Source of the DNA: Blastopirellula sp. J2-11
GTDB taxonomy: Bacteria > Planctomycetota > Planctomycetia > Pirellulales > Pirellulaceae
DNA length: 64,000 bases
Reading direction: 5' to 3'
Assembly: GCF_024584705.1 (NCBI RefSeq)
Contig: NZ_CP097384.1
Location: forward strand, 5,828,001 to 5,892,000
Position numbers and translations under genes: made by a program. The notes below the pieces were generated by a model. That model was not told the origin of the DNA and did no database searches. It saw nothing but the letters and a program-made list of their open reading frames with translations. Shown here piece after piece: positions 1 through 64,000 of the stretch (within the stretch, counting starts at the first letter, position 1; every line of letters starts with the position of its first letter).

Positions 1-1
1 G

Positions 2-952
2 ACGGTCACGACCAGCATGTCGGTGCGACAACTTCGTGGACGTTCGTTTCGGTTGGATCCAGCCGTTCCCGAGAAAGTCGCCAATAACTGGGATGTGGTC
101 TGCATCGCGCCCGAGTTCAGCAAGGGCCTTGACGACTACGCCCGCTTTCGCAAGAAGCATGACAACATCTTTGGGGTCACCGACGACGGCGAAATTGAAA
201 AAGGGGTCGGGCATGTCCATGCGGCGCTGACCGACTTGCGTCCCGAACTGCTGGAAGACTCGGTTCGCCTGCTCAACGGCGACATGCTGGTCCGCGCCGG
301 ACAACGGACGACCGCTCGGGAACACTGGAAGATTGGTCAGCCCTATCATGGCCAGCCGCGAACCACGCTGGAAGTTCGACTCGAGCGCGACGAGCGCGAA
401 CAATCCGGCTTTCCGCCGTTCGCCGCCAAAGGAGAAGTGTGGCGCGACGATTCATTGGCGATGAGCATCGGCACAGCGATCTTGTCGGCCTTGGCCGAGA
501 CTCAACAAATTACTCCATCGGCTCGGCCGCAGGTTAAATCGCGAGCCGGCGGATATGTCCGGATGTTTCTGGACGACGCGTCCGAGGAAGAGAGCGAGTT
601 GTTTGCGACCTCGCTGCGTGAAGCGCTCGGCCCGCTGCATCGCCCCCGGTACGTGGTGCCGCGGAAGCTCCGTTTCTCGACGCCCACTTTTTGGTCGAAG
701 TTGTTGCCCCAATTTTTGGGCCAGTATCTCGAACAACAAAATGATGAGATGGTGATGCTGCACGCGGTGCCTTCGGCGCTGGCCAAAAAGAAAGAGAGCG
801 CCGAGATCTACGAAAAGTATTGGAATCAATATGTCAGCCCCGGCCAGGCGATGTTCTCTCTGCGCGGCGCCGGCGAAGAACTACGAATCGAAGCCGAAAA
901 AGCAGGCCTCACTCCGCGCGGTTCGTATCATGAGAAGGAAGTTTTTTCCTAA
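2..952 (+). CDS. SF2 helicase, C-terminal part (5' end outside window)
   Basis: The reading frame is open from the window edge, so the ATG at 17 is probably internal. The first visible residues read TTSMSVRQLRGRSFRLDP. This matches helicase superfamily 2 motif VI (Q-x-x-G-R-x-x-R), preceded by a TTS as in motif V. The rest, about 290 residues, has no motif I or II, which must lie upstream of the window, and I recognise no named accessory domain in it. The stop is TAA at 950-952. The next gene is convergent and ends only 17 bases away. The family call rests on one motif and its position, so the helicase assignment is moderate and the substrate (DNA or RNA, repair or restriction) is unknown. 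Confidence 0.6.
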   Translation, partial: TVTTSMSVRQLRGRSFRLDPAVPEKVANNWDVVCIAPEFSKGLDDYARFRKKHDNIFGVTDDGEIEKGVGHVHAALTDLRPELLEDSVRLLNGDMLVRAGQRTTAREHWKIGQPYHGQPRTTLEVRLERDEREQSGFPPFAAKGEVWRDDSLAMSIGTAILSALAETQQITPSARPQVKSRAGGYVRMFLDDASEEESELFATSLREALGPLHRPRYVVPRKLRFSTPTFWSKLLPQFLGQYLEQQNDEMVMLHAVPSALAKKKESAEIYEKYWNQYVSPGQAMFSLRGAGEELRIEAEKAGLTPRGSYHEKEVFS

Positions 953-969
953 GCGATGAAAGCCATTCG

Positions 970-2016
970 CTATCCGCCGACATAGCGCGAGTAGAGCGTG
1001 CGCGCTACAGACGGTTCCGTCGTGCCGGCGATGATCGCGCGACCGTCGGGAAAGATGGTGAGCACGTATTCGTCGACATGCAGTCGCAATAGATAAGGAT
1101 TCTTTTCGACCCGGCCGACGCCAGCGAGCTTCTCGGCCAGCGCCTCCAGTGATACGGCAGGGCGATCGGGAAAGCTAATCTGCACCGCGTTGCGTCCGCA
1201 CAGCACGGTTGATTGGCCACCCAACTCGCCGCGGAGCCATTCGTATTGTTGCTGACCGCAGGCAGGGCAATCGGCGTTGTCGCGCAAATTGTCGAGCTTG
1301 ATTTGACGCCAGCGATTTTCCCACAGATCAACGACCACGAACTCTCGCTGCACCGCGTCACGATTGCCGGAGAGCAGCTTGATCGCTTCGAGCGCTTCGA
1401 GTGATGCAACTACGTTGACGATCGGCGCGACAACGCCGGCGGTATCGCAGGTCGGCGTCATCTCGGCAGGCGGGGGCTCCGGCATCAAACAACGGAAGCA
1501 CGGGGTTTCGCCCGGCAAGATCACCATCATCCGCCCTTCGGCGCCGACGCAACCGCCGTAGATCCAGGGAATCCCGAGCTTCAACGAGGCGTCATTCAGC
1601 AGAAACCGGACGCCAAAGTTATCGGTCCCATCGATGATCACATCGACGCCGGCGGCTAGATCTTCGACGTTGCGATAGTCGACATCGGCGACATGCGTTT
1701 CGATGTTGATTTCAGAGTTGATCGCTCGTAAGCGTTGCTCGGCGGCGACCGCTTTCGGCAGGCGATCACGCACATCTTGTTCGGTATAGAGAACCTGTCG
1801 CTGCAGGTTGTTCCACTCCAGAAAGTCCCGGTCCACTATTCGCAAATGGCCGACGCCAGCGCGAGCGAGCGTCTCGGCGATCACGCTTCCCAGCGCGCCG
1901 AGTCCGACGATCAGCGCCGTCCCGCCTGCGAGTTTCGTCTGTCCTGCGGCGCCAATCGCGTGATAGGCGACTTGCCGAGCGTAGCGATCTTCAGGCTTAG
2001 CCACATCGTCACTCAT
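970..2016 (-). CDS. MoeB/ThiF-family adenylyltransferase (E1-like)
   Basis: This protein of about 348 residues belongs to the ThiF/MoeB/HesA family, which adenylates the C-terminal glycine of a ubiquitin-like sulfur carrier. The Rossmann ATP-binding loop GLGALG is at residues 38-43. The conserved NNLQRQ segment is near 69-74 and the zinc pair CFRC is at 173-176. The conserved cysteine is in TCDTAGV (C190), and the second zinc pair CPAC is at 250-253. The last 85 residues, starting LCGRNAVQI, match the C-terminal extension found on many ThiF proteins. The start at 2016 is chosen because it has a GGGAG ribosome site and an ATGA overlap with the upstream gene. An in-frame extension to 2136 would run into that gene. 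The sulfur carrier partner is not nearby, so molybdopterin or thiamine use cannot be decided. Confidence 0.88.
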   Translation of the reverse strand: MSDDVAKPEDRYARQVAYHAIGAAGQTKLAGGTALIVGLGALGSVIAETLARAGVGHLRIVDRDFLEWNNLQRQVLYTEQDVRDRLPKAVAAEQRLRAINSEINIETHVADVDYRNVEDLAAGVDVIIDGTDNFGVRFLLNDASLKLGIPWIYGGCVGAEGRMMVILPGETPCFRCLMPEPPPAEMTPTCDTAGVVAPIVNVVASLEALEAIKLLSGNRDAVQREFVVVDLWENRWRQIKLDNLRDNADCPACGQQQYEWLRGELGGQSTVLCGRNAVQISFPDRPAVSLEALAEKLAGVGRVEKNPYLLRLHVDEYVLTIFPDGRAIIAGTTEPSVARTLYSRYVGG

Positions 2017-2849
2017 CGCACGCTCCCGACCCAGAGACCGCTGAAGTTTGATGCGCCGACCACTTCGGCTTGCAGGCGATCGCATTCGACTCGCAGCTCG
2101 CCAGGCGTCACGGCCGACGCTGATTGACAACGCCACAAGATTTCTGGCTGGTCGCCGTTAGGAGTCACCAGCGCGATACTCTCTTCCAAGCAGTTGATCA
2201 CCACATCGGCCCAGTCAGGCGCCGCTTCTTCGCCCAAGCAGGCCAACGGCAAATGAGGCGCCGACAGCTTCATGTCCGGTAGTTGGATTCGTCCCGGCAA
2301 AATCGCCATTGCGATCGAAGCCCAAGCGGCCAGGCGAGCGACTTCGCTGGCGATGTCGTTGTGATGAGCGTCCGATAGATCTGCAATCAAATGCACGCCT
2401 GCCAACAGCGCTCGCTCGCAAAGTTCCTGCGTAGGGATCGCCACGATCGCGGCCAGTCCGCTGGTTCGCCACGGAGTAAAATCGACAAGTTCGGCTTGCG
2501 AGGCGGCAGCTGCACGGAGTACGAAACGATGATTTTCGAGCCATAGATGCGAACCGCGCACATGCAAGTCACGAAGGCCGAAAGGTTGCGCAGCCCCGGT
2601 GATGCGATAGCAGGAAGGAGTGCGGGGAGTCCAAAAGTTCGGCTCCGGCAGCACCGCGCGAAAGGGCGCCGGGCCGCCGTCGATTTTTTCGACCCGATAC
2701 TGGGCGGTCAACGTTTGTGCGAAAGCGTTGCTTGGCCCTTCAATTCGCGTATCGCGATCGACGGGGCCATCGATCCAAAGCTCGACGCGCGCCTCGCTCG
2801 TAGCGCCTTGGCGAATCGTCCAGGATTTGGTGAGCAGATCAGGAGTCAT
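2013..2849 (-). CDS. Degenerate GH2-like (beta-galactosidase fold) protein, function unknown
   Basis: This protein of 278 residues overlaps the ThiF-type gene by four bases (ATGA), so the two are probably translated together. I see no enzyme signature, but the order of segments resembles glycoside hydrolase family 2. A beta-rich N-terminus is followed by NFWTPRTPSCYRI, comparable with the LWSPENPxLY segment. Then comes FGLRDLHVRGSHLWLENHRF, comparable with the FGFRxxxxxxxxxxLNGxxxxLRG segment that begins the GH2 barrel. The remaining 160 residues are too short for a full TIM barrel, and no catalytic Asn-Glu pair is visible. I infer a shortened, probably non-catalytic relative of GH2. Why it is coupled to an E1-like enzyme is unknown. 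No signal peptide is seen. Confidence 0.6.
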   Translation of the reverse strand: MTPDLLTKSWTIRQGATSEARVELWIDGPVDRDTRIEGPSNAFAQTLTAQYRVEKIDGGPAPFRAVLPEPNFWTPRTPSCYRITGAAQPFGLRDLHVRGSHLWLENHRFVLRAAAASQAELVDFTPWRTSGLAAIVAIPTQELCERALLAGVHLIADLSDAHHNDIASEVARLAAWASIAMAILPGRIQLPDMKLSAPHLPLACLGEEAAPDWADVVINCLEESIALVTPNGDQPEILWRCQSASAVTPGELRVECDRLQAEVVGASNFSGLWVGSVR

Positions 2850-2861
2850 CGCGACTCGATT

Positions 2862-5711
2862 CTATTCTTTGGGGGCGAGTCGCACGCCGGAGCGTGACAA
2901 CAATGCTTCAGCCAAGGCGCGACCGGTGCGCGAGTTCTCATTCTGTGCGACCTCCTCCGGCGTGCCGGTCGCAACGACCTGGCCCCCTTCATCGGCGGCG
3001 CCGGGGCCCATGTCGATGATGTAATCAGCCGCCATCATCATGTGCAGATTATGCTCGACGACAATCAGCGAGTGTCCAACTTGCAGCAGCGAGTTGAAGC
3101 AGTCGAGCAACTGAGCAATATCGGCGAAGTGCAAACCGGTAGTCGGCTCATCCAGCAAAAAGAGGGTGCGTCCCCGTTTGGAGGAGGCCAGATAGCCTGC
3201 TAACTTCAAACGCTGCGCTTCACCGGCAGAGAGCGTGTTGGCCGGCTGGCCAAGACGCAAATAGTCGAGTCCGACATCAATCAATCGCTGCAGTTTGGCT
3301 TGTACTTTCGGCTGGCCGCGGAAGAAGACGAACGCTTCGCGAATTGTCATGTTCAGCACTTCGGCGATGTTCTTGCCGCGGTACAAAACTTCCAGCACAT
3401 CCTTTTTGTAGCGGCGCCCTTTGCACTCTGGGCACTTCATGTAGACGTCAGCAAGAAACTGCATATCAATCGCGATATGACCGTCCCCGTCGCAAGCGTC
3501 ACAGCGTCCGCCGTTGACGTTAAAGCTGAAATGGCTCGCGGTGAAATTGTGCGTACGCGCCTGGACTGTCGCGGCGAAGACCGACCGGATCTCGTCAAAC
3601 GCTTTAATGTAGGTGACCGGGTTCGAGCGTGGAGAACGACCAATCGGGCTTTGATCGACTAGGACTACATCGTCGATCTGGCCATCGCCAAAGACATCAT
3701 CGCAGTCAAGCGCCTTGGGGGCTTCTTTCCGCTTGCGGCGGCAGAGCGCCGGATAGAGCGTATTGTCGACCAGCGTACTTTTGCCGGCGCCGCTGACTCC
3801 GGTCACGACACAGAGAACGCCGAGCGGGAACTCGACTTCGATGTTTTTCAGGTTGTTGCCGCGGGCGCCTTTAATACGGACGCGACCATGCGTCGTTTCG
3901 CGGCGTTTCTCGAGATGGATCACCTTGCGACGCCCCATCAGATAGTCGCCGGTCAACGTTTCATCCGAGGTCAGCAACTCTTGCGGCGTTCCTTGGAAGA
4001 TGATTTCTCCGCCGCGTTCACCGGCGCCGGGGCCAAATTCGATGATCTCGTCGGCGCGGCGAATCATCGACTCTTCGTGTTCGACCAGCACAACCGTGTT
4101 GCCGCGCTTATTCAGATCGCGAATCGCTCCGGCCAGACGTTCGACATCCGCCGGATGCAAACCGACTGAGGGCTCATCAAACACATAGAGCATGTTGACT
4201 AGACTGGAGCCGAGCGTACTGGTCAAAGCGACGCGCTGCGCCTCGCCGCCGCTGAGCGTGCGGATCGTCCGATCCAGCGCCAAGTAGCCCAGCCCGACCA
4301 CATTCAGGTATTTCAATCGATCGAGCAATTGCGACAATACCTGACGAGCGACCGCTTGATGGCGCGGGTCGATTTTCAGCGACTTGAAAAACTCGTACGA
4401 GTCCCGAATTTTCATCGTCGAAACTTCGGCGATGTTCTTGCCGCCGATGCGAACGGCGAGCGATTCAGGACGGAGCCGTTTGCCGTGGCACGATTCGCAA
4501 TCGCGGAAACTGCGCCAACGGCTGAGGAAAACGCGCAAGTGCATTTTGTACTTGCGCCGTTCGAGCCATTGGAAGAACCCTTTCAGGCCGCCAAATTCGC
4601 GTTCGGGAACGCCTTCGCGAATCAGACGCAGGTGCTCTTCGGTCAGTTCACGAAACGGAACGTTGGTCGGCAGATCGTAGTCTTTGGCCAGCGCCAGCAA
4701 CTCTTCCAGCTCATGATGATAGGCCGGCGTATTCCAGGGAGCGATCGCACCGTCGGCCAGCGTTTTGCTGACGTCCGGCACGATCAGGTCCATGTCCATG
4801 TCGATCACGTTGCCAAAACCTTCGCAGGCCTGACAAGCGCCGAGAGGACTGTTGAAATTAAAGAGTCGCGGCTCGGGCTCGATGAACTCGAGATTGCACG
4901 CGTCGCAGCGGAGTTGATTGCTGTAAACGTGTCGTCGCCAACTGCGGCCGTCGATCTGTTGCAAAATTCCGTGGTCGCCGGCGCCGTTCAGCTCTTCCGA
5001 CTCGACCAGCAATTGGCAAACTCCTTCGCCATGCAAAAACGCCGTTTCGAGCGATTCTTGCAGACGCTCCGCTTTCAGTCCTTCGCCTGAGAGACGATCG
5101 GCGATCGCTTGCACAGCGCCGCCGTTCAGCTGCTGCGAGTCCGATGTCAGGTTGAGCGTTTGTTGTCCAGAGATCACGCGTACGAAACCATCTTCGCGCA
5201 AATCGGCGACGACCTGATCCCACGTTTCTTCTTGGTCGGGAGCGACCGGAAAGGTGAGCATCATCCGGCCTGGCGAGTTCATCTCAAGTATGCGCTGGGC
5301 GACTTCCTGCGGCGTGTCGCGCTGGATCTTGGCGCCGCAACACGGACAGATGATCTCGCCTACTTTGGCGAACAACAGGCGCAAATAGTCGGTCGTTTCG
5401 GTCGCGGTGCCGACAGTCGATCGATTCGAGCGAGAGTCATTGCCGCGGGTCACCGCAAGCGCCGGCGGAATGCCGTCGATCGATTCGGCGGCTGGTTTTT
5501 CGAGGCGCTCCAGAAATTGCCGCGTATAGGCCGAGAAGCTCTCGATGTAGCGTCGTTGCCCTTCGGCATACAACGTATCGAGCGCCATGCTGGTCTTGCC
5601 GCTGCCGCTAACGCCGCAGAAGACAATAAGCTTGCGATGATCGAGATCGAGATCCACTTTTTTTAGATTGTGGACTTCGACTCCTCGGAGTTGAATCGAC
5701 GTATTGGGCAA
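2862..5711 (-). CDS. uvrA: Excinuclease ABC subunit A (UvrA), divergent form
   Basis: This ATPase of 949 residues recognises DNA damage in nucleotide excision repair and normally loads UvrB. Two ABC cassettes are visible. The first Walker A, GVSGSGKTS, is at 33-41, with signature LSGGEAQR. The second Walker A is GVSGAGKST, with signature LSAGEAQR. Zinc modules are seen as CPCC (122-125), CDAC...CQAC before the first signature region, CESC, and CDAC...CPEC in the second half. The length fits UvrA (about 940). Two things are unusual: the second signature is LSAGE rather than LSGGE, and the usual SPAISIEQK-type segment reads PPALAVTRGN. The protein may therefore be a paralogue rather than the main UvrA. 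The gene ends 12 bases before the GH2-like gene on the same strand. Confidence 0.85.
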   Translation of the reverse strand: MPNTSIQLRGVEVHNLKKVDLDLDHRKLIVFCGVSGSGKTSMALDTLYAEGQRRYIESFSAYTRQFLERLEKPAAESIDGIPPALAVTRGNDSRSNRSTVGTATETTDYLRLLFAKVGEIICPCCGAKIQRDTPQEVAQRILEMNSPGRMMLTFPVAPDQEETWDQVVADLREDGFVRVISGQQTLNLTSDSQQLNGGAVQAIADRLSGEGLKAERLQESLETAFLHGEGVCQLLVESEELNGAGDHGILQQIDGRSWRRHVYSNQLRCDACNLEFIEPEPRLFNFNSPLGACQACEGFGNVIDMDMDLIVPDVSKTLADGAIAPWNTPAYHHELEELLALAKDYDLPTNVPFRELTEEHLRLIREGVPEREFGGLKGFFQWLERRKYKMHLRVFLSRWRSFRDCESCHGKRLRPESLAVRIGGKNIAEVSTMKIRDSYEFFKSLKIDPRHQAVARQVLSQLLDRLKYLNVVGLGYLALDRTIRTLSGGEAQRVALTSTLGSSLVNMLYVFDEPSVGLHPADVERLAGAIRDLNKRGNTVVLVEHEESMIRRADEIIEFGPGAGERGGEIIFQGTPQELLTSDETLTGDYLMGRRKVIHLEKRRETTHGRVRIKGARGNNLKNIEVEFPLGVLCVVTGVSGAGKSTLVDNTLYPALCRRKRKEAPKALDCDDVFGDGQIDDVVLVDQSPIGRSPRSNPVTYIKAFDEIRSVFAATVQARTHNFTASHFSFNVNGGRCDACDGDGHIAIDMQFLADVYMKCPECKGRRYKKDVLEVLYRGKNIAEVLNMTIREAFVFFRGQPKVQAKLQRLIDVGLDYLRLGQPANTLSAGEAQRLKLAGYLASSKRGRTLFLLDEPTTGLHFADIAQLLDCFNSLLQVGHSLIVVEHNLHMMMAADYIIDMGPGAADEGGQVVATGTPEEVAQNENSRTGRALAEALLSRSGVRLAPKE

Positions 5712-5867
5712 CGCTGGCTCCTCCCCACTTCCTCTCCACGCACGCTGGCGACGATCGTAGAATCCTTCATCTTACCCCCGCCTACGCGGACAAGATAGTA
5801 GCGAGGACGCCCAGCGGCTTGCTTGCCCCCCGGCAGTCCGATAGAGTGTCGCAAATAGGGTAACGTC

Positions 5868-6184
5868 ATGAGCCGAGTCATTAAAACTTTCAATCCGTTC
5901 TTCGTCGCGCTGCTAGTCGCCGGAACCGCTTTCGCCATCACTGCTTGCGGCTATGGCGTCATGACGGTTCGGCTGCTCAATCGGACGGCCGACGCCGGCG
6001 GAATGGTCGATTTCTTTCGCCAACACGGGTTTACGCTCTTAATGGCCGAATTGGGCATATTGGCGATCTGCACCGTCTTGGCGATCATGACAGACGACTA
6101 CTGGACCCGCCGCGCCGAAGCAAAAGCGGCCCTGAAGTTGGAACAAACCACCGCCCCTGCGGACGAAAACAAACGAGAAAACCA

Positions 6185-6188
<4 letters not shown>
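5868..6188 (+). CDS. Small two-helix membrane protein
   Basis: This 106-residue protein has two hydrophobic segments, roughly residues 9-34 and 53-74, and a charged C-terminal tail rich in Ala, Glu and Lys. No family is recognised. The start is ATG at 5868. Its TGA overlaps the ATG of the following cupin gene by four bases (ATGA), so the two are likely one operon with coupled translation. It is divergent from uvrA across 156 bases that probably hold both promoters. Both segments look like inner-membrane helices, not a cleaved signal peptide. Its role is unknown. Confidence 0.7.
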
Positions 6189-8651
<2,463 letters not shown>

Positions 8652-8682
8652 TTTGATGCAAATATGCGACATTTCTCCGCAC

Positions 8683-8713
8683 AAATGATTTTTTTGTCCT
8701 CCAAATCATTTTG
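8683..8713 (+). other. AT-rich inverted repeat after ligA
   Basis: AAATGATTT (8683-8691) pairs with AAATCATTT (8703-8711) around an 11-base loop. The stem is short and AT-rich, and the U-run lies inside the loop side rather than after the stem, so this is a weak terminator candidate only. Confidence 0.3.
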
Positions 8714-8802
8714 AATTCGCTTAGATAAGTAGGCAGCCAGCCAATCAGCCAGTGAGCCAACTTTTTTATCTAATTCTAATGACTCTTTTGGGGATCAGGG
8801 GC

Positions 8803-8997
8803 ATGCGAATTCTGTCTCTCAATTTGCGAGAAAGGGCGACCGCTTGGTATCGATGTCTTCGATGCAAAACTGTCGTCGCTGCGATGCAACCGCTTTCAAG
8901 TCACTTTCACTGCGACCAGTGCGGGCAAGAGCTGGACGAAGATGACGAGATCGCGATCGTCCATCCATTAGAACGGCGACCGCCTTCCCAAAATTAG
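8803..8997 (+). CDS. Small zinc-ribbon protein
   Basis: This small protein of about 64 residues begins MRILSLNLRERA. It carries two cysteine pairs, CLRC and CDQC, about 22 residues apart, which is the arrangement of a zinc ribbon. An acidic tail (DEDDE) follows. The ATG at 8803 has GGGG about nine bases upstream. A GTG at 8752 would add 17 mostly hydrophobic residues and cannot be excluded. No family is recognised and no partner gene is apparent. Confidence 0.5.
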   Translation: MRILSLNLRERATAWYRCLRCKTVVAAMQPLSSHFHCDQCGQELDEDDEIAIVHPLERRPPSQN

Positions 8998-9034
8998 CGT
9001 TCTGAGAATGAGCGTGTTAACAGGGTTCTGGTGG

Positions 9035-9070
9035 CGAATCGGGCGTCGAAGTGCTACGGCGCCCGATTCG
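9035..9070. repeat. Perfect 11-bp inverted repeat
   Basis: CGAATCGGGCG (9035-9045) and CGCCCGATTCG (9060-9070) are exact reverse complements around a 14-base loop. No T-run follows on either strand. It lies between a plus-strand and a minus-strand gene that converge, so it may help end transcription of both or protect 3' ends. Confidence 0.55.
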
Positions 9071-9088
9071 TTGCTTGAGGACAGCTTC

Positions 9089-9352
9089 TTATTTGCTGTC
9101 TGTGTTGATGTCTTTCAAGCTGCGTCCCAAACGCTTGGTACGAGGACCGGCGCTGGTCGCGGTCGAGCCAAGTGATTTGCGAGCAGCGGCCGTCTCGCCA
9201 ACATCGCCCATCAGACCCAGGAAGTCAGACTTCCCTTTCTCTTGCTCAACCGGCATGCCGATTTGCTCGACAGCGTCATTCACGCCGAGCAACACCGCCT
9301 GTTTCACGCCGTCGCGCATCCACTGAAAGAAATTGAAGTTGTTCGTAGTCAT
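9089..9352 (-). CDS. Small conserved-looking protein of unknown function
   Basis: This 87-residue protein starts MTTNNFNFFQWM. It has an amphipathic N-terminal half (RDGVKQAVLLGVNDAVEQIG) and a basic, Ser/Thr/Gly-rich C-terminal half (GPRTKRLGRSLKD). It has a strong ribosome site, AAGGAAG, eight bases before the ATG. That and a normal amino-acid composition argue for a real gene. No domain, signal peptide or membrane segment is seen. Confidence 0.6.
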   Translation of the reverse strand: MTTNNFNFFQWMRDGVKQAVLLGVNDAVEQIGMPVEQEKGKSDFLGLMGDVGETAAARKSLGSTATSAGPRTKRLGRSLKDINTDSK

Positions 9353-9547
9353 ACTCGCTTCCTTATTTGCAAAGTCGCCCGAATTAAATCGGTTCGGGAG
9401 CGTAACAATCTCCCGCCGCCGCGTCCAGGCGAATCGACAGACGCGTCAAACTCGCCCAATTTTGCTAGCACCGACCTAAGCGACTAAGAAAGGGTGGAAA
9501 TTTGGAGAGAGTGCGTCGATAAACAAGGAAGGGAAGGCTGCGTGGAG

Positions 9548-11248
9548 ATGCGCAACCGAAATTCTACCGGTAGGAGACGGAACGTGGCGGCGAAAAACCA
9601 GGCGGGACGACATAGTGAGAATGTCAACCAACAGGAGCCTTTTTCGTGGGGCGCCTTTTCTTTCGGAATCATTTTTGGCGTGGTTTTGCTCTATATCGTG
9701 ATTGTGCGCCCGGCGCAAAACGATACGCAGGCCCTCGAACTGCGGATCTCGCGAGTCGATCGCACCTTGAAGGAATTGGTCTCCTTCAAGTCGAGCGTGA
9801 CCGAGACGAATGACTTGATGTCTTCGTTGCAACAGCAAGCCGAGCAATTTGCCGCTGCTCGCGCTTCGCTCGACTCGCTGGAGAACATCCGCTGTGAGTT
9901 GGCCGCCAGCCAAACTGATTTCCGACAAGTGGAGGCCGCCTTGATGCGGCTTGATCGACTGCAGCAACGCTTAAATGATCAGGCCCATGCCGCCGCCGCG
10001 TCCGTCCGTGTGGTCGAAAACATCGACTACATCCACCGTACGTTGCTAGAGCAAGATGCAGGCACGCTCGACGCGATCGCCGCACTGACCAACGCCGACA
10101 ATCTACGTAGCCGAGCGCAACGCGTCGAGCAGGATCTAGCTCGCACCGAAGTGACGCTCGACCGGGTCGCGTCGTTGCATCGCCGCATGCAAGATCAGTA
10201 TCCGGCGGCGCTGGCCGCCGAGCAAACGCTCAACCAACTGCTCAACGCCCAATCGCGGATCGCGAGGGCGGATCGCGATCTGGCGACGACCGATCGCGCC
10301 GTCGAAGGGTTGTTGCGTCTGCAAGACAAGACGCTGCACAGCGCCGCCAACATGCGTCAGGCCGACATGCTGCTCGACAACGTCTTGGCGATCCCCGGCG
10401 AACTCGCCAAGGTCTCGCGCCACTCATACGTCGCCAACCTAGAGAACAATCTGGGATCGTTGACCAAGCTGCTGGACAAAGTATTGGCTTCCCAGTCGCA
10501 GACGCGTCACGCCGATCTGCTGCTCGAGAATATGCTCGCTCGTCAGGACGAGATTATCCTCTCCGCGACCGAAGCTCGCCAAGCCGACATGGTGCTCGGC
10601 AACATCTTGGGATTGCAAGGGGAATTGCTCTCCGCTACTTCGCAGTCGCGACGCGCCGACAATGTCCTGCAAAACTTGCTCGGCATGCAAGACGAGTTGG
10701 TCGACAGCGTGCCGCAAGCTCGCCAGGCGGACGTCGTGCTCGGCAACATGCTGCATTTGCATGACGAGCTCGTAAACTCGCGAACCAACGCCGTCGCCGC
10801 CGAAATCGCCCAGCAGAACATCTTCGCTTTGCAGCAAGAGTTGGTGCAAGCGGCGCCGTTGACGATGCGAGCTCGCCAGGTCGCCGGCGACATGATGCGG
10901 ATTGAAGCGGAACTGATCTGCCAGGCGGGCGACAGCGGTGAAGCTCGAGAAACTCTCGGCGAGTTGGTTTCGCTACGCAGTGAACTATCGGCGGGGAGTC
11001 TGGACGTCGAGTCGGCTTTGGCTTCGTTGCGTCAGCTGATGACGTTCAAGACCGAAGTGCTGCAAGCGTCGCAGCCGCAGCAGAGCGGATTCTTCCGCTT
11101 CGCCCAAGCGGTGAGCGGAGCCCTGGTTCGCAGTTCGAGCGTTGTCGTTTCACTTCGCCCCCACGAGCTGCAGCGAATGGCCGATCGGTCGCTAGGCGAA
11201 CAGCCGCAAGCAATCGCTCGCCAGATTTCGGGAGCAATCCTGCGTTAA
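9548..11248 (+). CDS. Membrane-anchored coiled-coil protein with 24-residue repeats
   Basis: This protein of about 566 residues has a basic N-terminus, one transmembrane segment near residues 36-55 (FSFGIIFGVVLLYIVIV), and then almost only helix-forming sequence. From 10355 to 10864 it carries six copies of a 24-residue unit with the pattern R-x-A-D-x-x-L-x-N-x-L-x-x-Q-x-E-L. Copies start at 10355, 10505, 10577, 10649, 10721 and 10793. The first is separated from the second by a 26-residue degenerate unit. Weaker copies precede them. The last 60 residues are not repetitive. The start could be the GTG at 9494, but ATG 9548 is preferred. The family is not recognised. I infer a long rod or a bundle anchored in the membrane, perhaps a spacer or scaffold in the large planctomycete periplasm. 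Confidence 0.75.
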   Translation: MRNRNSTGRRRNVAAKNQAGRHSENVNQQEPFSWGAFSFGIIFGVVLLYIVIVRPAQNDTQALELRISRVDRTLKELVSFKSSVTETNDLMSSLQQQAEQFAAARASLDSLENIRCELAASQTDFRQVEAALMRLDRLQQRLNDQAHAAAASVRVVENIDYIHRTLLEQDAGTLDAIAALTNADNLRSRAQRVEQDLARTEVTLDRVASLHRRMQDQYPAALAAEQTLNQLLNAQSRIARADRDLATTDRAVEGLLRLQDKTLHSAANMRQADMLLDNVLAIPGELAKVSRHSYVANLENNLGSLTKLLDKVLASQSQTRHADLLLENMLARQDEIILSATEARQADMVLGNILGLQGELLSATSQSRRADNVLQNLLGMQDELVDSVPQARQADVVLGNMLHLHDELVNSRTNAVAAEIAQQNIFALQQELVQAAPLTMRARQVAGDMMRIEAELICQAGDSGEARETLGELVSLRSELSAGSLDVESALASLRQLMTFKTEVLQASQPQQSGFFRFAQAVSGALVRSSSVVVSLRPHELQRMADRSLGEQPQAIARQISGAILR

Positions 11249-11304
11249 TCAAACTACCGGATCCCAGACGGCGGTCGGAGGTCACGCTCTGCTGCCGTAG
11301 GTAG

Positions 11305-11346
11305 AAAGGGAGTTCTCTTTGCAAACAGAGAACTCCCTTTTTCTAT
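11305..11346 (+). terminator. Strong intrinsic terminator
   Basis: A perfect 14-bp stem, AAAGGGAGTTCTCT (11305-11318) with AGAGAACTCCCTTT (11327-11340), encloses an 8-base loop and is followed by TTCTATTTCT. It ends the coiled-coil gene. It also lies in front of the convergent adk gene end and may work weakly in that direction. Confidence 0.92.
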
Positions 11347-11394
11347 TTCTGGATTCACGCTTTTACCACGTTTTCGTGGGAAACGCATGTCTTC

Positions 11395-12048
11395 CTACTG
11401 CGAGCGTCTAGGTGATTTCAATCCAAGCTGCGTTTGGATCTCTTTTTGCACAAACTCGGCTGGCTGCATGCCTTCCACTTCTAGGACGAGCTCTTTGCGT
11501 CGAAATAGTTCTAAGATCGGCGCCGTCTTTTCGTGATACGTCTTCAAGCGATCCGCCACAGCGCTCGGAGTATCGTCGGCTCGCTGTGTAAGCGCCGCGC
11601 CGCAAACGTCGCACTTATCAATCTCCTGCGGGCGATGATGGATCAAGTTGTAGTCAAGTCCGCAGCCGCTGCAGAGCCGGCGTGAGAGGACGCGCTCGCG
11701 CACGACTTCGTCCGGCACCACAATATGAATCACCGCATCAATGTCATACGATTCCAGAAAAAACTCGGCTTGGACGACGCTGCGAGGAAAGCCGTCCAAA
11801 ATAAAACCAAAGTTCCAGTCATGGTCGGCCAGCCGACGCTGGACGATCTCGGCGACAATTTCATCGCTGACCAAATCGCCGCGGCTGATGATTCGCTGGA
11901 TGCGCGCCGCCAACTTGGTGTGATGCGCGATATTCCAACGAAAGATATCACCGACGCTGATATGCGCCAGGTCGTACGCTTTACAAAGCAGCTTGGCCTG
12001 CGTTCCTTTGCCGCACCCCTGAACGCCCATAATCACAAATTTTTGCAT
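11395..12048 (-). CDS. adk: Adenylate kinase
   Basis: This enzyme interconverts ATP + AMP and two ADP. The 217 residues fit the long-LID form of the family. The P-loop GVQGCGKGT is at 8-16, the NMP-binding region includes GDIFR, DGFPR is at 85-89, and the LID carries four zinc cysteines (126, 129, 146, 149). The ATG at 12048 has GAGAG upstream. It stands alone between the coiled-coil protein and a repeat-rich spacer; the usual ribosomal-protein or secY neighbours of adk are absent. It may be a second adenylate kinase, but the motifs are complete. Confidence 0.93.
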   Translation of the reverse strand: MQKFVIMGVQGCGKGTQAKLLCKAYDLAHISVGDIFRWNIAHHTKLAARIQRIISRGDLVSDEIVAEIVQRRLADHDWNFGFILDGFPRSVVQAEFFLESYDIDAVIHIVVPDEVVRERVLSRRLCSGCGLDYNLIHHRPQEIDKCDVCGAALTQRADDTPSAVADRLKTYHEKTAPILELFRRKELVLEVEGMQPAEFVQKEIQTQLGLKSPRRSQ

Positions 12049-12610
12049 CGTTCGACTCTCGGAATCTACTACCGAAGCTCAATTTTTTGAAGCCGCACTA
12101 AGGGAAAATTTGGCGGGCGATTCTCTTCCTATCCGAAACGCAAGTTTTGAGGTTGCGCTTTTTCGAGCCAAGTAAACACTAGCCCGCCAGCGCCAGCGAG
12201 GGAATGCGGCTCGCCAATTCAATCCGAGTTGGGATCGCCAACCGCATTCCCTCGCTCGCGCAGCGGGCTAGTGTGACGATTTTCGGTTGATGCTGGACGG
12301 GTATATGGTCCTTTATTCACGTTCGATCATTCGTGAATTGCAAATAGCGCAACCTCAAAAAGCGCAAGCGAGAGAAAATCGATCGGCAATTCCAATACGG
12401 TTCGAAGTAATCAAACGCATTTCCCGTGCTTGTGATTCGGGTTATGAAGAGAGAAAAGAGCTCGGCAAATGGGTGAGGGGGCTCTAGCGGCATTCGACCA
12501 GATGCGACGATCGTCGAAAAGTGTTTTCAGCCTATTTTGAGGAAAAAACGGAGGGAAGTTTGGCGGCTCCCCCTCCGTCTTCACCGGTCTTCTTCCACAG
12601 CGCCAAGTGC
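12049..12610. other. 562-bp spacer with nested inverted repeats
   Basis: No convincing gene lies here. An outer perfect 15-bp inverted pair (12145-12159 and 12346-12360) surrounds an inner imperfect one. The inner pair has arms 12177-12209 and 12242-12273, both containing CGAGGGAATGCGG or its complement and ending in TAGCCCGC. A related motif recurs at 17431. This looks like a non-coding dispersed element. Confidence 0.6.
12145..12360. repeat. Nested inverted-repeat element, REP/MITE-like
   Basis: The outer arms TTTTGAGGTTGCGCT (12145-12159) and its exact complement AGCGCAACCTCAAAA (12346-12360) are 186 bases apart. Inside, CACTAGCCCGC...GAGGGAATGCGG (12177-12209) and its near complement (12242-12273) can fold into a stem of about 30 bp with few mismatches. 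No transposase is present, so if mobile it would need a partner in trans. Confidence 0.65.
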
Positions 12611-13687
12611 TTATCCCAAGCGTGCGAGATAGTAGTTGTTGATGATGTCATGATCCAATCGCCGAATATCGACCTGTGAAAATCCAGCGGAGATCAACAT
12701 CTCTTGGGCCATCTCTTCGCCCCAAGCGGCCCCTAGCCCCATTCCTCCTTGGGCCAGCGACACGCTCATGCAGTGCATGCATGAGATGGTGTAAATAAAC
12801 GCTCCCAGCGGCTGATCGATATTTTTTTCGACGTAGCTCGATGCGCGAATATCTTGCATTAAAAAGATGCCGTCGCGGCGCAGCGCCCGCGAGATATTGT
12901 TGAGCACCTGATCGGGATAGGCCTGATCGTGGATTGCGTCAAACGCGGTGATCAGGTCAAACCGATCGCAGTCGACCAACTGCGAGACGTCACGAACTTT
13001 CAACGTCAGGTTCGGCAGGTCCCGCTCTTCCGCAAGTCGTCGTCCGGCGACGATCGCGTCCGCACATAAGTCGTAGCCGTAAAACCGACTATGGGGGAAT
13101 CGCTCGGCCAGCAAGATCAGCGCCTTGGCCGATCCGCAGCCGACATCCAGCACGTCGATCCCTCGTTCTAACTTCTCAATCAAACCGTCGACCAACGGTA
13201 GGATATGATCAATCATCGCCGAGACCGTCGTTTGCGAACTCTCTTCCGCCATCACATCATGAAAGCGATGGAACTCGTGGTAACAGACGCCGCCGCCGTG
13301 AGAGAACTTATCGACGATTTGCGTTTCGACATATCCCAACACCGCGATCCACTGGGCGACCGACGCCAAGTTGGACGGCGTCGCCGCGCGGGTCAGCAGC
13401 GCCGCATGTTCGGCCGGTAAGCGATATGATTGTTCGGCCCGATCGAAATCAATCACTTGGGCCGATACCAGCGCGTTGAGCCACTCGCGGACGTAGCGTT
13501 CGTTCAGACCAGCCGCCGCGGCGACTTCTTCGCTGGTCGCCGCCGGCAAATCGGCCATTGTGTCGAATAACCCAGTCCGATGTCCTATCGAAGACATCAG
13601 CATCATCGCCGCGCCGTTCATTGCTTCTAAAAATCGGGCGGCGAAGGCCTCTATTTTGGCCTCGTCCAGTTCCATCGCAGTCGACAT
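12611..13687 (-). CDS. SAM-dependent methyltransferase with N-terminal winged helix
   Basis: This 358-residue protein has a winged-helix N-terminal region (AATSEEVAAAAGLNERYVRE, near residues 45-70) followed by a class I methyltransferase domain. The SAM-binding motif I is VLDVGCGSAKALILLA, and motif II is the acidic end of RFYGYDL. The layout resembles O- or N-methyltransferases that use the helical part for dimerisation or substrate cover, and some annotated as putative regulators. The substrate is unknown. ATG 13687 follows GGAGAGAG directly, so it is preferred over a TTG four codons upstream. It is the last gene before the repeat spacer. Confidence 0.82.
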   Translation of the reverse strand: MSTAMELDEAKIEAFAARFLEAMNGAAMMLMSSIGHRTGLFDTMADLPAATSEEVAAAAGLNERYVREWLNALVSAQVIDFDRAEQSYRLPAEHAALLTRAATPSNLASVAQWIAVLGYVETQIVDKFSHGGGVCYHEFHRFHDVMAEESSQTTVSAMIDHILPLVDGLIEKLERGIDVLDVGCGSAKALILLAERFPHSRFYGYDLCADAIVAGRRLAEERDLPNLTLKVRDVSQLVDCDRFDLITAFDAIHDQAYPDQVLNNISRALRRDGIFLMQDIRASSYVEKNIDQPLGAFIYTISCMHCMSVSLAQGGMGLGAAWGEEMAQEMLISAGFSQVDIRRLDHDIINNYYLARLG

Positions 13688-13816
13688 GTCTCTCTCCAAT
13701 TCACGCTTTCAAGGCGATATCCGGCCGCGGCGACGCTGGCCCGATCGTCGCGACCGAAATCAAATTCCCTGCACAAACAGGGCGATATTTCGTGAAGCGG
13801 AAAGGAGCGAAGAATG

Positions 13817-14251
13817 TTACGAAGTTTTTTTCCGGCGCAGCGTAAAGATCTCCGCTTCTTGCTGATCGAAGCCGAATTGCCGGTAGAACGGGATCATCTC
13901 GGCGGAGCAGGCCAGGGTAATCGTATCGACATTTCGCAGCCGCGGATGCTCGATCACGGCATCCATCAGCCGCCGCCCCAGTTGTTGCCCGCGATAGGCG
14001 GGATCAACGACCACATCGTGCAGCATCGCCCGATAGACAAAGTCGGTCAGTACTCGGCAAAAGCCGACAAGCTGGTCGCCAGCCGCATCATCGATCAAGC
14101 CGATCACGAGCGAAGAGTTGCCGATAGCGATCCGCACGTCGTCCATTTGTCGCCCCGGCGTCCACCACAAATCTTGAAAGAGCGTAGTTAATTCAGCAAG
14201 CTGCGGCTCGCTCAGCGCAGCGACCTGACGTATCGACATCGATTTTCCCAT
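13817..14251 (-). CDS. GNAT-family N-acetyltransferase
   Basis: This 144-residue single-domain GNAT carries the acetyl-CoA loop RGQQLGRRL in motif A, preceded by the beta strand MLHDVVVDPAY, and ends with FYRQFGFDQ (motif B). The protein is short but complete. A second ATG four codons in (14239) has GGGAAA before it and may be the true start. It lies 72 bases downstream of the AAA+ gene on the same strand and may share its transcript. The acceptor substrate cannot be read from the sequence. Confidence 0.85.
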   Translation of the reverse strand: MGKSMSIRQVAALSEPQLAELTTLFQDLWWTPGRQMDDVRIAIGNSSLVIGLIDDAAGDQLVGFCRVLTDFVYRAMLHDVVVDPAYRGQQLGRRLMDAVIEHPRLRNVDTITLACSAEMIPFYRQFGFDQQEAEIFTLRRKKTS

Positions 14252-14323
14252 GGAGAAATGAACAAGAGTTGGCCGTGTCGGTCAGAGCCAAAAATCGACG
14301 CAAAGGTTCGCGGTCGCCGTCGG

Positions 14324-16126
14324 TTAGGAAATTTCGTCTTCAGCAGCGTTCGGCGTCCAACCGCCGGGAACGCCGGAGACCGTACCAGCGACCAGATTCC
14401 ACCAGGGAAAGATGAACGCATTCTGACACTTGCGGCAGGTGACGCGTTGCCCCAGATACTCCAGCCGACAACTGCTGGAGGTTTGGCACTGATCGCACTC
14501 GCCGTGCCAGCGAGCGCTCGCAAGATCCAATTGCGTGCGGTCCAACGCGTGCTGCGTTTCAAACGCAATATCGTCGCCGTCGAGCCGCATCAAGACTTCG
14601 CGGGTAATCTGGTCAGGCGGCAGTTGATGAACCCGTTCTGAATGCCGGCCAATCGCTTGCTCAAACACATTGCGAATAAAGCGAGCGTTGCCGAACCGCT
14701 CGTCACGCTGATCATAGGCAAGCGTAAACAAGATGCTGGCCACCGCGCGTGACTCGGGCGATAAGAGATATTCGCCGTCGGTGCAAAACTTTTCGAAAAT
14801 GCGACACAAATCAGCAACGCCAAAATCGGCAAAATCCAGGTATCGCGTAAAGCGGCTTTGGAGGCCGGGGTTGGTCTCGATAAACTCCTGCATCAGCCGC
14901 GGATAGCCGGCGACGATTACCACCAATCGCTCGCGGTGATCTTCCATCATCTTCAGCAGCGTGTTGATCGCCTCGGATCCAAACGTATCGCCGCGCTCCT
15001 GCGAAGCGCCGCTCGACAACGTGTACGCTTCGTCGATAAACAGCACGCCGTCCAGAGCGGACTCAATCTTTTTCTGCGTCTTCATCGCCGTCTGCCCGAC
15101 GTAGCCGCCAACCAGGTCGGCGCGACTGCACTCGATCACGTTGGTCGACTTCAGCAGTTCAAAGCCGTACAAGATCTTGCCGACGATCCGAGCGACCGTC
15201 GTCTTTCCGGTACCAGGATTGCCGGTGAAGACAAAATGCAACGTTTGCGAAGAGGTCCGCAGTCCATATTTGCGCCGCTGTTGTTGGATTTTTAGAAACG
15301 CGGTGAGTCGGCGAACTTCGGCTTTGACGCCGGGCAATCCGACCAACGCGTCCAACTCGCTCATCGCCGCTTGCAGCGACGCTTCCGGCGTCAGCGAATT
15401 CTCCGTCGTTGGCGCACCAGACTTTTCAGGAATCAGGTTGGCGAAGCCTTCATCGATGCTTGACTTGCCGCTGGCGCCCCAGGAGGTTTGCGTCTTGCTG
15501 GACTTGCTCGTGATTTTCACCCCTTGCAGCGTGGCGAATATCTTTTCGATCTTGGCGATAAACTCTCTCTCGGCCGGACAGCGGGGAATCCCGCCAAAGA
15601 CCAAGCTCAAAATCGTTTGAATGATCTTCTCAAACGTCTGCATGTGGGCGCGATCGCCGGTCGCGCTGGCGACGGCGAGCGTCAGTTTCGCACTCAACAG
15701 AAACGTCGGCCCATCTCCCCGACCGCCAAACGGCTGACGATCTTGCTGGAAGGTTTCCATGAAAGGGCGAACGTCGTCGTAGGTCAGATTGGCGTAATGC
15801 CGATAACGCTCGAGCGCCGAAAGATAAAGGACCAGGTACCGCGACAAATCGAACGCGGTCTGCATTTCGTCGGCGTCAATCTGCCCGTCCGAGATGACCG
15901 CCGAGGACATGATGCACAGGATATCGCTGGCCAGTCCCACACGCACCACATTTTGCGGATAGGTCGGCAAGCCGCGAAACGGCTGCGTCAGTTCGCTCCA
16001 TTTCGTTCCTTGCGCTTCCATCGCCAGGCCGACAGTCTTCTCGACCTGCGGATCGCTCAGCGCGGCGGTTAACGAGCGGATCAGACGATTGAAGTCGTCG
16101 TCAATCTGTTTCCAAGAATCGAGCAT
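14324..16126 (-). CDS. CbxX/CfxQ-type AAA+ ATPase with helical N-terminus and zinc ribbon
   Basis: This 600-residue protein has three parts. Residues 1-205 are helical and resemble a TerB-like domain around VISDGQIDADEMQTAF. Residues 250-530 are an AAA+ module of the CbxX/CfxQ (Rubisco activase-like, EccA-like) class. It carries Walker A GNPGTGKT (302-309), Walker B VLFIDEA (361-367), and a sensor/arginine-finger region with LQSRFTRYL. The last 60 residues hold two cysteine pairs (CDQC and CRKC) forming a zinc ribbon, then a hydrophobic patch FIFPWWNLV. AAA+ proteins of this class remodel protein complexes, but the client here is unknown. No Rubisco or type VII genes are nearby. A GNAT gene follows on the same strand. 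Confidence 0.83.
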   Translation of the reverse strand: MLDSWKQIDDDFNRLIRSLTAALSDPQVEKTVGLAMEAQGTKWSELTQPFRGLPTYPQNVVRVGLASDILCIMSSAVISDGQIDADEMQTAFDLSRYLVLYLSALERYRHYANLTYDDVRPFMETFQQDRQPFGGRGDGPTFLLSAKLTLAVASATGDRAHMQTFEKIIQTILSLVFGGIPRCPAEREFIAKIEKIFATLQGVKITSKSSKTQTSWGASGKSSIDEGFANLIPEKSGAPTTENSLTPEASLQAAMSELDALVGLPGVKAEVRRLTAFLKIQQQRRKYGLRTSSQTLHFVFTGNPGTGKTTVARIVGKILYGFELLKSTNVIECSRADLVGGYVGQTAMKTQKKIESALDGVLFIDEAYTLSSGASQERGDTFGSEAINTLLKMMEDHRERLVVIVAGYPRLMQEFIETNPGLQSRFTRYLDFADFGVADLCRIFEKFCTDGEYLLSPESRAVASILFTLAYDQRDERFGNARFIRNVFEQAIGRHSERVHQLPPDQITREVLMRLDGDDIAFETQHALDRTQLDLASARWHGECDQCQTSSSCRLEYLGQRVTCRKCQNAFIFPWWNLVAGTVSGVPGGWTPNAAEDEIS

Positions 16127-16234
16127 GCAGTTTTTGGCGGTCGCGGCGAAGGAAATTTAGATATCGCTATTGTAGTTGTTCGACGGGCGACTGCGTAGCG
16201 ATCAGAGCAACGGTCATTTGCCGTTGCGTCGTTT

Positions 16235-16993
16235 TCAATCCTTCCGCGTCAACTCCAACACATTCTGCGTGCAAGAAAATCGATAGCTCGTCGGCGACAC
16301 GGCAAAATACTGCTCGACATAATTTTCCAGATCGGCCTGCAGCGGCGGAGAGACCAGCGGCAACATGTTCAGCATGAACTCGGCGATTGCATAGGCGTCT
16401 TTGAGATTCTTGGTCGTGATGAAGCTGTCGATCGAATGCATCGTGGCGGTAAACTTGTCACCATGTTGGGCGACAAACGCTTCACGCAGCGGATGAAGCG
16501 AAAAAGTCTGCTCGTCAAAGAAGTGACGCATCCGCATGCAATCGGTATCAGCGCATTGCAAAATGATCCAGGCTCGTCCACCGGGGCGAATCCAAGCGGC
16601 GATTTGCGCCAGATTGTCGAGCCAGCTTTCTGGCGGAATATAATAGAAGACATGCGAGCAAACGACCAGACTCGCCGATTGCGGCGGAACGTCCGCTGCC
16701 AAGATTCCCCCTTCAATGGTCTTCGCGTCGGGGCAGTCGACTTTCAAGTCTTCCAGCAAATAAGGATTGGGATCAATCGCGATCACCGAATCGAAGCGAT
16801 CATCAAGATACTTGGTCAACTCCCCATTACCGGCCCCAGCATCGACCAGCAACTGCGTATCTGGCAGTTGTAGAATCTGCGCGTCCATCCATGCCCTGGC
16901 TTTCACCTTCTGATCGGTGTTGGCCAGAAACGTTTCAAACGCGATGCGGTATTCATCGGTATCGGAGAGAAAGGCGCGAACTTTTTCCGTCAT
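16235..16993 (-). CDS. Class I SAM-dependent methyltransferase
   Basis: This 252-residue protein has the SAM motif LLVDAGAGNGELTKYL near residues 49-64, an acidic ribose-binding residue in VIAIDPNPY, and the post-I to IV region ASLVVCSHVFYYI. It resembles the Methyltransf_11/25 group. The start at 16993 gives the natural N-terminus MTEKVRAF; an upstream in-frame extension to 17056 looks like leader sequence. No substrate-specific motif is seen. Confidence 0.8.
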   Translation of the reverse strand: MTEKVRAFLSDTDEYRIAFETFLANTDQKVKARAWMDAQILQLPDTQLLVDAGAGNGELTKYLDDRFDSVIAIDPNPYLLEDLKVDCPDAKTIEGGILAADVPPQSASLVVCSHVFYYIPPESWLDNLAQIAAWIRPGGRAWIILQCADTDCMRMRHFFDEQTFSLHPLREAFVAQHGDKFTATMHSIDSFITTKNLKDAYAIAEFMLNMLPLVSPPLQADLENYVEQYFAVSPTSYRFSCTQNVLELTRKD

Positions 16994-17518
16994 GGGGATC
17001 TCGCTGCTGTTTGGGAAGGAAATTTCAAGGACACGCCGCAATCCACAAAAGCGCACAACGGACTCGTGTATCCTCTGCGAAAGTAAGTATTACGCCGGAT
17101 GATGGGATCACCAACGAAATTCTCGAACGATCCAAAGCGTGTCTCAGAATATTAAATGCTCACCCCAAACGGTTCCCTCCATGTCGCGTCTTAACAGTCT
17201 CGCAGAACTACGACTTCGGTTGATTCACGTCATGACATCGGAACACGAAAACCGCAGACGTTGGATGACCGCCCAGATTTTCTATCATCTGGCCGCCGTG
17301 TTGGAAGATTCAGTAGCAGGGCTGCCCATGCACACGCGCCATCCGGCAATCGTTGCTCCGAAATGTTTTTGGGCTAAGCAACTATGTTCGTTATAAACCC
17401 AGGAGCAACGAGTCTTCATCCCAATTCGAAGCAAGGTTTTGAAGTTGCGCAATTTTCCCGATTGGCCGCGATAGCCCGCTGAGGCCGTCCAAGAAGTTAC
17501 GCAGGCGAGTTAAGAGCT
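16994..17518. other. 525-bp spacer with a dispersed repeat motif
   Basis: I see no supported gene. GCAAGGTTTTGAAGTTGCGC at 17431-17450 is nearly the motif at 12140-12158 (one inserted T, one A for G). It is followed by ATAGCCCGCTGAG near 17471, echoing the TAGCCCGC arm of the element at 12177. A short frame at 17181-17396 is discussed under the rejected items. Confidence 0.5.
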
Positions 17519-18586
17519 TTAAGTCGCATCAGCCAGCGCCGCCAAGCGCTCGTGATAGGGCCCGTCTTCCATCAGGTCGAGACTCCACGCCAAACGGCGG
17601 CGGTCTTCGGCACGGGGTAAGCTTTCCAGCGCGTTGAAGACGCGGTTGATCTGCTCGTCCGTCACTTCGCTGACCAGCGGTTGACCGAGGCCCATTATCA
17701 CTTTGGCGCGTTGCAAGTCGGCGAACTTTTGCGGATCGTCTTGCATCGCGGCGAAGAGCGCCGTTACGGCCGCTTGCGACTGCGCGACTTCGTTCCAGCG
17801 CTGCTCGGCGGCGGCTTGCAGTAAGAACTTGTATTGATAGACGGCGAGCGACATCGGCCCTGAGGTGACTCCCACGCGCTGTCGCCCCTCTAGGTCGTAC
17901 TTGGGCCCATCTTGCAGCGCTTGGGCGAGATGCGGATCCCAGCCTTGTACGATCTTCAGTTTTGTCAGTCGCGGGCTATTCAAATATTGCTGCGTGCTGG
18001 CGGCGTAGTCGGCTTCGGTAATTTTAGCGGCGACGATCCGTTCTCCGCCTGGAAGATCGAGCAGTTGTTCGGTCGCGGCGGCGGTAAGGGGAACGCCGCT
18101 GACATCGGAGATCGAATAGACGCCGATTGCGCGATTCGCTGCGGCCGCTTGTTTCAGCAGCGGCGTCATGTTGGAGACCACTTCGGCGTCGCTAGCGCCG
18201 GTCGGCAGATTGGCGCCGGGACGCAAGAAGACGACAGGGATCTCTTGCTCGACGATCACGTCCAACAGCCGCGCGTTCGCTTCTTCGCCATCTTCAGGGC
18301 GAAGCAGGGCCATCTTCACCATCTCGCCGACATTGGCCTTACCCGCCGCAGCGAACCACTGGGCCAATTCGTCCACGGTCCGCAGATGCCCTTGTCCAGT
18401 CGATGCGGCTAGCAAGACGGCCGCTGCGCCGGCATGCGCTAAATTCTCCAGGTAGGCGACCAGACGCTCAGGATCGAGCTCTCGACGCGGCAAATCACCG
18501 CGGGTCGGATCGAAGCAGGCGACCGTCGCAGCGGGATAATTTCGGATCGGATCGGCGACCAGGGATTCGATATATTTACTCGTCAT
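17519..18586 (-). CDS. DapA/NAL-superfamily aldolase-like protein
   Basis: This 355-residue TIM-barrel protein resembles the dihydrodipicolinate synthase / N-acetylneuraminate lyase superfamily. It has a substrate-loop-like AASTGQGHLRTVDE near residues 59-72, a YSISDVSGVPL strand in the position of the family tyrosine, and a lysine in IVAAKITEADY that fits the Schiff-base lysine. It is longer than DapA (about 290), and the GTTGE loop is altered, so lysine synthesis is unlikely; a sugar-acid or hydroxyproline-type aldolase is more probable. The start at 18586 gives MTSKYIESL. It is divergent from the sulfatase gene, which may hint at a shared sugar pathway. Confidence 0.75.
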   Translation of the reverse strand: MTSKYIESLVADPIRNYPAATVACFDPTRGDLPRRELDPERLVAYLENLAHAGAAAVLLAASTGQGHLRTVDELAQWFAAAGKANVGEMVKMALLRPEDGEEANARLLDVIVEQEIPVVFLRPGANLPTGASDAEVVSNMTPLLKQAAAANRAIGVYSISDVSGVPLTAAATEQLLDLPGGERIVAAKITEADYAASTQQYLNSPRLTKLKIVQGWDPHLAQALQDGPKYDLEGRQRVGVTSGPMSLAVYQYKFLLQAAAEQRWNEVAQSQAAVTALFAAMQDDPQKFADLQRAKVIMGLGQPLVSEVTDEQINRVFNALESLPRAEDRRRLAWSLDLMEDGPYHERLAALADAT

Positions 18587-18754
18587 GGCGTCATCTCTTG
18601 CGGCGGAAGGAACAAAGGCGCCGCTCAACTCTACGCGCTCTTTCGTCGCTCGACAAGCGTTGCGCTACGCTTCCCCCCGTGCGCGGCGACATTCCGTGAC
18701 AATTTGACTAAGATAGTGGAACCCTCTGGCCCCACCTACTTGCGGAGTCTCGCC

Positions 18755-20224
18755 ATGTTCTCACGTCCATTTTATCTCATTGCGGCGCTATTTCTGTTGG
18801 TCGCCTCCTCGGTTGTCGCGGCAGAAAAGCAGCCCAATATCTTGCTGATCGCGGTGGACGACTTGCGAACCGAGTTGGGCTGTTATGGATTGCCTTATGT
18901 TGAAAGCCCGCGTCTGGATCAATTGGCCGCGCAAGGGATGTTGTTTCGGCGGCACTATGTTCAAGTCCCGACCTGCGGAGCGTCGCGCTTTGCGCTGCTG
19001 ACGGGACGCAGTCCAGCACATACCCGCGCGCTGGCGAATACGGCTTTCTATTCTGGCAAGAGCAAGCTTTCACCAACCCAATTGCCGGGTGCGCAAACGA
19101 TGCCCGAGCTATTCCGCCGCAGTGGTTATCACACCGTTTGCATCGGTAAGATCTCGCACACGGCCGACGGAAAAGTATTCGAGTACAACGGCAAAGGAGA
19201 TGGACGAGACGAGCTGCCTGGCGCTTGGGACGAACTGGCGACTCCCTACGGCCCCTGGAAGCGTGGCTGGGGCGTCTTCTTTGGTTATGAAGGGGGGAGC
19301 CATCGTGAAGATGGAACCGGACGCCAAGACTTGCTAGAGTTTACCGCGACGCGTGACGAAGATTTGCCCGACGGCATGTTGGCCAATGCGGCGATCGACA
19401 AACTGAGCGAGTTGAAAGATCGAGACGAGCCCTTTTTTCTGGGGCTTGGTTTTATCAAGCCGCATCTGCCGTTTGTCGCGACCAAGCAAGATTGGGATGC
19501 GATCGCCGAGCTTGACGTTGCGCCTCCGACCGCGCCGGAGAAATTGAAGTCGGCGTTCTTGCCGAACAGCGGTGAGTTCTACAGGTACGACGCTCCCTAC
19601 GAAAAATCGCGTCCGCTCGCGACTGACGATGCGCTGACCGCTAAGCGGGGCTATCTCGCTTGCGTGCGGTATGTTGATCGGCAGATCGGCAAAGTGTTGG
19701 ACGAACTGGATCGCCTGGATTTGGCCGAGAATACGATTGTCGTCGTCTGGGGCGATCATGGTTGGCATTTGGGCGAGTATGCGATGTGGGGAAAACACGC
19801 TCCCTACGAACGAACGCTCAACAGTACGCTGATTATCCGCGCCCCCGGCGTCACCAAGCCGGGTAGCGTTAGTGATGCGCTGGTTGATTCGATCGATCTC
19901 TATCCGACATTGATCGATCTGTGTCAGCCCCGCTTTACACAAACAGCCCATCCGCTTGATGGCAAAAACTTGCGACCTGTTTTGAACGGCCAAGCCGATC
20001 AGGTGCATGACGTCTCGCTTAGCTATTGGGGCGGTGCGACCTCGATCCGTTCGCCGACACATCGTTTGATTGTGAAACAAACCAAGGCCAAAGGGCCGAC
20101 GGTGGAACTGTACGATTTGCGGGAGACAGCCGATCCGACCGAGAATCTTGCCGCGAGCCATCCGGAATTGGTCGTATCGTTGCTCGCGCAAAAAGAAGCT
20201 CGCGAAAATTCTCCAAAACCGTAA
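18755..20224 (+). CDS. Secreted sulfatase, iduronate-2-sulfatase-like
   Basis: This exported sulfatase of 489 residues begins with a signal peptide (MFSRPFYLIAALFLLVASS...). It carries the metal site AVDDLR (33-38) and the formylglycine motif C-G-A-S-R at 74-78, followed by LLTGR. The cysteine must be oxidised to formylglycine by a maturation enzyme. The pattern DDLRxELGCYG and the later VVWGDHGWHLGE are those of iduronate-2-sulfatase-type S1 enzymes, which act on sulfated polysaccharides. ATG 18755 has GCGGAG eight bases upstream. The VWA lipoprotein gene follows after 94 bases. Confidence 0.92.
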   Translation: MFSRPFYLIAALFLLVASSVVAAEKQPNILLIAVDDLRTELGCYGLPYVESPRLDQLAAQGMLFRRHYVQVPTCGASRFALLTGRSPAHTRALANTAFYSGKSKLSPTQLPGAQTMPELFRRSGYHTVCIGKISHTADGKVFEYNGKGDGRDELPGAWDELATPYGPWKRGWGVFFGYEGGSHREDGTGRQDLLEFTATRDEDLPDGMLANAAIDKLSELKDRDEPFFLGLGFIKPHLPFVATKQDWDAIAELDVAPPTAPEKLKSAFLPNSGEFYRYDAPYEKSRPLATDDALTAKRGYLACVRYVDRQIGKVLDELDRLDLAENTIVVVWGDHGWHLGEYAMWGKHAPYERTLNSTLIIRAPGVTKPGSVSDALVDSIDLYPTLIDLCQPRFTQTAHPLDGKNLRPVLNGQADQVHDVSLSYWGGATSIRSPTHRLIVKQTKAKGPTVELYDLRETADPTENLAASHPELVVSLLAQKEARENSPKP

Positions 20225-20318
20225 CGCTGCGTCTCTCGTCTAGCTGGGTGAATCAAGACATTCCCTGCCCGCGTTTGCAGTTACGCCGGCGCAGCCCAGC
20301 TTTTCGAGGGAGAATCGA

Positions 20319-22175
20319 ATGCGAGTTTCGAGAATTGTGTTGCTGCTGGCGGTCGCCGCCGTTTGCGGCTGTCGCCCCCAAGTCGGACAGAATGAACGTC
20401 CCGATGCGACGGCGACACCGTCAAGCACTGCGGTTGTTCTAGACGCGGAACGCGAAGAGAAGACGGCCGAAAGGGATTCTGCGCCTATCAGCATGGCCGG
20501 CAAGAAAGACGCCAAGCCGGTGAGCGAGATGTCCACCGTCGCCAATCAGCCGGCGCCTACCGCGCCGGCGGCAGATAGGTACCGGGGCTCCGGGCGAGAG
20601 AAAGAAGTCGCCAAGTCCCAAATCGACGCCTTGCAAATGCAGTTGAAGACCATGCCGGCGGAAAACCGCCGATTGGTCATCCAACAGCCAAACGCCGCGC
20701 CTGGATTCGCGCCGCAGCTAGAGGGAATCGCCGGGCACGGAGCAGGTCCCGGCGAGGGCGGAGACAAGTTCGCCCATGTCGAAAACAACCCGTTCCGCGC
20801 GGTTGCGGATGAGCCGCTTTCAACCTTTTCGATCGACGTGGATACGGCCTCGTACGCGAAGATTCGCTCTTACTTGATCGATCATCACCAACTGCCGCCG
20901 CAAGGAGCGGTACGTGTGGAGGAGTTGATCAACTACTTTACGTACGACTACGAGACCCCCACGGACCAGAATCCCTTCGCCGCGAATGTGGAAGCGGCGG
21001 CTTGCCCTTGGAACTCAGAGCATCGCTTGGTGCGGATCGGCATCAAAGGAAAAGAGATCGCCAACGCCGATCGTCCGGCCACCAATCTTGTCTTCTTGCT
21101 CGACGTCTCCGGCTCGATGAATAACAGTCGTAAGCTGCCGCTGCTGAAGCAAGGAATGAAGCTGCTGGTCGATCAATTGGGAGAGAACGACAAGGTTGCA
21201 ATCGTCGTCTACGCCGGCGCCGCCGGCATGGTGCTCAATAGCACCAGCGGCGATGACAAGTCGACCATCATGGAGGCGCTCGATCGTCTACAGGCCGGCG
21301 GATCGACCAACGGTGGGCAAGGGATCGCGCTCGCCTACCAGGCCGCGACCGAGAACTTTATCAAAGGGGGCGTCAATCGCGTGATCCTTTGCACCGACGG
21401 CGACTTTAACGTCGGCGTCACCAGCACCAGCGATCTGGTCACGATGGCGGCCGAAAAAGCGAAGTCCGGCGTCTTCCTCAGCGTGATGGGCTTTGGAACC
21501 GGCAACCACAATGACGCGATGATGGAAGAGCTCTCGGGCAAAGCGAACGGCAACTACGCGTTCATCGACACGATCACCGAAGCGAAAAAAGTGTTGGTCG
21601 AACAGATGAGCGGTACGCTGACGACGATCGCAAAAGATGTGAAAATTCAAATCGAGTTTAACCCGACCAAAGTCGCCGCCTATCGCTTGGTGGGCTACGA
21701 AAATCGGCTGCTCGCCAATGCAGATTTCAACGACGACAAAAAAGACGCCGGCGAAATCGGCGCCGGGCATTGCGTCACCGCGTTCTACGAAATCGTCCCG
21801 GCTTCGGTGGAATCGCCGGTGACGACCGCCAAAGTTGACGATCTCAAATACCAATCGACCCGCGACATTACGCCGGCCGCCGATAGCGACGAACTGCTAA
21901 CGCTGAAGATTCGTTACAAGCAGCCTGACGAAGACGAAAGCTCGTTGATTTCGGTCGGAGTCAAAGACTCGGGGAATCGTTTCGCCCAAGCCAGCGGCGA
22001 CTTTCAATTCGCCGCTGGAGTCGCTATGTTCGGCATGCTGCTGCGAGAAGGAGACCAGGACGCGAAAGTGAACCTGGACGAGATCACCGAGTTGGTCAGC
22101 AACAACGTCGGCGACGATAGCTATCGCGGCGAGTTCCTGAAGATCGTGCAGGCCGCCAAGACGCTCAAGAAGTAA
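20319..22175 (+). CDS. Von Willebrand factor A lipoprotein, YfbK-like
   Basis: This 618-residue protein has a short hydrophobic leader ending AVAAVCGC; C18 after V-C-G is a likely lipobox cysteine. A low-complexity linker follows, then a conserved YfbK-type region (NPFRAVADEPLSTFSIDVDTASYA). A VWA domain comes next, with a perfect MIDAS motif D-V-S-G-S-M near residues 259-265 and the second MIDAS strand ILCTDGDFNVG. The C-terminal part matches the extension common to YfbK proteins. These are metal-binding adhesion or complex-assembly proteins of the envelope, often widespread in planctomycetes. No MoxR ATPase is beside it. Confidence 0.87.
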   Translation: MRVSRIVLLLAVAAVCGCRPQVGQNERPDATATPSSTAVVLDAEREEKTAERDSAPISMAGKKDAKPVSEMSTVANQPAPTAPAADRYRGSGREKEVAKSQIDALQMQLKTMPAENRRLVIQQPNAAPGFAPQLEGIAGHGAGPGEGGDKFAHVENNPFRAVADEPLSTFSIDVDTASYAKIRSYLIDHHQLPPQGAVRVEELINYFTYDYETPTDQNPFAANVEAAACPWNSEHRLVRIGIKGKEIANADRPATNLVFLLDVSGSMNNSRKLPLLKQGMKLLVDQLGENDKVAIVVYAGAAGMVLNSTSGDDKSTIMEALDRLQAGGSTNGGQGIALAYQAATENFIKGGVNRVILCTDGDFNVGVTSTSDLVTMAAEKAKSGVFLSVMGFGTGNHNDAMMEELSGKANGNYAFIDTITEAKKVLVEQMSGTLTTIAKDVKIQIEFNPTKVAAYRLVGYENRLLANADFNDDKKDAGEIGAGHCVTAFYEIVPASVESPVTTAKVDDLKYQSTRDITPAADSDELLTLKIRYKQPDEDESSLISVGVKDSGNRFAQASGDFQFAAGVAMFGMLLREGDQDAKVNLDEITELVSNNVGDDSYRGEFLKIVQAAKTLKK

Positions 22176-22191
22176 TCAAGCGACCGTTATG

Positions 22192-22232
22192 ACGGGTAAC
22201 GAAGCGGGCGACGGTTGCCCGTTTTTGTTTTC
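22192..22232 (+). terminator. Intrinsic terminator after the VWA gene
   Basis: ACGGGTAAC (22192-22200) pairs with GTTGCCCGT (22214-22222), nine pairs with one G-U, and is followed by TTTTTGTTTTC. Confidence 0.8.
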
Positions 22233-22462
22233 TTGAAAGACGGAGTCCGGCATCTTGCGGCAAGGCAAGATGCGTCGCTACGAAACTTCCGCGCCAACGA
22301 TTGTCGGTTGACAAAGCGCACGGATGCATGGTCGATTGCCGTGTGGCGCGAAGAATAGCGACGGATCTGGACCAACGCTCCTGACTTGGGGGAAGAGCGC
22401 CAGTTGGGCGTCTCTCATCGGACTCCTCCGCTCTTTGACAATTCGCGTTTCTCAACGGACTG

Positions 22463-22671
22463 GCGGTCCGGTCCAACCGATAAAGCCGTAGCCAATAAAC
22501 CACCCATTTTAACTTTCGGGAGGTGGGGGCAATCGGAACAAAAAAAGTAGAGCGGTCCGGTCCGATGTTCCCTGTCCAATTTGTACCGAAAACGGAATCG
22601 CCAGATTACCCAGATTAACTTTGGGGCAATCTGGGGAAGGTGATAAAAAATCGTAGCGGTCCGGTCCGATG
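22463..22671. repeat. Degenerate tandem repeat with GCGGTCCGGTCC core
   Basis: Exact cores are at 22463-22474, 22552-22563 and 22656-22667. The second and third also share GATG after the core and TTAACTTT about 45-55 bases before it. The period is about 90-104 bases. Confidence 0.7.
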
Positions 22672-22724
22672 GGCGCCGCTTCAAGCGACGCTGGCGGGCT
22701 ACGAAGAGAAAATGCCTGGCTACG

Positions 22725-23849
22725 CTAATTATCAACCGTAAAACTAGCGTTCTCCTGATCCTCGTCAGCAGGCTTCGTGCCGATCCAGGCGTTCCAACCA
22801 AGTCGCGACGCTTTCGCCGGATCGCCAGAGAGTTGCGTCTTGGGCACTTCTTCTTTTTTTAGGACCAGCTGAATGTCAAAGTCGAGCGACGGACCGACGA
22901 AGACTCGCGTCAATTGACCTAGCGACCATTGTCCTTGTCCGCACAACGCTTCTTTTCCGCGATGGGATGCGACATCCATCGTTGGGGGGGCCGGCAAAAA
23001 TTCATTGAACTGATCGAGCGTCAGAGGGCCGAGTTGTAAGCGAAACTTGTGTTGCAGTTCCCAGACGCGGCGTCCCAGCACGGCTGTTTTGCCCAATTGC
23101 TGGTTGTGGCGATAGCGGCCAATTTTCGTTTGCTGACTTTGGTCGAGCGAGAGCCATTGACCTTGCAGCGGCTTGACCTCGATTGGGATCTTGAAGTAGT
23201 CGACCAGCATCCGCCGCAGATTCTCGGCCGAACGACGCTGTTGTGCCAACAGTCCGCTATAGCGGAGCAGGGCCAGGTCGCTAACGCCGGCATTGTCGCT
23301 GGGACGTTGCAAGCGATCTCGTAGCGTCGGCAGACCGAACCCGCCAAGGCTGAGCAAACCTTGCGTGAAAGCGTCGGGAGACTTTTTCTCAAACTCGCGT
23401 CGCGAGTAAGGAACCCAAAAGCGATTCTTTTCCCAGACGCGATAAAAAAGTCGCGTCAAGCGATCGTTAAACAGGTCAAACCAGTCACGCAGTGCGAACT
23501 TGTGGTTGCCGCGCAGTTCTCGATGCAGACGCAGCATCATCTCGGTATAGTGATGCGGCAATACGCCGCTCGGCCCGGTCAAGCCGAGAAACGTGACCGT
23601 CATTTCGGTCGCTTGCGGGTCGTCTGGCGACGCTTCCAGGTCGTAAATCTCACTGGCTGGAAACGCGGACGAATTGTGAGCGCGGAAACGAACGCAAGGG
23701 CTTCGTTCTTCGTGCGGCTCCGCTTGGTTGCTTCGTTCTAACAGACGGACCGCCTGAAAGAAGTCAAAGGTTTGCGGCTCTTTGTAGAGTCGCGCCAAGA
23801 CTGAACCGGCAGGCGCGCGTAGTTGGGGAGGTTGGCTGGAAGCGATCAT
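22725..23849 (-). CDS. tssG: T6SS baseplate protein TssG
   Basis: This 374-residue protein is TssG (ImpH/VasB), a wedge component of the type VI secretion baseplate that works with TssE, TssF and TssK. Family features include YKEPQTFDFFQAVRLLER near the N-terminus, FLGLTGPSGVLPHHYTEM (typical LTGPxGxLPxHYTE) and the C-terminal PLTLDQFNEFLP region. Its ATG overlaps the TssF stop by four bases (ATGA). It is the last gene of the leftward T6SS operon and ends at the repeat-rich spacer. Confidence 0.95.
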   Translation of the reverse strand: MIASSQPPQLRAPAGSVLARLYKEPQTFDFFQAVRLLERSNQAEPHEERSPCVRFRAHNSSAFPASEIYDLEASPDDPQATEMTVTFLGLTGPSGVLPHHYTEMMLRLHRELRGNHKFALRDWFDLFNDRLTRLFYRVWEKNRFWVPYSRREFEKKSPDAFTQGLLSLGGFGLPTLRDRLQRPSDNAGVSDLALLRYSGLLAQQRRSAENLRRMLVDYFKIPIEVKPLQGQWLSLDQSQQTKIGRYRHNQQLGKTAVLGRRVWELQHKFRLQLGPLTLDQFNEFLPAPPTMDVASHRGKEALCGQGQWSLGQLTRVFVGPSLDFDIQLVLKKEEVPKTQLSGDPAKASRLGWNAWIGTKPADEDQENASFTVDN

Positions 23850-25696
23850 AGGAGCATCGCCTCTCCGGCTCGAGGTTCAAAGCGTTTCAGTAAGCCGCGC
23901 TGTTGCGTCACGGCAACCAGCTGAGTGAACGAGTTGATGTTGACGTACAAGCCGAGAAATCGCTCCAAGACTGACGCAAACAGATAGGCGCCGACGCCAT
24001 GATATTTTTGGTCGTCAAGTTCGATGCGAATCTCCAGGCCGCGGCAGAAGCCTCCCTTTAGTGAGCTGCCGACGCGAGCGACGGTTCGATCGCACTTTAG
24101 CCGCTGCACGCCTTCGATCATTTGGCGGTTACGAATTGCTCGTTCGTGACCGTTGCCATCGGTCGAAAAATCATACAGACGCAAGATCTCACGCAGACTG
24201 TCGATTCCATGCTTGTCGGTCAGCGACAGATGATTGAGCGACAAGTGCGAGACCAAGCGCCAGCGATTGCCGTTGTCGACAGGAGGTCGTAGCGGCGGAG
24301 TCGGTTGCCGTAAGCAGCGCGTCGCTTTGATCGGCGCCGGCACTTGCAGTTGGAATTCGGCCGAACCCCATTGATTGTAAAGCTTGGTCGGGAGATCGCG
24401 ATTGGAGCAAACGGCTTGCACCGTGGCGACCGCGTCCGCTGGGCGACAGGGATCAAAGTTCAAGTCGACTAGCTGCAGGAATGAGTCGTCGCCGTCGTCT
24501 CCTGGTTGAGTCGAAGGTCGCCGCGACAGATGCCAATAGGCTTCGTCGGGGGCCGCCGGATTCCAACGGCTCGCGTGCCCCACCGCATAAAACGGGCGAA
24601 ACTCGACGTCGCCGTCGACTCCCTGTGTGGTCACACGGCGAATCGAGTGAACCTCGACATCGTTGGGGCGTTGTACGTCTGGCGTGATGCGGTACTCACT
24701 GCGGCGGTGATCGATCGCGATCGGTTCGCAAATCTTGTCAAACAGGTTGATCGCCGGCGTGCATCCAAGTTGGAACGTGTCGGCATGAATCGAGCCATGA
24801 ATGAGTGGTTCGACGCTATCGAAAAAGAACCAAACGTCGATCTCACGCTGCCAGCCTGCTTTAGCCGCTTTGCGAAAACCATGCAGATCAAAGTAGAGGA
24901 ACTTCTCGGGGTAGGCGAACAGGTCGGTCAAGAGTTGGTAACCGGGCTGACCTTGAGCAGCCGACGGCAGCAACGCTTCTTCGGGTTGGAAACCGACCGG
25001 CGTGATGACTTGCTGAGGATCAAAGTTGACGCGAGTCTCTTCTTTTTTGTCGTCGGCGGCGACGATCGAGACGCGATTACAATGGTTCAACATGTATTCG
25101 TAGAGCTTGGCGGTGACCTGGTCGCCGCCGTGCAAATGGAAGCGAAGCGACTCCATCGGCAGCGAGCTGAAAGAGGTGTCGGCCTGGCAACGCAGGCGAA
25201 TACGAATCGCGGCCATCGCGTCGCGACGAACGGTAACCGAATTGCTCCACGGCGGCGTGAGCGTGTCGACATGAGTCACTTCGACCGGCCAAACCGTCGT
25301 GTCGTAGCAAGTGCGAAAGAAGCAGGGGCCGTCGCCGACACGTTGCGTACGGAGTTGACTGCCGCGGGCGATTTTGGCGCCGGAGGCTTGCGGGTTGGTC
25401 GGATCGGGCTGGAATTGGACCGTGGCCATCGACGGAATCGGGGCCAGGTAGTGCGGATACAGAACTTCGAGCAGCGCGTCGGTCACTTCCGGAAAATCGT
25501 CGTCTAGTTTCTTTTGAATGCGACCGGCGATCAGCGCAAACGACTCGATCAGGCGTTCGACATGCGGGTCGCGGCTACGATTCGCTTCTAGCAGCAGACG
25601 ACCGGCTGCGGCAGGGTGCTTGCGCGCGAACTGCTGTGATTGCTCGCGGGCGAGCAATAGTTCACGTTCGTAGTAGGGGAAGAGCGTTTCGTTCAT
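23846..25696 (-). CDS. tssF: T6SS baseplate protein TssF
   Basis: This 616-residue protein is TssF (ImpG/VasA), the largest wedge subunit of the T6SS baseplate. It begins with the characteristic FPYYERELLLAREQSQQFAR, and it has ETRVNFDP..VITPVGF, FHLHGG and the late NSFTQLVA segments in the family order. Length is normal. It overlaps both neighbours by ATGA (tssE stop/tssF start at 25693-25696 and tssF stop/tssG start at 23846-23849), so tssE-F-G are translationally coupled, as expected for subunits needed in fixed ratio. Confidence 0.96.
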   Translation of the reverse strand: MNETLFPYYERELLLAREQSQQFARKHPAAAGRLLLEANRSRDPHVERLIESFALIAGRIQKKLDDDFPEVTDALLEVLYPHYLAPIPSMATVQFQPDPTNPQASGAKIARGSQLRTQRVGDGPCFFRTCYDTTVWPVEVTHVDTLTPPWSNSVTVRRDAMAAIRIRLRCQADTSFSSLPMESLRFHLHGGDQVTAKLYEYMLNHCNRVSIVAADDKKEETRVNFDPQQVITPVGFQPEEALLPSAAQGQPGYQLLTDLFAYPEKFLYFDLHGFRKAAKAGWQREIDVWFFFDSVEPLIHGSIHADTFQLGCTPAINLFDKICEPIAIDHRRSEYRITPDVQRPNDVEVHSIRRVTTQGVDGDVEFRPFYAVGHASRWNPAAPDEAYWHLSRRPSTQPGDDGDDSFLQLVDLNFDPCRPADAVATVQAVCSNRDLPTKLYNQWGSAEFQLQVPAPIKATRCLRQPTPPLRPPVDNGNRWRLVSHLSLNHLSLTDKHGIDSLREILRLYDFSTDGNGHERAIRNRQMIEGVQRLKCDRTVARVGSSLKGGFCRGLEIRIELDDQKYHGVGAYLFASVLERFLGLYVNINSFTQLVAVTQQRGLLKRFEPRAGEAMLL

Positions 25697-26175
25697 GATT
25701 CGTTCGGCGTCACTTCAATGCGACGGTTGGTGGGGTTGAGCGCCGCGCCGACGCGAATCTTCGCATTGGGCAACGCTTTGGACGTTCCTTCTATCGCAAA
25801 CGAAATGCGATTCCAGACGCTCTGCTTCGAAACGTCGAGGTTGACGTGAACCGTGTCGAGACGAGGTTCGAAGCGGCGAATCGTGTTTTCAATATCGCTC
25901 GCCAAAGCAAGCATATCGGCTCGCGTAGCGCCATCATGCAGCGTTAGTTCGGGAACGCCATAGCAATAGACCGAATTGCGAACAGCCAGCGCATCGATTT
26001 CGTCCACCGGACGCGAAGCGGATGTGTTCAGCAGGTCTTCGAGATCGCGGCAAATGCCCAACACAAATCCGCGCACGCTTTGCGCACGGCTGTCGGGTTC
26101 CACCTCGAAACAGGCGTCCACCAATCGATCATAAATCGACGGCGTTAATTCAGGAGTGAGGGTCGGTCTCGGCAT
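25693..26175 (-). CDS. tssE: T6SS baseplate protein TssE (gp25-like)
   Basis: This 160-residue protein is homologous to phage T4 gp25 and TssE. The N-terminus has LTPSIYDRLVD. The core has RNSVYCYGVPELTL, in the place of the family's sVlNYGlPdl. The C-terminus has ALNPTNRRIEVTP. The EPR segment of gp25 is seen as FEPRLDTVHV. ATG 26175 has GGAGG seven bases upstream, which argues against the longer in-frame extension to 26232. Downstream tssF overlaps it by four bases. A hairpin with a U-run lies between it and hcp. Confidence 0.93.
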   Translation of the reverse strand: MPRPTLTPELTPSIYDRLVDACFEVEPDSRAQSVRGFVLGICRDLEDLLNTSASRPVDEIDALAVRNSVYCYGVPELTLHDGATRADMLALASDIENTIRRFEPRLDTVHVNLDVSKQSVWNRISFAIEGTSKALPNAKIRVGAALNPTNRRIEVTPNES

Positions 26176-26260
26176 GTCCGGGCCTCCGTAAGGGGAGCGG
26201 AGGTATTGGCTGAACGTCCTGCGGCGGGTCAAGAAGCGGACGTCGGTCGAGGCGAGCGGG

Positions 26261-26301
26261 AAAAAAGGAAAATCAGGCGACCGCGGCGGCGGTGCGCCTG
26301 A
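26261..26301 (-). terminator. Terminator or attenuator between hcp and tssE
   Basis: On the minus strand TCAGGCG (26301-26295) pairs with CGCCTGA (26279-26273), and then TTTTCCTTTTTT follows down to 26261. It sits 34 bases after the hcp stop and would reduce read-through into tssE-F-G. Confidence 0.7.
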
Positions 26302-26334
26302 CTTCCGGTGTTGGCGTCAAGCGAACAAGTTCGC

Positions 26335-26850
26335 TTAGACAGGCTTGTTGGCCTTCAGGTCGTATCCGGCTTTGACCGGATTGTCCATGCTGCCGTCGTC
26401 CTTCTGCGGACGATATTCGCATTCGATCTTCGCGAAGTTCAATTTCACGAAGTCACGCGGCAGGCCGTCGTCGTAGCCTTGACCTTCTTCGGTCGAACCG
26501 GTGTTGCGATGGCTGGAGGTTTGATAATGGGCGATCAAAACGTCCTTCATCGTGATGGTGTAGAACTCTTGCTGTCCGCCGCCCGCCTTACGACAGGTGA
26601 GGGTCACTTCGGGAATGTGATCCCCTTTGGCGCAAGCGAGCATCAGTTTCGGCGAGGCTTTGCCGGTGCGGGTCATGAACTCGAAATCGTTCATGCGGAC
26701 TTTGCCGGCGCCGCCGCCAGCGCCTTGAGCGAAGGTGCCGGTTTGCGAAGCGCTCCAATTGAATTCCGAGATTTCGATTTCTTTGGCGTGTACCGAGTCG
26801 CCCGATTCGCCTTCGATGTCCGAGATTTTCAAAAAGTAATCGACTGCCAT
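26335..26850 (-). CDS. hcp: T6SS tube protein Hcp (TssD)
   Basis: This 171-residue Hcp forms hexameric rings that stack into the inner T6SS tube and carries effectors. Family features are the start MAVDYFLKISDIEGES, the strand EIEISEFNWSASQ, and the C-terminal FVKLNFAKIECEYRPQ strand. GGAG lies ten bases before the ATG. No C-terminal effector extension is present, so this is a plain structural Hcp. It has hairpins on both sides, between it and tssC and between it and tssE, which would allow it to be expressed more than its neighbours. Confidence 0.96.
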   Translation of the reverse strand: MAVDYFLKISDIEGESGDSVHAKEIEISEFNWSASQTGTFAQGAGGGAGKVRMNDFEFMTRTGKASPKLMLACAKGDHIPEVTLTCRKAGGGQQEFYTITMKDVLIAHYQTSSHRNTGSTEEGQGYDDGLPRDFVKLNFAKIECEYRPQKDDGSMDNPVKAGYDLKANKPV

Positions 26851-26900
26851 GATATTGGCTCCGTATGTCAGTTAGCTGGTGTTGATATTTGGAATACGAA

Positions 26901-26933
26901 AAAAGCAGGCGCGCCGCTCGAAAGCGGCGCGAC
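26901..26933 (-). terminator. Hairpin with U-run between tssC and hcp
   Basis: CGCGCCGCT (26912-26920) and AGCGGCGCG (26925-26933) form a perfect 9-bp stem with a 4-base loop. On the minus strand the stem is followed by CCTGCTTTTTTCG. It lies just after the tssC stop and fits a partial terminator. Confidence 0.75.
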
Positions 26934-26946
26934 CCGCAATATTTAA

Positions 26947-28419
26947 CTAGCCTTGCTTCGGCACTTCGGCGACCAAACGCATCGAGGCTTCGAGCGTTTC
27001 GAGCTGGAAGTGAGGACGCAGCCAAGCGACCGCTTCGTACCAACCCGGCTTGCCTTTGACTTCGCGAACTTCAACGCGAGCGTCAGACAGCGGGCACTTC
27101 GCTTTGGTTTCGTCGCCGGCGGTGGCGGGATCGCAAACGTAGTTGCTGATCCAGCTGTTCAACCAACGTTCGGCTTCGGCGACTTCCAGGTTCGAGCCGA
27201 TTTTGTCGCGAGCCATGACCTTCAGGTAATGCGCGAATCGCGAGACGCACAACAGGAAGTTGATTTTCGACGACAGTTCGGCGTTCGAGTTGGCGTCGTC
27301 GTCGAAGTAAACCTTCGGCTTTTGAGCGCTTTGGGCGCCCATGAAGACGGCGTAATCCGTGTTCTTGGCGTGCAACAACGGCAGGAAGCCAAGGTTGGAC
27401 AACTCGAACTCACGACGATCACTGATCGCGATTTCGGTCGGGCACTTCATCGCAATGTCGCCGTCATCGGTCGGGAAGGTGTGAACCGGAAGGTTCTCCA
27501 CTTTACCGCCCCCTTCGACTCCGCGAACTTTGGCGAACCAGCCGTATTTCGAGAAGGCGTTGGTGATGCGGACGCCATAGGCCCAAGCGGCGTTCATCCA
27601 CAGGTACTTGTGGTAATCTTTGCCGTCGACCGCTTCTTCAAAGTTGAACTCTTCGACCTTCTTGAACTCTTCGCCGTAAGGCAAGCGAGACAGAACGTGC
27701 GGCAGAGTCAAAGCGACGTATCGCGAATCTTCGCTATCGCGGAACGAACGCCACGAAGTGTGGGTCGCGCCCTCGAAGATCTTGGCCAAGTCACGCGGGT
27801 TCGGCAGGTCCGAGAAGCTGTCAAGGTTGAACAGCGTCGGCGAAGCGGCCGAGATCAACGGAGCGTGAGCCGCGGCGGCGACGTTCGACATCAGCTTCAA
27901 TAGGTTGATGTCTTCCGGACGACGCGAGAACTCATAATCGCCGATCAACAAACCGTAAGGCTGACCGCCGAGTTGGCCGTATTCTTCTTCGTAGATCTTC
28001 TTGAAGATCGCGCTCTGGTCGAATTCGACGGCGGTCTCCAGATCTTTCAGCAGGTCGTGCTTGGTCGCGTTCATGACGCGAATCTTCAGCGACGTGCCGG
28101 TTTCCGATTCGTGAACCAGGAAGCTAAGTCCGCGCCAGCTGCTTTCCAGGGCTTGGAACTTCTCGTGGTGCATGACTTCGTTCAACTGGGCCGAGAGCTT
28201 CTTGTCGAGCTCGGCGATCCAGAAATTGATCTTCGTGGCGGCGTCCTTCGAGACCTTGTTCTGGTCTTTAGCGGCCTGGCGTACAAATTCTTCGATGTAC
28301 GACTTGTTCAATTCCATTTCAGCGTCGTCAAGCGGACGCGTGTTTTCCAGAATCTGATCCAGCAGGGTCAGTTCTAGTGTCGCCGTTCCGCCGGCGGCGG
28401 TTTCATTTTCAGCAGCCAT
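26947..28419 (-). CDS. tssC: T6SS contractile sheath large subunit TssC
   Basis: This 490-residue protein forms, with TssB, the contractile sheath around the Hcp tube. Landmarks are the N-terminal IAELDKKLSAQLNEVMHHEK, FQALESSWRGL, LIGDYEFSRRPEDI, the sheath core CFRR-equivalent VALTLPHVLSRLPYG, and the C-terminal KGKPGWYEAVAWLRPHFQLE. Length is normal. AGGAGAT lies about nine bases upstream of ATG 28419. The gap to tssB is 56 bases. Confidence 0.97.
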   Translation of the reverse strand: MAAENETAAGGTATLELTLLDQILENTRPLDDAEMELNKSYIEEFVRQAAKDQNKVSKDAATKINFWIAELDKKLSAQLNEVMHHEKFQALESSWRGLSFLVHESETGTSLKIRVMNATKHDLLKDLETAVEFDQSAIFKKIYEEEYGQLGGQPYGLLIGDYEFSRRPEDINLLKLMSNVAAAAHAPLISAASPTLFNLDSFSDLPNPRDLAKIFEGATHTSWRSFRDSEDSRYVALTLPHVLSRLPYGEEFKKVEEFNFEEAVDGKDYHKYLWMNAAWAYGVRITNAFSKYGWFAKVRGVEGGGKVENLPVHTFPTDDGDIAMKCPTEIAISDRREFELSNLGFLPLLHAKNTDYAVFMGAQSAQKPKVYFDDDANSNAELSSKINFLLCVSRFAHYLKVMARDKIGSNLEVAEAERWLNSWISNYVCDPATAGDETKAKCPLSDARVEVREVKGKPGWYEAVAWLRPHFQLETLEASMRLVAEVPKQG

Positions 28420-28475
28420 TATGTGTATCTCCTGTTACTTTCGTTGCGTTTGTTGCGTGTGTTGCGGAACGGGAA

Positions 28476-28985
28476 CTAGGCGGTCGGAGCTTCGACGCCA
28501 AGGTCTTTGCTGATCGTGTCGCGAGCAGCGTCGTCACCCAGCGTGTCGTCCAGCAATCCGCACAAAGCGTCGTTGCCTTCCATTTTGCTGAGCAGTTGCT
28601 TCAAGCGATCACGCATCTCGAGCAGATTGGCCAAAACCGGAACCTGGCGAGCGACGTTGGTCGGCTCGAAGTCGGTCATGTCTTTGAAGTTCAGCTCGAC
28701 GCTGAGGTTCGTGTTATCGTCTTCCAACACGTTCGGAACCTGCATCGCGACACGGGCGCCGCTCTTTTCCAAAACGCTGTTGAAGTTATCGCGATCGATC
28801 GGCACGAACTTGCGTTGCTTAATGCCCGGCAAAGCTTCTTTCGGCTGGCCCGAAAGATCGGCCATCACGCCGACAACCAACGGAAGCTCTTTGACTTCCA
28901 TCGCGCCGCCGGTCTCGACGTCATACGTAATTTGCACGCGCGGAGGACGCACGCGATCAAGCTTGTGTTGCAGGCTTTCGCTCAT
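28476..28985 (-). CDS. tssB: T6SS contractile sheath small subunit TssB
   Basis: This 169-residue small sheath subunit pairs with TssC. Family landmarks are RVQITYDVETGGAMEVKELP, LVVGVMADLSG, RKFVPIDRDNFNSVL and VELNFKDMTDFEP. The C-terminal helix that in some systems binds ClpV is present but not typical in sequence. AAGGAAA lies about nine bases before ATG 28985. It lies between tssA and tssC, the normal order. Confidence 0.97.
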   Translation of the reverse strand: MSESLQHKLDRVRPPRVQITYDVETGGAMEVKELPLVVGVMADLSGQPKEALPGIKQRKFVPIDRDNFNSVLEKSGARVAMQVPNVLEDDNTNLSVELNFKDMTDFEPTNVARQVPVLANLLEMRDRLKQLLSKMEGNDALCGLLDDTLGDDAARDTISKDLGVEAPTA

Positions 28986-29080
28986 CAGTCAGTTTCCTTA
29001 AGGGTTTGTGGCGGCTACGCGATCGCAGCCGCCTTTCACGCTGCGGTGCGTCAATTCGCCGTCGAAACGAAATCGGAGAA

Positions 29081-30133
29081 TCAATTTGCGATCGCAGACG
29101 TCTGCGAGTCGCCAATTTGCCTTTGTAATTCGTCCAGCACCGTCTGTTCGCGTACGATGGCTTGCATCAATTGCGGAAACGGCATCTGGCCGAGTTGAAC
29201 TGCGCGACGCACAAGGAATGGCGCGGGGCTGTTCGGTTCAATTTGCTCGAGCAGATCGGCTGCCGCCGAAAGCTGCCGATAAAGTTCCTGGCGGCGAACG
29301 ACAATATCGCCCACGTTGCCAGAACGACCATCGTTGGCGACAGCCCCAGGGGCCCCCGCTTCTCCGGCGGTCGTGGATTCAATTTCCGGAGTCGGTTCTG
29401 GCCGTTTGGCCAGTTCGGCCGCCAGCAAACGCTGGCATTCCTCCAGCGCCTTTTGCAAATTCAACAGCGCCGTCGCGTCGCAGCCGAGTCGTTCATCTAG
29501 CAGACGTGCGATTTCGCGGGCCGCATCGTGCGACCGCTGCGCTGCTTGGACGGCGTGCTGCACGTCGTCTCGCGTAGCCGCAGCCAGAATGCGCGACAAA
29601 CGAGCTTGTTCTTCCGGGTTTTTGGATTGTTGCCATTGCAGCCAATCGACGGCGGTCAGTTGGCCTTGACTGTTCGAGAGCAGCGGAACGCGGCGAATCG
29701 TGCGCGGAAAAAGAACACCGCGATCTTCGTCGTCCAACAAGTTGGCCAGCGGAGCGAGCCGGGCTTCTGGGCCGTTGTCCAGCGGCGGATTCAGAGTATC
29801 CCAACGCTGTTCAATGAGATTTTTTAGCAGATCAAGTCCAGCGGCGACCCCGTGGATTCCTTCGGTTCGGGAGAGACCTTCGATCAAGTGGCAGACGACC
29901 CGCAGATCTTTGCTATCGTGCAAAAGCGAATTACGAGCAAGATCGACAATACCGGCCCAATCGGCCTGCTTCAGGACGGCCGGTCGCGTGACGTCGTCAA
30001 AGTCGTCGGCGTCCTCTTCACGACGTAATTCACGAAATTGATCGTGCAAACGATGCGAATAGGCGTCCGGATCGCCGGCGGGACGATCTTCGGAGACGGG
30101 CGAAATTAGTTCGGCTACGTCTACTTCGGCCAT
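29081..30133 (-). CDS. tssA: T6SS protein TssA (ImpA N-terminal domain)
   Basis: This 350-residue protein is TssA, which primes and stabilises the baseplate and tail at assembly. The ImpA_N domain is clear: ISPVSEDRPAGDPDAYS at the start, RREEDADDFDD, QADWAGIVDLARNSL, SKDLRVVCHLIEGL and DTLNPPLDNGPEAR. The C-terminal 150 residues are helical with AAADLLEQIEPNSPAPFLVR, the conserved end of the short TssA class. It is the first gene of the leftward operon, and its ATG is at 30133. Confidence 0.95.
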   Translation of the reverse strand: MAEVDVAELISPVSEDRPAGDPDAYSHRLHDQFRELRREEDADDFDDVTRPAVLKQADWAGIVDLARNSLLHDSKDLRVVCHLIEGLSRTEGIHGVAAGLDLLKNLIEQRWDTLNPPLDNGPEARLAPLANLLDDEDRGVLFPRTIRRVPLLSNSQGQLTAVDWLQWQQSKNPEEQARLSRILAAATRDDVQHAVQAAQRSHDAAREIARLLDERLGCDATALLNLQKALEECQRLLAAELAKRPEPTPEIESTTAGEAGAPGAVANDGRSGNVGDIVVRRQELYRQLSAAADLLEQIEPNSPAPFLVRRAVQLGQMPFPQLMQAIVREQTVLDELQRQIGDSQTSAIAN

Positions 30134-30601
30134 TGTCGCTGGTGGGTTGGTTGAGGGAGTGGCGCCGCGGGAATTGGCGACTATTGGGGAGTGCTGATCG
30201 ATTGCCCTGCAGGGGTTACCGATCGATGTTCCGGCAAAGTTAGGTCAGGAATTGGCGCAGAGCAAAAGCCGCGAAATTTTTTCCCGTCGCCGACTGGTCC
30301 GCTACCGCAACCTATATTGCAACGAACTCACGCCTATGCAGCGCACGGACGATCTCGCCGATTTGTCGCCGCGCACATGCCGATACAAAGACCCACCGCA
30401 GCCGTAGCGTTTCTAGGGATCCGCAGCGAAGCTCCTCGTTTTGAAGAGTGAAGCGTAGATACCGAAACGTTTGCGATTCGTTACAAACGGCGGATGCCGT
30501 CGCCGAATTCGGCTCCGCCGCTTGTAACGGAAAATGGATCGGATTGCCTCCTTGTCGGGCATGCCGGATACGAAACATTTCCCCTTAACGAGACGCGCGC
30601 C
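30134..30601. promoter_or_regulatory. 468-bp divergent T6SS intergenic region
   Basis: It separates the leftward tssA operon from rightward tssL and so must hold both promoters. I could not pin a convincing -35/-10 pair. It contains a large imperfect palindrome at 30479-30529. An in-frame extension of tssL to 30494 runs through the palindrome and is therefore not preferred as coding. Confidence 0.6.
30479..30529. repeat. Large palindrome upstream of tssL
   Basis: The arms CGTTACAAACGGCGGA (30479-30494) and TCCGCCGCTTGTAACG (30514-30529) pair at 15 of 16 positions. Between them GCCGAATTCGGC (30502-30513) is itself a perfect palindrome. No T-run follows. It may be a dimeric-regulator operator, a long RNA hairpin in the tssL leader, or a relic of an element. 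Confidence 0.7.
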
Positions 30602-31231
30602 ATGCAATCTCCCTTGGCAGAAGACGTACGTGCCGTAATGGACTACGGACTCGAACTGCTCCGTCGACTCGAGTCGCAGCAGAAGGTGGATCTCGAGTTT
30701 GAACAAGCGATCCTGCTTGATCTATTGCAACGTGACTCGATCGCAGACGTCGCGAATACGCGTCGCGAAGAGCAGACGGTCAACGTTCAGTACGCACTTG
30801 CATGTTGGCTCGATGAAATTTTTACCGACTGCCCGCAGTCGACGACCGCCTGGAACGAACAAAAGATTGAGATGCATCTGTTTGGCGCCAACGATCGAGC
30901 ATGGCGTTTCTGGCACGAAGCCGAATTGGCGCTGCGTCGCGGTAAGAATGATTCTTTGGAAGTCTATTACCTTTGCGTAGCGCTTGGATTTCGGGGTGAA
31001 ATGCGTGTGCAGCCTGAAAAGCTGATGTCGTGGATCTCGCGAGCTCGAGTCGCCGTGGGCGACATCGACGACTTGCAAGTTTCCCTCGAAGCGGAACTTC
31101 CGCCGTCATGCGACGCTCGACCCTTGCGTGGAGAAGGCCGCATGCAAACGATGATCGCCGCTGCTTGCGTTGTCGGACTTGTTGCCGCCCCTTTTCTCAC
31201 GTTCGTCGTCGTCGACTGGTTCGGTCGCTAA
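30602..31231 (+). CDS. tssL: T6SS membrane complex protein TssL (DotU/IcmH family)
   Basis: This 209-residue protein resembles TssL/DotU: a cytoplasmic helical domain with YALACWLDEIF (family YALcAflDE), LEVYYLCVALGFRGEMR (family ExyylCLxLGFxGryR), and one C-terminal membrane segment MIAAACVVGLVAAPFLTFVV. In T6SS it partners TssM and docks the baseplate at the inner membrane. ATG 30602 gives a normal-length protein; upstream sequence in frame includes the palindrome and is probably leader. The TssM-like gene follows after 23 bases. Confidence 0.9.
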   Translation: MQSPLAEDVRAVMDYGLELLRRLESQQKVDLEFEQAILLDLLQRDSIADVANTRREEQTVNVQYALACWLDEIFTDCPQSTTAWNEQKIEMHLFGANDRAWRFWHEAELALRRGKNDSLEVYYLCVALGFRGEMRVQPEKLMSWISRARVAVGDIDDLQVSLEAELPPSCDARPLRGEGRMQTMIAAACVVGLVAAPFLTFVVVDWFGR

Positions 31232-31254
31232 CCCTCTAACACGGAACGTACGCG

Positions 31255-32913
31255 ATGTTCATGAAGATACTTAGTTCGATGGGTCAATCGTTGGCGAGTC
31301 TCGCCAATTTGATCACGGCTCCCGTCGCTGCGACCGCCCGCGCTCAAGGGACCGCTCGCTTGCTGCTATGGCTGGTCCATGGGCTGGCGATCGTCGCCAT
31401 TTTGATCGGGCTGTGGTGGCTGAATGATTATTTAGAACTGGAAAAATCAGTTCGCTTTCCTTCGGCCATCGTCCGCTCTAGTTGGTTGCCAATTCTGTTT
31501 TTGCTGGGCTACGCATTGGGCTGGCAAGTCTGGTGGATGATGCGTCTCGTGCGGCAACGCGTCAGCGTTTCTCCCTACCCAGATCTGGACCAGGCTTGGA
31601 CCGAAGCGACCGACCAACTGATGCGCAATGGGGTTTCCTTGGTTAACGAGCCGCTATTTTTGGTGTTGGGCCAAACGACGGCCGGTGATGTCAACTTTTG
31701 CTCGGCTGCCGGACTCTCGCTCACGCAGCCGCCGACTCCGCGCGGCGCCGACGCGCCGCTTCGCATTTGGGCGGATGAACGAGGCGTTTTCGTTTCGTTG
31801 CGCGATGCGTCGCTATTGGGCTTGCAGGCTTCACGTTTGCACGACTTGGCCCGCGCGGCGGAAGAGACGAATCCAATGGAAGTGGTGGTCGCCGGCAATG
31901 ATCCGTATAACGAACCTGTCTACGCTGATTTTCTAAACAGCGAGAGTTCTGGCGTCGCTGTCATGCCGACGACGCAGAAGAAACTAGAAAGCACCGCCGT
32001 TTCGGCCGAATCGAAACTGGACGAAGCCGAGTCGAATTTGGCATTAGCTTTCGCCGAACCTTCCGCTAACGCGATGATTCGGACAACACCGCAGGTCGAA
32101 GCCAAAACCACCGTTGAGATTAACAAAGAAGAGATTGACGAAACGCTCGATCGGCTCGACTATGTGATCGACTTGATTCGCCATGCACGCGCCCCTTATT
32201 GCACGCACAACGGAGTGATCGTGTTGGTCCCCGGCGATGCGACCGAAAATCTGGCCGTCGCGCAACAAACGGCGGTCCTGATGCAGCATGATCTGCAGCA
32301 AGTTCGTCAAGCGAGCGAAATCGCTGGTCCCGTCACGGCGATTTTCTGCGACGCAGAACAAATCAACGGCTGTGACGAATTGCTGCGTCGTTTTCCGGAA
32401 GAACACCGTTGTCGTCGCTTTGGCGCCGAACTGCCAAATGTCCCGGTCGCCGATTTCAGCAACATCAAAGAGATCTTGCACAGAGGCGTTGAGTGGGTCA
32501 ATCGCTCGCTCGCATCGGCCTTAGCCTATCGGATCTTCGCCCAACGCGATTCGTTCCACGGGGATCAACGCCGCGAGATTGAGAGCAATCGGATGCTTTA
32601 TCAGTTCGTCAGTTCATTGGACCGTCGCAGCGATGCGATCCTGCGTATTCTAACTCGCGGTCTCTATCCAGAACATCACGGCGATTGGATTCCTTCCGGC
32701 TGGTATCTGGCCGCGACTGGAAACGATCCGCTCACCCAGCAAGGCTTCCTGCCTGGTGTGATGACGCTGATCTTTGACGCCCAGAACTTCGTCAGTTGGA
32801 CCGAAGATGCGCGCCGCCGTGATCGCATGCGAAACTGGTTCACGGTCTTCGGCTACGCCGGTCTGGGCGTCGCGGTGCTGGCGCTGTTGATCGTCGCACT
32901 CACCAAACTGTAA
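31255..32913 (+). CDS. Short TssM-like (IcmF-related) membrane protein, degenerate P-loop
   Basis: This 552-residue protein sits where tssM normally follows tssL. It has two N-terminal membrane segments (about 35-57 and 77-97), a cytoplasmic domain, and one C-terminal membrane segment (about 531-550) that is followed only by its last residues. The segment NEPLFLVLGQTTAGDVNF (131-148) aligns with the TssM pattern PWYLxIGPPGSGKTT. It lacks the Walker A lysine. The later ADERGVFVSLRDASLLG takes the place of the Walker B-side TDEAVLIDTAGRY, with the catalytic Asp-Thr changed. Canonical TssM has about 1100-1300 residues with a large periplasmic domain; here it is absent. I infer an inner-membrane anchor without NTPase or TssJ-binding function. 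Confidence 0.75.
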   Translation: MFMKILSSMGQSLASLANLITAPVAATARAQGTARLLLWLVHGLAIVAILIGLWWLNDYLELEKSVRFPSAIVRSSWLPILFLLGYALGWQVWWMMRLVRQRVSVSPYPDLDQAWTEATDQLMRNGVSLVNEPLFLVLGQTTAGDVNFCSAAGLSLTQPPTPRGADAPLRIWADERGVFVSLRDASLLGLQASRLHDLARAAEETNPMEVVVAGNDPYNEPVYADFLNSESSGVAVMPTTQKKLESTAVSAESKLDEAESNLALAFAEPSANAMIRTTPQVEAKTTVEINKEEIDETLDRLDYVIDLIRHARAPYCTHNGVIVLVPGDATENLAVAQQTAVLMQHDLQQVRQASEIAGPVTAIFCDAEQINGCDELLRRFPEEHRCRRFGAELPNVPVADFSNIKEILHRGVEWVNRSLASALAYRIFAQRDSFHGDQRREIESNRMLYQFVSSLDRRSDAILRILTRGLYPEHHGDWIPSGWYLAATGNDPLTQQGFLPGVMTLIFDAQNFVSWTEDARRRDRMRNWFTVFGYAGLGVAVLALLIVALTKL

Positions 32914-32935
32914 GCTTTGAGCGCTGGCTCAAGAA

Positions 32936-32977
32936 AACAAAAAAGCCGCCGGCATATTCGCCTGCGGCTTTTTTTGT
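32936..32977. terminator. Bidirectional terminator between the TssM-like gene and tig
   Basis: An AAAAAAGCCGC arm and a complementary GCGGCTTTTTTT arm surround an inner GGC/GCC pair. The A-run on one side and T-run on the other serve both convergent genes. Confidence 0.88.
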
Positions 32978-32996
32978 AGGGTTGAAGCAGAAGTGC

Positions 32997-34466
32997 TTAC
33001 GCTTCTTCTTTGCTTTCTTCCTGGGCTTCCGGGATTTCGCCTTCGACCGGTTGACCGGTGATGGCGAATTCGATCGGCGAGACGCTCGCCTGGGCGTCCG
33101 CTTCCGCCGGAACTTCCGTGAATTTCGCTTCGCCGGTGATCAGTTCGATCACCTTGCGTTCGATGATTTGGTTACGAAGCGTGTCCATCAGACCTTGCTT
33201 CTCGAGACGAGCACGGACGCTTCGCGGCGACTGCTTGCTTTGTGCGGCGATCTGCATGATCTCGCGTTCGTAGTCAGCCGGAGCGTCTTCGATCGTTTCG
33301 TCTTCCGCGATACGCTCTAGAATGAAGTGCTCTTTCAGCGCCTTTTCGGTCGACTGCAGGCTGTTCTGGCGAAGCGTGTTTTCGTATCCGCGGATCGCGT
33401 CATCATCGAAACCGTACGAACGAAGGTCAAGGATCGCTCGTTCCAGTTCGCGACCGGCTTGACGACGAAGCAGCGCCGGCGGCAGATCCCAATCGGCGTC
33501 TTTGATCAACTGCTCGGTAATCGCGCCACGCAATTGTTGTTGCTGGTGATACTCGAACTGGCGTTCCATGTCGGCTTTGACGAAGTCGCGAAGATCCCCT
33601 TCGCTTTCGAAGCTGCCGATCTTCTGCAGGAACTCGGCGTTCATTTCCGGCAACTCGAGACGCTTCACTTCCAGGACTTCAATCTCAAGATCGAGTTCTT
33701 TCCCCTTCAGTTCTTCGTTGGCGGCCTCTTCGCTGACGGTCGCTTTGCCGGTCTTCTTGTCGCCAGCTTTGACGCCGAGGACCGTCTTGCCGAAATCTTC
33801 CCAGTTGGCGTCTTGGAAGCTGAGCGTGTCACGCAGACGAACGCTGACCTCTTCGGTACGAGCGATTTCTTTGCCGTCCAGTTTGCTGACGATGTTCAAC
33901 GTCAGGAAGTCGTCCATTTCGGCCGGAGCGTCAACTGGGGCGATTTCGCTGAAGCGATCGAGCACTTTGGCGAGATGCTTGTCGATGTCGGCCTTCTCGA
34001 ACGTTTTGACCGGCTTGTTGAGCTCCAGACCTTTCCATTTCGGCAGGTCGAACTCGGGACGAACTTCGATATCGAACTCGAACGTCAGCGGACCTTCTTC
34101 AGGAAGTTCGACCGCATCGAACTTGAAGTCAGGCTCACTAATCGCCGAGAAGTTTTGTTCGTCGCTGGCCTGGGCCATGCTGTCCATCAACAGCGAGCCT
34201 TTGACCTGATTGGCGACTTCCTTGCGGAAGCGCTTTTCAACCAGCTTGCGCGGCGCATGGCCGGGACGAAAGCCGGGGACAGCCGCGGTGGGCGCCATTT
34301 CGTCAAAGGCTTTGTCGAAGTAACGATCGACGTCTTCGTGCGAGACAGTCACCGTTACGTGACGCTGGCACGAGCTCGGGCTTTCGACCTTCACTTCCAG
34401 CGACAGTTTTTTCGACTCTTCCGTTTGTTCGGCTTCGACCGCCGTGGTTTCATCCGGTGACGTCAT
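32997..34466 (-). CDS. tig: Trigger factor (ribosome-associated folding chaperone)
   Basis: This 489-residue protein binds nascent chains at the ribosome exit and has peptidyl-prolyl isomerase activity. The ribosome-binding signature is seen as VPGFRPGHAPRKLVEKRF, close to the family GFRxGxxP. An FKBP-like central domain (residues about 165-255) and the long helical C-terminal arm follow. The C-terminal acidic tail (EIPEAQEESKEEA) is longer than usual. ATG 34466 is preferred to a TTG five codons upstream (34481). The next upstream gene on this strand is the tRNA-Gly. clpP and clpX, common partners, are not present here. Confidence 0.93.
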   Translation of the reverse strand: MTSPDETTAVEAEQTEESKKLSLEVKVESPSSCQRHVTVTVSHEDVDRYFDKAFDEMAPTAAVPGFRPGHAPRKLVEKRFRKEVANQVKGSLLMDSMAQASDEQNFSAISEPDFKFDAVELPEEGPLTFEFDIEVRPEFDLPKWKGLELNKPVKTFEKADIDKHLAKVLDRFSEIAPVDAPAEMDDFLTLNIVSKLDGKEIARTEEVSVRLRDTLSFQDANWEDFGKTVLGVKAGDKKTGKATVSEEAANEELKGKELDLEIEVLEVKRLELPEMNAEFLQKIGSFESEGDLRDFVKADMERQFEYHQQQQLRGAITEQLIKDADWDLPPALLRRQAGRELERAILDLRSYGFDDDAIRGYENTLRQNSLQSTEKALKEHFILERIAEDETIEDAPADYEREIMQIAAQSKQSPRSVRARLEKQGLMDTLRNQIIERKVIELITGEAKFTEVPAEADAQASVSPIEFAITGQPVEGEIPEAQEESKEEA

Positions 34467-34679
34467 CTGAATGCTTGCCAAATACTGAGGTTGCGTAATG
34501 TATTTTTAAGAAGACCCGCTCAAAGCGACAGCGGCTTGCGAAGCCGAGAGTTGCGGATCCGCCGAGCGCGGGACAAGGTTCCAATCCAAGAGAAGCGATG
34601 ATCGAAACGCTTCCGCTGCGGCTACTGAGAGTCCTGGGCTCGACCTGTCCGAATGAAATCGGTCTGGCCAAGCGAAATC

Positions 34680-34759
<80 letters not shown>

Positions 34760-34794
34760 ACTGGTAGTCCGCCGACAAGCGACGGAAACAACGG

Positions 34795-34822
34795 ATTATA
34801 CGTCAATTGGGCGATGAATCAA
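34795..34822 (-). promoter_or_regulatory. Sigma-70-type promoter of tRNA-Gly
   Basis: On the minus strand TTGATT (34822-34817) is followed after 16 bases by a perfect TATAAT (34800-34795). Transcription would start about 30 bases before the tRNA. Confidence 0.75.
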
Positions 34823-35068
34823 CCGCCCTCCACGCCATCCGTTTCTAAATTGTGCTCCAACAGCAAAATCCCTTAAAAGGGCCAAATCTGCTACAGGAAC
34901 CACGAATTATGCCGCTCTCCAAGGGCCCTGTCAACAGGGTTCAAACGACAGAATGGGAGGGAAATTGCAGGTTCAAAACCGTCGATTTGGCGTCAAGCGA
35001 TATCATTGCTATCGCCGCTCGCAATAGCGCATTGCTCAGGTTCGATTGACGGCCCCCCAACAACACGA
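34823..35068. other. Spacer between tRNA promoter and PRC-protein terminator
   Basis: No supported gene. The only structure noted is a small CCCTG/CAGGG hairpin near 34927. The stretch contains stops in all frames apart from a short 65-codon frame without a ribosome site. Confidence 0.4.
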
Positions 35069-35098
35069 AGCCGACGCATGTCGAAACATGCGCCGGCT
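35069..35098 (-). terminator. Terminator of the PRC-barrel gene
   Basis: AGCCG-A-CGCATGT (35069-35081) pairs with ACATGCG-C-CGGCT (35086-35098), 12 pairs with one mismatch and a CGAA loop. On the minus strand it is followed by TCGTGTTGTTG, moderately U-rich. Confidence 0.7.
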
Positions 35099-35141
35099 CC
35101 GCTGAGGGTGACGTCATTCCATCAAGCGCGACGGGCCGCGG

Positions 35142-36062
35142 TTACTTTTGGCCACCGACATTGACGTCGACGTTGATCTTACGATCCTTCTTCATCACTT
35201 TGCCGGTCCAAGCCGAATCGGCATGGTGCGGCCAGTTCGACTGGTCAAAACCTTGGCGACTTTCGAGATCCTTTTCGGTGACGTTCATCACCAGATAGTT
35301 CTCGTTTTCACCTTTCTGGAATTTCAGGGCGTCCAGCGGCACGGCGAACAACTTGTCGCCGATACCAACGAATCCGCCAAACGACAGGGCGACGTACTCG
35401 ACCTTACCGCGATCCGAATTCAACGCGGCGTCCGCGATCGAACCGATCGTTTCGCCCTGTTGATTCTTTACGGTGATGCCGTCGAGCGTGCTGAGACGCA
35501 TCGCGGTCACGTCGACCGGCGAATCAGCGCCAGCCGTCGCGAGTTCACCCTGGCGAACTTCGTTTTCACGCTCATAGTCGTAAGCGCGATCATTCGTCAT
35601 GACCCATTTGGCGTCGCCGAAATCGGGCCAATGGGCTTCGTCGAAGCCTTTGGCGTTTTCCAGCGATTTCTCCGTCGCGTCGAATTCGATGTAAGGGTTG
35701 TCTCCCTTGTGCGCCGCTACCGCTTGAAACGGGACGGCGAACAATTTATCGCCGATGCCGGCGAAACCACCGAAGCTGACAGCAACATAGCGAATCTTGC
35801 CTGATTTCAAATCGATGACGGCGTCATTGATCGTTCCCAGGTTTTCGCCTTCCGAGTTCTTCACCGTCATACCGATCAAGTCGGCGCCGGTGCAGACTTT
35901 ATTGTTCGTGTCCTGGGCGTCTTCACGATTCGCATTGCGCTGGGCGTCTACTTTGACGTTCACACCGCCTGGTTCGGTGGCCGGAGTCGTATCGTCGGCC
36001 AAAAGCGGAGCGCTAATCAACAGAGCCGCGGCGAGGCCGCTAGTCATCCAAAAGCGTTTCAT
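35142..36062 (-). CDS. Secreted protein with two PRC-barrel domains
   Basis: This 306-residue protein has a signal peptide (MKRFWMTSGLAAALLISAPLLA) and two PRC-barrel domains. They share the sequence SFGGFxGIGDKLFAVP, near residues 95-110 and 228-243, which shows an internal duplication. Each barrel is followed by an EKxLExxxGFDxxxWP segment. PRC barrels are small beta domains found in RimM, photosynthetic reaction-centre H subunits and stress proteins. Proteins of this type are often salt- or stress-induced, but the binding partner is unknown. A strong ribosome site AAGGAGAAA precedes ATG 36062. Confidence 0.85.
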   Translation of the reverse strand: MKRFWMTSGLAAALLISAPLLADDTTPATEPGGVNVKVDAQRNANREDAQDTNNKVCTGADLIGMTVKNSEGENLGTINDAVIDLKSGKIRYVAVSFGGFAGIGDKLFAVPFQAVAAHKGDNPYIEFDATEKSLENAKGFDEAHWPDFGDAKWVMTNDRAYDYERENEVRQGELATAGADSPVDVTAMRLSTLDGITVKNQQGETIGSIADAALNSDRGKVEYVALSFGGFVGIGDKLFAVPLDALKFQKGENENYLVMNVTEKDLESRQGFDQSNWPHHADSAWTGKVMKKDRKINVDVNVGGQK

Positions 36063-36375
36063 CGTTGTTTCTCCTTTTAGAGAACAGTTAGTAGCTTGTT
36101 CAATCCCTCGGCAGCGTAGTGACGCTGCAACTTGAACGAACTACCATCGCAATGGTCGTGCCATGCGGCGAAAAATTGGAGAAACTACCGCAATCCCCGT
36201 ATTTCCAAGCACTTTGCGATAAGATTCAAGTCGGATCAAATTGGCTGCATCGATCTATTTGATCGTCCAAGGATCGCGCTGGCCGTAGCAGAGTCAACAG
36301 GCCGCAAACGACGAAGAGGACGCAGATGCGTCCTCTTTTCTATCTTGCTACAAGAGATGAAATTGTGTCGTGGTG
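36063..36375. other. 313-bp spacer with a hairpin
   Basis: AAGAGGACGC (36314-36323) pairs with GCGTCCTCTT (36328-36337) with a 4-base loop; TTCTATCTT follows on the plus strand. It is downstream of the minus-strand GNAT gene but its U-run faces the other way. It lies upstream of the PRC gene promoter region. No gene is seen. Confidence 0.5.
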
Positions 36376-37524
36376 CTAGCCTTTTTCGGCGGCCGCCGGT
36401 TCTGTCGGAGCGTAATCGTAGATCCGAAAACTCTTCACCTTTTTCGCGCCGCCCCGTTCAAGGGTAGCGCGCGAAAGATGGTTGCTTTCCAGCACCCAAG
36501 AGAACTCTGCTTCTTGGATCCCAAATTTCAGGCTATCCGGAATGAGGCGTTCCAAAAGCACCAGGCCGATCCCCCAGCGTTGGAACTCCGGCAATATATT
36601 GGTGCTCATCAGACGTACGCGGTGGATCTTCTTGCGATTCCAAAGCAGTCGTAAGAAGCCAAACGGAAAGAGCCGCCCGTCAATCTTCTTGATGCGGGGA
36701 TTGTAGTCAAGCAAGCCGAACACGGCGCCGACCGGTTTTCCTTCGATTTCGCAGATGGTGGTCAATTCGGGCACGACCAGTTGCTTCAACCCTTTGGCCA
36801 TGTGGTCTACCTCTGCGTCCGAGAGCGGAACAAATCCCCAGGTCGCGACCAACGACTTGTTGTAGATGTCGAGGAACATCCGGACTTCTTCCGCAAAGCG
36901 GCTCTTGTTGATAGGACGCAGCACCGGTTGGAAACGGCGTTTCGCTTCGTCGACGATAAACTTCAGCTTGGGGTCGAGCGATTCGAGCATGGCCAAATCT
37001 CCCCAAAACGCATACAAGTCTTCGACTTTGCGAAAACCATAGCCTTCAATCAAATCGGCGTAATAAGGCGCGTTATAGGACATCATGAAGGTCGGCATCG
37101 AGTCGAAACCTTCGATCAGCAGACCACACTCATGATTGAGCGATGGGTTGGTGGGCCCACGGACCAGCAGGATGTCGTGTTCTTTCAACCAGGCTCGAGC
37201 GGCGTCGAACAGCGCATTGGCGACTTCCTGGTCGTTAATCGACTCAAAGAAACCAAAGAAGCCGCGGCGTTCTTTGTAGCGTTCAATATGCCCGTTGTTG
37301 ATGATCGCGGCGACGCGACCGACCGGCTTGCCATCCTTCAACGCCAGAAAGCATTGGATTTCGTTTTTTACATAAAACGGGTCCGGATCGAAGTTCAGCA
37401 GTTCTCTTTGGTTCTGTCGCAGCGGCGGCACCCAACAGGGATCCCCCCGGTAGAGGTCCCAGGCGAGTTGCGTGAACTGTTTTTGTAAGCGGCGCGATAC
37501 GACCGGTTCAACGGTTATGGACAT
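36376..37524 (-). CDS. GNAT-fold protein of about 380 residues
   Basis: This 382-residue protein resembles the family annotated as GNAT-like N-acetyltransferases without a known substrate. Features are DLYRGDPCWVPPLRQNQREL and DGKPVGRVAAIINN (GNAT strands beta4-5). Later NILPEFQRWGIGLVLLERL resembles the acetyl-CoA loop with Q/R-x-x-G-x-G reduced to QRWGIG, and EFSWVLESNHLSRATLERGG ends with the usual GNAT motif B. Two GNAT folds in tandem are likely from length. GGAAG precedes the ATG. It is monocistronic, and its promoter side faces the candidate small RNA region. Confidence 0.8.
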   Translation of the reverse strand: MSITVEPVVSRRLQKQFTQLAWDLYRGDPCWVPPLRQNQRELLNFDPDPFYVKNEIQCFLALKDGKPVGRVAAIINNGHIERYKERRGFFGFFESINDQEVANALFDAARAWLKEHDILLVRGPTNPSLNHECGLLIEGFDSMPTFMMSYNAPYYADLIEGYGFRKVEDLYAFWGDLAMLESLDPKLKFIVDEAKRRFQPVLRPINKSRFAEEVRMFLDIYNKSLVATWGFVPLSDAEVDHMAKGLKQLVVPELTTICEIEGKPVGAVFGLLDYNPRIKKIDGRLFPFGFLRLLWNRKKIHRVRLMSTNILPEFQRWGIGLVLLERLIPDSLKFGIQEAEFSWVLESNHLSRATLERGGAKKVKSFRIYDYAPTEPAAAEKG

Positions 37525-37695
37525 GCGAGACTTCCGGAAGTTTTTTGATCGACGAAGAAGACGGCGATTACGCCTGAACAGAGTGAGTCGACGCGGCGTA
37601 TCTTCTTAGAATGTGGCGCGCGCGTCGACCGCCCTTTCTGAAAATTATCGATCGGCGTCGGACGATAGTTTCTTCGGGATGAACTCATTTTTCGC

Positions 37696-37725
37696 TTGCA
37701 ATTCAAATGCAGAAAACTTTATAAA
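37696..37725 (+). promoter_or_regulatory. Sigma-70-type promoter candidate
   Basis: TTGCAA (37696-37701), 18 bases, TATAAA (37720-37725). Predicted start near 37732. Confidence 0.5.
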
Positions 37726-37731
37726 ACAACC

Positions 37732-37843
37732 TTTGATTCGACAGTTTCGCCGATTCTGAGCGAATAGGCGTTCGATATCCTTGGTCGCTTGCGACCGGGA
37801 GGACCCTCACAGACACTGCCCCGTTTGTGGGGGTTTTTCTTTT
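37732..37843 (+). ncRNA. Candidate small RNA, unknown family
   Basis: The segment runs from a predicted start near 37732 to a terminator. It holds a small hairpin GGTCG-CTTG-CGACC near 37783 and a 9-bp terminator stem, ACCCTCACA (37803-37811) with TGTGGGGGT (37826-37834), followed by TTTTCTTTTC. No neighbouring plus-strand gene could use this terminator; the nearest plus gene upstream ends at 32913. I do not recognise SRP RNA, 6S or tmRNA signatures. The evidence is promoter plus terminator only. Confidence 0.45.
37803..37843 (+). terminator. Orphan intrinsic terminator
   Basis: ACCCTCACA and TGTGGGGGT form nine pairs (one T-G), followed by TTTTCTTTTC. It points away from any annotated upstream gene. 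Confidence 0.7.
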
Positions 37844-37863
37844 CTTGCCATCCCTCATAGGCG

Positions 37864-39255
37864 TTAATTTTGCTCGATCGCACGCACGGCGTCGCCATCG
37901 TGGAGGCTTGAGTCCGGCGCCAAAATGACCAGATCCTCAGGCTTCAAGTTCGCTGTGATCTCGGCGAAGCGATCGTTGATCAATCCGACTTCAACGCGAA
38001 CCAAGCGAGCGACATCGTCGCGAACGGCCATCACTTGCCAACTGCCGTCGGCGGCGCGAAACAGACAGGCGCGGGGGATTGTTAATGCGTCCTCTTTCTC
38101 TTCTTCAATCGCGCGAACTTGCACGCGATAGTCGACGCCCAGCGTCCGATCGACGGCGATCTTTTCCAGTTCTCCGCTGCGCAGTCGGACGATCACTTTG
38201 ACCCGTTGCTGATCGACTCCCAGCGAACTCCGTTTGGTAAATCCAGCCGGTCGAATCCGCTCGACGACCCCCTCTAAACCGTTCTCCGGCGCACGTCCAA
38301 CCGCCGCGCCATAGATCAGCGCCCGCGAGCCGTGATGCAAATTAACCGCATCCTGACTCAGCAGATCGGCTTCGACTTCCAGTTCGTGCAAATTGCCGAT
38401 CGTCAGCAGTTGCGTGCCCGCGGCGAGTTGCTGCTCGTTGACGATCGATCGTTCTAGTACGACGCCGTCGATCGGACTAATCATCGTACCGCGCTGGACG
38501 TTCGTCTGCGCTTGACGTAATCGCGCTTCGGCTTCCAGCTTTTCTTGTTTCAGCACGGCGATGGTCAAATCTTTGCGATCGATATACTGCTGCACTAGGG
38601 TCGGCAGCAGCAACGTGGCGGCGTCAATGGATTTCATCGCCTGAAAAATCAAGATGTCTTGCTGATAGTCGGTGTCGGCTTCGACCTTGCGCAACTGCGC
38701 TCGATCGAGTTCATCTTCGGTTTTGGCGCCGGAAGGAATTAACGTCTGGACGCGACCCAAAAAAGTGATCGCATAGTCGAGGCGCGACTTGCCGGCGACC
38801 ATTCGCGACTTGGCCGCTTCGACGGTCGATTTCATCGATTCGACGAAGTGGGACGCCTGAGTTTTGCTGGTATCCTCGACGGTGGTATCGGCGTTTTCTG
38901 CGATCGAAGCGGTCAATCGTTCGACCGCCGCTTTCGCCTGGTCTAATTCATTTTGCAGATCGCTCTGCACCAGACGTGCGACGGTTTCCCCTTTTTTCAC
39001 GGGATCGCCTGGCTCCAAGGCGATCGCTTCGATTCGACCGGCCAGCGGCATCGTGATCTCATAGGTGCGCGGCAAGCGGGTTTTTCCTTGTTCGTCGACG
39101 TACTGTGCGATCGGACCGCGTAGCGGCCGGATTGTTTCCACCGGCACGCCGGATGATTGTCCCAGCGCCAGCCAGCCGCCGATAATCGCCAGGATCACGA
39201 CCACAGTGATGGACCACTTGTTTATCCAGCTAGAGCCGGAACGATTTTTTTTCAT
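37864..39255 (-). CDS. HlyD-type membrane fusion protein (ABC exporter adaptor)
   Basis: This 463-residue adaptor protein has one N-terminal membrane segment (WSITVVVILAIIGGWLAL). Its first lipoyl half carries GRIEAIALEPGDPVKKGETVA. A long helical hairpin spans residues about 98-255, and its second lipoyl half is SPIDGVVLERSIVNEQQLAAG. A beta-barrel and membrane-proximal domain follows. It links the inner-membrane ABC permease to the outer-membrane side. It starts 2 bases after the permease stop, and AAGGAA lies inside the permease end. The set ATPase-permease-adaptor is of the MacAB/DevBCA kind. No TolC is in the window. Confidence 0.9.
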   Translation of the reverse strand: MKKNRSGSSWINKWSITVVVILAIIGGWLALGQSSGVPVETIRPLRGPIAQYVDEQGKTRLPRTYEITMPLAGRIEAIALEPGDPVKKGETVARLVQSDLQNELDQAKAAVERLTASIAENADTTVEDTSKTQASHFVESMKSTVEAAKSRMVAGKSRLDYAITFLGRVQTLIPSGAKTEDELDRAQLRKVEADTDYQQDILIFQAMKSIDAATLLLPTLVQQYIDRKDLTIAVLKQEKLEAEARLRQAQTNVQRGTMISPIDGVVLERSIVNEQQLAAGTQLLTIGNLHELEVEADLLSQDAVNLHHGSRALIYGAAVGRAPENGLEGVVERIRPAGFTKRSSLGVDQQRVKVIVRLRSGELEKIAVDRTLGVDYRVQVRAIEEEKEDALTIPRACLFRAADGSWQVMAVRDDVARLVRVEVGLINDRFAEITANLKPEDLVILAPDSSLHDGDAVRAIEQN

Positions 39256-39257
39256 GG

Positions 39258-41630
39258 CTATTCCTTTACTTGAAGAGCCTCGAGTAAATTCATGTTGTTG
39301 ATCCGTCGCTGGACGACCGCATGAGCGGCTAGAGCGAACGAAATGGAGGCGACGCTTCCCGCCAAATAAATCCAGGAAGCCGTCACGACCGGAAAGCGGA
39401 TCAGATCTTTATCGATCGTATAAGTCATCAGAACCACCAATTCGTATCCCAACGGAAATCCCAGCAGCGTACCGATGACGTTGGCTAACATGCTCTCGCG
39501 CAGGAACATCGCCCCAATTTCCCAGCGCGTATATCCCAGCGCGCCCATCGTCGCCGCTTCTCGCTCGCGTTCGGCCAGATTGATCAACGTGGCGTTGAGC
39601 ACGCTGCCAAAGAAGATGATTCCGGCGAACAAGATAATAGAAAAGATCATCACCAATTGCCCTTGGACGAACGTCTTGCGCATGTTGGCGATCATATCGA
39701 TGCGAGCGTTCACCGATTCGATCGCCGGCATTCGTTTCAATTCGCGATAAAGCTGGTCAAGCTCTCCAGGCGCCGGATTGATTTTCAATTGCGCGCCGCT
39801 GGCGGCGAACTCTTCCCCGCGCAGTTTGTTCAAATAACGAATGTCGGCGTAACAGCTCAATCCAAACATGCCGTCGCAAAGCTGGGTGACCGGAACCGTC
39901 AACGGCGTTTGATCTCCTTGCACAGGTCGCAGCACCAAAAGATCTCCCCGGCCGACTTCCAGGATCGTAGCCAACTGCCGATCGAGCATCAGGCCAACAT
40001 CCGGCACGACGATCCGCCGTCCCTGTTGGTCTCGCGGCGAAGTCAAGTTTGCTCCCGGCGTAATTCCCATCACGGCGCTCCGCCGATTGTGGGCTCCATT
40101 TTCGAGGGTGCATGCGACGCTGAATGTGGGTTCGATCAGATCGGCGCCAGGCAAACGCTGCAGTTCGGTGATCGCAGAGCGATCGACCACATCTTTAAAA
40201 GACAAATCAATGTCGCTGCGGACGATCTCCTCGAACTGGACGCGAATGAAATAGTCGGTCGCTTCGTACATCATCAGACCGGCGACCAGAATCGACGCGC
40301 CGGTCATTGATGCAAAAATCGCCACGGCTGTTCGGACGCGATTGCGCACCATGCCGCGCAGCGCAGCTCGCCAGGGCGACGACAAACGGTTCCAGAACCA
40401 GGGCAGGCGCTCCAACCAGATTCGGCCTGCATGCTTGGGCGGTTCGCTCCGCATCGCTTCAACCGGCTTCAAGATCAACATCGATCGAGCGCCATACAGC
40501 GAACCGAGAATCGCGCAGCTTAAGCTGACCGCGAGACCGGTCAAATGGGTCGAGAGAAAGAAGTCGGCGTGTAAATCGGGAAACTGAAACAACATTTGGT
40601 ACTGAGCGGTCATTCCCTTGGCGAGCAACATTCCCAAGGTCGATCCGCCGATCGCGCCGGCGATCCCGACTGCGGCGCCATACTTCAAAAAGTGGGCGAA
40701 CAACGTCCAGTCGCTGTAGCCAATCGCTTTGAAGGTTCCGACGATCGTACGCTGTTGACGCGCCAATCGCGTCATCAATACGTTTAACACCAACGCCGCG
40801 ACCACCAGAAAGACTGTTGGCAAAAACGTGGCGAAGTTGCTCAATTGCGAGATCTCGTTCGAGATATAGTAGTTCGACGTGTAATCTTTCAACGGCGTCG
40901 CCGAGAAAACCCCGTACGAACTGAGTTGCAGTTCGATGTCATCGAGCAAATGCTCCAGATTGGTCCCCGGCGCTACCGCACCGACCAATTGATTGGCGGC
41001 GCCAGAGAAGTCATAGGCCTCTTCGGCGAAACGCTGCGGTACATAGAAGACGCCGAAATTCTCGGGATCGGGAGTAAGCGCGCCTGGGCCCAGCAGATAT
41101 GTAAACTCGGCGCTGATCGCCGTGCCGACGACAAAAAACTGTTGTCGGCGATCGTTCATCAACAGATGAATCCAGTCGCCCGGCGAGATGCGATTAGCGG
41201 CCGCGAACTTGTCATTGATCACCACTTCGTTGTCACGCCGCCCAGTAAAGTAGCTGCCGCGAACCATCAAGATGTCATTCAGCACCGGTTGGCGGCGCTG
41301 GGGCATGGCGATAACCAGGCCGTTGAGCGGTTTGATGCGGCTATCGAGGTCGACCGTCGCGGGAAATTGAATCCGCGCCTGCAACTGGCGGATCCCTTCA
41401 ATCTGGCGCACCGCTTCCACTTCGGCCAGCGGCAACTTTTTCAGATCGATCCAGAAGTCAGCGACGCGGCAATCGGCGTAGTAACGCTGCTTGGCGCCGC
41501 TCAAACTGCGATAAGTCGACTGCATGCCGACAAACAGACCGATCCCCAGCGTCATGATGCTAACGATCGCCAGCAACAGACCGCGCGACTGCACGAGGTC
41601 TCGCGCGAGTTTGCGGTTGAGCATGCTCAC
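39258..41630 (-). CDS. ABC transporter permease, FtsX/MacB-like, two FtsX domains
   Basis: This permease of about 790 residues has membrane segment 1 near the start (GLLLAIVSIMTLGIGLFVGM), a MacB-PCD-like extracytoplasmic region, and a FtsX block (TFLPTVFLVVAALVLNVL, later). A second periplasmic region and a second FtsX block (LVMIFSIILFAGIIFFGSVL, NVIGTLLGFPLGYELVVLM) follow. GTG 41630 overlaps the ATPase stop as GTGA; the ATG at 41624 is a close alternative. Two FtsX blocks with a 10-segment layout are typical of LolE- or DevC-like permeases that handle lipids or lipoproteins. The true substrate is unknown. Confidence 0.9.
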   Translation of the reverse strand: MSMLNRKLARDLVQSRGLLLAIVSIMTLGIGLFVGMQSTYRSLSGAKQRYYADCRVADFWIDLKKLPLAEVEAVRQIEGIRQLQARIQFPATVDLDSRIKPLNGLVIAMPQRRQPVLNDILMVRGSYFTGRRDNEVVINDKFAAANRISPGDWIHLLMNDRRQQFFVVGTAISAEFTYLLGPGALTPDPENFGVFYVPQRFAEEAYDFSGAANQLVGAVAPGTNLEHLLDDIELQLSSYGVFSATPLKDYTSNYYISNEISQLSNFATFLPTVFLVVAALVLNVLMTRLARQQRTIVGTFKAIGYSDWTLFAHFLKYGAAVGIAGAIGGSTLGMLLAKGMTAQYQMLFQFPDLHADFFLSTHLTGLAVSLSCAILGSLYGARSMLILKPVEAMRSEPPKHAGRIWLERLPWFWNRLSSPWRAALRGMVRNRVRTAVAIFASMTGASILVAGLMMYEATDYFIRVQFEEIVRSDIDLSFKDVVDRSAITELQRLPGADLIEPTFSVACTLENGAHNRRSAVMGITPGANLTSPRDQQGRRIVVPDVGLMLDRQLATILEVGRGDLLVLRPVQGDQTPLTVPVTQLCDGMFGLSCYADIRYLNKLRGEEFAASGAQLKINPAPGELDQLYRELKRMPAIESVNARIDMIANMRKTFVQGQLVMIFSIILFAGIIFFGSVLNATLINLAEREREAATMGALGYTRWEIGAMFLRESMLANVIGTLLGFPLGYELVVLMTYTIDKDLIRFPVVTASWIYLAGSVASISFALAAHAVVQRRINNMNLLEALQVKE

Positions 41631-42361
41631 CAAATCACCTCTTCCGGCGCGATCGGATGTTGGTTGACCACCAGTTCGCTAATCTCTCCGCTGCGCAAGT
41701 GAACGACGCGATCGGCCGTTTCGGCGATCGCGCTGTTGTGAGTGATCAGCACGATCGTGGCGCCCAAGCGACGATTGACGTCCACCAACAATCGCAGCGC
41801 CTTAATGCCGGTCGCATAGTCGAGCGCACCGGTCGGTTCGTCGCACAATAACAGAGCCGGATTTTTTGCGACGGCGCGGGCGATCGCGACGCGCTGTTGC
41901 TCGCCGCCGGAAAGCTGAGCCGGAAAGTGATCGGCCCGCTCGGTGAGTCCGACCATCTCGATGACTTCGTCCACGTCGGCCGGATCGCGGACGATCTCGG
42001 TTGCGGTCAGCACATTTTCGCGGGCGGTCAGATTGGGCGCCAAATTGTAGAACTGAAAGACGAAGCCGACATGATCACGGCGATAGGCGGTCAGCCGGCG
42101 ATTCGATGCGCTGGTCAGTTCTTCGCCGCGAAACAAGATTTCTCCCGAAGTTGGCTGATCGAGTCCGCCGACCAGGTTCAGAATGGTCGATTTGCCGCTA
42201 CCGCTGGGGCCAACAACCGCCAGGAACTCGCCTTCATAGATATCGAGCGAAAAGTCGTGCAGCACTTCGACTTTCACTTCGCCCATGGTGAAAACGCGAC
42301 CGACGCGGTCCAGCCGTACGATCACCAAGCGATCTGTCGTCGGGTCAGAATCGGAAACCAT
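41627..42361 (-). CDS. ABC transporter ATPase, LolD/MacB type
   Basis: This 244-residue ATPase has Walker [11 protein letters not shown]-loop VFQFYNL, signature [14 protein letters not shown], Walker [13 protein letters not shown] and the H-loop histidine in VLITHN. All catalytic parts are complete. It pairs with the FtsX permease (GTGA overlap) and the HlyD adaptor in one leftward operon. ATG 42361 gives MVSDSDPT; the ribosome site is weak. It faces the divergent DUF1328 gene. Confidence 0.93.
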
Positions 42362-42602
42362 GATAATGCGGGGCTGCCAATGAGTTCGGTACAAACCATC
42401 TATTCTACCTTACGTTCCCCCCCTTCTCGCCCCGCGCGGCTGACTTGCTGCCTGACAGGCTGACGCACGATCAGATCCTTGTCGCAGTAGTTGCTAAAAG
42501 CGTTGCTATTTATGGACTTGCGCCCATTGGCACGCCAAATGCATTTGCATGAATCGTTCGTCAAATTTTGCGGACGCTTCCATCATTTCCAAGGAGAGAG
42601 TC

Positions 42603-42773
42603 ATGTTAGGTTGGGCTATTACATTTCTCGTGATTGCGTTGATCGCCGCTTTGTTGGGCTTTGGCGGTGTCGCCGGTATGGCGGCTGGTATCGCCAAATT
42701 TCTGGCGGTCGTGTTTGTGATTATGTTCATCATCAGTTTGGTTGTTGGCGGCTTTCGTCGTCCTGTCGTATAA
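42603..42773 (+). CDS. DUF1328 mini membrane protein
   Basis: This 56-residue protein is almost wholly hydrophobic: [20 protein letters not shown] followed by a glycine-rich turn ([18 protein letters not shown]) and a third segment, ending GGFRRPVV. This matches the small YtjA/DUF1328 family of membrane peptides, which is common in proteobacteria and planctomycetes and of unknown role, often stress-related. AAGGAGAG lies directly before ATG 42603. It ends 71 bases before the GH13 gene and may be co-transcribed. Confidence 0.88.
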
Positions 42774-42844
42774 ACGGAACGTCTAACGGAGCGCTACGGA
42801 GGATTGGTGTTTAGGGTTCCTTGAAACGGTTCGCGGAGAATGCG

Positions 42845-44659
42845 ATGGAGACATCGGCAGAGCAGAAGCTGGACGAAACGAAGCATCAGCTGGGGATGGG
42901 AGCGATCCCCCATGAAAATGGAACCGCGTTTCGCGTCTGGGCGCCGAACGCCGACTCTATCGCCGTCGTTGGCGAGTTCAACGATTGGAGCGGTGACGCA
43001 AATCCGATGGCGCTCGAAGAACGAGGTTTCTGGTACGCCGACGTCAGCGGCGCAGTTCCAGGCCAACGTTATCGATTTTTGATTCGCAACGGAGAGCAAG
43101 AACTTTCACGGATCGATCCGTATGCTCGCGAAGTGACCAATTCGGTTGGAGACGGCGTGATCTACGACACGCACAGCTTTGACTGGGAAGAGGACGCATT
43201 TCAACTGCCGACCTTTAACGAGCTTGTCATCTACGAGATGCACGTCGGCACTTTCAACGGTCAGGACGAAGATGGCCCCGGTGGTTTTGCGGATGCGATT
43301 CAAAAGCTCGACTATCTGAAAAACCTGGGGATTAACGCCATCGAATTGATGCCGGCGGCCGAGTTCGCCGGCGACTATTCATGGGGATACAACCCCGCAC
43401 AGATCTTCGCCGTGGAAGGCGCCTACGGTGGGCCGAATGGGCTGAAGCACTTTGTAAAGGAAGCCCATCGTCGCGGCATCGGCGTGATCTTGGATGTCGT
43501 CTACAACCACTTCGGTCCAAGCGACTTGAGCATTTGGCAATTTGACGGCTGGAGCGAAAACGGGAAAGGGGGAATCTATTTCTACAATGATTGGAAATCA
43601 AAAACTCCCTGGGGAGACACGCGTCCCGATTATGGTCGCGGCGAAGTTCGGCAATACATCCACGACAACGCGCTGATGTGGCTCGAAGATTATCATGTCG
43701 ACGGACTCCGCTACGACATGACTCTGTTCATTCGCAGCGTGGACGGCGGGACGGATCTTCCCGAAGGATGGTCGATGACCCGGTGGATCAATGACGTCAT
43801 TCGCAAACGTTTTCCTGGTCGCATCCTCATTGCAGAAGACCTACAGAACAACGAATGGCTAACCAAGTCTCCCGAGGAAGGGGGCGCCGGCTTTCTCTCT
43901 CAGTGGGACGCCAAGTTTGTCCACCCGATTCGGAGCGTCGTGACAATCTTGGACGATTCTGATCGGTCGATGGAAGTCGTCCGCAACGCGCTGCTGTATC
44001 GCTACAACGGCGACGCTTTTCAGCGGGTTGTCTATAGCGAATCGCATGATGAAGTCGCCAACGGCAAGGCCCGCGTCGTCAGCGAAGTGAGTGCAAATCA
44101 TCCGCATGACGTTTACGCCAAACGGCGTTCGACGCTGGCCGCTGCGATGATGTTTACGGCGCCCGGCATCCCGATGTTATTTCAAGGTCAAGAGTTCCTG
44201 CAGGATGGATGGTTCCGCGATGACAAGCCGCTCCAATGGGAGTTGGAAACCGAGTTTCGCGGAATCAAACGGCTCTATCGCGATCTGATCCATTTACGGC
44301 TGAATCGCGCAGGATTATCTCGTGGATTAACCGGGCAAAACATCGATGTCTTTCATCTCGACGACGCCAACAAAGTGATCGCGTTTCGTCGCTGGTGCGA
44401 AGGTGGTCCCGGCGACAGCGTTGTGGTGGTGGCCAACTTCGCTAACCAAGCGTTGCATGACTATCGAATCGGTTTTCCCCGAGAGGGCGTCTGGCGATTG
44501 CGTTTGAATTCGGACGCAAAAGTCTACAGCGACGATTTCAGCAATTACGCCGATGGAGACCCCCAAGCCGAAGCGGCTCCTTACGATGGTCAGCGTTTCT
44601 CCGACACGGTGGCGCTTGCCCCCTATAGCTTTCAGATATTCTCGCAAGATCCGGCATAA
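42845..44659 (+). CDS. GH13 alpha-amylase family enzyme, glucan-branching-like, with CBM48
   Basis: This 604-residue enzyme starts with a CBM48 domain (TAFRVWAPNADSIAVVGEFN near residues 24-43). The GH13 barrel follows with conserved region I DVVYNHFG, II VDGLRYDM (nucleophile Asp), III ILIAEDLQ (acid Glu) and IV ESHDE (stabilising Asp). It ends in a beta C-terminal domain. The family includes branching enzymes and maltooligosyltrehalose hydrolases; the CBM48 and IAED region suggest a branching-enzyme-like role in glycogen metabolism, though the sequence does not prove it. GGAGA precedes ATG 42845. A strong terminator follows. No glgA or glgC lie nearby. Confidence 0.88.
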   Translation: METSAEQKLDETKHQLGMGAIPHENGTAFRVWAPNADSIAVVGEFNDWSGDANPMALEERGFWYADVSGAVPGQRYRFLIRNGEQELSRIDPYAREVTNSVGDGVIYDTHSFDWEEDAFQLPTFNELVIYEMHVGTFNGQDEDGPGGFADAIQKLDYLKNLGINAIELMPAAEFAGDYSWGYNPAQIFAVEGAYGGPNGLKHFVKEAHRRGIGVILDVVYNHFGPSDLSIWQFDGWSENGKGGIYFYNDWKSKTPWGDTRPDYGRGEVRQYIHDNALMWLEDYHVDGLRYDMTLFIRSVDGGTDLPEGWSMTRWINDVIRKRFPGRILIAEDLQNNEWLTKSPEEGGAGFLSQWDAKFVHPIRSVVTILDDSDRSMEVVRNALLYRYNGDAFQRVVYSESHDEVANGKARVVSEVSANHPHDVYAKRRSTLAAAMMFTAPGIPMLFQGQEFLQDGWFRDDKPLQWELETEFRGIKRLYRDLIHLRLNRAGLSRGLTGQNIDVFHLDDANKVIAFRRWCEGGPGDSVVVVANFANQALHDYRIGFPREGVWRLRLNSDAKVYSDDFSNYADGDPQAEAAPYDGQRFSDTVALAPYSFQIFSQDPA

Positions 44660-44690
44660 CCGTTAGAGCTTGCTTTGTGCTGGACCTCTT

Positions 44691-44722
44691 GAGAACGGCC
44701 CGCTGCGGGCCGTTCTCTTTTT
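44691..44722 (+). terminator. Intrinsic terminator after the GH13 gene
   Basis: GAGAACGGCCCG (44691-44702) pairs with CGGGCCGTTCTC (44706-44717) with a 3-base loop, followed by TTTTTCACTT. Confidence 0.9.
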
Positions 44723-44795
44723 CACTTCGCAGCGCCGCGTGGTGGTGTACAATTCCGGTAGGCGCAGCATTAGCACGGCAACCGGGAAAGCCTTC

Positions 44796-45563
44796 ATGGC
44801 GAAGATGATGGATACGATCTCTACGATTAACACGACGGTTCGCACGCTTTTGGCGTTGTTGGTCGCGATAGTTCTCAGCTTCGCCTCTTACTTTGGCTAC
44901 AACGTCTATCACGAAAAAGAGCTGGCCCTGCAAGACGCGCAAACCAAAGTGGTTGCGCTCGAAACGGAAGTCTTGCTGAAAAAAGAGGCGATCGAGAAGT
45001 TGGAGATTCGCCTGAAGCTTTTAAAAGTGGATCGCCGCATTGGTCAGTTTTATGTCGTCGATCAAACGATCGATGAGGAGACTGGTAAGAAGACTTCGAA
45101 GATCCGTTTTATCGAAGTCGATCGCCAAGGTCAGGCGATCGGAGCGCCGCGCGAGTTTGTCGTGAAAGGAAACGTCGTTTACATCGACTATTGGGTGGTC
45201 AAGTTTGAGGACAAGTTTGTCGAAGAAAACGACCCATTTCGTAACACTTCCATCTTCCTCTTCCGTAAAATATTCGGCGACGCCCAATCGGCGGATGAAG
45301 TTCCCGATATCGATAAGGTGGGTGATCGTCCGCTGGTCTACGGTCAGAACCCGAAAGCGACTGAATTTGAAAACGAGCTCTGGTCCGACTTTTGGAAGCT
45401 GGCCAACGATCCGCGAGCGGCCCAAGAAAAAGGGATCCGCGCCGCGCATGGCGAAGCGGCCAGTATTCAGATGCTTGAAGGAAAGACTTATGAGTTGGAG
45501 CTACGCGCCTCTGGCGGCATCAGCTTGAAACCGATCGAGAATCCGACGAAGCCAGAGTTGTAA
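44796..45563 (+). CDS. Membrane-anchored coiled-coil protein of unknown function
   Basis: This 255-residue protein has a membrane segment near residues 17-37 (TLLALLVAIVLSFASYFGYN), a coiled coil near 42-75 (KELALQDAQTKVVALETEVL...), and a beta-rich domain from about 80 on (FYVVDQTIDEETGKKTSKIR, YIDYWVVKFEDKFVEEND). GGGAAAG lies six bases before ATG 44796. The last stretch SLKPIENPTKPEL is not a known anchor. The gene converges with the next one after only 10 bases. No family is recognised; similar coiled-coil plus beta-domain membrane proteins are common in planctomycetes. Confidence 0.75.
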   Translation: MAKMMDTISTINTTVRTLLALLVAIVLSFASYFGYNVYHEKELALQDAQTKVVALETEVLLKKEAIEKLEIRLKLLKVDRRIGQFYVVDQTIDEETGKKTSKIRFIEVDRQGQAIGAPREFVVKGNVVYIDYWVVKFEDKFVEENDPFRNTSIFLFRKIFGDAQSADEVPDIDKVGDRPLVYGQNPKATEFENELWSDFWKLANDPRAAQEKGIRAAHGEAASIQMLEGKTYELELRASGGISLKPIENPTKPEL

Positions 45564-45573
45564 GTCGCCGCCG

Positions 45574-46806
45574 CTATTGCCCGATGCAATAGAGCGTCTC
45601 CAGCCGAGTTCCGCTGCTTGAATCAGCGGCCCGCATGAACATTTGGTCTTCGCAAAACGAGGGAGAAGCGAACGCCTCGTCGCCGAGCTGATTTTCAGCG
45701 ACCATTTCGAACCGCTGGGGATTCGCCTTGAAGACGAAGCATTTGCCGCGCTCGTTGAACAGATAAATCGTATCGCCGACCAGCGTGGGTGAAGAACTGA
45801 CCGAGCCTCCGCCCAGCCGCTGCTTCCACATCTCTTGCCCGGTCACAGCGTTCCAGCAATAGGCGATCCCGTCGTCGCTGACCGCGTAGACGTAGCCATC
45901 GGCGGCGACCAGCGATTGCTCGTAACACCTTACCGGTTGGCGCCACAAGACCTTGCCCGAACCATCCGCTTTGACGGCGATGGTTTCTTTCTCGGGATAG
46001 CCGCCGCTGGCGAAGACCGTGTCACCCAACCAGACAACGGTGCCGCAAGTCGCCAGCGCCGGACCATCGACCGACCAGAGGAGCTTGCCGGTCTTCGGAT
46101 CGTAGCTGCATACCTTGCCGAGTCCGCTAATCAGCATCTGGTCTCGCCCGGCGAGCTTGGCGACGATCGGAGAAGAAAAGCTAATCTGCGGACGATCGAT
46201 TTTCCAAGCGATCGAGCCATTTTTCTTGTGGAGCGCAACGATGTAACCTTGTTCGTACTCGGCGGCCAAGATCACCAGGTCGCCATAGAGTAGCGGCGAA
46301 GGACCAAACCCAAATTTGAACTGCTGCGGCTGGAAAGGCCCCTGTTTCTTCCAGAGGACCTTGCCGTTGAGATCCAGCGCCGCGAGTTGCACCGAGTTGT
46401 TGTTGAACAAGGCGAACAACTGTTTGCCATCGCATGCGACGGTCGGAGACGCGTGCGTGTTTTTCGAGTGAATCTCGGCCGGCAATCCGCCGGTGTTGAC
46501 GATCGTCGTCCAGAGCGGATTGCCGGACTGGCGATCAAAGCAGAGAACCGACTGCGTTTGCTTTTCTTGGTCCGCGGTTGTCAGCACAACTTTATCGCCG
46601 ACCAAAATGGGGGACGAGTGGCCGCGACCGGGGACCGGTGTTTTCCAAACGACATTCTCACTATCGCTAAACTTGGTCGGCGGGCTCTGTCCAGGTTCGG
46701 CAATTCCCAAATCATGGGGACCGCGCCAATGGAGCCAGTCTCCAGCTTGCAGTGTTGTGGAAGACAAAACGAAAACGGCGCCCAGGAGGATAAGTCGCGC
46801 GATCAT
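45574..46806 (-). CDS. Secreted PQQ-type beta-propeller protein
   Basis: This 410-residue protein has a signal peptide (MIARLILLGAVFVLSSTTLQ) and then repeated beta-propeller blades of the PQQ (outer-membrane BamB-like) kind. The blades share the patterns GxVLWxxxxP, ILVGDKVVLTTA, LDLNGKVLWKKQG and GKLLWSVDG. It starts right after the leader with DWLHWRGPHDLGIAE, the typical opening of planctomycete proteins of this type. It has no PQQ dehydrogenase residues that I can name. The role is probably protein-protein scaffolding or substrate binding outside the cell. Confidence 0.85.
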   Translation of the reverse strand: MIARLILLGAVFVLSSTTLQAGDWLHWRGPHDLGIAEPGQSPPTKFSDSENVVWKTPVPGRGHSSPILVGDKVVLTTADQEKQTQSVLCFDRQSGNPLWTTIVNTGGLPAEIHSKNTHASPTVACDGKQLFALFNNNSVQLAALDLNGKVLWKKQGPFQPQQFKFGFGPSPLLYGDLVILAAEYEQGYIVALHKKNGSIAWKIDRPQISFSSPIVAKLAGRDQMLISGLGKVCSYDPKTGKLLWSVDGPALATCGTVVWLGDTVFASGGYPEKETIAVKADGSGKVLWRQPVRCYEQSLVAADGYVYAVSDDGIAYCWNAVTGQEMWKQRLGGGSVSSSPTLVGDTIYLFNERGKCFVFKANPQRFEMVAENQLGDEAFASPSFCEDQMFMRAADSSSGTRLETLYCIGQ

Positions 46807-46908
46807 GACGATTTGCTCTGTTCCTTGTGAAGTCAGCCAAATGATGCGCAGTGCGCAGTTGCTTCAGGATTAGGATAGTTTACCTGCATCGTGCGGCATG
46901 TAAGCCAA

Positions 46909-48339
<1,431 letters not shown>

Positions 48340-49094
48340 AGCAGGCTCACACAATGGACGAGCGAAGGGGGGATTCAGATTGGTTCTCGTCATTATTCCT
48401 GGACGGAAGTAGTGACGCAAATCGCGCACAGAAACAGATCTTGGGGGGGCGAGCCGTAGGGCGGACGTTTGTTTTCGCGGCCTTCGACTCAAGGCACTGG
48501 AGTTTTGAGCGGTGACATGGCGCCGGTCGGAAAATGCATGTTTGGCGAATTTACGTAAAATTTACCGAATCCGCCGGCTTTGTTTCGTGTTTCAAACAGA
48601 ACCCGATAGTCGCTCCGCCGCCGAGAGCGACTTGCGCCTTTCGTGCTATTGGCGACATCGAAATGCACAAGACAATTCGGCTGCAACGACTGTTAAACCA
48701 GGTGCAGAAGCTAATTAATGCTAGCTGAGGCGCCCTGGCCAATTGCAAAGAATTCTCCGAATAAATCTTATACGCGATTTTCAAGAATCTTGGGATTTTG
48801 GGAGGAGTAAACCAATGTCTGTGGAACCAATATTTGAGTCGCCAAGTCGAATTAGAGTCGAAGATTCGCCAGACAACAGGACCGCAAACCTCCCTGTTTG
48901 CCCAGGCTTGCAAAATTATGGCTATTTGCCATTTCATGGTCCCCATTTGCCGCGTGAAGCATGCGTGAAAGTGGATTAGTGAACTTCGGATCCTATCCGT
49001 TACAATTGCCGCGCATTACCTAGACTGACCTAATGGAATCTGGTCGGCCTCCGTTCCTTCCCTTGTTCCAACGAAGACCTACAGAAACATCTCT
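48340..49094. other. 755-bp low-coding spacer before the large adhesin
   Basis: Most of this stretch is AT-richer than its flanks. A 10-bp palindrome TTTACGTAAA is at 48550. A small frame with a strong ribosome site is at 48815 (separate entry). The rest is probably the promoter region of the adhesin gene. Confidence 0.5.
48815..48979 (+). CDS. Possible 54-residue protein
   Basis: The ATG at 48815 follows GGGAGGAG by seven bases, an excellent ribosome site. The product MSVEPIFESPSRIRVEDSPD... has no recognised motif; it ends with ACVKVD. Codon use does not stand out. It is upstream of the adhesin gene, but 115 bases away. The strong site argues for translation; the missing family argues for caution. 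Confidence 0.3.
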   Translation: MSVEPIFESPSRIRVEDSPDNRTANLPVCPGLQNYGYLPFHGPHLPREACVKVD

Positions 49095-52000
49095 ATGCAA
49101 AATCGACGTGATCGAGACTCATTGCGTCCCTTCCTTGCTTCCACCTCCCAACCTCGCCGAAGCCGGAATCATATCTCGCTATTGGAATCGCTGGAGCCGC
49201 GCGTTGTGCTGACGGCTTCCGGCGTGCCTGGCAATGATTGCCCGCCGGACCTCAATCTTGAGAACGTCCCCCAGATCAATCTGGTCGTGGGTCAGGCCTT
49301 CACGATCGATTTGTTCGCCAATGGGGCGACCGTGGTCGATCTGGACGCGAGTGGAACGCCGACCGGCGATCAGATTCGCCTGGTGCTCGATCCTGATGTC
49401 GGCACAGACACGCCGGAAGGCGCGAAGATCTCAACCTCTGGCGTCTTCACTTGGACGCCGACGGCAGGTCAGGTGGGAACCCATAAAATCATCGTCATTG
49501 CGATCGACCGGGGAACAACACCGCTAGCAGACTCCGAAACATTCACGATTGTCGTTTCCGCCGAAGGGAACCAGACTCCGTCGGTTGATCTGAACGGTCC
49601 CACGGCTGGAACCGGATATAACGGCCAATTTACGGAAGATGGCGGGCCAGTCGCCGCCGTCGGGGCAAACCTGACGGTCACGGATGCGGATAGTCCGCTG
49701 CTCGATTCGGCCAAGATTGTTCTGTTGAATCATCCCGATGGAGCGGCTGAATCGCTTTCGGTAGATGTCACCGGTACGAGCATCGTGGTGACCAGCTACA
49801 ATCCCAACACCGGCGAGCTGCTCCTCTCGGGGTCTGATTCGCTGGCCAATTACCAGCAAGTCCTGCGAACGCTCCAGTACAACAATACGTCGCAAGATCC
49901 GGACGCCGCCGTGCGCACGATTGAAGTGACGGTCAACGATGGAGTTTCTGACAGCGTCAAAGCGGCCTCGAAGATTACGGTGATTCCGGTCAATGATGCG
50001 CCGACGACTGACCTGAACGGCGACGATGCGGGAACTGGTTTTGAAGCGACCTTCACCGAAGGGGGCGGTCCAGCGGCGGTTGTCGATACCGACCTGGCGC
50101 TGACGGATGTCGATAACACGACGTTGACTTCGGCCACCGTGACAATCACCAATCTGCTGGACGGCGACGCCGAAGTTTTAGCGGTGGTGACGTCTGGTAC
50201 GGCGATCACGGCCAGCTATGTTGGCGGCGTGCTGACGTTGACCGGCGAAGATACGCTGGCCAACTATGAACTGGTCTTGCGTTCGCTTACCTACGAAAAC
50301 AGCTCGGAAAATCCGACCGAGACCGCGCGCGTGATCGAAGTGGTCGTCAACGATGGCGCCGACAATAGCGTCGCCGCGATCAGCACCGTCACGATCCTGC
50401 TAGAGGATGATGCGCCGAGCGTCGATCTGAACGGGGACGACGAGGGAATCGATTTCAGTGCGACATTCACCGAAGAAGAGGGCCCCGTCGCGATTGTTGA
50501 CACCGATCTGGCGATTGCAGACGCCGATAGCGCAACGTTGACTTCGGCCACCATCACGATCACCAACCTGCTGGACGGCGCGGCCGAAGAACTGGCGGTG
50601 GAGACGTCCGGAACGGCGATCACGGCCAGTTACGTCGACGGCGTCTTGACGTTAACCGGTGAAGATACGCTGGCCAACTACGAGCTGGTCCTGCGATCGC
50701 TCACTTACGATAACACGTCGGAAAACCCGACCGAGACCGCGCGAGTGATTGAAGTGATCGTCAACGATGGCGAAAGTGATAGCGTCGCGGCGGTCAGCAC
50801 GGTCACTGTCGTCGGTGTGAACGACGCTCCTGACCTGGAGTCGATCACCGATCAGGAAGCTCACCTCGGCGTATTGATGGAAGTAATCGTCACCGCTTCT
50901 GATCCGGAAGGGGATATGCTGGAATTTCAGCTCGATTTTGACGATCCCAGCGGCAACATGCCTGCATCGGCGACGATCACCAAGACCAGCGAGACGACGG
51001 CGTTGATCTCGTGGACGCCGAGTATTGAAGACGGCCCCGGTCCGTTTGTGTTTGTCGTGTTGGTGACCGATGACGATGTGACCGAACCGCTTTCCGATTC
51101 GGAGTCGTTCACCGTCACGCTCGTCAACGATCCGCCGATTGTCGATCTGAACGGCGAGGAGGAAGGAACCGGCTTCGCGGCGACCTTTACCGAAGACGAA
51201 GGGCCTGTCGCGATCGTCGATACCGACCTGACGCTGACCGATATTGACAATACGACTGCAACTTCGGCCACGGTGACGATCACCAACCTGCTGGACGGCG
51301 CGGCCGAAGAACTGGCGGTGGAGACGTCCGGAACAGCGATCACTGCCAGTTATGTCGACGGCGTCTTGACGTTAACCGGCGAAGATACGCTGGCCAACTA
51401 TGAATTGGTCCTGCGATCGCTTACCTACGAAAACCTGTCGGAAAATCCGACCGAGACCGCGCGCGTGATCGAAGTGGTTGTCAACGATGGCTCCGTCGAT
51501 AGCATCGCGGCGGTCAGCACGGTTACCGTCGTGGGAGTCAATGACGCGCCGAATCTGGAAGCGATCACCGATCAAGAAGCCCAAGTCGGCGTGCAGATGC
51601 AAGTGCTCGTCACCGCTTCTGATTCGGAAGGGGATATGCTGGAATTTCAGCTCGATTTTGACGATCCCAGCGGCAACATGCCTGCATCGGCGACGATCAC
51701 CAAGACCAGCGAGACGACGGCGTTGATCTCGTGGACGCCGAGTATTGAAGACGGCCCCGGTCCGTTTGTGTTTGTCGTGTTGGTGACCGATGACGACGCG
51801 ATCGACGCGCTATCCGATTCGGAGTCGTTCACTGTCACGCTTGTCAACGTTTCGCCGATCGTCGACCTAAACGGCGAGGAGGAAGGGACCAGCTTCGCGG
51901 CGACCTTTACCGAAGACGAAGGGCCTGTCGCGATCGTCGATACCGACCTGACGCTGACCGACGTCGACAATACCACATTGGCTTCGGCCACGGTGACGAT

Positions 52001-53480
52001 CACCAACCTGCTAGACGGCGCCGACGAAGAACTAGCGGTGGAGACGACCGGTACGGCGATCACGGCTAGTTACGTCGACGGCGTGCTGACGTTAACCGGA
52101 GAAGATACGCTGGCCAATTATGAATTGGTCCTGCGTTCGCTCACCTATGAAAACAGTTCACAAGAACCGACCGAGATCGATCGCGTGATCGAAGTGGTTG
52201 TCAACGATGGCGCTGACGATAGCGTCGCAGCGGTCAGCACGGTCACCGTCGTGGATGTGAATGAATCGCCGAACCTGGAAGCGATCGCCGATCAAGAGGC
52301 GCAAGTCGGCGTGACGATGCAGGTGATCGTCACCGCGTCTGATCTGGAGGGGAACGATCTGACGTTCCAACTCGATTTTGACGATCCCAGCAGCACGATG
52401 CCTGAATCGGCGACGATCACAAACAACGGCGATTCGACGGCGTTGATCGAGTGGACGCCGAGCATTGAGGACGGCCCAGGTCCGTTCGTGTTTGTCGTCT
52501 TAGTGACCGATAACGACCCCGATTTTCCGGGAACTGATTCCGAGTCATTCACCGTTACGTTGACGAACGCTGTGCCGATCGTCGATCTGAACGGAGAGGA
52601 CGAAGGAACCGGTTTCGCCGTCACCTTTACCGAAGATGGCGGTCCCGTCACGATCGTTGATTCCGACCTGGGCGTGTTTGACACGGACGGGCTGACGTTG
52701 ACTTCGGCCACGGTGACAATCACCAATCTGCTGGACGGGGACGCCGAAGTTCTCACCGTCGACGTGACCGGTACGTCGATTATCGCCACCTATGTGGACG
52801 GCGTACTGACCATGATCGGGGAAGATACGCTGGCCAACTATGAGTTGGTTCTACGTACGCTCGCCTACGAAAACACCTCACAAGATCCGACCGAAGCGGA
52901 TCGCCTGATCGAAGTGACGGTCAATGACGGTACGGACGACAGCGTCGCGGTGGTCAGCACCGTCACGGTGGTGGCCGATAATGACGCGCCGGAAGTCGAC
53001 CTGAACGGCGAGGACGAAGGAACTGGTTTCGCGTCGACCTTTACCGAGGATGCAGGGCCTGTTGCGATTGTCGATACCGATCTGACGGTAACCGATGTCG
53101 ACAGCACCACCTTGGTCTCGGCGACGGTCACCATCACGAACCTGCTCGATGGCGACTCGGAGTTGCTGGCGGTCAATACGACCGGGACGGCAATTACAGC
53201 GAGCTACCTCAATGGAGTTCTGACGCTCACCGGAGAAGATACGTTGGCCAACTACGAGTTGGTCCTGCGTACGCTCGCCTATGAAAACAGCGCGGAAGTT
53301 CCGACCGAAACCGATCGCACGGTCGAAGTGGTCATCAATGACGGCGCGCTCACCAGCGTGGCCGCTGTCGGTACGGTGACGATCGTAATCGCAGGCGAAC
53401 CTCCTTTGGAAGGGGAATCGATCGGCGGCGACGAATTTGATCTGGCGCTGACCGAAGTGCTGGACGAAACTTGGCTGTAG
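49095..53480 (+). CDS. Large cadherin/Ig-like repeat surface protein with LEPR-type leader
   Basis: This 1461-residue protein opens with a basic leader and LLESLEPRVVLTAS (29-42), the planctomycete LEPR-x-LL-like motif found at the start of giant exported proteins. It is followed by repeats of two kinds. One, about 120 residues, contains VDLNGxxxGTGFxATFTExx, TLANYELVLRSLTY and VVNDGxxxSVAAVSTVTV. The other resembles Ig-like He_PIG domains with TDQEAxxGV, LEFQLDFDDPS and LISWTPSIEDGPGPFVFVVL. The two alternate with a 240-residue (720-base) period from about 50400 to 52600. It is strongly acidic, as for calcium-binding adhesins. It has no membrane anchor or recognised sorting signal at its C-terminus (EVLDETWL). 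Confidence 0.9.
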   Translation: MQNRRDRDSLRPFLASTSQPRRSRNHISLLESLEPRVVLTASGVPGNDCPPDLNLENVPQINLVVGQAFTIDLFANGATVVDLDASGTPTGDQIRLVLDPDVGTDTPEGAKISTSGVFTWTPTAGQVGTHKIIVIAIDRGTTPLADSETFTIVVSAEGNQTPSVDLNGPTAGTGYNGQFTEDGGPVAAVGANLTVTDADSPLLDSAKIVLLNHPDGAAESLSVDVTGTSIVVTSYNPNTGELLLSGSDSLANYQQVLRTLQYNNTSQDPDAAVRTIEVTVNDGVSDSVKAASKITVIPVNDAPTTDLNGDDAGTGFEATFTEGGGPAAVVDTDLALTDVDNTTLTSATVTITNLLDGDAEVLAVVTSGTAITASYVGGVLTLTGEDTLANYELVLRSLTYENSSENPTETARVIEVVVNDGADNSVAAISTVTILLEDDAPSVDLNGDDEGIDFSATFTEEEGPVAIVDTDLAIADADSATLTSATITITNLLDGAAEELAVETSGTAITASYVDGVLTLTGEDTLANYELVLRSLTYDNTSENPTETARVIEVIVNDGESDSVAAVSTVTVVGVNDAPDLESITDQEAHLGVLMEVIVTASDPEGDMLEFQLDFDDPSGNMPASATITKTSETTALISWTPSIEDGPGPFVFVVLVTDDDVTEPLSDSESFTVTLVNDPPIVDLNGEEEGTGFAATFTEDEGPVAIVDTDLTLTDIDNTTATSATVTITNLLDGAAEELAVETSGTAITASYVDGVLTLTGEDTLANYELVLRSLTYENLSENPTETARVIEVVVNDGSVDSIAAVSTVTVVGVNDAPNLEAITDQEAQVGVQMQVLVTASDSEGDMLEFQLDFDDPSGNMPASATITKTSETTALISWTPSIEDGPGPFVFVVLVTDDDAIDALSDSESFTVTLVNVSPIVDLNGEEEGTSFAATFTEDEGPVAIVDTDLTLTDVDNTTLASATVTITNLLDGADEELAVETTGTAITASYVDGVLTLTGEDTLANYELVLRSLTYENSSQEPTEIDRVIEVVVNDGADDSVAAVSTVTVVDVNESPNLEAIADQEAQVGVTMQVIVTASDLEGNDLTFQLDFDDPSSTMPESATITNNGDSTALIEWTPSIEDGPGPFVFVVLVTDNDPDFPGTDSESFTVTLTNAVPIVDLNGEDEGTGFAVTFTEDGGPVTIVDSDLGVFDTDGLTLTSATVTITNLLDGDAEVLTVDVTGTSIIATYVDGVLTMIGEDTLANYELVLRTLAYENTSQDPTEADRLIEVTVNDGTDDSVAVVSTVTVVADNDAPEVDLNGEDEGTGFASTFTEDAGPVAIVDTDLTVTDVDSTTLVSATVTITNLLDGDSELLAVNTTGTAITASYLNGVLTLTGEDTLANYELVLRTLAYENSAEVPTETDRTVEVVINDGALTSVAAVGTVTIVIAGEPPLEGESIGGDEFDLALTEVLDETWL
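50905..51796 (+). repeat. 172-bp exact duplication inside the adhesin gene
   Basis: 50905-51076 and 51625-51796 are identical at every base, 720 apart. A third, diverged copy lies another 720 bases on (near 52345). Identity at silent positions shows recent duplication or gene conversion. Confidence 0.9.
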
Positions 53481-53520
53481 CAACTAGCCAGGTCGCTCGC
53501 CCTGTTACATTTTTTTGGAG

Positions 53521-53558
53521 AGAAAGGACATCTCGGTCGAGGTGTCCTTTCTTTTTTG
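53521..53558 (+). terminator. Intrinsic terminator after the adhesin gene
   Basis: AGAAAGGACATCTC (53521-53534) pairs with GAGGTGTCCTTTCT (53539-53552) through a GGTC loop, with one T-G pair, followed by TTTTTT. Confidence 0.9.
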
Positions 53559-53652
53559 CGAACCAAACAGCAGATTCAGGAGGATCGTTGGAAGGTCGTG
53601 ATTATCATGGTTTTGTCAGGCCCGCTTCCACCCTCAAAAGACGCATTCCCGC

Positions 53653-55191
53653 ATGTCCCACCGACGACGATCTTTATCCTGTGAGCGGCTCGAAGGTCGC
53701 CAGCTTCTGAGCGTTTCTCCGAGCGGCGTTGATCAGCTGGTGAATGATCCGACCATCGGCGATCAGATTACCGATGCCGGCAATTCGGCGACGTTTTTGG
53801 ACGATGGATCGATCGTTGTCGCTTACTCAGGCATTGGTCTCGGCGATCGCGACGGCGTCTTCTTTCGACTCCTGGATGAAACGGGGCAACCGCTCGGTTC
53901 ACCGCAATTGATAAATCAGACGACGGCGGGTGAACAGTCGAATGTCTCAGTCACCATGCTCCCTAGCGGCGGATTTCTCGCCGTGTGGCAAGGCCGCGGG
54001 GTCGGAGATCGCGCCGGCATTTTCGCGCGCTGGTACGACGCCTCCGGCGATGCGATCACTGGCGAAGTGCTAATCAATCAAACCACCGGCGGCGTGCAGG
54101 AAAATCCAGAGGTTGCGATCGCGTCTGACGGCGCGGCGACTTTCGTTTGGCAGGGAGTCGGCGGCGGCGATTTTGATGGGATCTTTGCTCGCCGGTTTAG
54201 CAGTACCGGAGTCGCTCTGGCTGGGGAGATGCTGGTCAACACGACGACCTTTCGCGAACAAGCGTATGCCGACATCGCGATCAATGCCGATGGGATCATG
54301 CTGGTCACGTGGAGCAGTCGCCACCAGGATGGCAGCGATTGGGGCATTTATGCTCAGCGATTCAACGCAGATGGAACCAAGCTCGGGGACGAGTTTTTGG
54401 TGAACTCCAACACGGCTCAAAGTCAAGAAGCGGCGAGCGTGGTCGCGCTCGGCGATAGTTTCGCCGTCGCCTGGCAAAGTCGTAATCAAGATGGCGACGG
54501 CTGGGGTCTCTATGCACAACAAGTTGGCGTTTCGAGCGGGCTGATCGGTTCCGAGTTCCTCATCAATGCGGCGACGCAGGGACAGCAACTCGAAGTGAAT
54601 TTGGCGGCGACCGCCGAAGGCGCGATCATCGCCGCTTGGACCGACGGCGTGTTGGATGGTACCGGCTGGAACGTCAAGGCTCGCGAAATTGACCTGTCTT
54701 CGACGACTCCGGTACTCGCGTCCGAATTTTATGTGAATGCATCGACCGCTGGGCCAGAATTTGGTCACCAGCGGGCTCCAAACGTCGCCGCAACAGACGC
54801 AACCTTTGCGATCGCTTGGAACGGTGACGGCTCCGTCGATCATGACGGGGTCTATCTGCTCTGCTTCCCTAGTGAGACGGTGGTCAACAAATCGCCTGAT
54901 CTGGCGCCGATCCCGGATCAAACCGCCCAAGTCGGAGTCGAACTGGTCATCGAAATTAGCGCGACCGATCCCAACTCCGGGGATACGCTCACCTATATGC
55001 TTGACGCCGAAGATTCGCCGGCGGGCGCGACCATTGAAAAAGTGGATAACAACCACGCAATTATTCGTTGGACCCCGACGGCTGCCGATCTACCCGGACC
55101 TGTCTCGTTCCGCGTGCTCGTGATCGATAACGGCGAACCTCCGCTTGCTGACGACGAGGAGTTTGTCGTCACCCTCTCCAACCCTACCTAA
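53653..55191 (+). CDS. Secreted repeat protein with LExR-x-LL leader and Ig-like domain
   Basis: This 512-residue protein begins MSHRRRSLSCERLEGRQLLS, the same leader type as the adhesin. Residues 30-400 hold repeats of about 55-60 residues built on DGxxFxRxxDxxGxxxGxxxxxN, with a tryptophan at the strand VWQG/VAWQSR, which suggests a beta-propeller. The last 100 residues form an Ig-like domain (PDLAPIPDQTAQVGVELVIE, IIRWTPTAAD) close to the He_PIG modules of the neighbouring adhesin. It has no clear anchor. It lies after the adhesin's terminator and probably has its own promoter. The shared Ig-like module suggests both act at the surface. Confidence 0.85.
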   Translation: MSHRRRSLSCERLEGRQLLSVSPSGVDQLVNDPTIGDQITDAGNSATFLDDGSIVVAYSGIGLGDRDGVFFRLLDETGQPLGSPQLINQTTAGEQSNVSVTMLPSGGFLAVWQGRGVGDRAGIFARWYDASGDAITGEVLINQTTGGVQENPEVAIASDGAATFVWQGVGGGDFDGIFARRFSSTGVALAGEMLVNTTTFREQAYADIAINADGIMLVTWSSRHQDGSDWGIYAQRFNADGTKLGDEFLVNSNTAQSQEAASVVALGDSFAVAWQSRNQDGDGWGLYAQQVGVSSGLIGSEFLINAATQGQQLEVNLAATAEGAIIAAWTDGVLDGTGWNVKAREIDLSSTTPVLASEFYVNASTAGPEFGHQRAPNVAATDATFAIAWNGDGSVDHDGVYLLCFPSETVVNKSPDLAPIPDQTAQVGVELVIEISATDPNSGDTLTYMLDAEDSPAGATIEKVDNNHAIIRWTPTAADLPGPVSFRVLVIDNGEPPLADDEEFVVTLSNPT

Positions 55192-55330
55192 CTGATAGCT
55201 GCTAGCAGCCGTAAAATCATCACAACCAGAAAAGTTGGATTATTCTGCGCAGACTACCGATAGACGAATATAGGGAAATCCAGGGTCCGTTTCTGGACAA
55301 ATCCCAGGCTTCGTTTGTGGAGACTGTTGG

Positions 55331-56542
55331 ATGTCATTTACTCGCCTGCTCGCCGTCGCGCTGCTTATCGGAGTCTCTACGCCTGCCGCGTTTGCGGAGT
55401 CGACTCAAAGCATGAAAGGAGCCCGTTCCAACGCCCAGCCGCAGCGTCTTCAACAACCGGCTGTCGCGCGCCCGCTTACCGCGGCTCCCAAGCGAACTGC
55501 TCGCCAGCAGTCTGTAGCGACGATCGTCACCAACGATCACGTCGCCCCTGTCAGCTATCACGACACGACGAGCATGCCGACCGAAACGATCTATTCGCCC
55601 GGCGATTCGCGGATGATGGTCGGCGAAGCGATGTCAGGCTGCTGCGCGGCTGAATGCGTCCCTTGCGGCGCCAATTGGTACGCCGGCTTCGAGGCGACAT
55701 TTTTGGCGCCGCGGTTCAGCCAAAATCCCGCTTATACCTTGATGCAATCTGACGGCGCAAGTTTCGAGTCGTACCAGCAGGTCGAGTTCGAATCGAAAAT
55801 GGCGTTCGCACCGCGCGTCTTCACCGGAGTTCAGCTGAACCCCAACATCGGCTTTCAAGCGACCTGGTGGCAATTTTCTCATGACCCGGCCAGCATCACG
55901 GCGCAACCGCCGGCCAATGGATTTGGCCAGATATTGCCGCCGCCGTTTGGCGACGTGGACGTCTCGACCACCATCCCCGGCGAGACGTTTACTGCGAGTT
56001 CAGGACTGACCGCCTATGCGATTGATCTCGAGTTGACCAAAAAAGGTTGTTTCTCATGTTGGAACTTTGGGGTCGCCGGCGGCGTTCGTTATGCCGAAAT
56101 TAACCAGAGCTATCTCTCACAAACGACCGACGCCGCAGGCACGCTTTCGGGACAGATCGACTATCAACATGGAATCAGCGGATTCGGCCCGACGTTGTCG
56201 ATGTTCGCCTCGGTTCCTGTGGCGCCCTGTTGGTCGCTGTTCACACGCGGCCGTGGTTCGCTGCTGTTTGGCGATGCTCACAGCAATTTGAATGCTGGCG
56301 AAGACCTCGATCTGACGACCCCTTTCACAACGACCAGCACTTCCAACCGCGATGACCTGCTGTCGATTGGCGAATTGCAGTTGGGGCTTCAGTGGCGCGG
56401 CGGCCAGTCTTGCCGCATCTGGAAACCTTTCGCCACCGTCGCGATGGAAGGGCAATTTTGGAACGGCGTCGGTAATGCGGTCAGCGAAGAAGGAAACGTC
56501 GGCTTCTTCGGCGTGGTCACTTCGATCGGCGTTAATTGGTAA
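55331..56542 (+). CDS. Outer-membrane beta-barrel protein (Lpg1974/BBP7-like)
   Basis: This 403-residue protein has a signal peptide (MSFTRLLAVALLIGVSTPAAFA), a low-complexity linker and then an amphipathic beta-strand pattern with aromatic ends. It begins WYAGFEATFLAPRF, which matches the start of Lpg1974-type porin-like barrels and planctomycete BBP7-like proteins. It ends GVVTSIGVNW with a terminal aromatic residue as in outer-membrane barrels. GGAG lies about ten bases before ATG 55331. Such proteins form large pores or structural barrels in the planctomycete outer membrane. Confidence 0.85.
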   Translation: MSFTRLLAVALLIGVSTPAAFAESTQSMKGARSNAQPQRLQQPAVARPLTAAPKRTARQQSVATIVTNDHVAPVSYHDTTSMPTETIYSPGDSRMMVGEAMSGCCAAECVPCGANWYAGFEATFLAPRFSQNPAYTLMQSDGASFESYQQVEFESKMAFAPRVFTGVQLNPNIGFQATWWQFSHDPASITAQPPANGFGQILPPPFGDVDVSTTIPGETFTASSGLTAYAIDLELTKKGCFSCWNFGVAGGVRYAEINQSYLSQTTDAAGTLSGQIDYQHGISGFGPTLSMFASVPVAPCWSLFTRGRGSLLFGDAHSNLNAGEDLDLTTPFTTTSTSNRDDLLSIGELQLGLQWRGGQSCRIWKPFATVAMEGQFWNGVGNAVSEEGNVGFFGVVTSIGVNW

Positions 56543-56574
56543 TGAAATGATCGCCTTGCCTGCGGCGGCTCTAA

Positions 56575-57174
56575 CTACGCCGCGCTGCGGGCCTTATCTG
56601 ATCGGGCGTGCAGCCAAAACTCGACGGCCGGCAATAACGAGTCAAACCGGCCGATCAGCGAGGGAACGGCGGCCGGCAGTTGCTGTTCGGTTTCGTGGCC
56701 ATAGCCGGTGCGCACCAGAATGGTTTGGCATCCGGCGAAGCGGCCGATGCCGAGATCGGATGGCTTGTCGCCGATCATGACGCTTTCCTGCAGATCGAGT
56801 CCATGTTGGCTCGCGGCGGCATACAGCATCCCTGCTCGCGGTTTGCGGCATTCGCAATCGACCCGATAGACGGCGCTAGCCGATTTCGGATGATGCGGGC
56901 AATAATAGTAGGCGTCGATTGACGCTCCTTGCTCGGCCAGAAGTTGATCGAGACGCCGGTGAATCTCGGCGATGCGCGATTCCGGAAACATTCCCCGGGC
57001 GACTCCAGACTGGTTGGTGACGACAATTACCGGAACATGGGCGCGATTTGCGGCGGCGATCGCCTCGGCGGCTCCAGGCAGCAGTTCTAACTGCGCCGGA
57101 TCGGCCAGGTATTCGCGTTCAATATTGATCGTGCCGTCACGATCCAGGAACAGGGCGCCGCAAGCGTAAGACAT
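56575..57174 (-). CDS. gmhB: HAD-family D,D-heptose 1,7-bisphosphate phosphatase-like
   Basis: This 199-residue HAD phosphatase has the nucleophile motif LFLDRDGTIN (D11, D13), motif II VTNQSG, the zinc-binding CPHH...CECRKP and motif IV MIGDKPSDLG. This set defines GmhB-type enzymes, which act in ADP-heptose synthesis for lipopolysaccharide. Histidinol-phosphate phosphatases share the layout. ATG 57174 has GAGAGAG upstream; a further in-frame extension is not preferred. No other heptose genes are in the window. Confidence 0.82.
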   Translation of the reverse strand: MSYACGALFLDRDGTINIEREYLADPAQLELLPGAAEAIAAANRAHVPVIVVTNQSGVARGMFPESRIAEIHRRLDQLLAEQGASIDAYYYCPHHPKSASAVYRVDCECRKPRAGMLYAAASQHGLDLQESVMIGDKPSDLGIGRFAGCQTILVRTGYGHETEQQLPAAVPSLIGRFDSLLPAVEFWLHARSDKARSAA

Positions 57175-57383
57175 CGCTCTCTCAAGGGGTGGGGAATGGG
57201 GCAATAGGAGTTCCGTTTTTAGCAGCTTGTCCCCCCATTTCCCAAGACCAATCGTCCCAACTATCACCCGCAGAGGGAGGCATTTGCGAAGAATGACGCG
57301 GCTCAGTTGATGTTCCCCCTAGAACGTGTAGGATTCAACTAGGTATCGTTTTTCCCCTTTTTCGACCGTCTCAGAGATTTGCA

Positions 57384-59513
57384 ATGCTCGATCGACCGGA
57401 AGTTCCTGTCGCAGATGAACCCAAAACCTGGCGCGACGCTTGGTTCGACCGAGATCTGAGCTGGCTCGAATTCAATCGCCGCGTCTTGCAACAGGCGCTG
57501 GACGAACGGACGCCGCTGCTAGAGCGGGTCAAGTTTCTAGCAATCTTCACGTCAAACCTGGACGAGTTCTTCATGAAGCGGTTGGCCTTGTTGCGGACGC
57601 GCAAACGGGCCGAACTGTCGCATTCGATCGGTGCGCCAGCGACCGAGCTGCATCTGCAGTCACTGCGCCAGGCCGTCGACGAAATGTACGCCCAGCAGGG
57701 AGAAGCCTACGACAACGCGATCTTGCCGGAGTTGGCCGAGAACGGCATTCATCTGCTGCAGTGGGAAGATCTGACCGATGCGCAGCGAACGCGGGCGCAC
57801 GAATTCTTCACGCGCAACGTCTATCCGGCGCTAACGCCGCTAGCACTCGATCCAGGGCACCCGTTCCCCTACATGTCGAACTTGTCGATCTCGCTTGGCT
57901 TTGTGCTGCGTGTGCCTGATTCGGAGGAAAACCTGTTCGCGCGGGTTAAAGTTCCCAACATCCTGCCGCAGTGGATCGCGCTGGAAGATGAAGACAAGAC
58001 TAAATGGCACTATCTGGGTCTGAAGGATCTGATTCATCACAACGCGGGGACGCTGTTTCCGGGTATGACGATTGTCGATTCGACCTCGTTCCGAATCACG
58101 CGAAACGCCGAAGTCGAACTGGATGACGACGATGACATGGAAAGTCTGCGAACGGTCGTCGCCGAAGAACTGCGGCAGCGCAAGTTTCAGCCGGTGGTGC
58201 GACTAGAAATTGAAAGCAACCCCAACCCGTGGGTCCGCGGGTTGCTGATGCGTCAGTTTGAGCTGGCCGAAGACGACGTTTACGAGTTGCCGTCGGAGTT
58301 GGATTATTCGGGGCTGCTGCCGATTGCTGGTCTCGATATCAAAGCGTTGCGCGACGAACCGTGGAATCCGGTGATCCCCAATACGCTGCTCGATGACGAG
58401 GCTGACATCTTCTCGGTCATCAAAGCCGGCGACATGCTGGTGCATCATCCTTTTGACAGCTTTGACGCGACTGTGGAGAACTTCATTCGCCGCGCCGCGC
58501 GCGACCCGAAAGTGGTCGCCATTAAAATGACGGTGTATCGCGTCGGTGACGATACGCCATTCGTCCGTTCGTTGATCCAAGCGGCCGAATCCGGCAAACA
58601 GGTCGCCTGTTTGATCGAGTTGAAGGCGCGGTTTGACGAAGAACGCAATTTGCATTGGGCGAAGGAACTGGAAAAAATCGGCGCCCACGTCGTCTACGGC
58701 GTGTTGGGTCTGAAAACGCATACGAAGATTGCGCTGGTCGTCCGCAAAGAGGCGGACGGCTTGCGCTGTTACGCACACATCGGCACCGGCAACTATCACG
58801 TCAAAACGGCTCGCTTGTATACCGACGTAGGGCTCTTCACCTGCGATCCGGTCATCTGCAACGACGTGGTCAATCTGTTTCACATGTTGACCGGCCGCTC
58901 TCGCTCCCCCAATTTTGACAAGCTGCTCGTCGCGCCGATCAACATGCGCGAAAAGTTCTTGCAGATGGTCCAGCGAGAAATCGACAATCATCAAAACGGG
59001 AAACCGTCGCTGATTGTGGCCAAGTTCAATGCGATGGAAGACCCCGAGCTCTGCCGCGCCATCGTCGAAGCGTCGCAGGCCGGCGTCCAGGTCGAACTGA
59101 TCGTGCGCGGCTTCGCCTGTTTGCGCCCCGGCGTCGCAGGCGTTACCGAAAATGTGCGGCTCCGTTCGATCATCGGCCGCTTTCTCGAGCATTCGCGGAT
59201 CTATTATTTCGCCAACGGCGCCGAGAGCCCGCTCGACGGCGAGTTCTATATCGGCTCGGCCGATTGGATGTCACGCAATTTGACCAAACGGGTTGAAGCG
59301 ATCGTCCCCGTCGAGTCGCGTCCGCTCAAGGAACGCTTGTGGGAGATTCTCGATATCTGTCTGAAAGATCGTCGTCAGTCATGGCTGATGCAACCCGACG
59401 GCACCTATCAGATGGCGACGGCGAGCGAAGACGATCCCGAAATCGCGAAGATCGGCACGCATCCGGCGCTGATGGCGCTGACGCTGCATCGCGCGAAGGA
59501 TCGCTTGGCGTAA
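57384..59513 (+). CDS. ppk1: Polyphosphate kinase 1
   Basis: This 709-residue enzyme makes inorganic polyphosphate from ATP at the membrane. The N domain starts WFDRDLSWLEFNRRVLQQAL, followed by FTSNLDEFFMKRL. Middle motifs are HHPFDSF and AIKMTVYRVGDDTPFVRSL. The phosphorylated histidine is in LKTHTKIALVVRKE, and a second conserved histidine is in FLEHSRIYYFANG. The usual ppx partner is absent. It is divergent from gmhB over about 210 bases. The N-terminus begins with a short tail MLDRPEVPVADEPK that is not conserved. Confidence 0.97.
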   Translation: MLDRPEVPVADEPKTWRDAWFDRDLSWLEFNRRVLQQALDERTPLLERVKFLAIFTSNLDEFFMKRLALLRTRKRAELSHSIGAPATELHLQSLRQAVDEMYAQQGEAYDNAILPELAENGIHLLQWEDLTDAQRTRAHEFFTRNVYPALTPLALDPGHPFPYMSNLSISLGFVLRVPDSEENLFARVKVPNILPQWIALEDEDKTKWHYLGLKDLIHHNAGTLFPGMTIVDSTSFRITRNAEVELDDDDDMESLRTVVAEELRQRKFQPVVRLEIESNPNPWVRGLLMRQFELAEDDVYELPSELDYSGLLPIAGLDIKALRDEPWNPVIPNTLLDDEADIFSVIKAGDMLVHHPFDSFDATVENFIRRAARDPKVVAIKMTVYRVGDDTPFVRSLIQAAESGKQVACLIELKARFDEERNLHWAKELEKIGAHVVYGVLGLKTHTKIALVVRKEADGLRCYAHIGTGNYHVKTARLYTDVGLFTCDPVICNDVVNLFHMLTGRSRSPNFDKLLVAPINMREKFLQMVQREIDNHQNGKPSLIVAKFNAMEDPELCRAIVEASQAGVQVELIVRGFACLRPGVAGVTENVRLRSIIGRFLEHSRIYYFANGAESPLDGEFYIGSADWMSRNLTKRVEAIVPVESRPLKERLWEILDICLKDRRQSWLMQPDGTYQMATASEDDPEIAKIGTHPALMALTLHRAKDRLA

Positions 59514-59725
59514 AGGCAACCAGCGTGGTAAGTCGAGGTGACTCGATGGCTATTGGACCTTCTTTCTTTCGCACCAGTCATTGATTGACAGCAGTGCTGT
59601 AATAGGGGCAATCTAGTGTCGACCGTGATTAATCACACACTTCATTGGACGGCCAAGGTGGGCAATGAATTCAAAAAAACGCTGTCCGCAGCTGCACTAA
59701 AGTCCTGGTAAGTTTGCCAGCAAGT

Positions 59726-60310
59726 TTATTGCATCCAGTCTGGTATAAAATCTTCCATATAGCTCCTGATTAGCATTAGAACAAGCTGAGGGTGATTGGT
59801 CATTTGAATCTGTCGATGAAGTTGCAGTTGTCCACACGCTTCTGCGACATCTGCGATCGCTAAAAGGTACGAATCATCGTCGATTCGACGACTAGCGTAG
59901 TATCGAAATAGTGAACTCACAGCCGCTGGAGCATAGTAGCCGATGCCAATCGAGAAGAAGCCGAAACCCTTTGCGGAATAGTCGAGCCTCATCTGGTCGG
60001 AGTTGAGTCGAAGGCTCACGATGAATCTTTTGCGGCCATTATGTCCTGGATAATCGACGATCTTTGGTTTGGGTAAAAGCATTTCCGCGGGTGTGCGGTC
60101 AATTAGTCGAGCGAGTACTTGAAGTTGCTGCCCCAAGGCATCAGTGACTTCATGAACTCCAAGATTACTCATCGATCGAATGGCGAATGCCGCAGTGAAA
60201 ACCAATTCGGCAAATTTTTCGTCGCGGCCGGAAACATTGGTTTCATAAAAGATTGAAAGAACCTCTTGTTCGTGAAAATTAAATTCACCATTAACTGCAA
60301 TTTCGTTCAA
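59726..60310 (-). CDS. Orphan protein of unknown function in low-GC context
   Basis: This 194-residue protein matches no family I recognise. It is mixed alpha/beta, starts NEIAVNGEFNFHEQEVLSIF and ends YMEDFIPDWMQ. It has a TTG start at 60310 but a very strong GGAGG six or seven bases upstream, which supports it as real. Base composition is lower in GC (about 42 and 50% in the two 60-base lines I counted at 59761-59880) than most of the window. It is flanked by long non-coding stretches, so recent acquisition is possible. Confidence 0.65.
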   Translation of the reverse strand: MNEIAVNGEFNFHEQEVLSIFYETNVSGRDEKFAELVFTAAFAIRSMSNLGVHEVTDALGQQLQVLARLIDRTPAEMLLPKPKIVDYPGHNGRKRFIVSLRLNSDQMRLDYSAKGFGFFSIGIGYYAPAAVSSLFRYYASRRIDDDSYLLAIADVAEACGQLQLHRQIQMTNHPQLVLMLIRSYMEDFIPDWMQ

Positions 60311-60950
60311 CCGTTACCTCCAGTGCTTTGCATTCGGTTCGATAGTCAAGCCGATCCGGTCGGGAAAATGATTGGCCGCCAGAGGTCTAGCAGATTTGGT
60401 AATAGCAATTCGGATTGCCAGCCGAATCCTCGATGAACAAACTAGCAAGTGATGTCGCAAGTCGTATGATAAAGGCTGCGCAAAGATTGTCTTCGTTTCA
60501 GAGGTTCTCCGCAATCGTTAAAAAGTGGTTTTCTTATTCGCCACGCATCTGTCGGGAGACTACTCAATAGCCAAGCCACTCTATACACATCATCATGACA
60601 AATCCGATCAAGCAACACTTCTTCAGTAAATTCGCGGATCTTCTCTTCCCGTATCAGGATTTATTAGTAGAGCGGCTTTCGACGCCATTTTTTCTGGTGT
60701 TCACGCAACCAAGGGGCTCGCCCCCCTCTTTGGGCCCCTCTGGCATTTCTCTGTTCCGCCGGCTGACAACTGCGGCGGCATCGTCAGGTAACATTTGCCG
60801 CTTTCCATTATTCTTGCCACATGATTCGCCCCACTCAACCCTAGCGGGTTTGAACTCTTGGCTTCGGTATTTCGTAATGACGGTTATGCGCAAGCTTCAT
60901 GCTTTGCGAAACCTTCGCTGCCATTTTCGCTCTCTTAGGGAGTTAGCCTC
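60311..60950. other. 640-bp spacer upstream of htrA-like gene
   Basis: The left half is AT-rich. The right half has a GC-rich hairpin (GGGG-CTCG-CCCC at about 60713). Competing frames occur on both strands (60595-60999 plus; 60654-60893 minus), but neither has a ribosome site or family. It probably holds the promoter of the protease gene. Confidence 0.5.
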
Positions 60951-62144
60951 ATGCCGAAAACCTCCATTTCCGCCGGCTTGCTCAGCTGCTGCGCGTTGAC
61001 GCTTGCTTTGTTCGCCGCTTCCATCCAACCCAGCTTGGCCCAAGAATCTGCCGCTCCGATGGCCAACGCCTGGCGATCGACTGCCGATACGCGCGTGAGC
61101 GATGCTCGACCGATGCAGCGGCTGCGGCCAGCGACCGGTGATCTCGGCTTGACGCCGGACGAAGAGCGAAACATCTATGTTTACGATAAAGGGAATCGCA
61201 GCGTTTGCCACATCATGACGCGCAGCGTGCAGCGCGACACGGTCTTTGGAATGCTGATGACCGAGTCGCCGGCCGAAGGTTCTGGGTCCGGCTCCGTGCT
61301 CGATAAGCAAGGCCACATCCTGACCAACTATCACGTGATTGAAGGAGCGACCGAGATCGATGTCATGCTCTTCAATGCCGAGAATTATTCGGCCACTCTG
61401 GTTGGCCAGGATCCGGTCAACGATATCGCCGTGCTCAAGATCAACGTGCCGGCCGATGTTCTTTATCCGATTGAGTTGGGGGACTCGGCCAATCTGCGCG
61501 TCGGCCAGAAGGCGTTCGCCATCGGCAATCCGTTTGGGTTGGAGCGAACGATGACGATCGGCATTATTTCTAGCTTGAATCGGATGTTGCCGTCGCGCAG
61601 CGGGCGAACGATGAAAGCGATCATCCAGATCGACGCGGCGCTGAACCGGGGGAACTCGGGAGGGCCCCTGTTTGACAGCAACGGCCGCTTGATCGGCATG
61701 AACACGGCGATCGCAAGTCGAACCGGGCAAAACACGGGCGTTGGATTCGCCATTCCGGTCGCTACGATTCGTCGAGTCGCCCCCCAACTGATCGCCAGCG
61801 GCAAAGTGACGCGACCCGATTTGGGCGTGACGCGGGTTTATTTGACCGACGACGGGCTGGGGATCGCATCGCTTGCTGAAGGAGGACCCGCCGAAAAGGC
61901 GGGTTTGCGTGGGTTTCAATTGATTCGTGAGCAAGTTCGCCGGGGACCCTATGTTTATGAAGAAACCCGCGTTGACCGCAGCAAAGCGGACGTAATTACC
62001 GCAGTCGACGGCGCCTCCGTCCAATCTTCCGACGACCTACTGACCGCGATCGAGCGAAAAAATCCTGGGGAAGTTGTGACTCTGAGCGTTCTGCGTGAGG
62101 GAAAAAAAGTCGACATTCCCGTCACGTTAGGCGTCGGCGATTAG
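60951..62144 (+). CDS. HtrA/Deg-type serine protease with one PDZ domain
   Basis: This 397-residue periplasmic protease has a signal peptide (MPKTSISAGLLSCCALTLAL...) and a trypsin-like S1C domain. The catalytic triad is H128 (TNYHVIEG), D158 (NDIAVLKI) and S236 (GNSGGPL). A single C-terminal PDZ domain begins near LGVTRVYLTDDGLG. HtrA proteins degrade or refold damaged envelope proteins. AGGGAG precedes the ATG by nine bases. The rhomboid and FGE-like genes follow in the same direction, so this is an envelope-quality set, though the spacing (141 bases) allows a separate promoter. Confidence 0.94.
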   Translation: MPKTSISAGLLSCCALTLALFAASIQPSLAQESAAPMANAWRSTADTRVSDARPMQRLRPATGDLGLTPDEERNIYVYDKGNRSVCHIMTRSVQRDTVFGMLMTESPAEGSGSGSVLDKQGHILTNYHVIEGATEIDVMLFNAENYSATLVGQDPVNDIAVLKINVPADVLYPIELGDSANLRVGQKAFAIGNPFGLERTMTIGIISSLNRMLPSRSGRTMKAIIQIDAALNRGNSGGPLFDSNGRLIGMNTAIASRTGQNTGVGFAIPVATIRRVAPQLIASGKVTRPDLGVTRVYLTDDGLGIASLAEGGPAEKAGLRGFQLIREQVRRGPYVYEETRVDRSKADVITAVDGASVQSSDDLLTAIERKNPGEVVTLSVLREGKKVDIPVTLGVGD

Positions 62145-62285
62145 CGCTCTGAGCCGCGGATCCCAACAACGTGCTAAACTGGACTGCACTTAGAGCGTCT
62201 TGGCGCCTAAGATGATGATGGCGCCGCCGGTGATAACGATTATGCCAGCGGCCAGACCTCTAGCGGCCGAAGTGCGTTACGGAAC

Positions 62286-63188
62286 ATGGGAATCTACGAC
62301 CGCGAATATTATCAAGACGAACCGCGCTCGATGTCTTTCGGCTCGGGCGGGCGCTCGATGGTAAACACGTTGGTGATCATCAACGTGATCGCCTTTTTCG
62401 TCGACTGGCTCGTCTTTGGCAGCCGGCTCGCCGGCCATTTTGATCTGCAGGCAGGCGGCTTTGTGCCTGGCCTGGCGTCGGTTCATGCCGATACGTTGCT
62501 CCACCCGCTGATGTGGTGGCGGTTTCTGACCTACGGCTTTCTGCATAGTCAATCCGACATTTGGCACATCATCGGCAACATGTTTGTGCTGTGGATGTTC
62601 GGTCGGCAGATCGAAGAACGTTACGGCGGCGCCGAGTTTCTGCGGATCTACCTGGTCAGCGTCATCCTGGGGGGCGTTTTCTGGTCGGCCGTCTGTTTGG
62701 CGACCGGCGCCATCAACGGCTCGGTTGTCGGCGCCTCGGGCGCGGTGACGACGGTTTTGATTCTGTTTATTTGCAACTACCCGCGCGTCACGATTTATGT
62801 GAGTCTGCTCTTTCCCGTCCCGGCTTGGTTGGTGGGCGTCGTGCTGATCGGCTTCAATGTCATGGGCGCTTTTGGGAATGGACAAAGCAACGTCGCGTTC
62901 ACAGTTCACTTGGCCGGCGCCGCATTTGGCTTGGCCTACTTTTATGGCGGCTGGAATCTAGGTTTCCTCACCTTTGGCGGTCTGCCAGAGCGACTGCGCG
63001 AATCGATGAAGCGAAAGCCGAATCTGAAGGTGCATTCGCCCCCAGAAGATGATCCCTATTACGATTCCAACGATGAAGCGGAGCGGATCCTCGATAAAAT
63101 CCGGGACGAAGGAATGAGCAGTCTGACAGCGACCGAAAAACGGAAGCTCGAAGCATACAGCCGTCGGATGAAACAAAAGCATAGCTAA
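62286..63188 (+). CDS. Rhomboid family intramembrane serine protease
   Basis: This 300-residue membrane protease cleaves other membrane proteins within the bilayer. Catalytic serine S151 is in GASGAV and histidine H208 is in VHLAGAAFG; N98 in HIIGNM belongs to the oxyanion site. About six membrane segments are seen from residue 27 to 230. The C-terminal 60 residues are hydrophilic (PPEDDPYYDSNDEAERILDK, then a basic end MKQKHS), a common planctomycete extension. The ribosome site is weak. The FGE-like gene starts 32 bases later. Confidence 0.93.
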   Translation: MGIYDREYYQDEPRSMSFGSGGRSMVNTLVIINVIAFFVDWLVFGSRLAGHFDLQAGGFVPGLASVHADTLLHPLMWWRFLTYGFLHSQSDIWHIIGNMFVLWMFGRQIEERYGGAEFLRIYLVSVILGGVFWSAVCLATGAINGSVVGASGAVTTVLILFICNYPRVTIYVSLLFPVPAWLVGVVLIGFNVMGAFGNGQSNVAFTVHLAGAAFGLAYFYGGWNLGFLTFGGLPERLRESMKRKPNLKVHSPPEDDPYYDSNDEAERILDKIRDEGMSSLTATEKRKLEAYSRRMKQKHS

Positions 63189-63220
63189 CTGCGCAAAGTC
63201 GATGCGGCAAGGAGGCCGTC

Positions 63221-64000
63221 GTGACCAAATCAACGCCAAGGCTTCAGTACATGCGACAGTTGGCCGCTGGCAAACCGCCGGGCCAACCGCGCCGCAGTTA
63301 CTTGCTGCCGATTGCCGGCCTGGTGATTCTCAGCCTAGGCGTCGGCTTCTATTTCTTTCCGCCGGAAGGCGGTTTTCCTGCGCTGAGCATCGCTGGTCTC
63401 ACCGGATCGACGCACAGCACGCCGCGCGCTGAAGTGATGGAGAGCGACGACGACGGCATGATCTCGCTCGCCGGCGGGCTCTTTCTATTGGGGAAGCCCG
63501 ATGGTCCGCTCGACGCGCAGCCGGTCGTGAAGGTGAACATCTCGCCGCTACGGATTGATCAACACGAAACAACCAACGCCCAGTTCGCGGCCTTCGTCGA
63601 AGCGACCCAATATCTAACCGACGCCGAACGGCGGGGGCGGTCGTGGGTTTTCGACGCCAAGACCGGAGAAGCGTCGATTGTCGACGGCGCCCAGTGGCGA
63701 TATCCAACCGGCCCCGGCAGTACGATCATTGGGCGCGAAGATTATCCGGTCCTCCAAGTTTCCTGGTATGACGCTCGGGCCTATGCCGAGTGGGCCGGCA
63801 AACGGTTGCCGACCGAAGCCGAATGGGAATTCGCGGCTCGCGGCGGTCAAAACGTCGGCGAATACCCGGCGCATGATGCCGAGGGAAAAATTGGCAACGT
63901 CTGGCAAGGACGATTTCCGTTTGCAGACGCCGCTAGCGACGGCTATGCCGAAGTAGCGCCGGTCGGCAAATTCGCCGCCAACGGATTTGGGATCTACGAC
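63221..64000 (+). CDS. FGE/SUMF1-family protein, 3' end outside window
   Basis: At least 260 residues are visible and the frame runs out of the window. GTG 63221 follows AAGGAGG by five bases. One N-terminal membrane segment (about residues 26-45) is followed by a formylglycine-generating-enzyme sulfatase domain. It carries MISLAGGLFLLGKP, IDQHETTNAQFAAFVEA, and the family hallmark VSWYDARAYAEWAGKRLPTE with AEWEFAARGG. True FGEs oxidise the sulfatase cysteine to formylglycine with the help of copper-binding cysteines in the C-terminal part, which is not in view. Many planctomycete members are not real FGEs, so it may instead be a binding or scaffold protein. Two cysteine-type sulfatases elsewhere in the window make a maturation role plausible. 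Confidence 0.88.
   Translation, partial: MTKSTPRLQYMRQLAAGKPPGQPRRSYLLPIAGLVILSLGVGFYFFPPEGGFPALSIAGLTGSTHSTPRAEVMESDDDGMISLAGGLFLLGKPDGPLDAQPVVKVNISPLRIDQHETTNAQFAAFVEATQYLTDAERRGRSWVFDAKTGEASIVDGAQWRYPTGPGSTIIGREDYPVLQVSWYDARAYAEWAGKRLPTEAEWEFAARGGQNVGEYPAHDAEGKIGNVWQGRFPFADAASDGYAEVAPVGKFAANGFGIYD

Follow-up and report, generated by a model that had tools for sequence, protein, structure and literature searches.

A predicted small RNA with a CUGCCCC terminator loop, conserved between a GNAT gene and an exporter gene in two genera of planctomycetes

Introduction

Examples of small RNAs that base-pair through C-rich loops are RepG of Helicobacter pylori, sX13 of Xanthomonas, and B11 of mycobacteria, which is the same RNA as 6C. 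RepG consists of two stem-loops, the second of which is its terminator; the C/U-rich loop of this terminator pairs with the target, a homopolymeric G repeat, and suffices for repression (PMC8295292). The gene for RepG lies beside an orphan response regulator gene (PMC8295292). B11 has three stem-loops, two of which carry six and nine cytosines, and one of its C-rich loops is in the Rho-independent terminator, which does the target pairing (PMC12395582). sX13 has three C-rich apical loops, which depend on G-rich (4G) motifs close to where translation of the target begins, and 4G motifs are enriched in the mRNAs that it represses (PMC3771888).

The candidate that we describe here shares with RNAs of this type a C-rich motif that is exposed in the terminator loop. 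Like RepG, it has two stem-loops and a C-rich terminator loop, but RepG binds homopolymeric G runs (PMC8295292), whereas the candidate’s loop is ACUGCCCC, with the motif CUGCCCC, and comes from another phylum; homology was compared by Rfam only. Some of the candidate’s relatives resemble B11 in that a single RNA carries several C-rich hairpins, but B11 has three stem-loops and is from Actinobacteria (PMC12395582). We think that the candidate most likely works like RepG, B11, and sX13.

The Rhodopirellula-1 motif appears to be rated as probably cis-regulatory in the 2010 table that lists it. It is listed there as a candidate RNA for Planctomycetes and Proteobacteria, and the excerpt of the table gives no Rfam accession in its row (Weinberg et al. 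2010; PMC2864571). We compared this motif with our candidate by its description, and the two could overlap.

A predicted small RNA in the gap between the GNAT and hlyD genes

The window that we analyzed is a stretch of 64,000 nucleotides from Blastopirellula sp. J2-11 (NZ_CP097384.1, positions 5,828,001 to 5,892,000). A preliminary description had proposed a small RNA between a GNAT gene and an exporter gene. The gap in question (37525-37863) does lie between a GNAT acetyltransferase gene (36376-37524) and a gene for an HlyD-type adaptor (hlyD; 37864-39255), both on the minus strand. The proposed promoter is present on the plus strand as it had been read (37696-37725): TTGCAA as the -35 element (37696-37701), a spacer of 18 bases, and TATAAA as the -10 element (37720-37725). 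Around the -35 element, ATTTT..GCTTGCAA is kept in all four members of the genus, and ACTTTATAAA, at the -10 element, is invariant in the four-genome alignment. If transcription starts 7 nt after the -10 element, at 37732, then the RNA would be about 110 nt long (37732-37843, plus strand).

The predicted RNA contains two hairpins. Hairpin 1 (CTTGGTCG-CTTG-CGACCGGG; 37780-37799, plus strand) has 8 base pairs and a tetraloop, and the GGTCG-CTTG-CGACC hairpin that had been noticed earlier is part of this longer stem. The second hairpin (37804-37833, plus strand) has the left arm CCCTCACAGAC (37804-37814), the loop ACTGCCCC (37815-37822), and the right arm GTTTGTGGGGG (37823-37833), and is followed directly by the T-run TTTTTCTTTT (37834-37843). 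It had been described as a plus-strand terminator with a 9-bp stem; the strand and the T-run are as described, but the stem has 11 pairs. The hairpin is also seen in the fold and in the covariation of related hairpins (see below). The last seven bases of the loop are CTGCCCC (37816-37822, plus strand), flush with the 3' arm. Given the conservation of TGCCCC, we propose this motif as the base-pairing seed.

The locus has its own promoter and its own terminator, with no protein gene between them; support for the promoter consists of its sequence and its conservation within the genus. Upstream on the plus strand, the nearest gene-like open reading frame stops at 32913. The distance of about 4.8 kb agrees with the earlier estimate of almost 5 kb. 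(We read the plus-strand frames between 32913 and the gap as shadows of minus-strand genes.) The predicted RNA folds better than shuffled sequences (z = -3.70 and -3.67), while the minus strand of the whole gap barely does so (z = -1.09).

Consensus scans were uninformative, and it is conservation that raises the candidate above chance. Between 31 and 44 kb, a scan found 4 promoters vs. 5.1 in shuffles and 17 terminators vs. 17.1, and the candidate’s promoter breaks the scan’s rule at the final position of the second hexamer. In the organism’s own genome, the exact full promoter pattern occurs once, and there are 120 matches with up to 3 mismatches vs. 201 for the reversed control.

We also saw an inverted repeat (GTCGACGCG...CGCGTCGAC, 37587-37629) upstream of the GNAT gene, around a well-kept core (GTATCTTCT..GAATGT). 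It is largely preserved in the four genus members and is possibly a regulator site for GNAT.

No known family had been recognized in the preliminary description, and our Rfam searches agree. At Rfam’s cut-offs, nothing in the window matched except a tRNA, and 20 related loci gave only two tRNAs. (The sole tRNA gene found in the window is tRNA-Gly(GCC), at 34686-34759 on the minus strand.) At a low threshold, the segment gave only weak matches, which fall short of the gathering cut-offs: TCV_H4 (19.8 bits vs. 50), isrB (14.3 vs. 35), and ctRNA_p42d (13.9 vs. 50). A literature search that covered titles and the openings of abstracts found no description of a planctomycete small RNA among the matches listed.

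The hairpins are conserved in two genera

The block is recognizable by DNA similarity in the three other genomes of the window’s genus (g1; four genomes compared), with 94, 81, and 73% identity, and in all four it is bordered by GNAT and hlyD. In the alignment of these genomes, the promoter and the last ~65 bases, which hold the hairpin and the terminator, are nearly invariant. The middle, between these conserved blocks, drifts, and one genome has an insertion of about 28 bases there. The other 56 genomes that we searched by DNA gave only short fragments, in three of them (G022, G006, and G020). We consider these to be chance matches: they are an isolated 22-base stretch and two terminator-like stretches.

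A covariance model (R1), built from only three g1 sequences and searched over 241 genomes of the family, reached further. It found the RNA in 8 of 9 genomes of a second genus (g62), in the same gap between GNAT and hlyD, with E values of 3e-9 to 7e-13. In the ninth genome (G088, locus L053), the RNA is also in this gap; the left arm of its terminator is gone, and CTGCCCC and the right arm are still there. The RNA is present in the GNAT-hlyD gap, then, in 4/4 genomes of g1 and 9/9 of g62. (At E <= 1, R1 touches 143 genomes, mostly weakly, and we did not count these as relatives.) GNAT is beside hlyD in 15 of the 30 hlyD loci that we fetched, and 13 of these 15 have the RNA; the two that lack it are both from genus g58.

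Hairpin 1 shows compensatory changes. In a 10-bp frame, 95.5% of 110 cells are paired, and both sides have changed in 9 of the 10 pairs. The covariation score is 0.871 vs. 0.321 +- 0.057 for shuffles and 0.06-0.23 for slid frames, from a small alignment (11 distinct sequences) that was trimmed by hand around the hairpin. The preliminary description had named a lack of stem conservation in relatives as a sign against the RNA; in this covariance search, the stems proved to be conserved. Its reading of the locus as a free-standing RNA of about 110 nt is strengthened by the presence of the hairpin and the terminator in the same gap of 13 genomes from two genera, and further by the compensatory changes in hairpin 1 and the recurrence of the loop motif in the family.

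The promoter of g1 cannot be aligned with, or recognized at the same place in, the g62 copies. A fixed rule finds some promoter, in one case a weak one, before 6 of the 8 g62 copies tested.

UGCCCC loops across the family

The terminator loops of both genera have CUGCCCC as their last bases. R1 also matched elsewhere in the family, among unrelated genes, and other matches of this kind have UGCCCC, mostly as CUGCCCC, at the same position of the loop. (We take the family and the order of the genomes compared to be Pirellulaceae and Pirellulales.) Some R1 matches were rejected as relatives: L095 and L097, from genus g10, have a similar first hairpin without the loop motif at those places, and at L092 and L094 the match is a terminator that lacks the motif.

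We built another model (R3) from 13 terminators with UGCCCC loops, including the window’s genus. At E <= 0.01, R3 matches 96 of 241 genomes and 41 of 68 genera in the family, and in a draw over the phylum it matches 38 of 392 genomes, 7 of those 38 being in the family. We do not use these tallies as the size of the family because matches without the motif show that ordinary terminators are included. Outside the order, TGCCCC was present in none of the 9 matches that we opened (E = 1e-6 to 7e-5). Within the family, among matches opened after the model was built, TGCCCC was present in 19 of 20 with E below 1e-6 and in 12 of 20 weaker ones (absent from 8). On the 60 fetched loci, all 67 R3 matches have TGCCCC, the model having been built on this motif. 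Reading the loops themselves, we found at least one that ends in UGCCCC in 31 of the 68 genera of the family. Three genomes that belong to the order but not to this family (L199, L202, and L220) have UGCCCC loops as well.

In the stem of these related terminators, 98.9% of cells are paired, and the covariation score is 0.829 vs. 0.278 +- 0.016 over 59 distinct rows (the alignment was fitted to the model, and some rows are second hairpins or refetched places, with identical rows counted once). Terminators in the organism’s own genome do not generally have this loop: among 256 terminator hairpins in 1.66 Mb, just one has CCCC in its loop, which is the candidate itself.

By eye, many relatives share a plan of a short tetraloop hairpin, a short linker, and a CUGCCCC terminator, often preceded by two hexamers that resemble a promoter, and the stem of the first hairpin differs from genus to genus. 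A hairpin with a score of at least 15 lies within 40 nt upstream at 43 of 61 sites, vs. 7 of 76 ordinary terminators from the organism’s own genome and 7% of shuffles; outside of g1 and g62, such a hairpin is present at 19 of 36 sites. Similarly, one fixed rule finds a promoter at 29 of 61 sites vs. 7 of the 76 ordinary terminators (18 of 36 outside of g1 and g62). We set aside a test based on where open reading frames end in the relatives, because DNA of this kind is rich in long stop-to-stop frames.

Two adjacent UGCCCC hairpins are present in several genomes and genera. Doubled hairpins also occur in genus g69 (L216, L217, and L374-L377), where three genomes have 6, 7, and 10 R3 matches, of which we opened a part; this suggests that the family has expanded there. 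In genome G148, locus L221 has CUGCCCC terminators at 2001-2039 and 2113-2151, on the same strand and about 110 nt apart. By the rule, the terminator at 2113-2151 has a promoter (TTGACG-16-TATAAT), so the locus may hold a tandem pair of small RNAs. The genes around the relatives vary. In genus g84, the RNA with the same loop lies by genes for carbamoyl-phosphate synthase and an NtrC-type response regulator, and in genus g88, by genes for a LuxR-type response regulator and CheB.

All of the g1 and g62 genomes (4/4 and 9/9) have a second CUGCCCC terminator elsewhere, at two different loci. In g62 and in one g1 genome (G001), it follows a same-strand gene, and the other three g1 genomes use another locus. 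In the organism’s own genome (G000), the second terminator is at C1:2795048-2795086 on the minus strand (L203, 2001-2039), which is outside of the 1.66-Mb sample. The rule finds a promoter before the second terminator in 1 of 13 genomes, and a same-strand gene ends 60-265 nt upstream in 10 of 13, so some of the second terminators may end a gene.

Candidate targets

If the loop pairs with mRNAs, then its sites would contain GGGGCA or GGGGCAG. We examined 1,019 genes (rough predictions, including their starts, from a quarter of the organism’s own genome), and GGGGCA is not enriched near their starts: it occurs 3 times at -30 to -3 vs. a permutation mean of 8.4, and 5 times at -40 to +20 vs. 12.5. 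This does not support a broad regulon. It also differs from the 4G enrichment among the targets of sX13 (PMC3771888).

The full GGGGCAG is found within -40 to +20 of only two of these genes. One is a putative pstB (the name is ours, from the sequence), which we rejected as a target: GGGGCAG is upstream of the gene in only 2 of 9 genomes, and 4 of 5 g62 genomes carry GGGGCA about 50 nt inside the gene. The other encodes a hybrid sensor histidine kinase with PAS, HisKA, HATPase, and receiver domains (L154:8035-10029, plus strand; G000:C1:1908035), and GGGGCAG directly precedes its start codon. Among its orthologs, 11 of 12 have GGGGCA just upstream of the start codon, at a distance of a few bases (3/3 in g1 and 8/9 in g62), and 7 of 12 have the full GGGGCAG (3/3 and 4/9). 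The site has been kept although the proteins are only ~45% identical between the genera. The exception, from G085, has GGGGGAA in place, with the C lost, and no clear ortholog was found in G001 (g1).

The kinase site came from screening the 1,019 predicted genes, and the start codons are our own reading; in 5 of the 9 g62 genes, another in-frame start lies further upstream. In 18 additional kinase matches from the family, which are probably paralogs and of doubtful orthology, no GGGGCA was found close to the start. The site may instead be an unusual but conserved ribosome-binding site. The GGGG might even be required for translation, a need that was seen for one target in the study of sX13 (PMC3771888). 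Overall, we put forward the kinase mRNA as a tentative target, and we think it less likely than not that it is one.

A pattern of GGGGCAG plus ATG gave 39, 54, and 107 matches in three genomes vs. 25, 31, and 46 for reversed patterns, which make a poor control, as they match neither ATG nor composition. The kinase sites of G003 and G091 are also present in this independent list. Among the matches listed, four sites whose letters are the same or nearly so in G000 and G003, plus a similar one in G091, were rejected: none is at a shared gene start, and the four lie inside, against, or unrelated to coding starts.

What the RNA might do

From the comparisons above, it is very likely that the small RNA is real. 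The hairpins, the terminator, and the loop are conserved across genomes as aligned here, and within the genus so is the promoter; from these features we infer that the RNA is transcribed. We think that it is probably a free-standing regulatory RNA of about 110 nt that acts in trans, by pairing of its loop with GGGGCA in mRNAs. A sigma-70-type promoter of its own would drive the RNA, which would have a variable 5' part, followed by the tetraloop hairpin and the terminator hairpin. The mark of the family would be UGCCCC, mostly CUGCCCC, on the 3' side of the terminator loop. This loop would pair with GGGGCA or GGGGCAG in mRNAs, with at least one site at the ribosome-binding site of the hybrid sensor histidine kinase, and the pairing would lower, or otherwise change, the translation of the kinase.

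A protein might bind the loop instead. CsrB-type RNAs soak up the protein CsrA, and the hairpins could similarly be a decoy for an RNA-binding protein that recognizes CUGCCCC loops. This would fit the invariance of the motif, which is flush with the 3' arm, on stems that vary, as well as its frequent doubling within one RNA and the lack of enrichment of GGGGCA near starts. But the window’s RNA and many others have a single copy of the motif, and a conserved complementary site does exist in an mRNA (that of the kinase), so we regard a decoy as rather unlikely. Less probable again is an element that acts in cis: as an antisense RNA or a roadblock, it would govern how far transcription of the exporter operon continues into GNAT, or it would shield the 3' end of hlyD. 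The RNA does lie between two minus-strand genes, antisense to any read-through from hlyD, and this gene order is preserved in two genera. However, relatives with the same loop adjoin unrelated genes (carbamoyl-phosphate synthase and the NtrC-type regulator, the LuxR-type regulator and CheB, and others), and all 13 genomes of g1 and g62 have the second CUGCCCC terminator elsewhere.

It is more improbable still that the locus is an ordinary terminator or a chance hairpin, kept for termination alone. As an intrinsic terminator it is a good one, sites that look like terminators are frequent, and the terminators of some relatives do come after same-strand genes. But there is no plus-strand gene here for it to end, hairpin 1 is conserved too, and the sequence of the loop, which termination does not need, is fixed and was seen in 1 of the 256 sampled terminators. 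Lastly, the locus could be a leader or encode a short peptide, and not be a non-coding RNA; by eye, several g62 genomes have a short ATG frame that overlaps hairpin 1. Yet the predicted RNA of the window contains no ATG, L043 and L053 lack the ATG as well, and the middle has insertions and deletions between g1 members. With no conserved start, we rejected this explanation, to which we give hardly any credence.

Returning to the trans-acting RNA, this is apparently an undescribed family of small RNAs in Pirellulaceae and Pirellulales: no Rfam family matched it at the cut-offs, and it was not found in the literature matches listed. A wider and more speculative idea, which we would not bet on, is that these RNAs form an undescribed regulatory system of Pirellulales, in which siblings with CUGCCCC loops control two-component signaling, either by pairing or via a protein that binds the loop. 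There would be up to about ten siblings per genome, all with the CUGCCCC loop; the hybrid sensor kinase would be the link to signaling here, and in other genera the RNA genes adjoin genes for response regulators.

The family suggests a target that can be tested, and it would be a further, independent instance of pairing through the C-rich loop of a terminator. With an easily recognized loop in 31 of the 68 genera of the family, it may give a first handle on RNA regulation in these bacteria.
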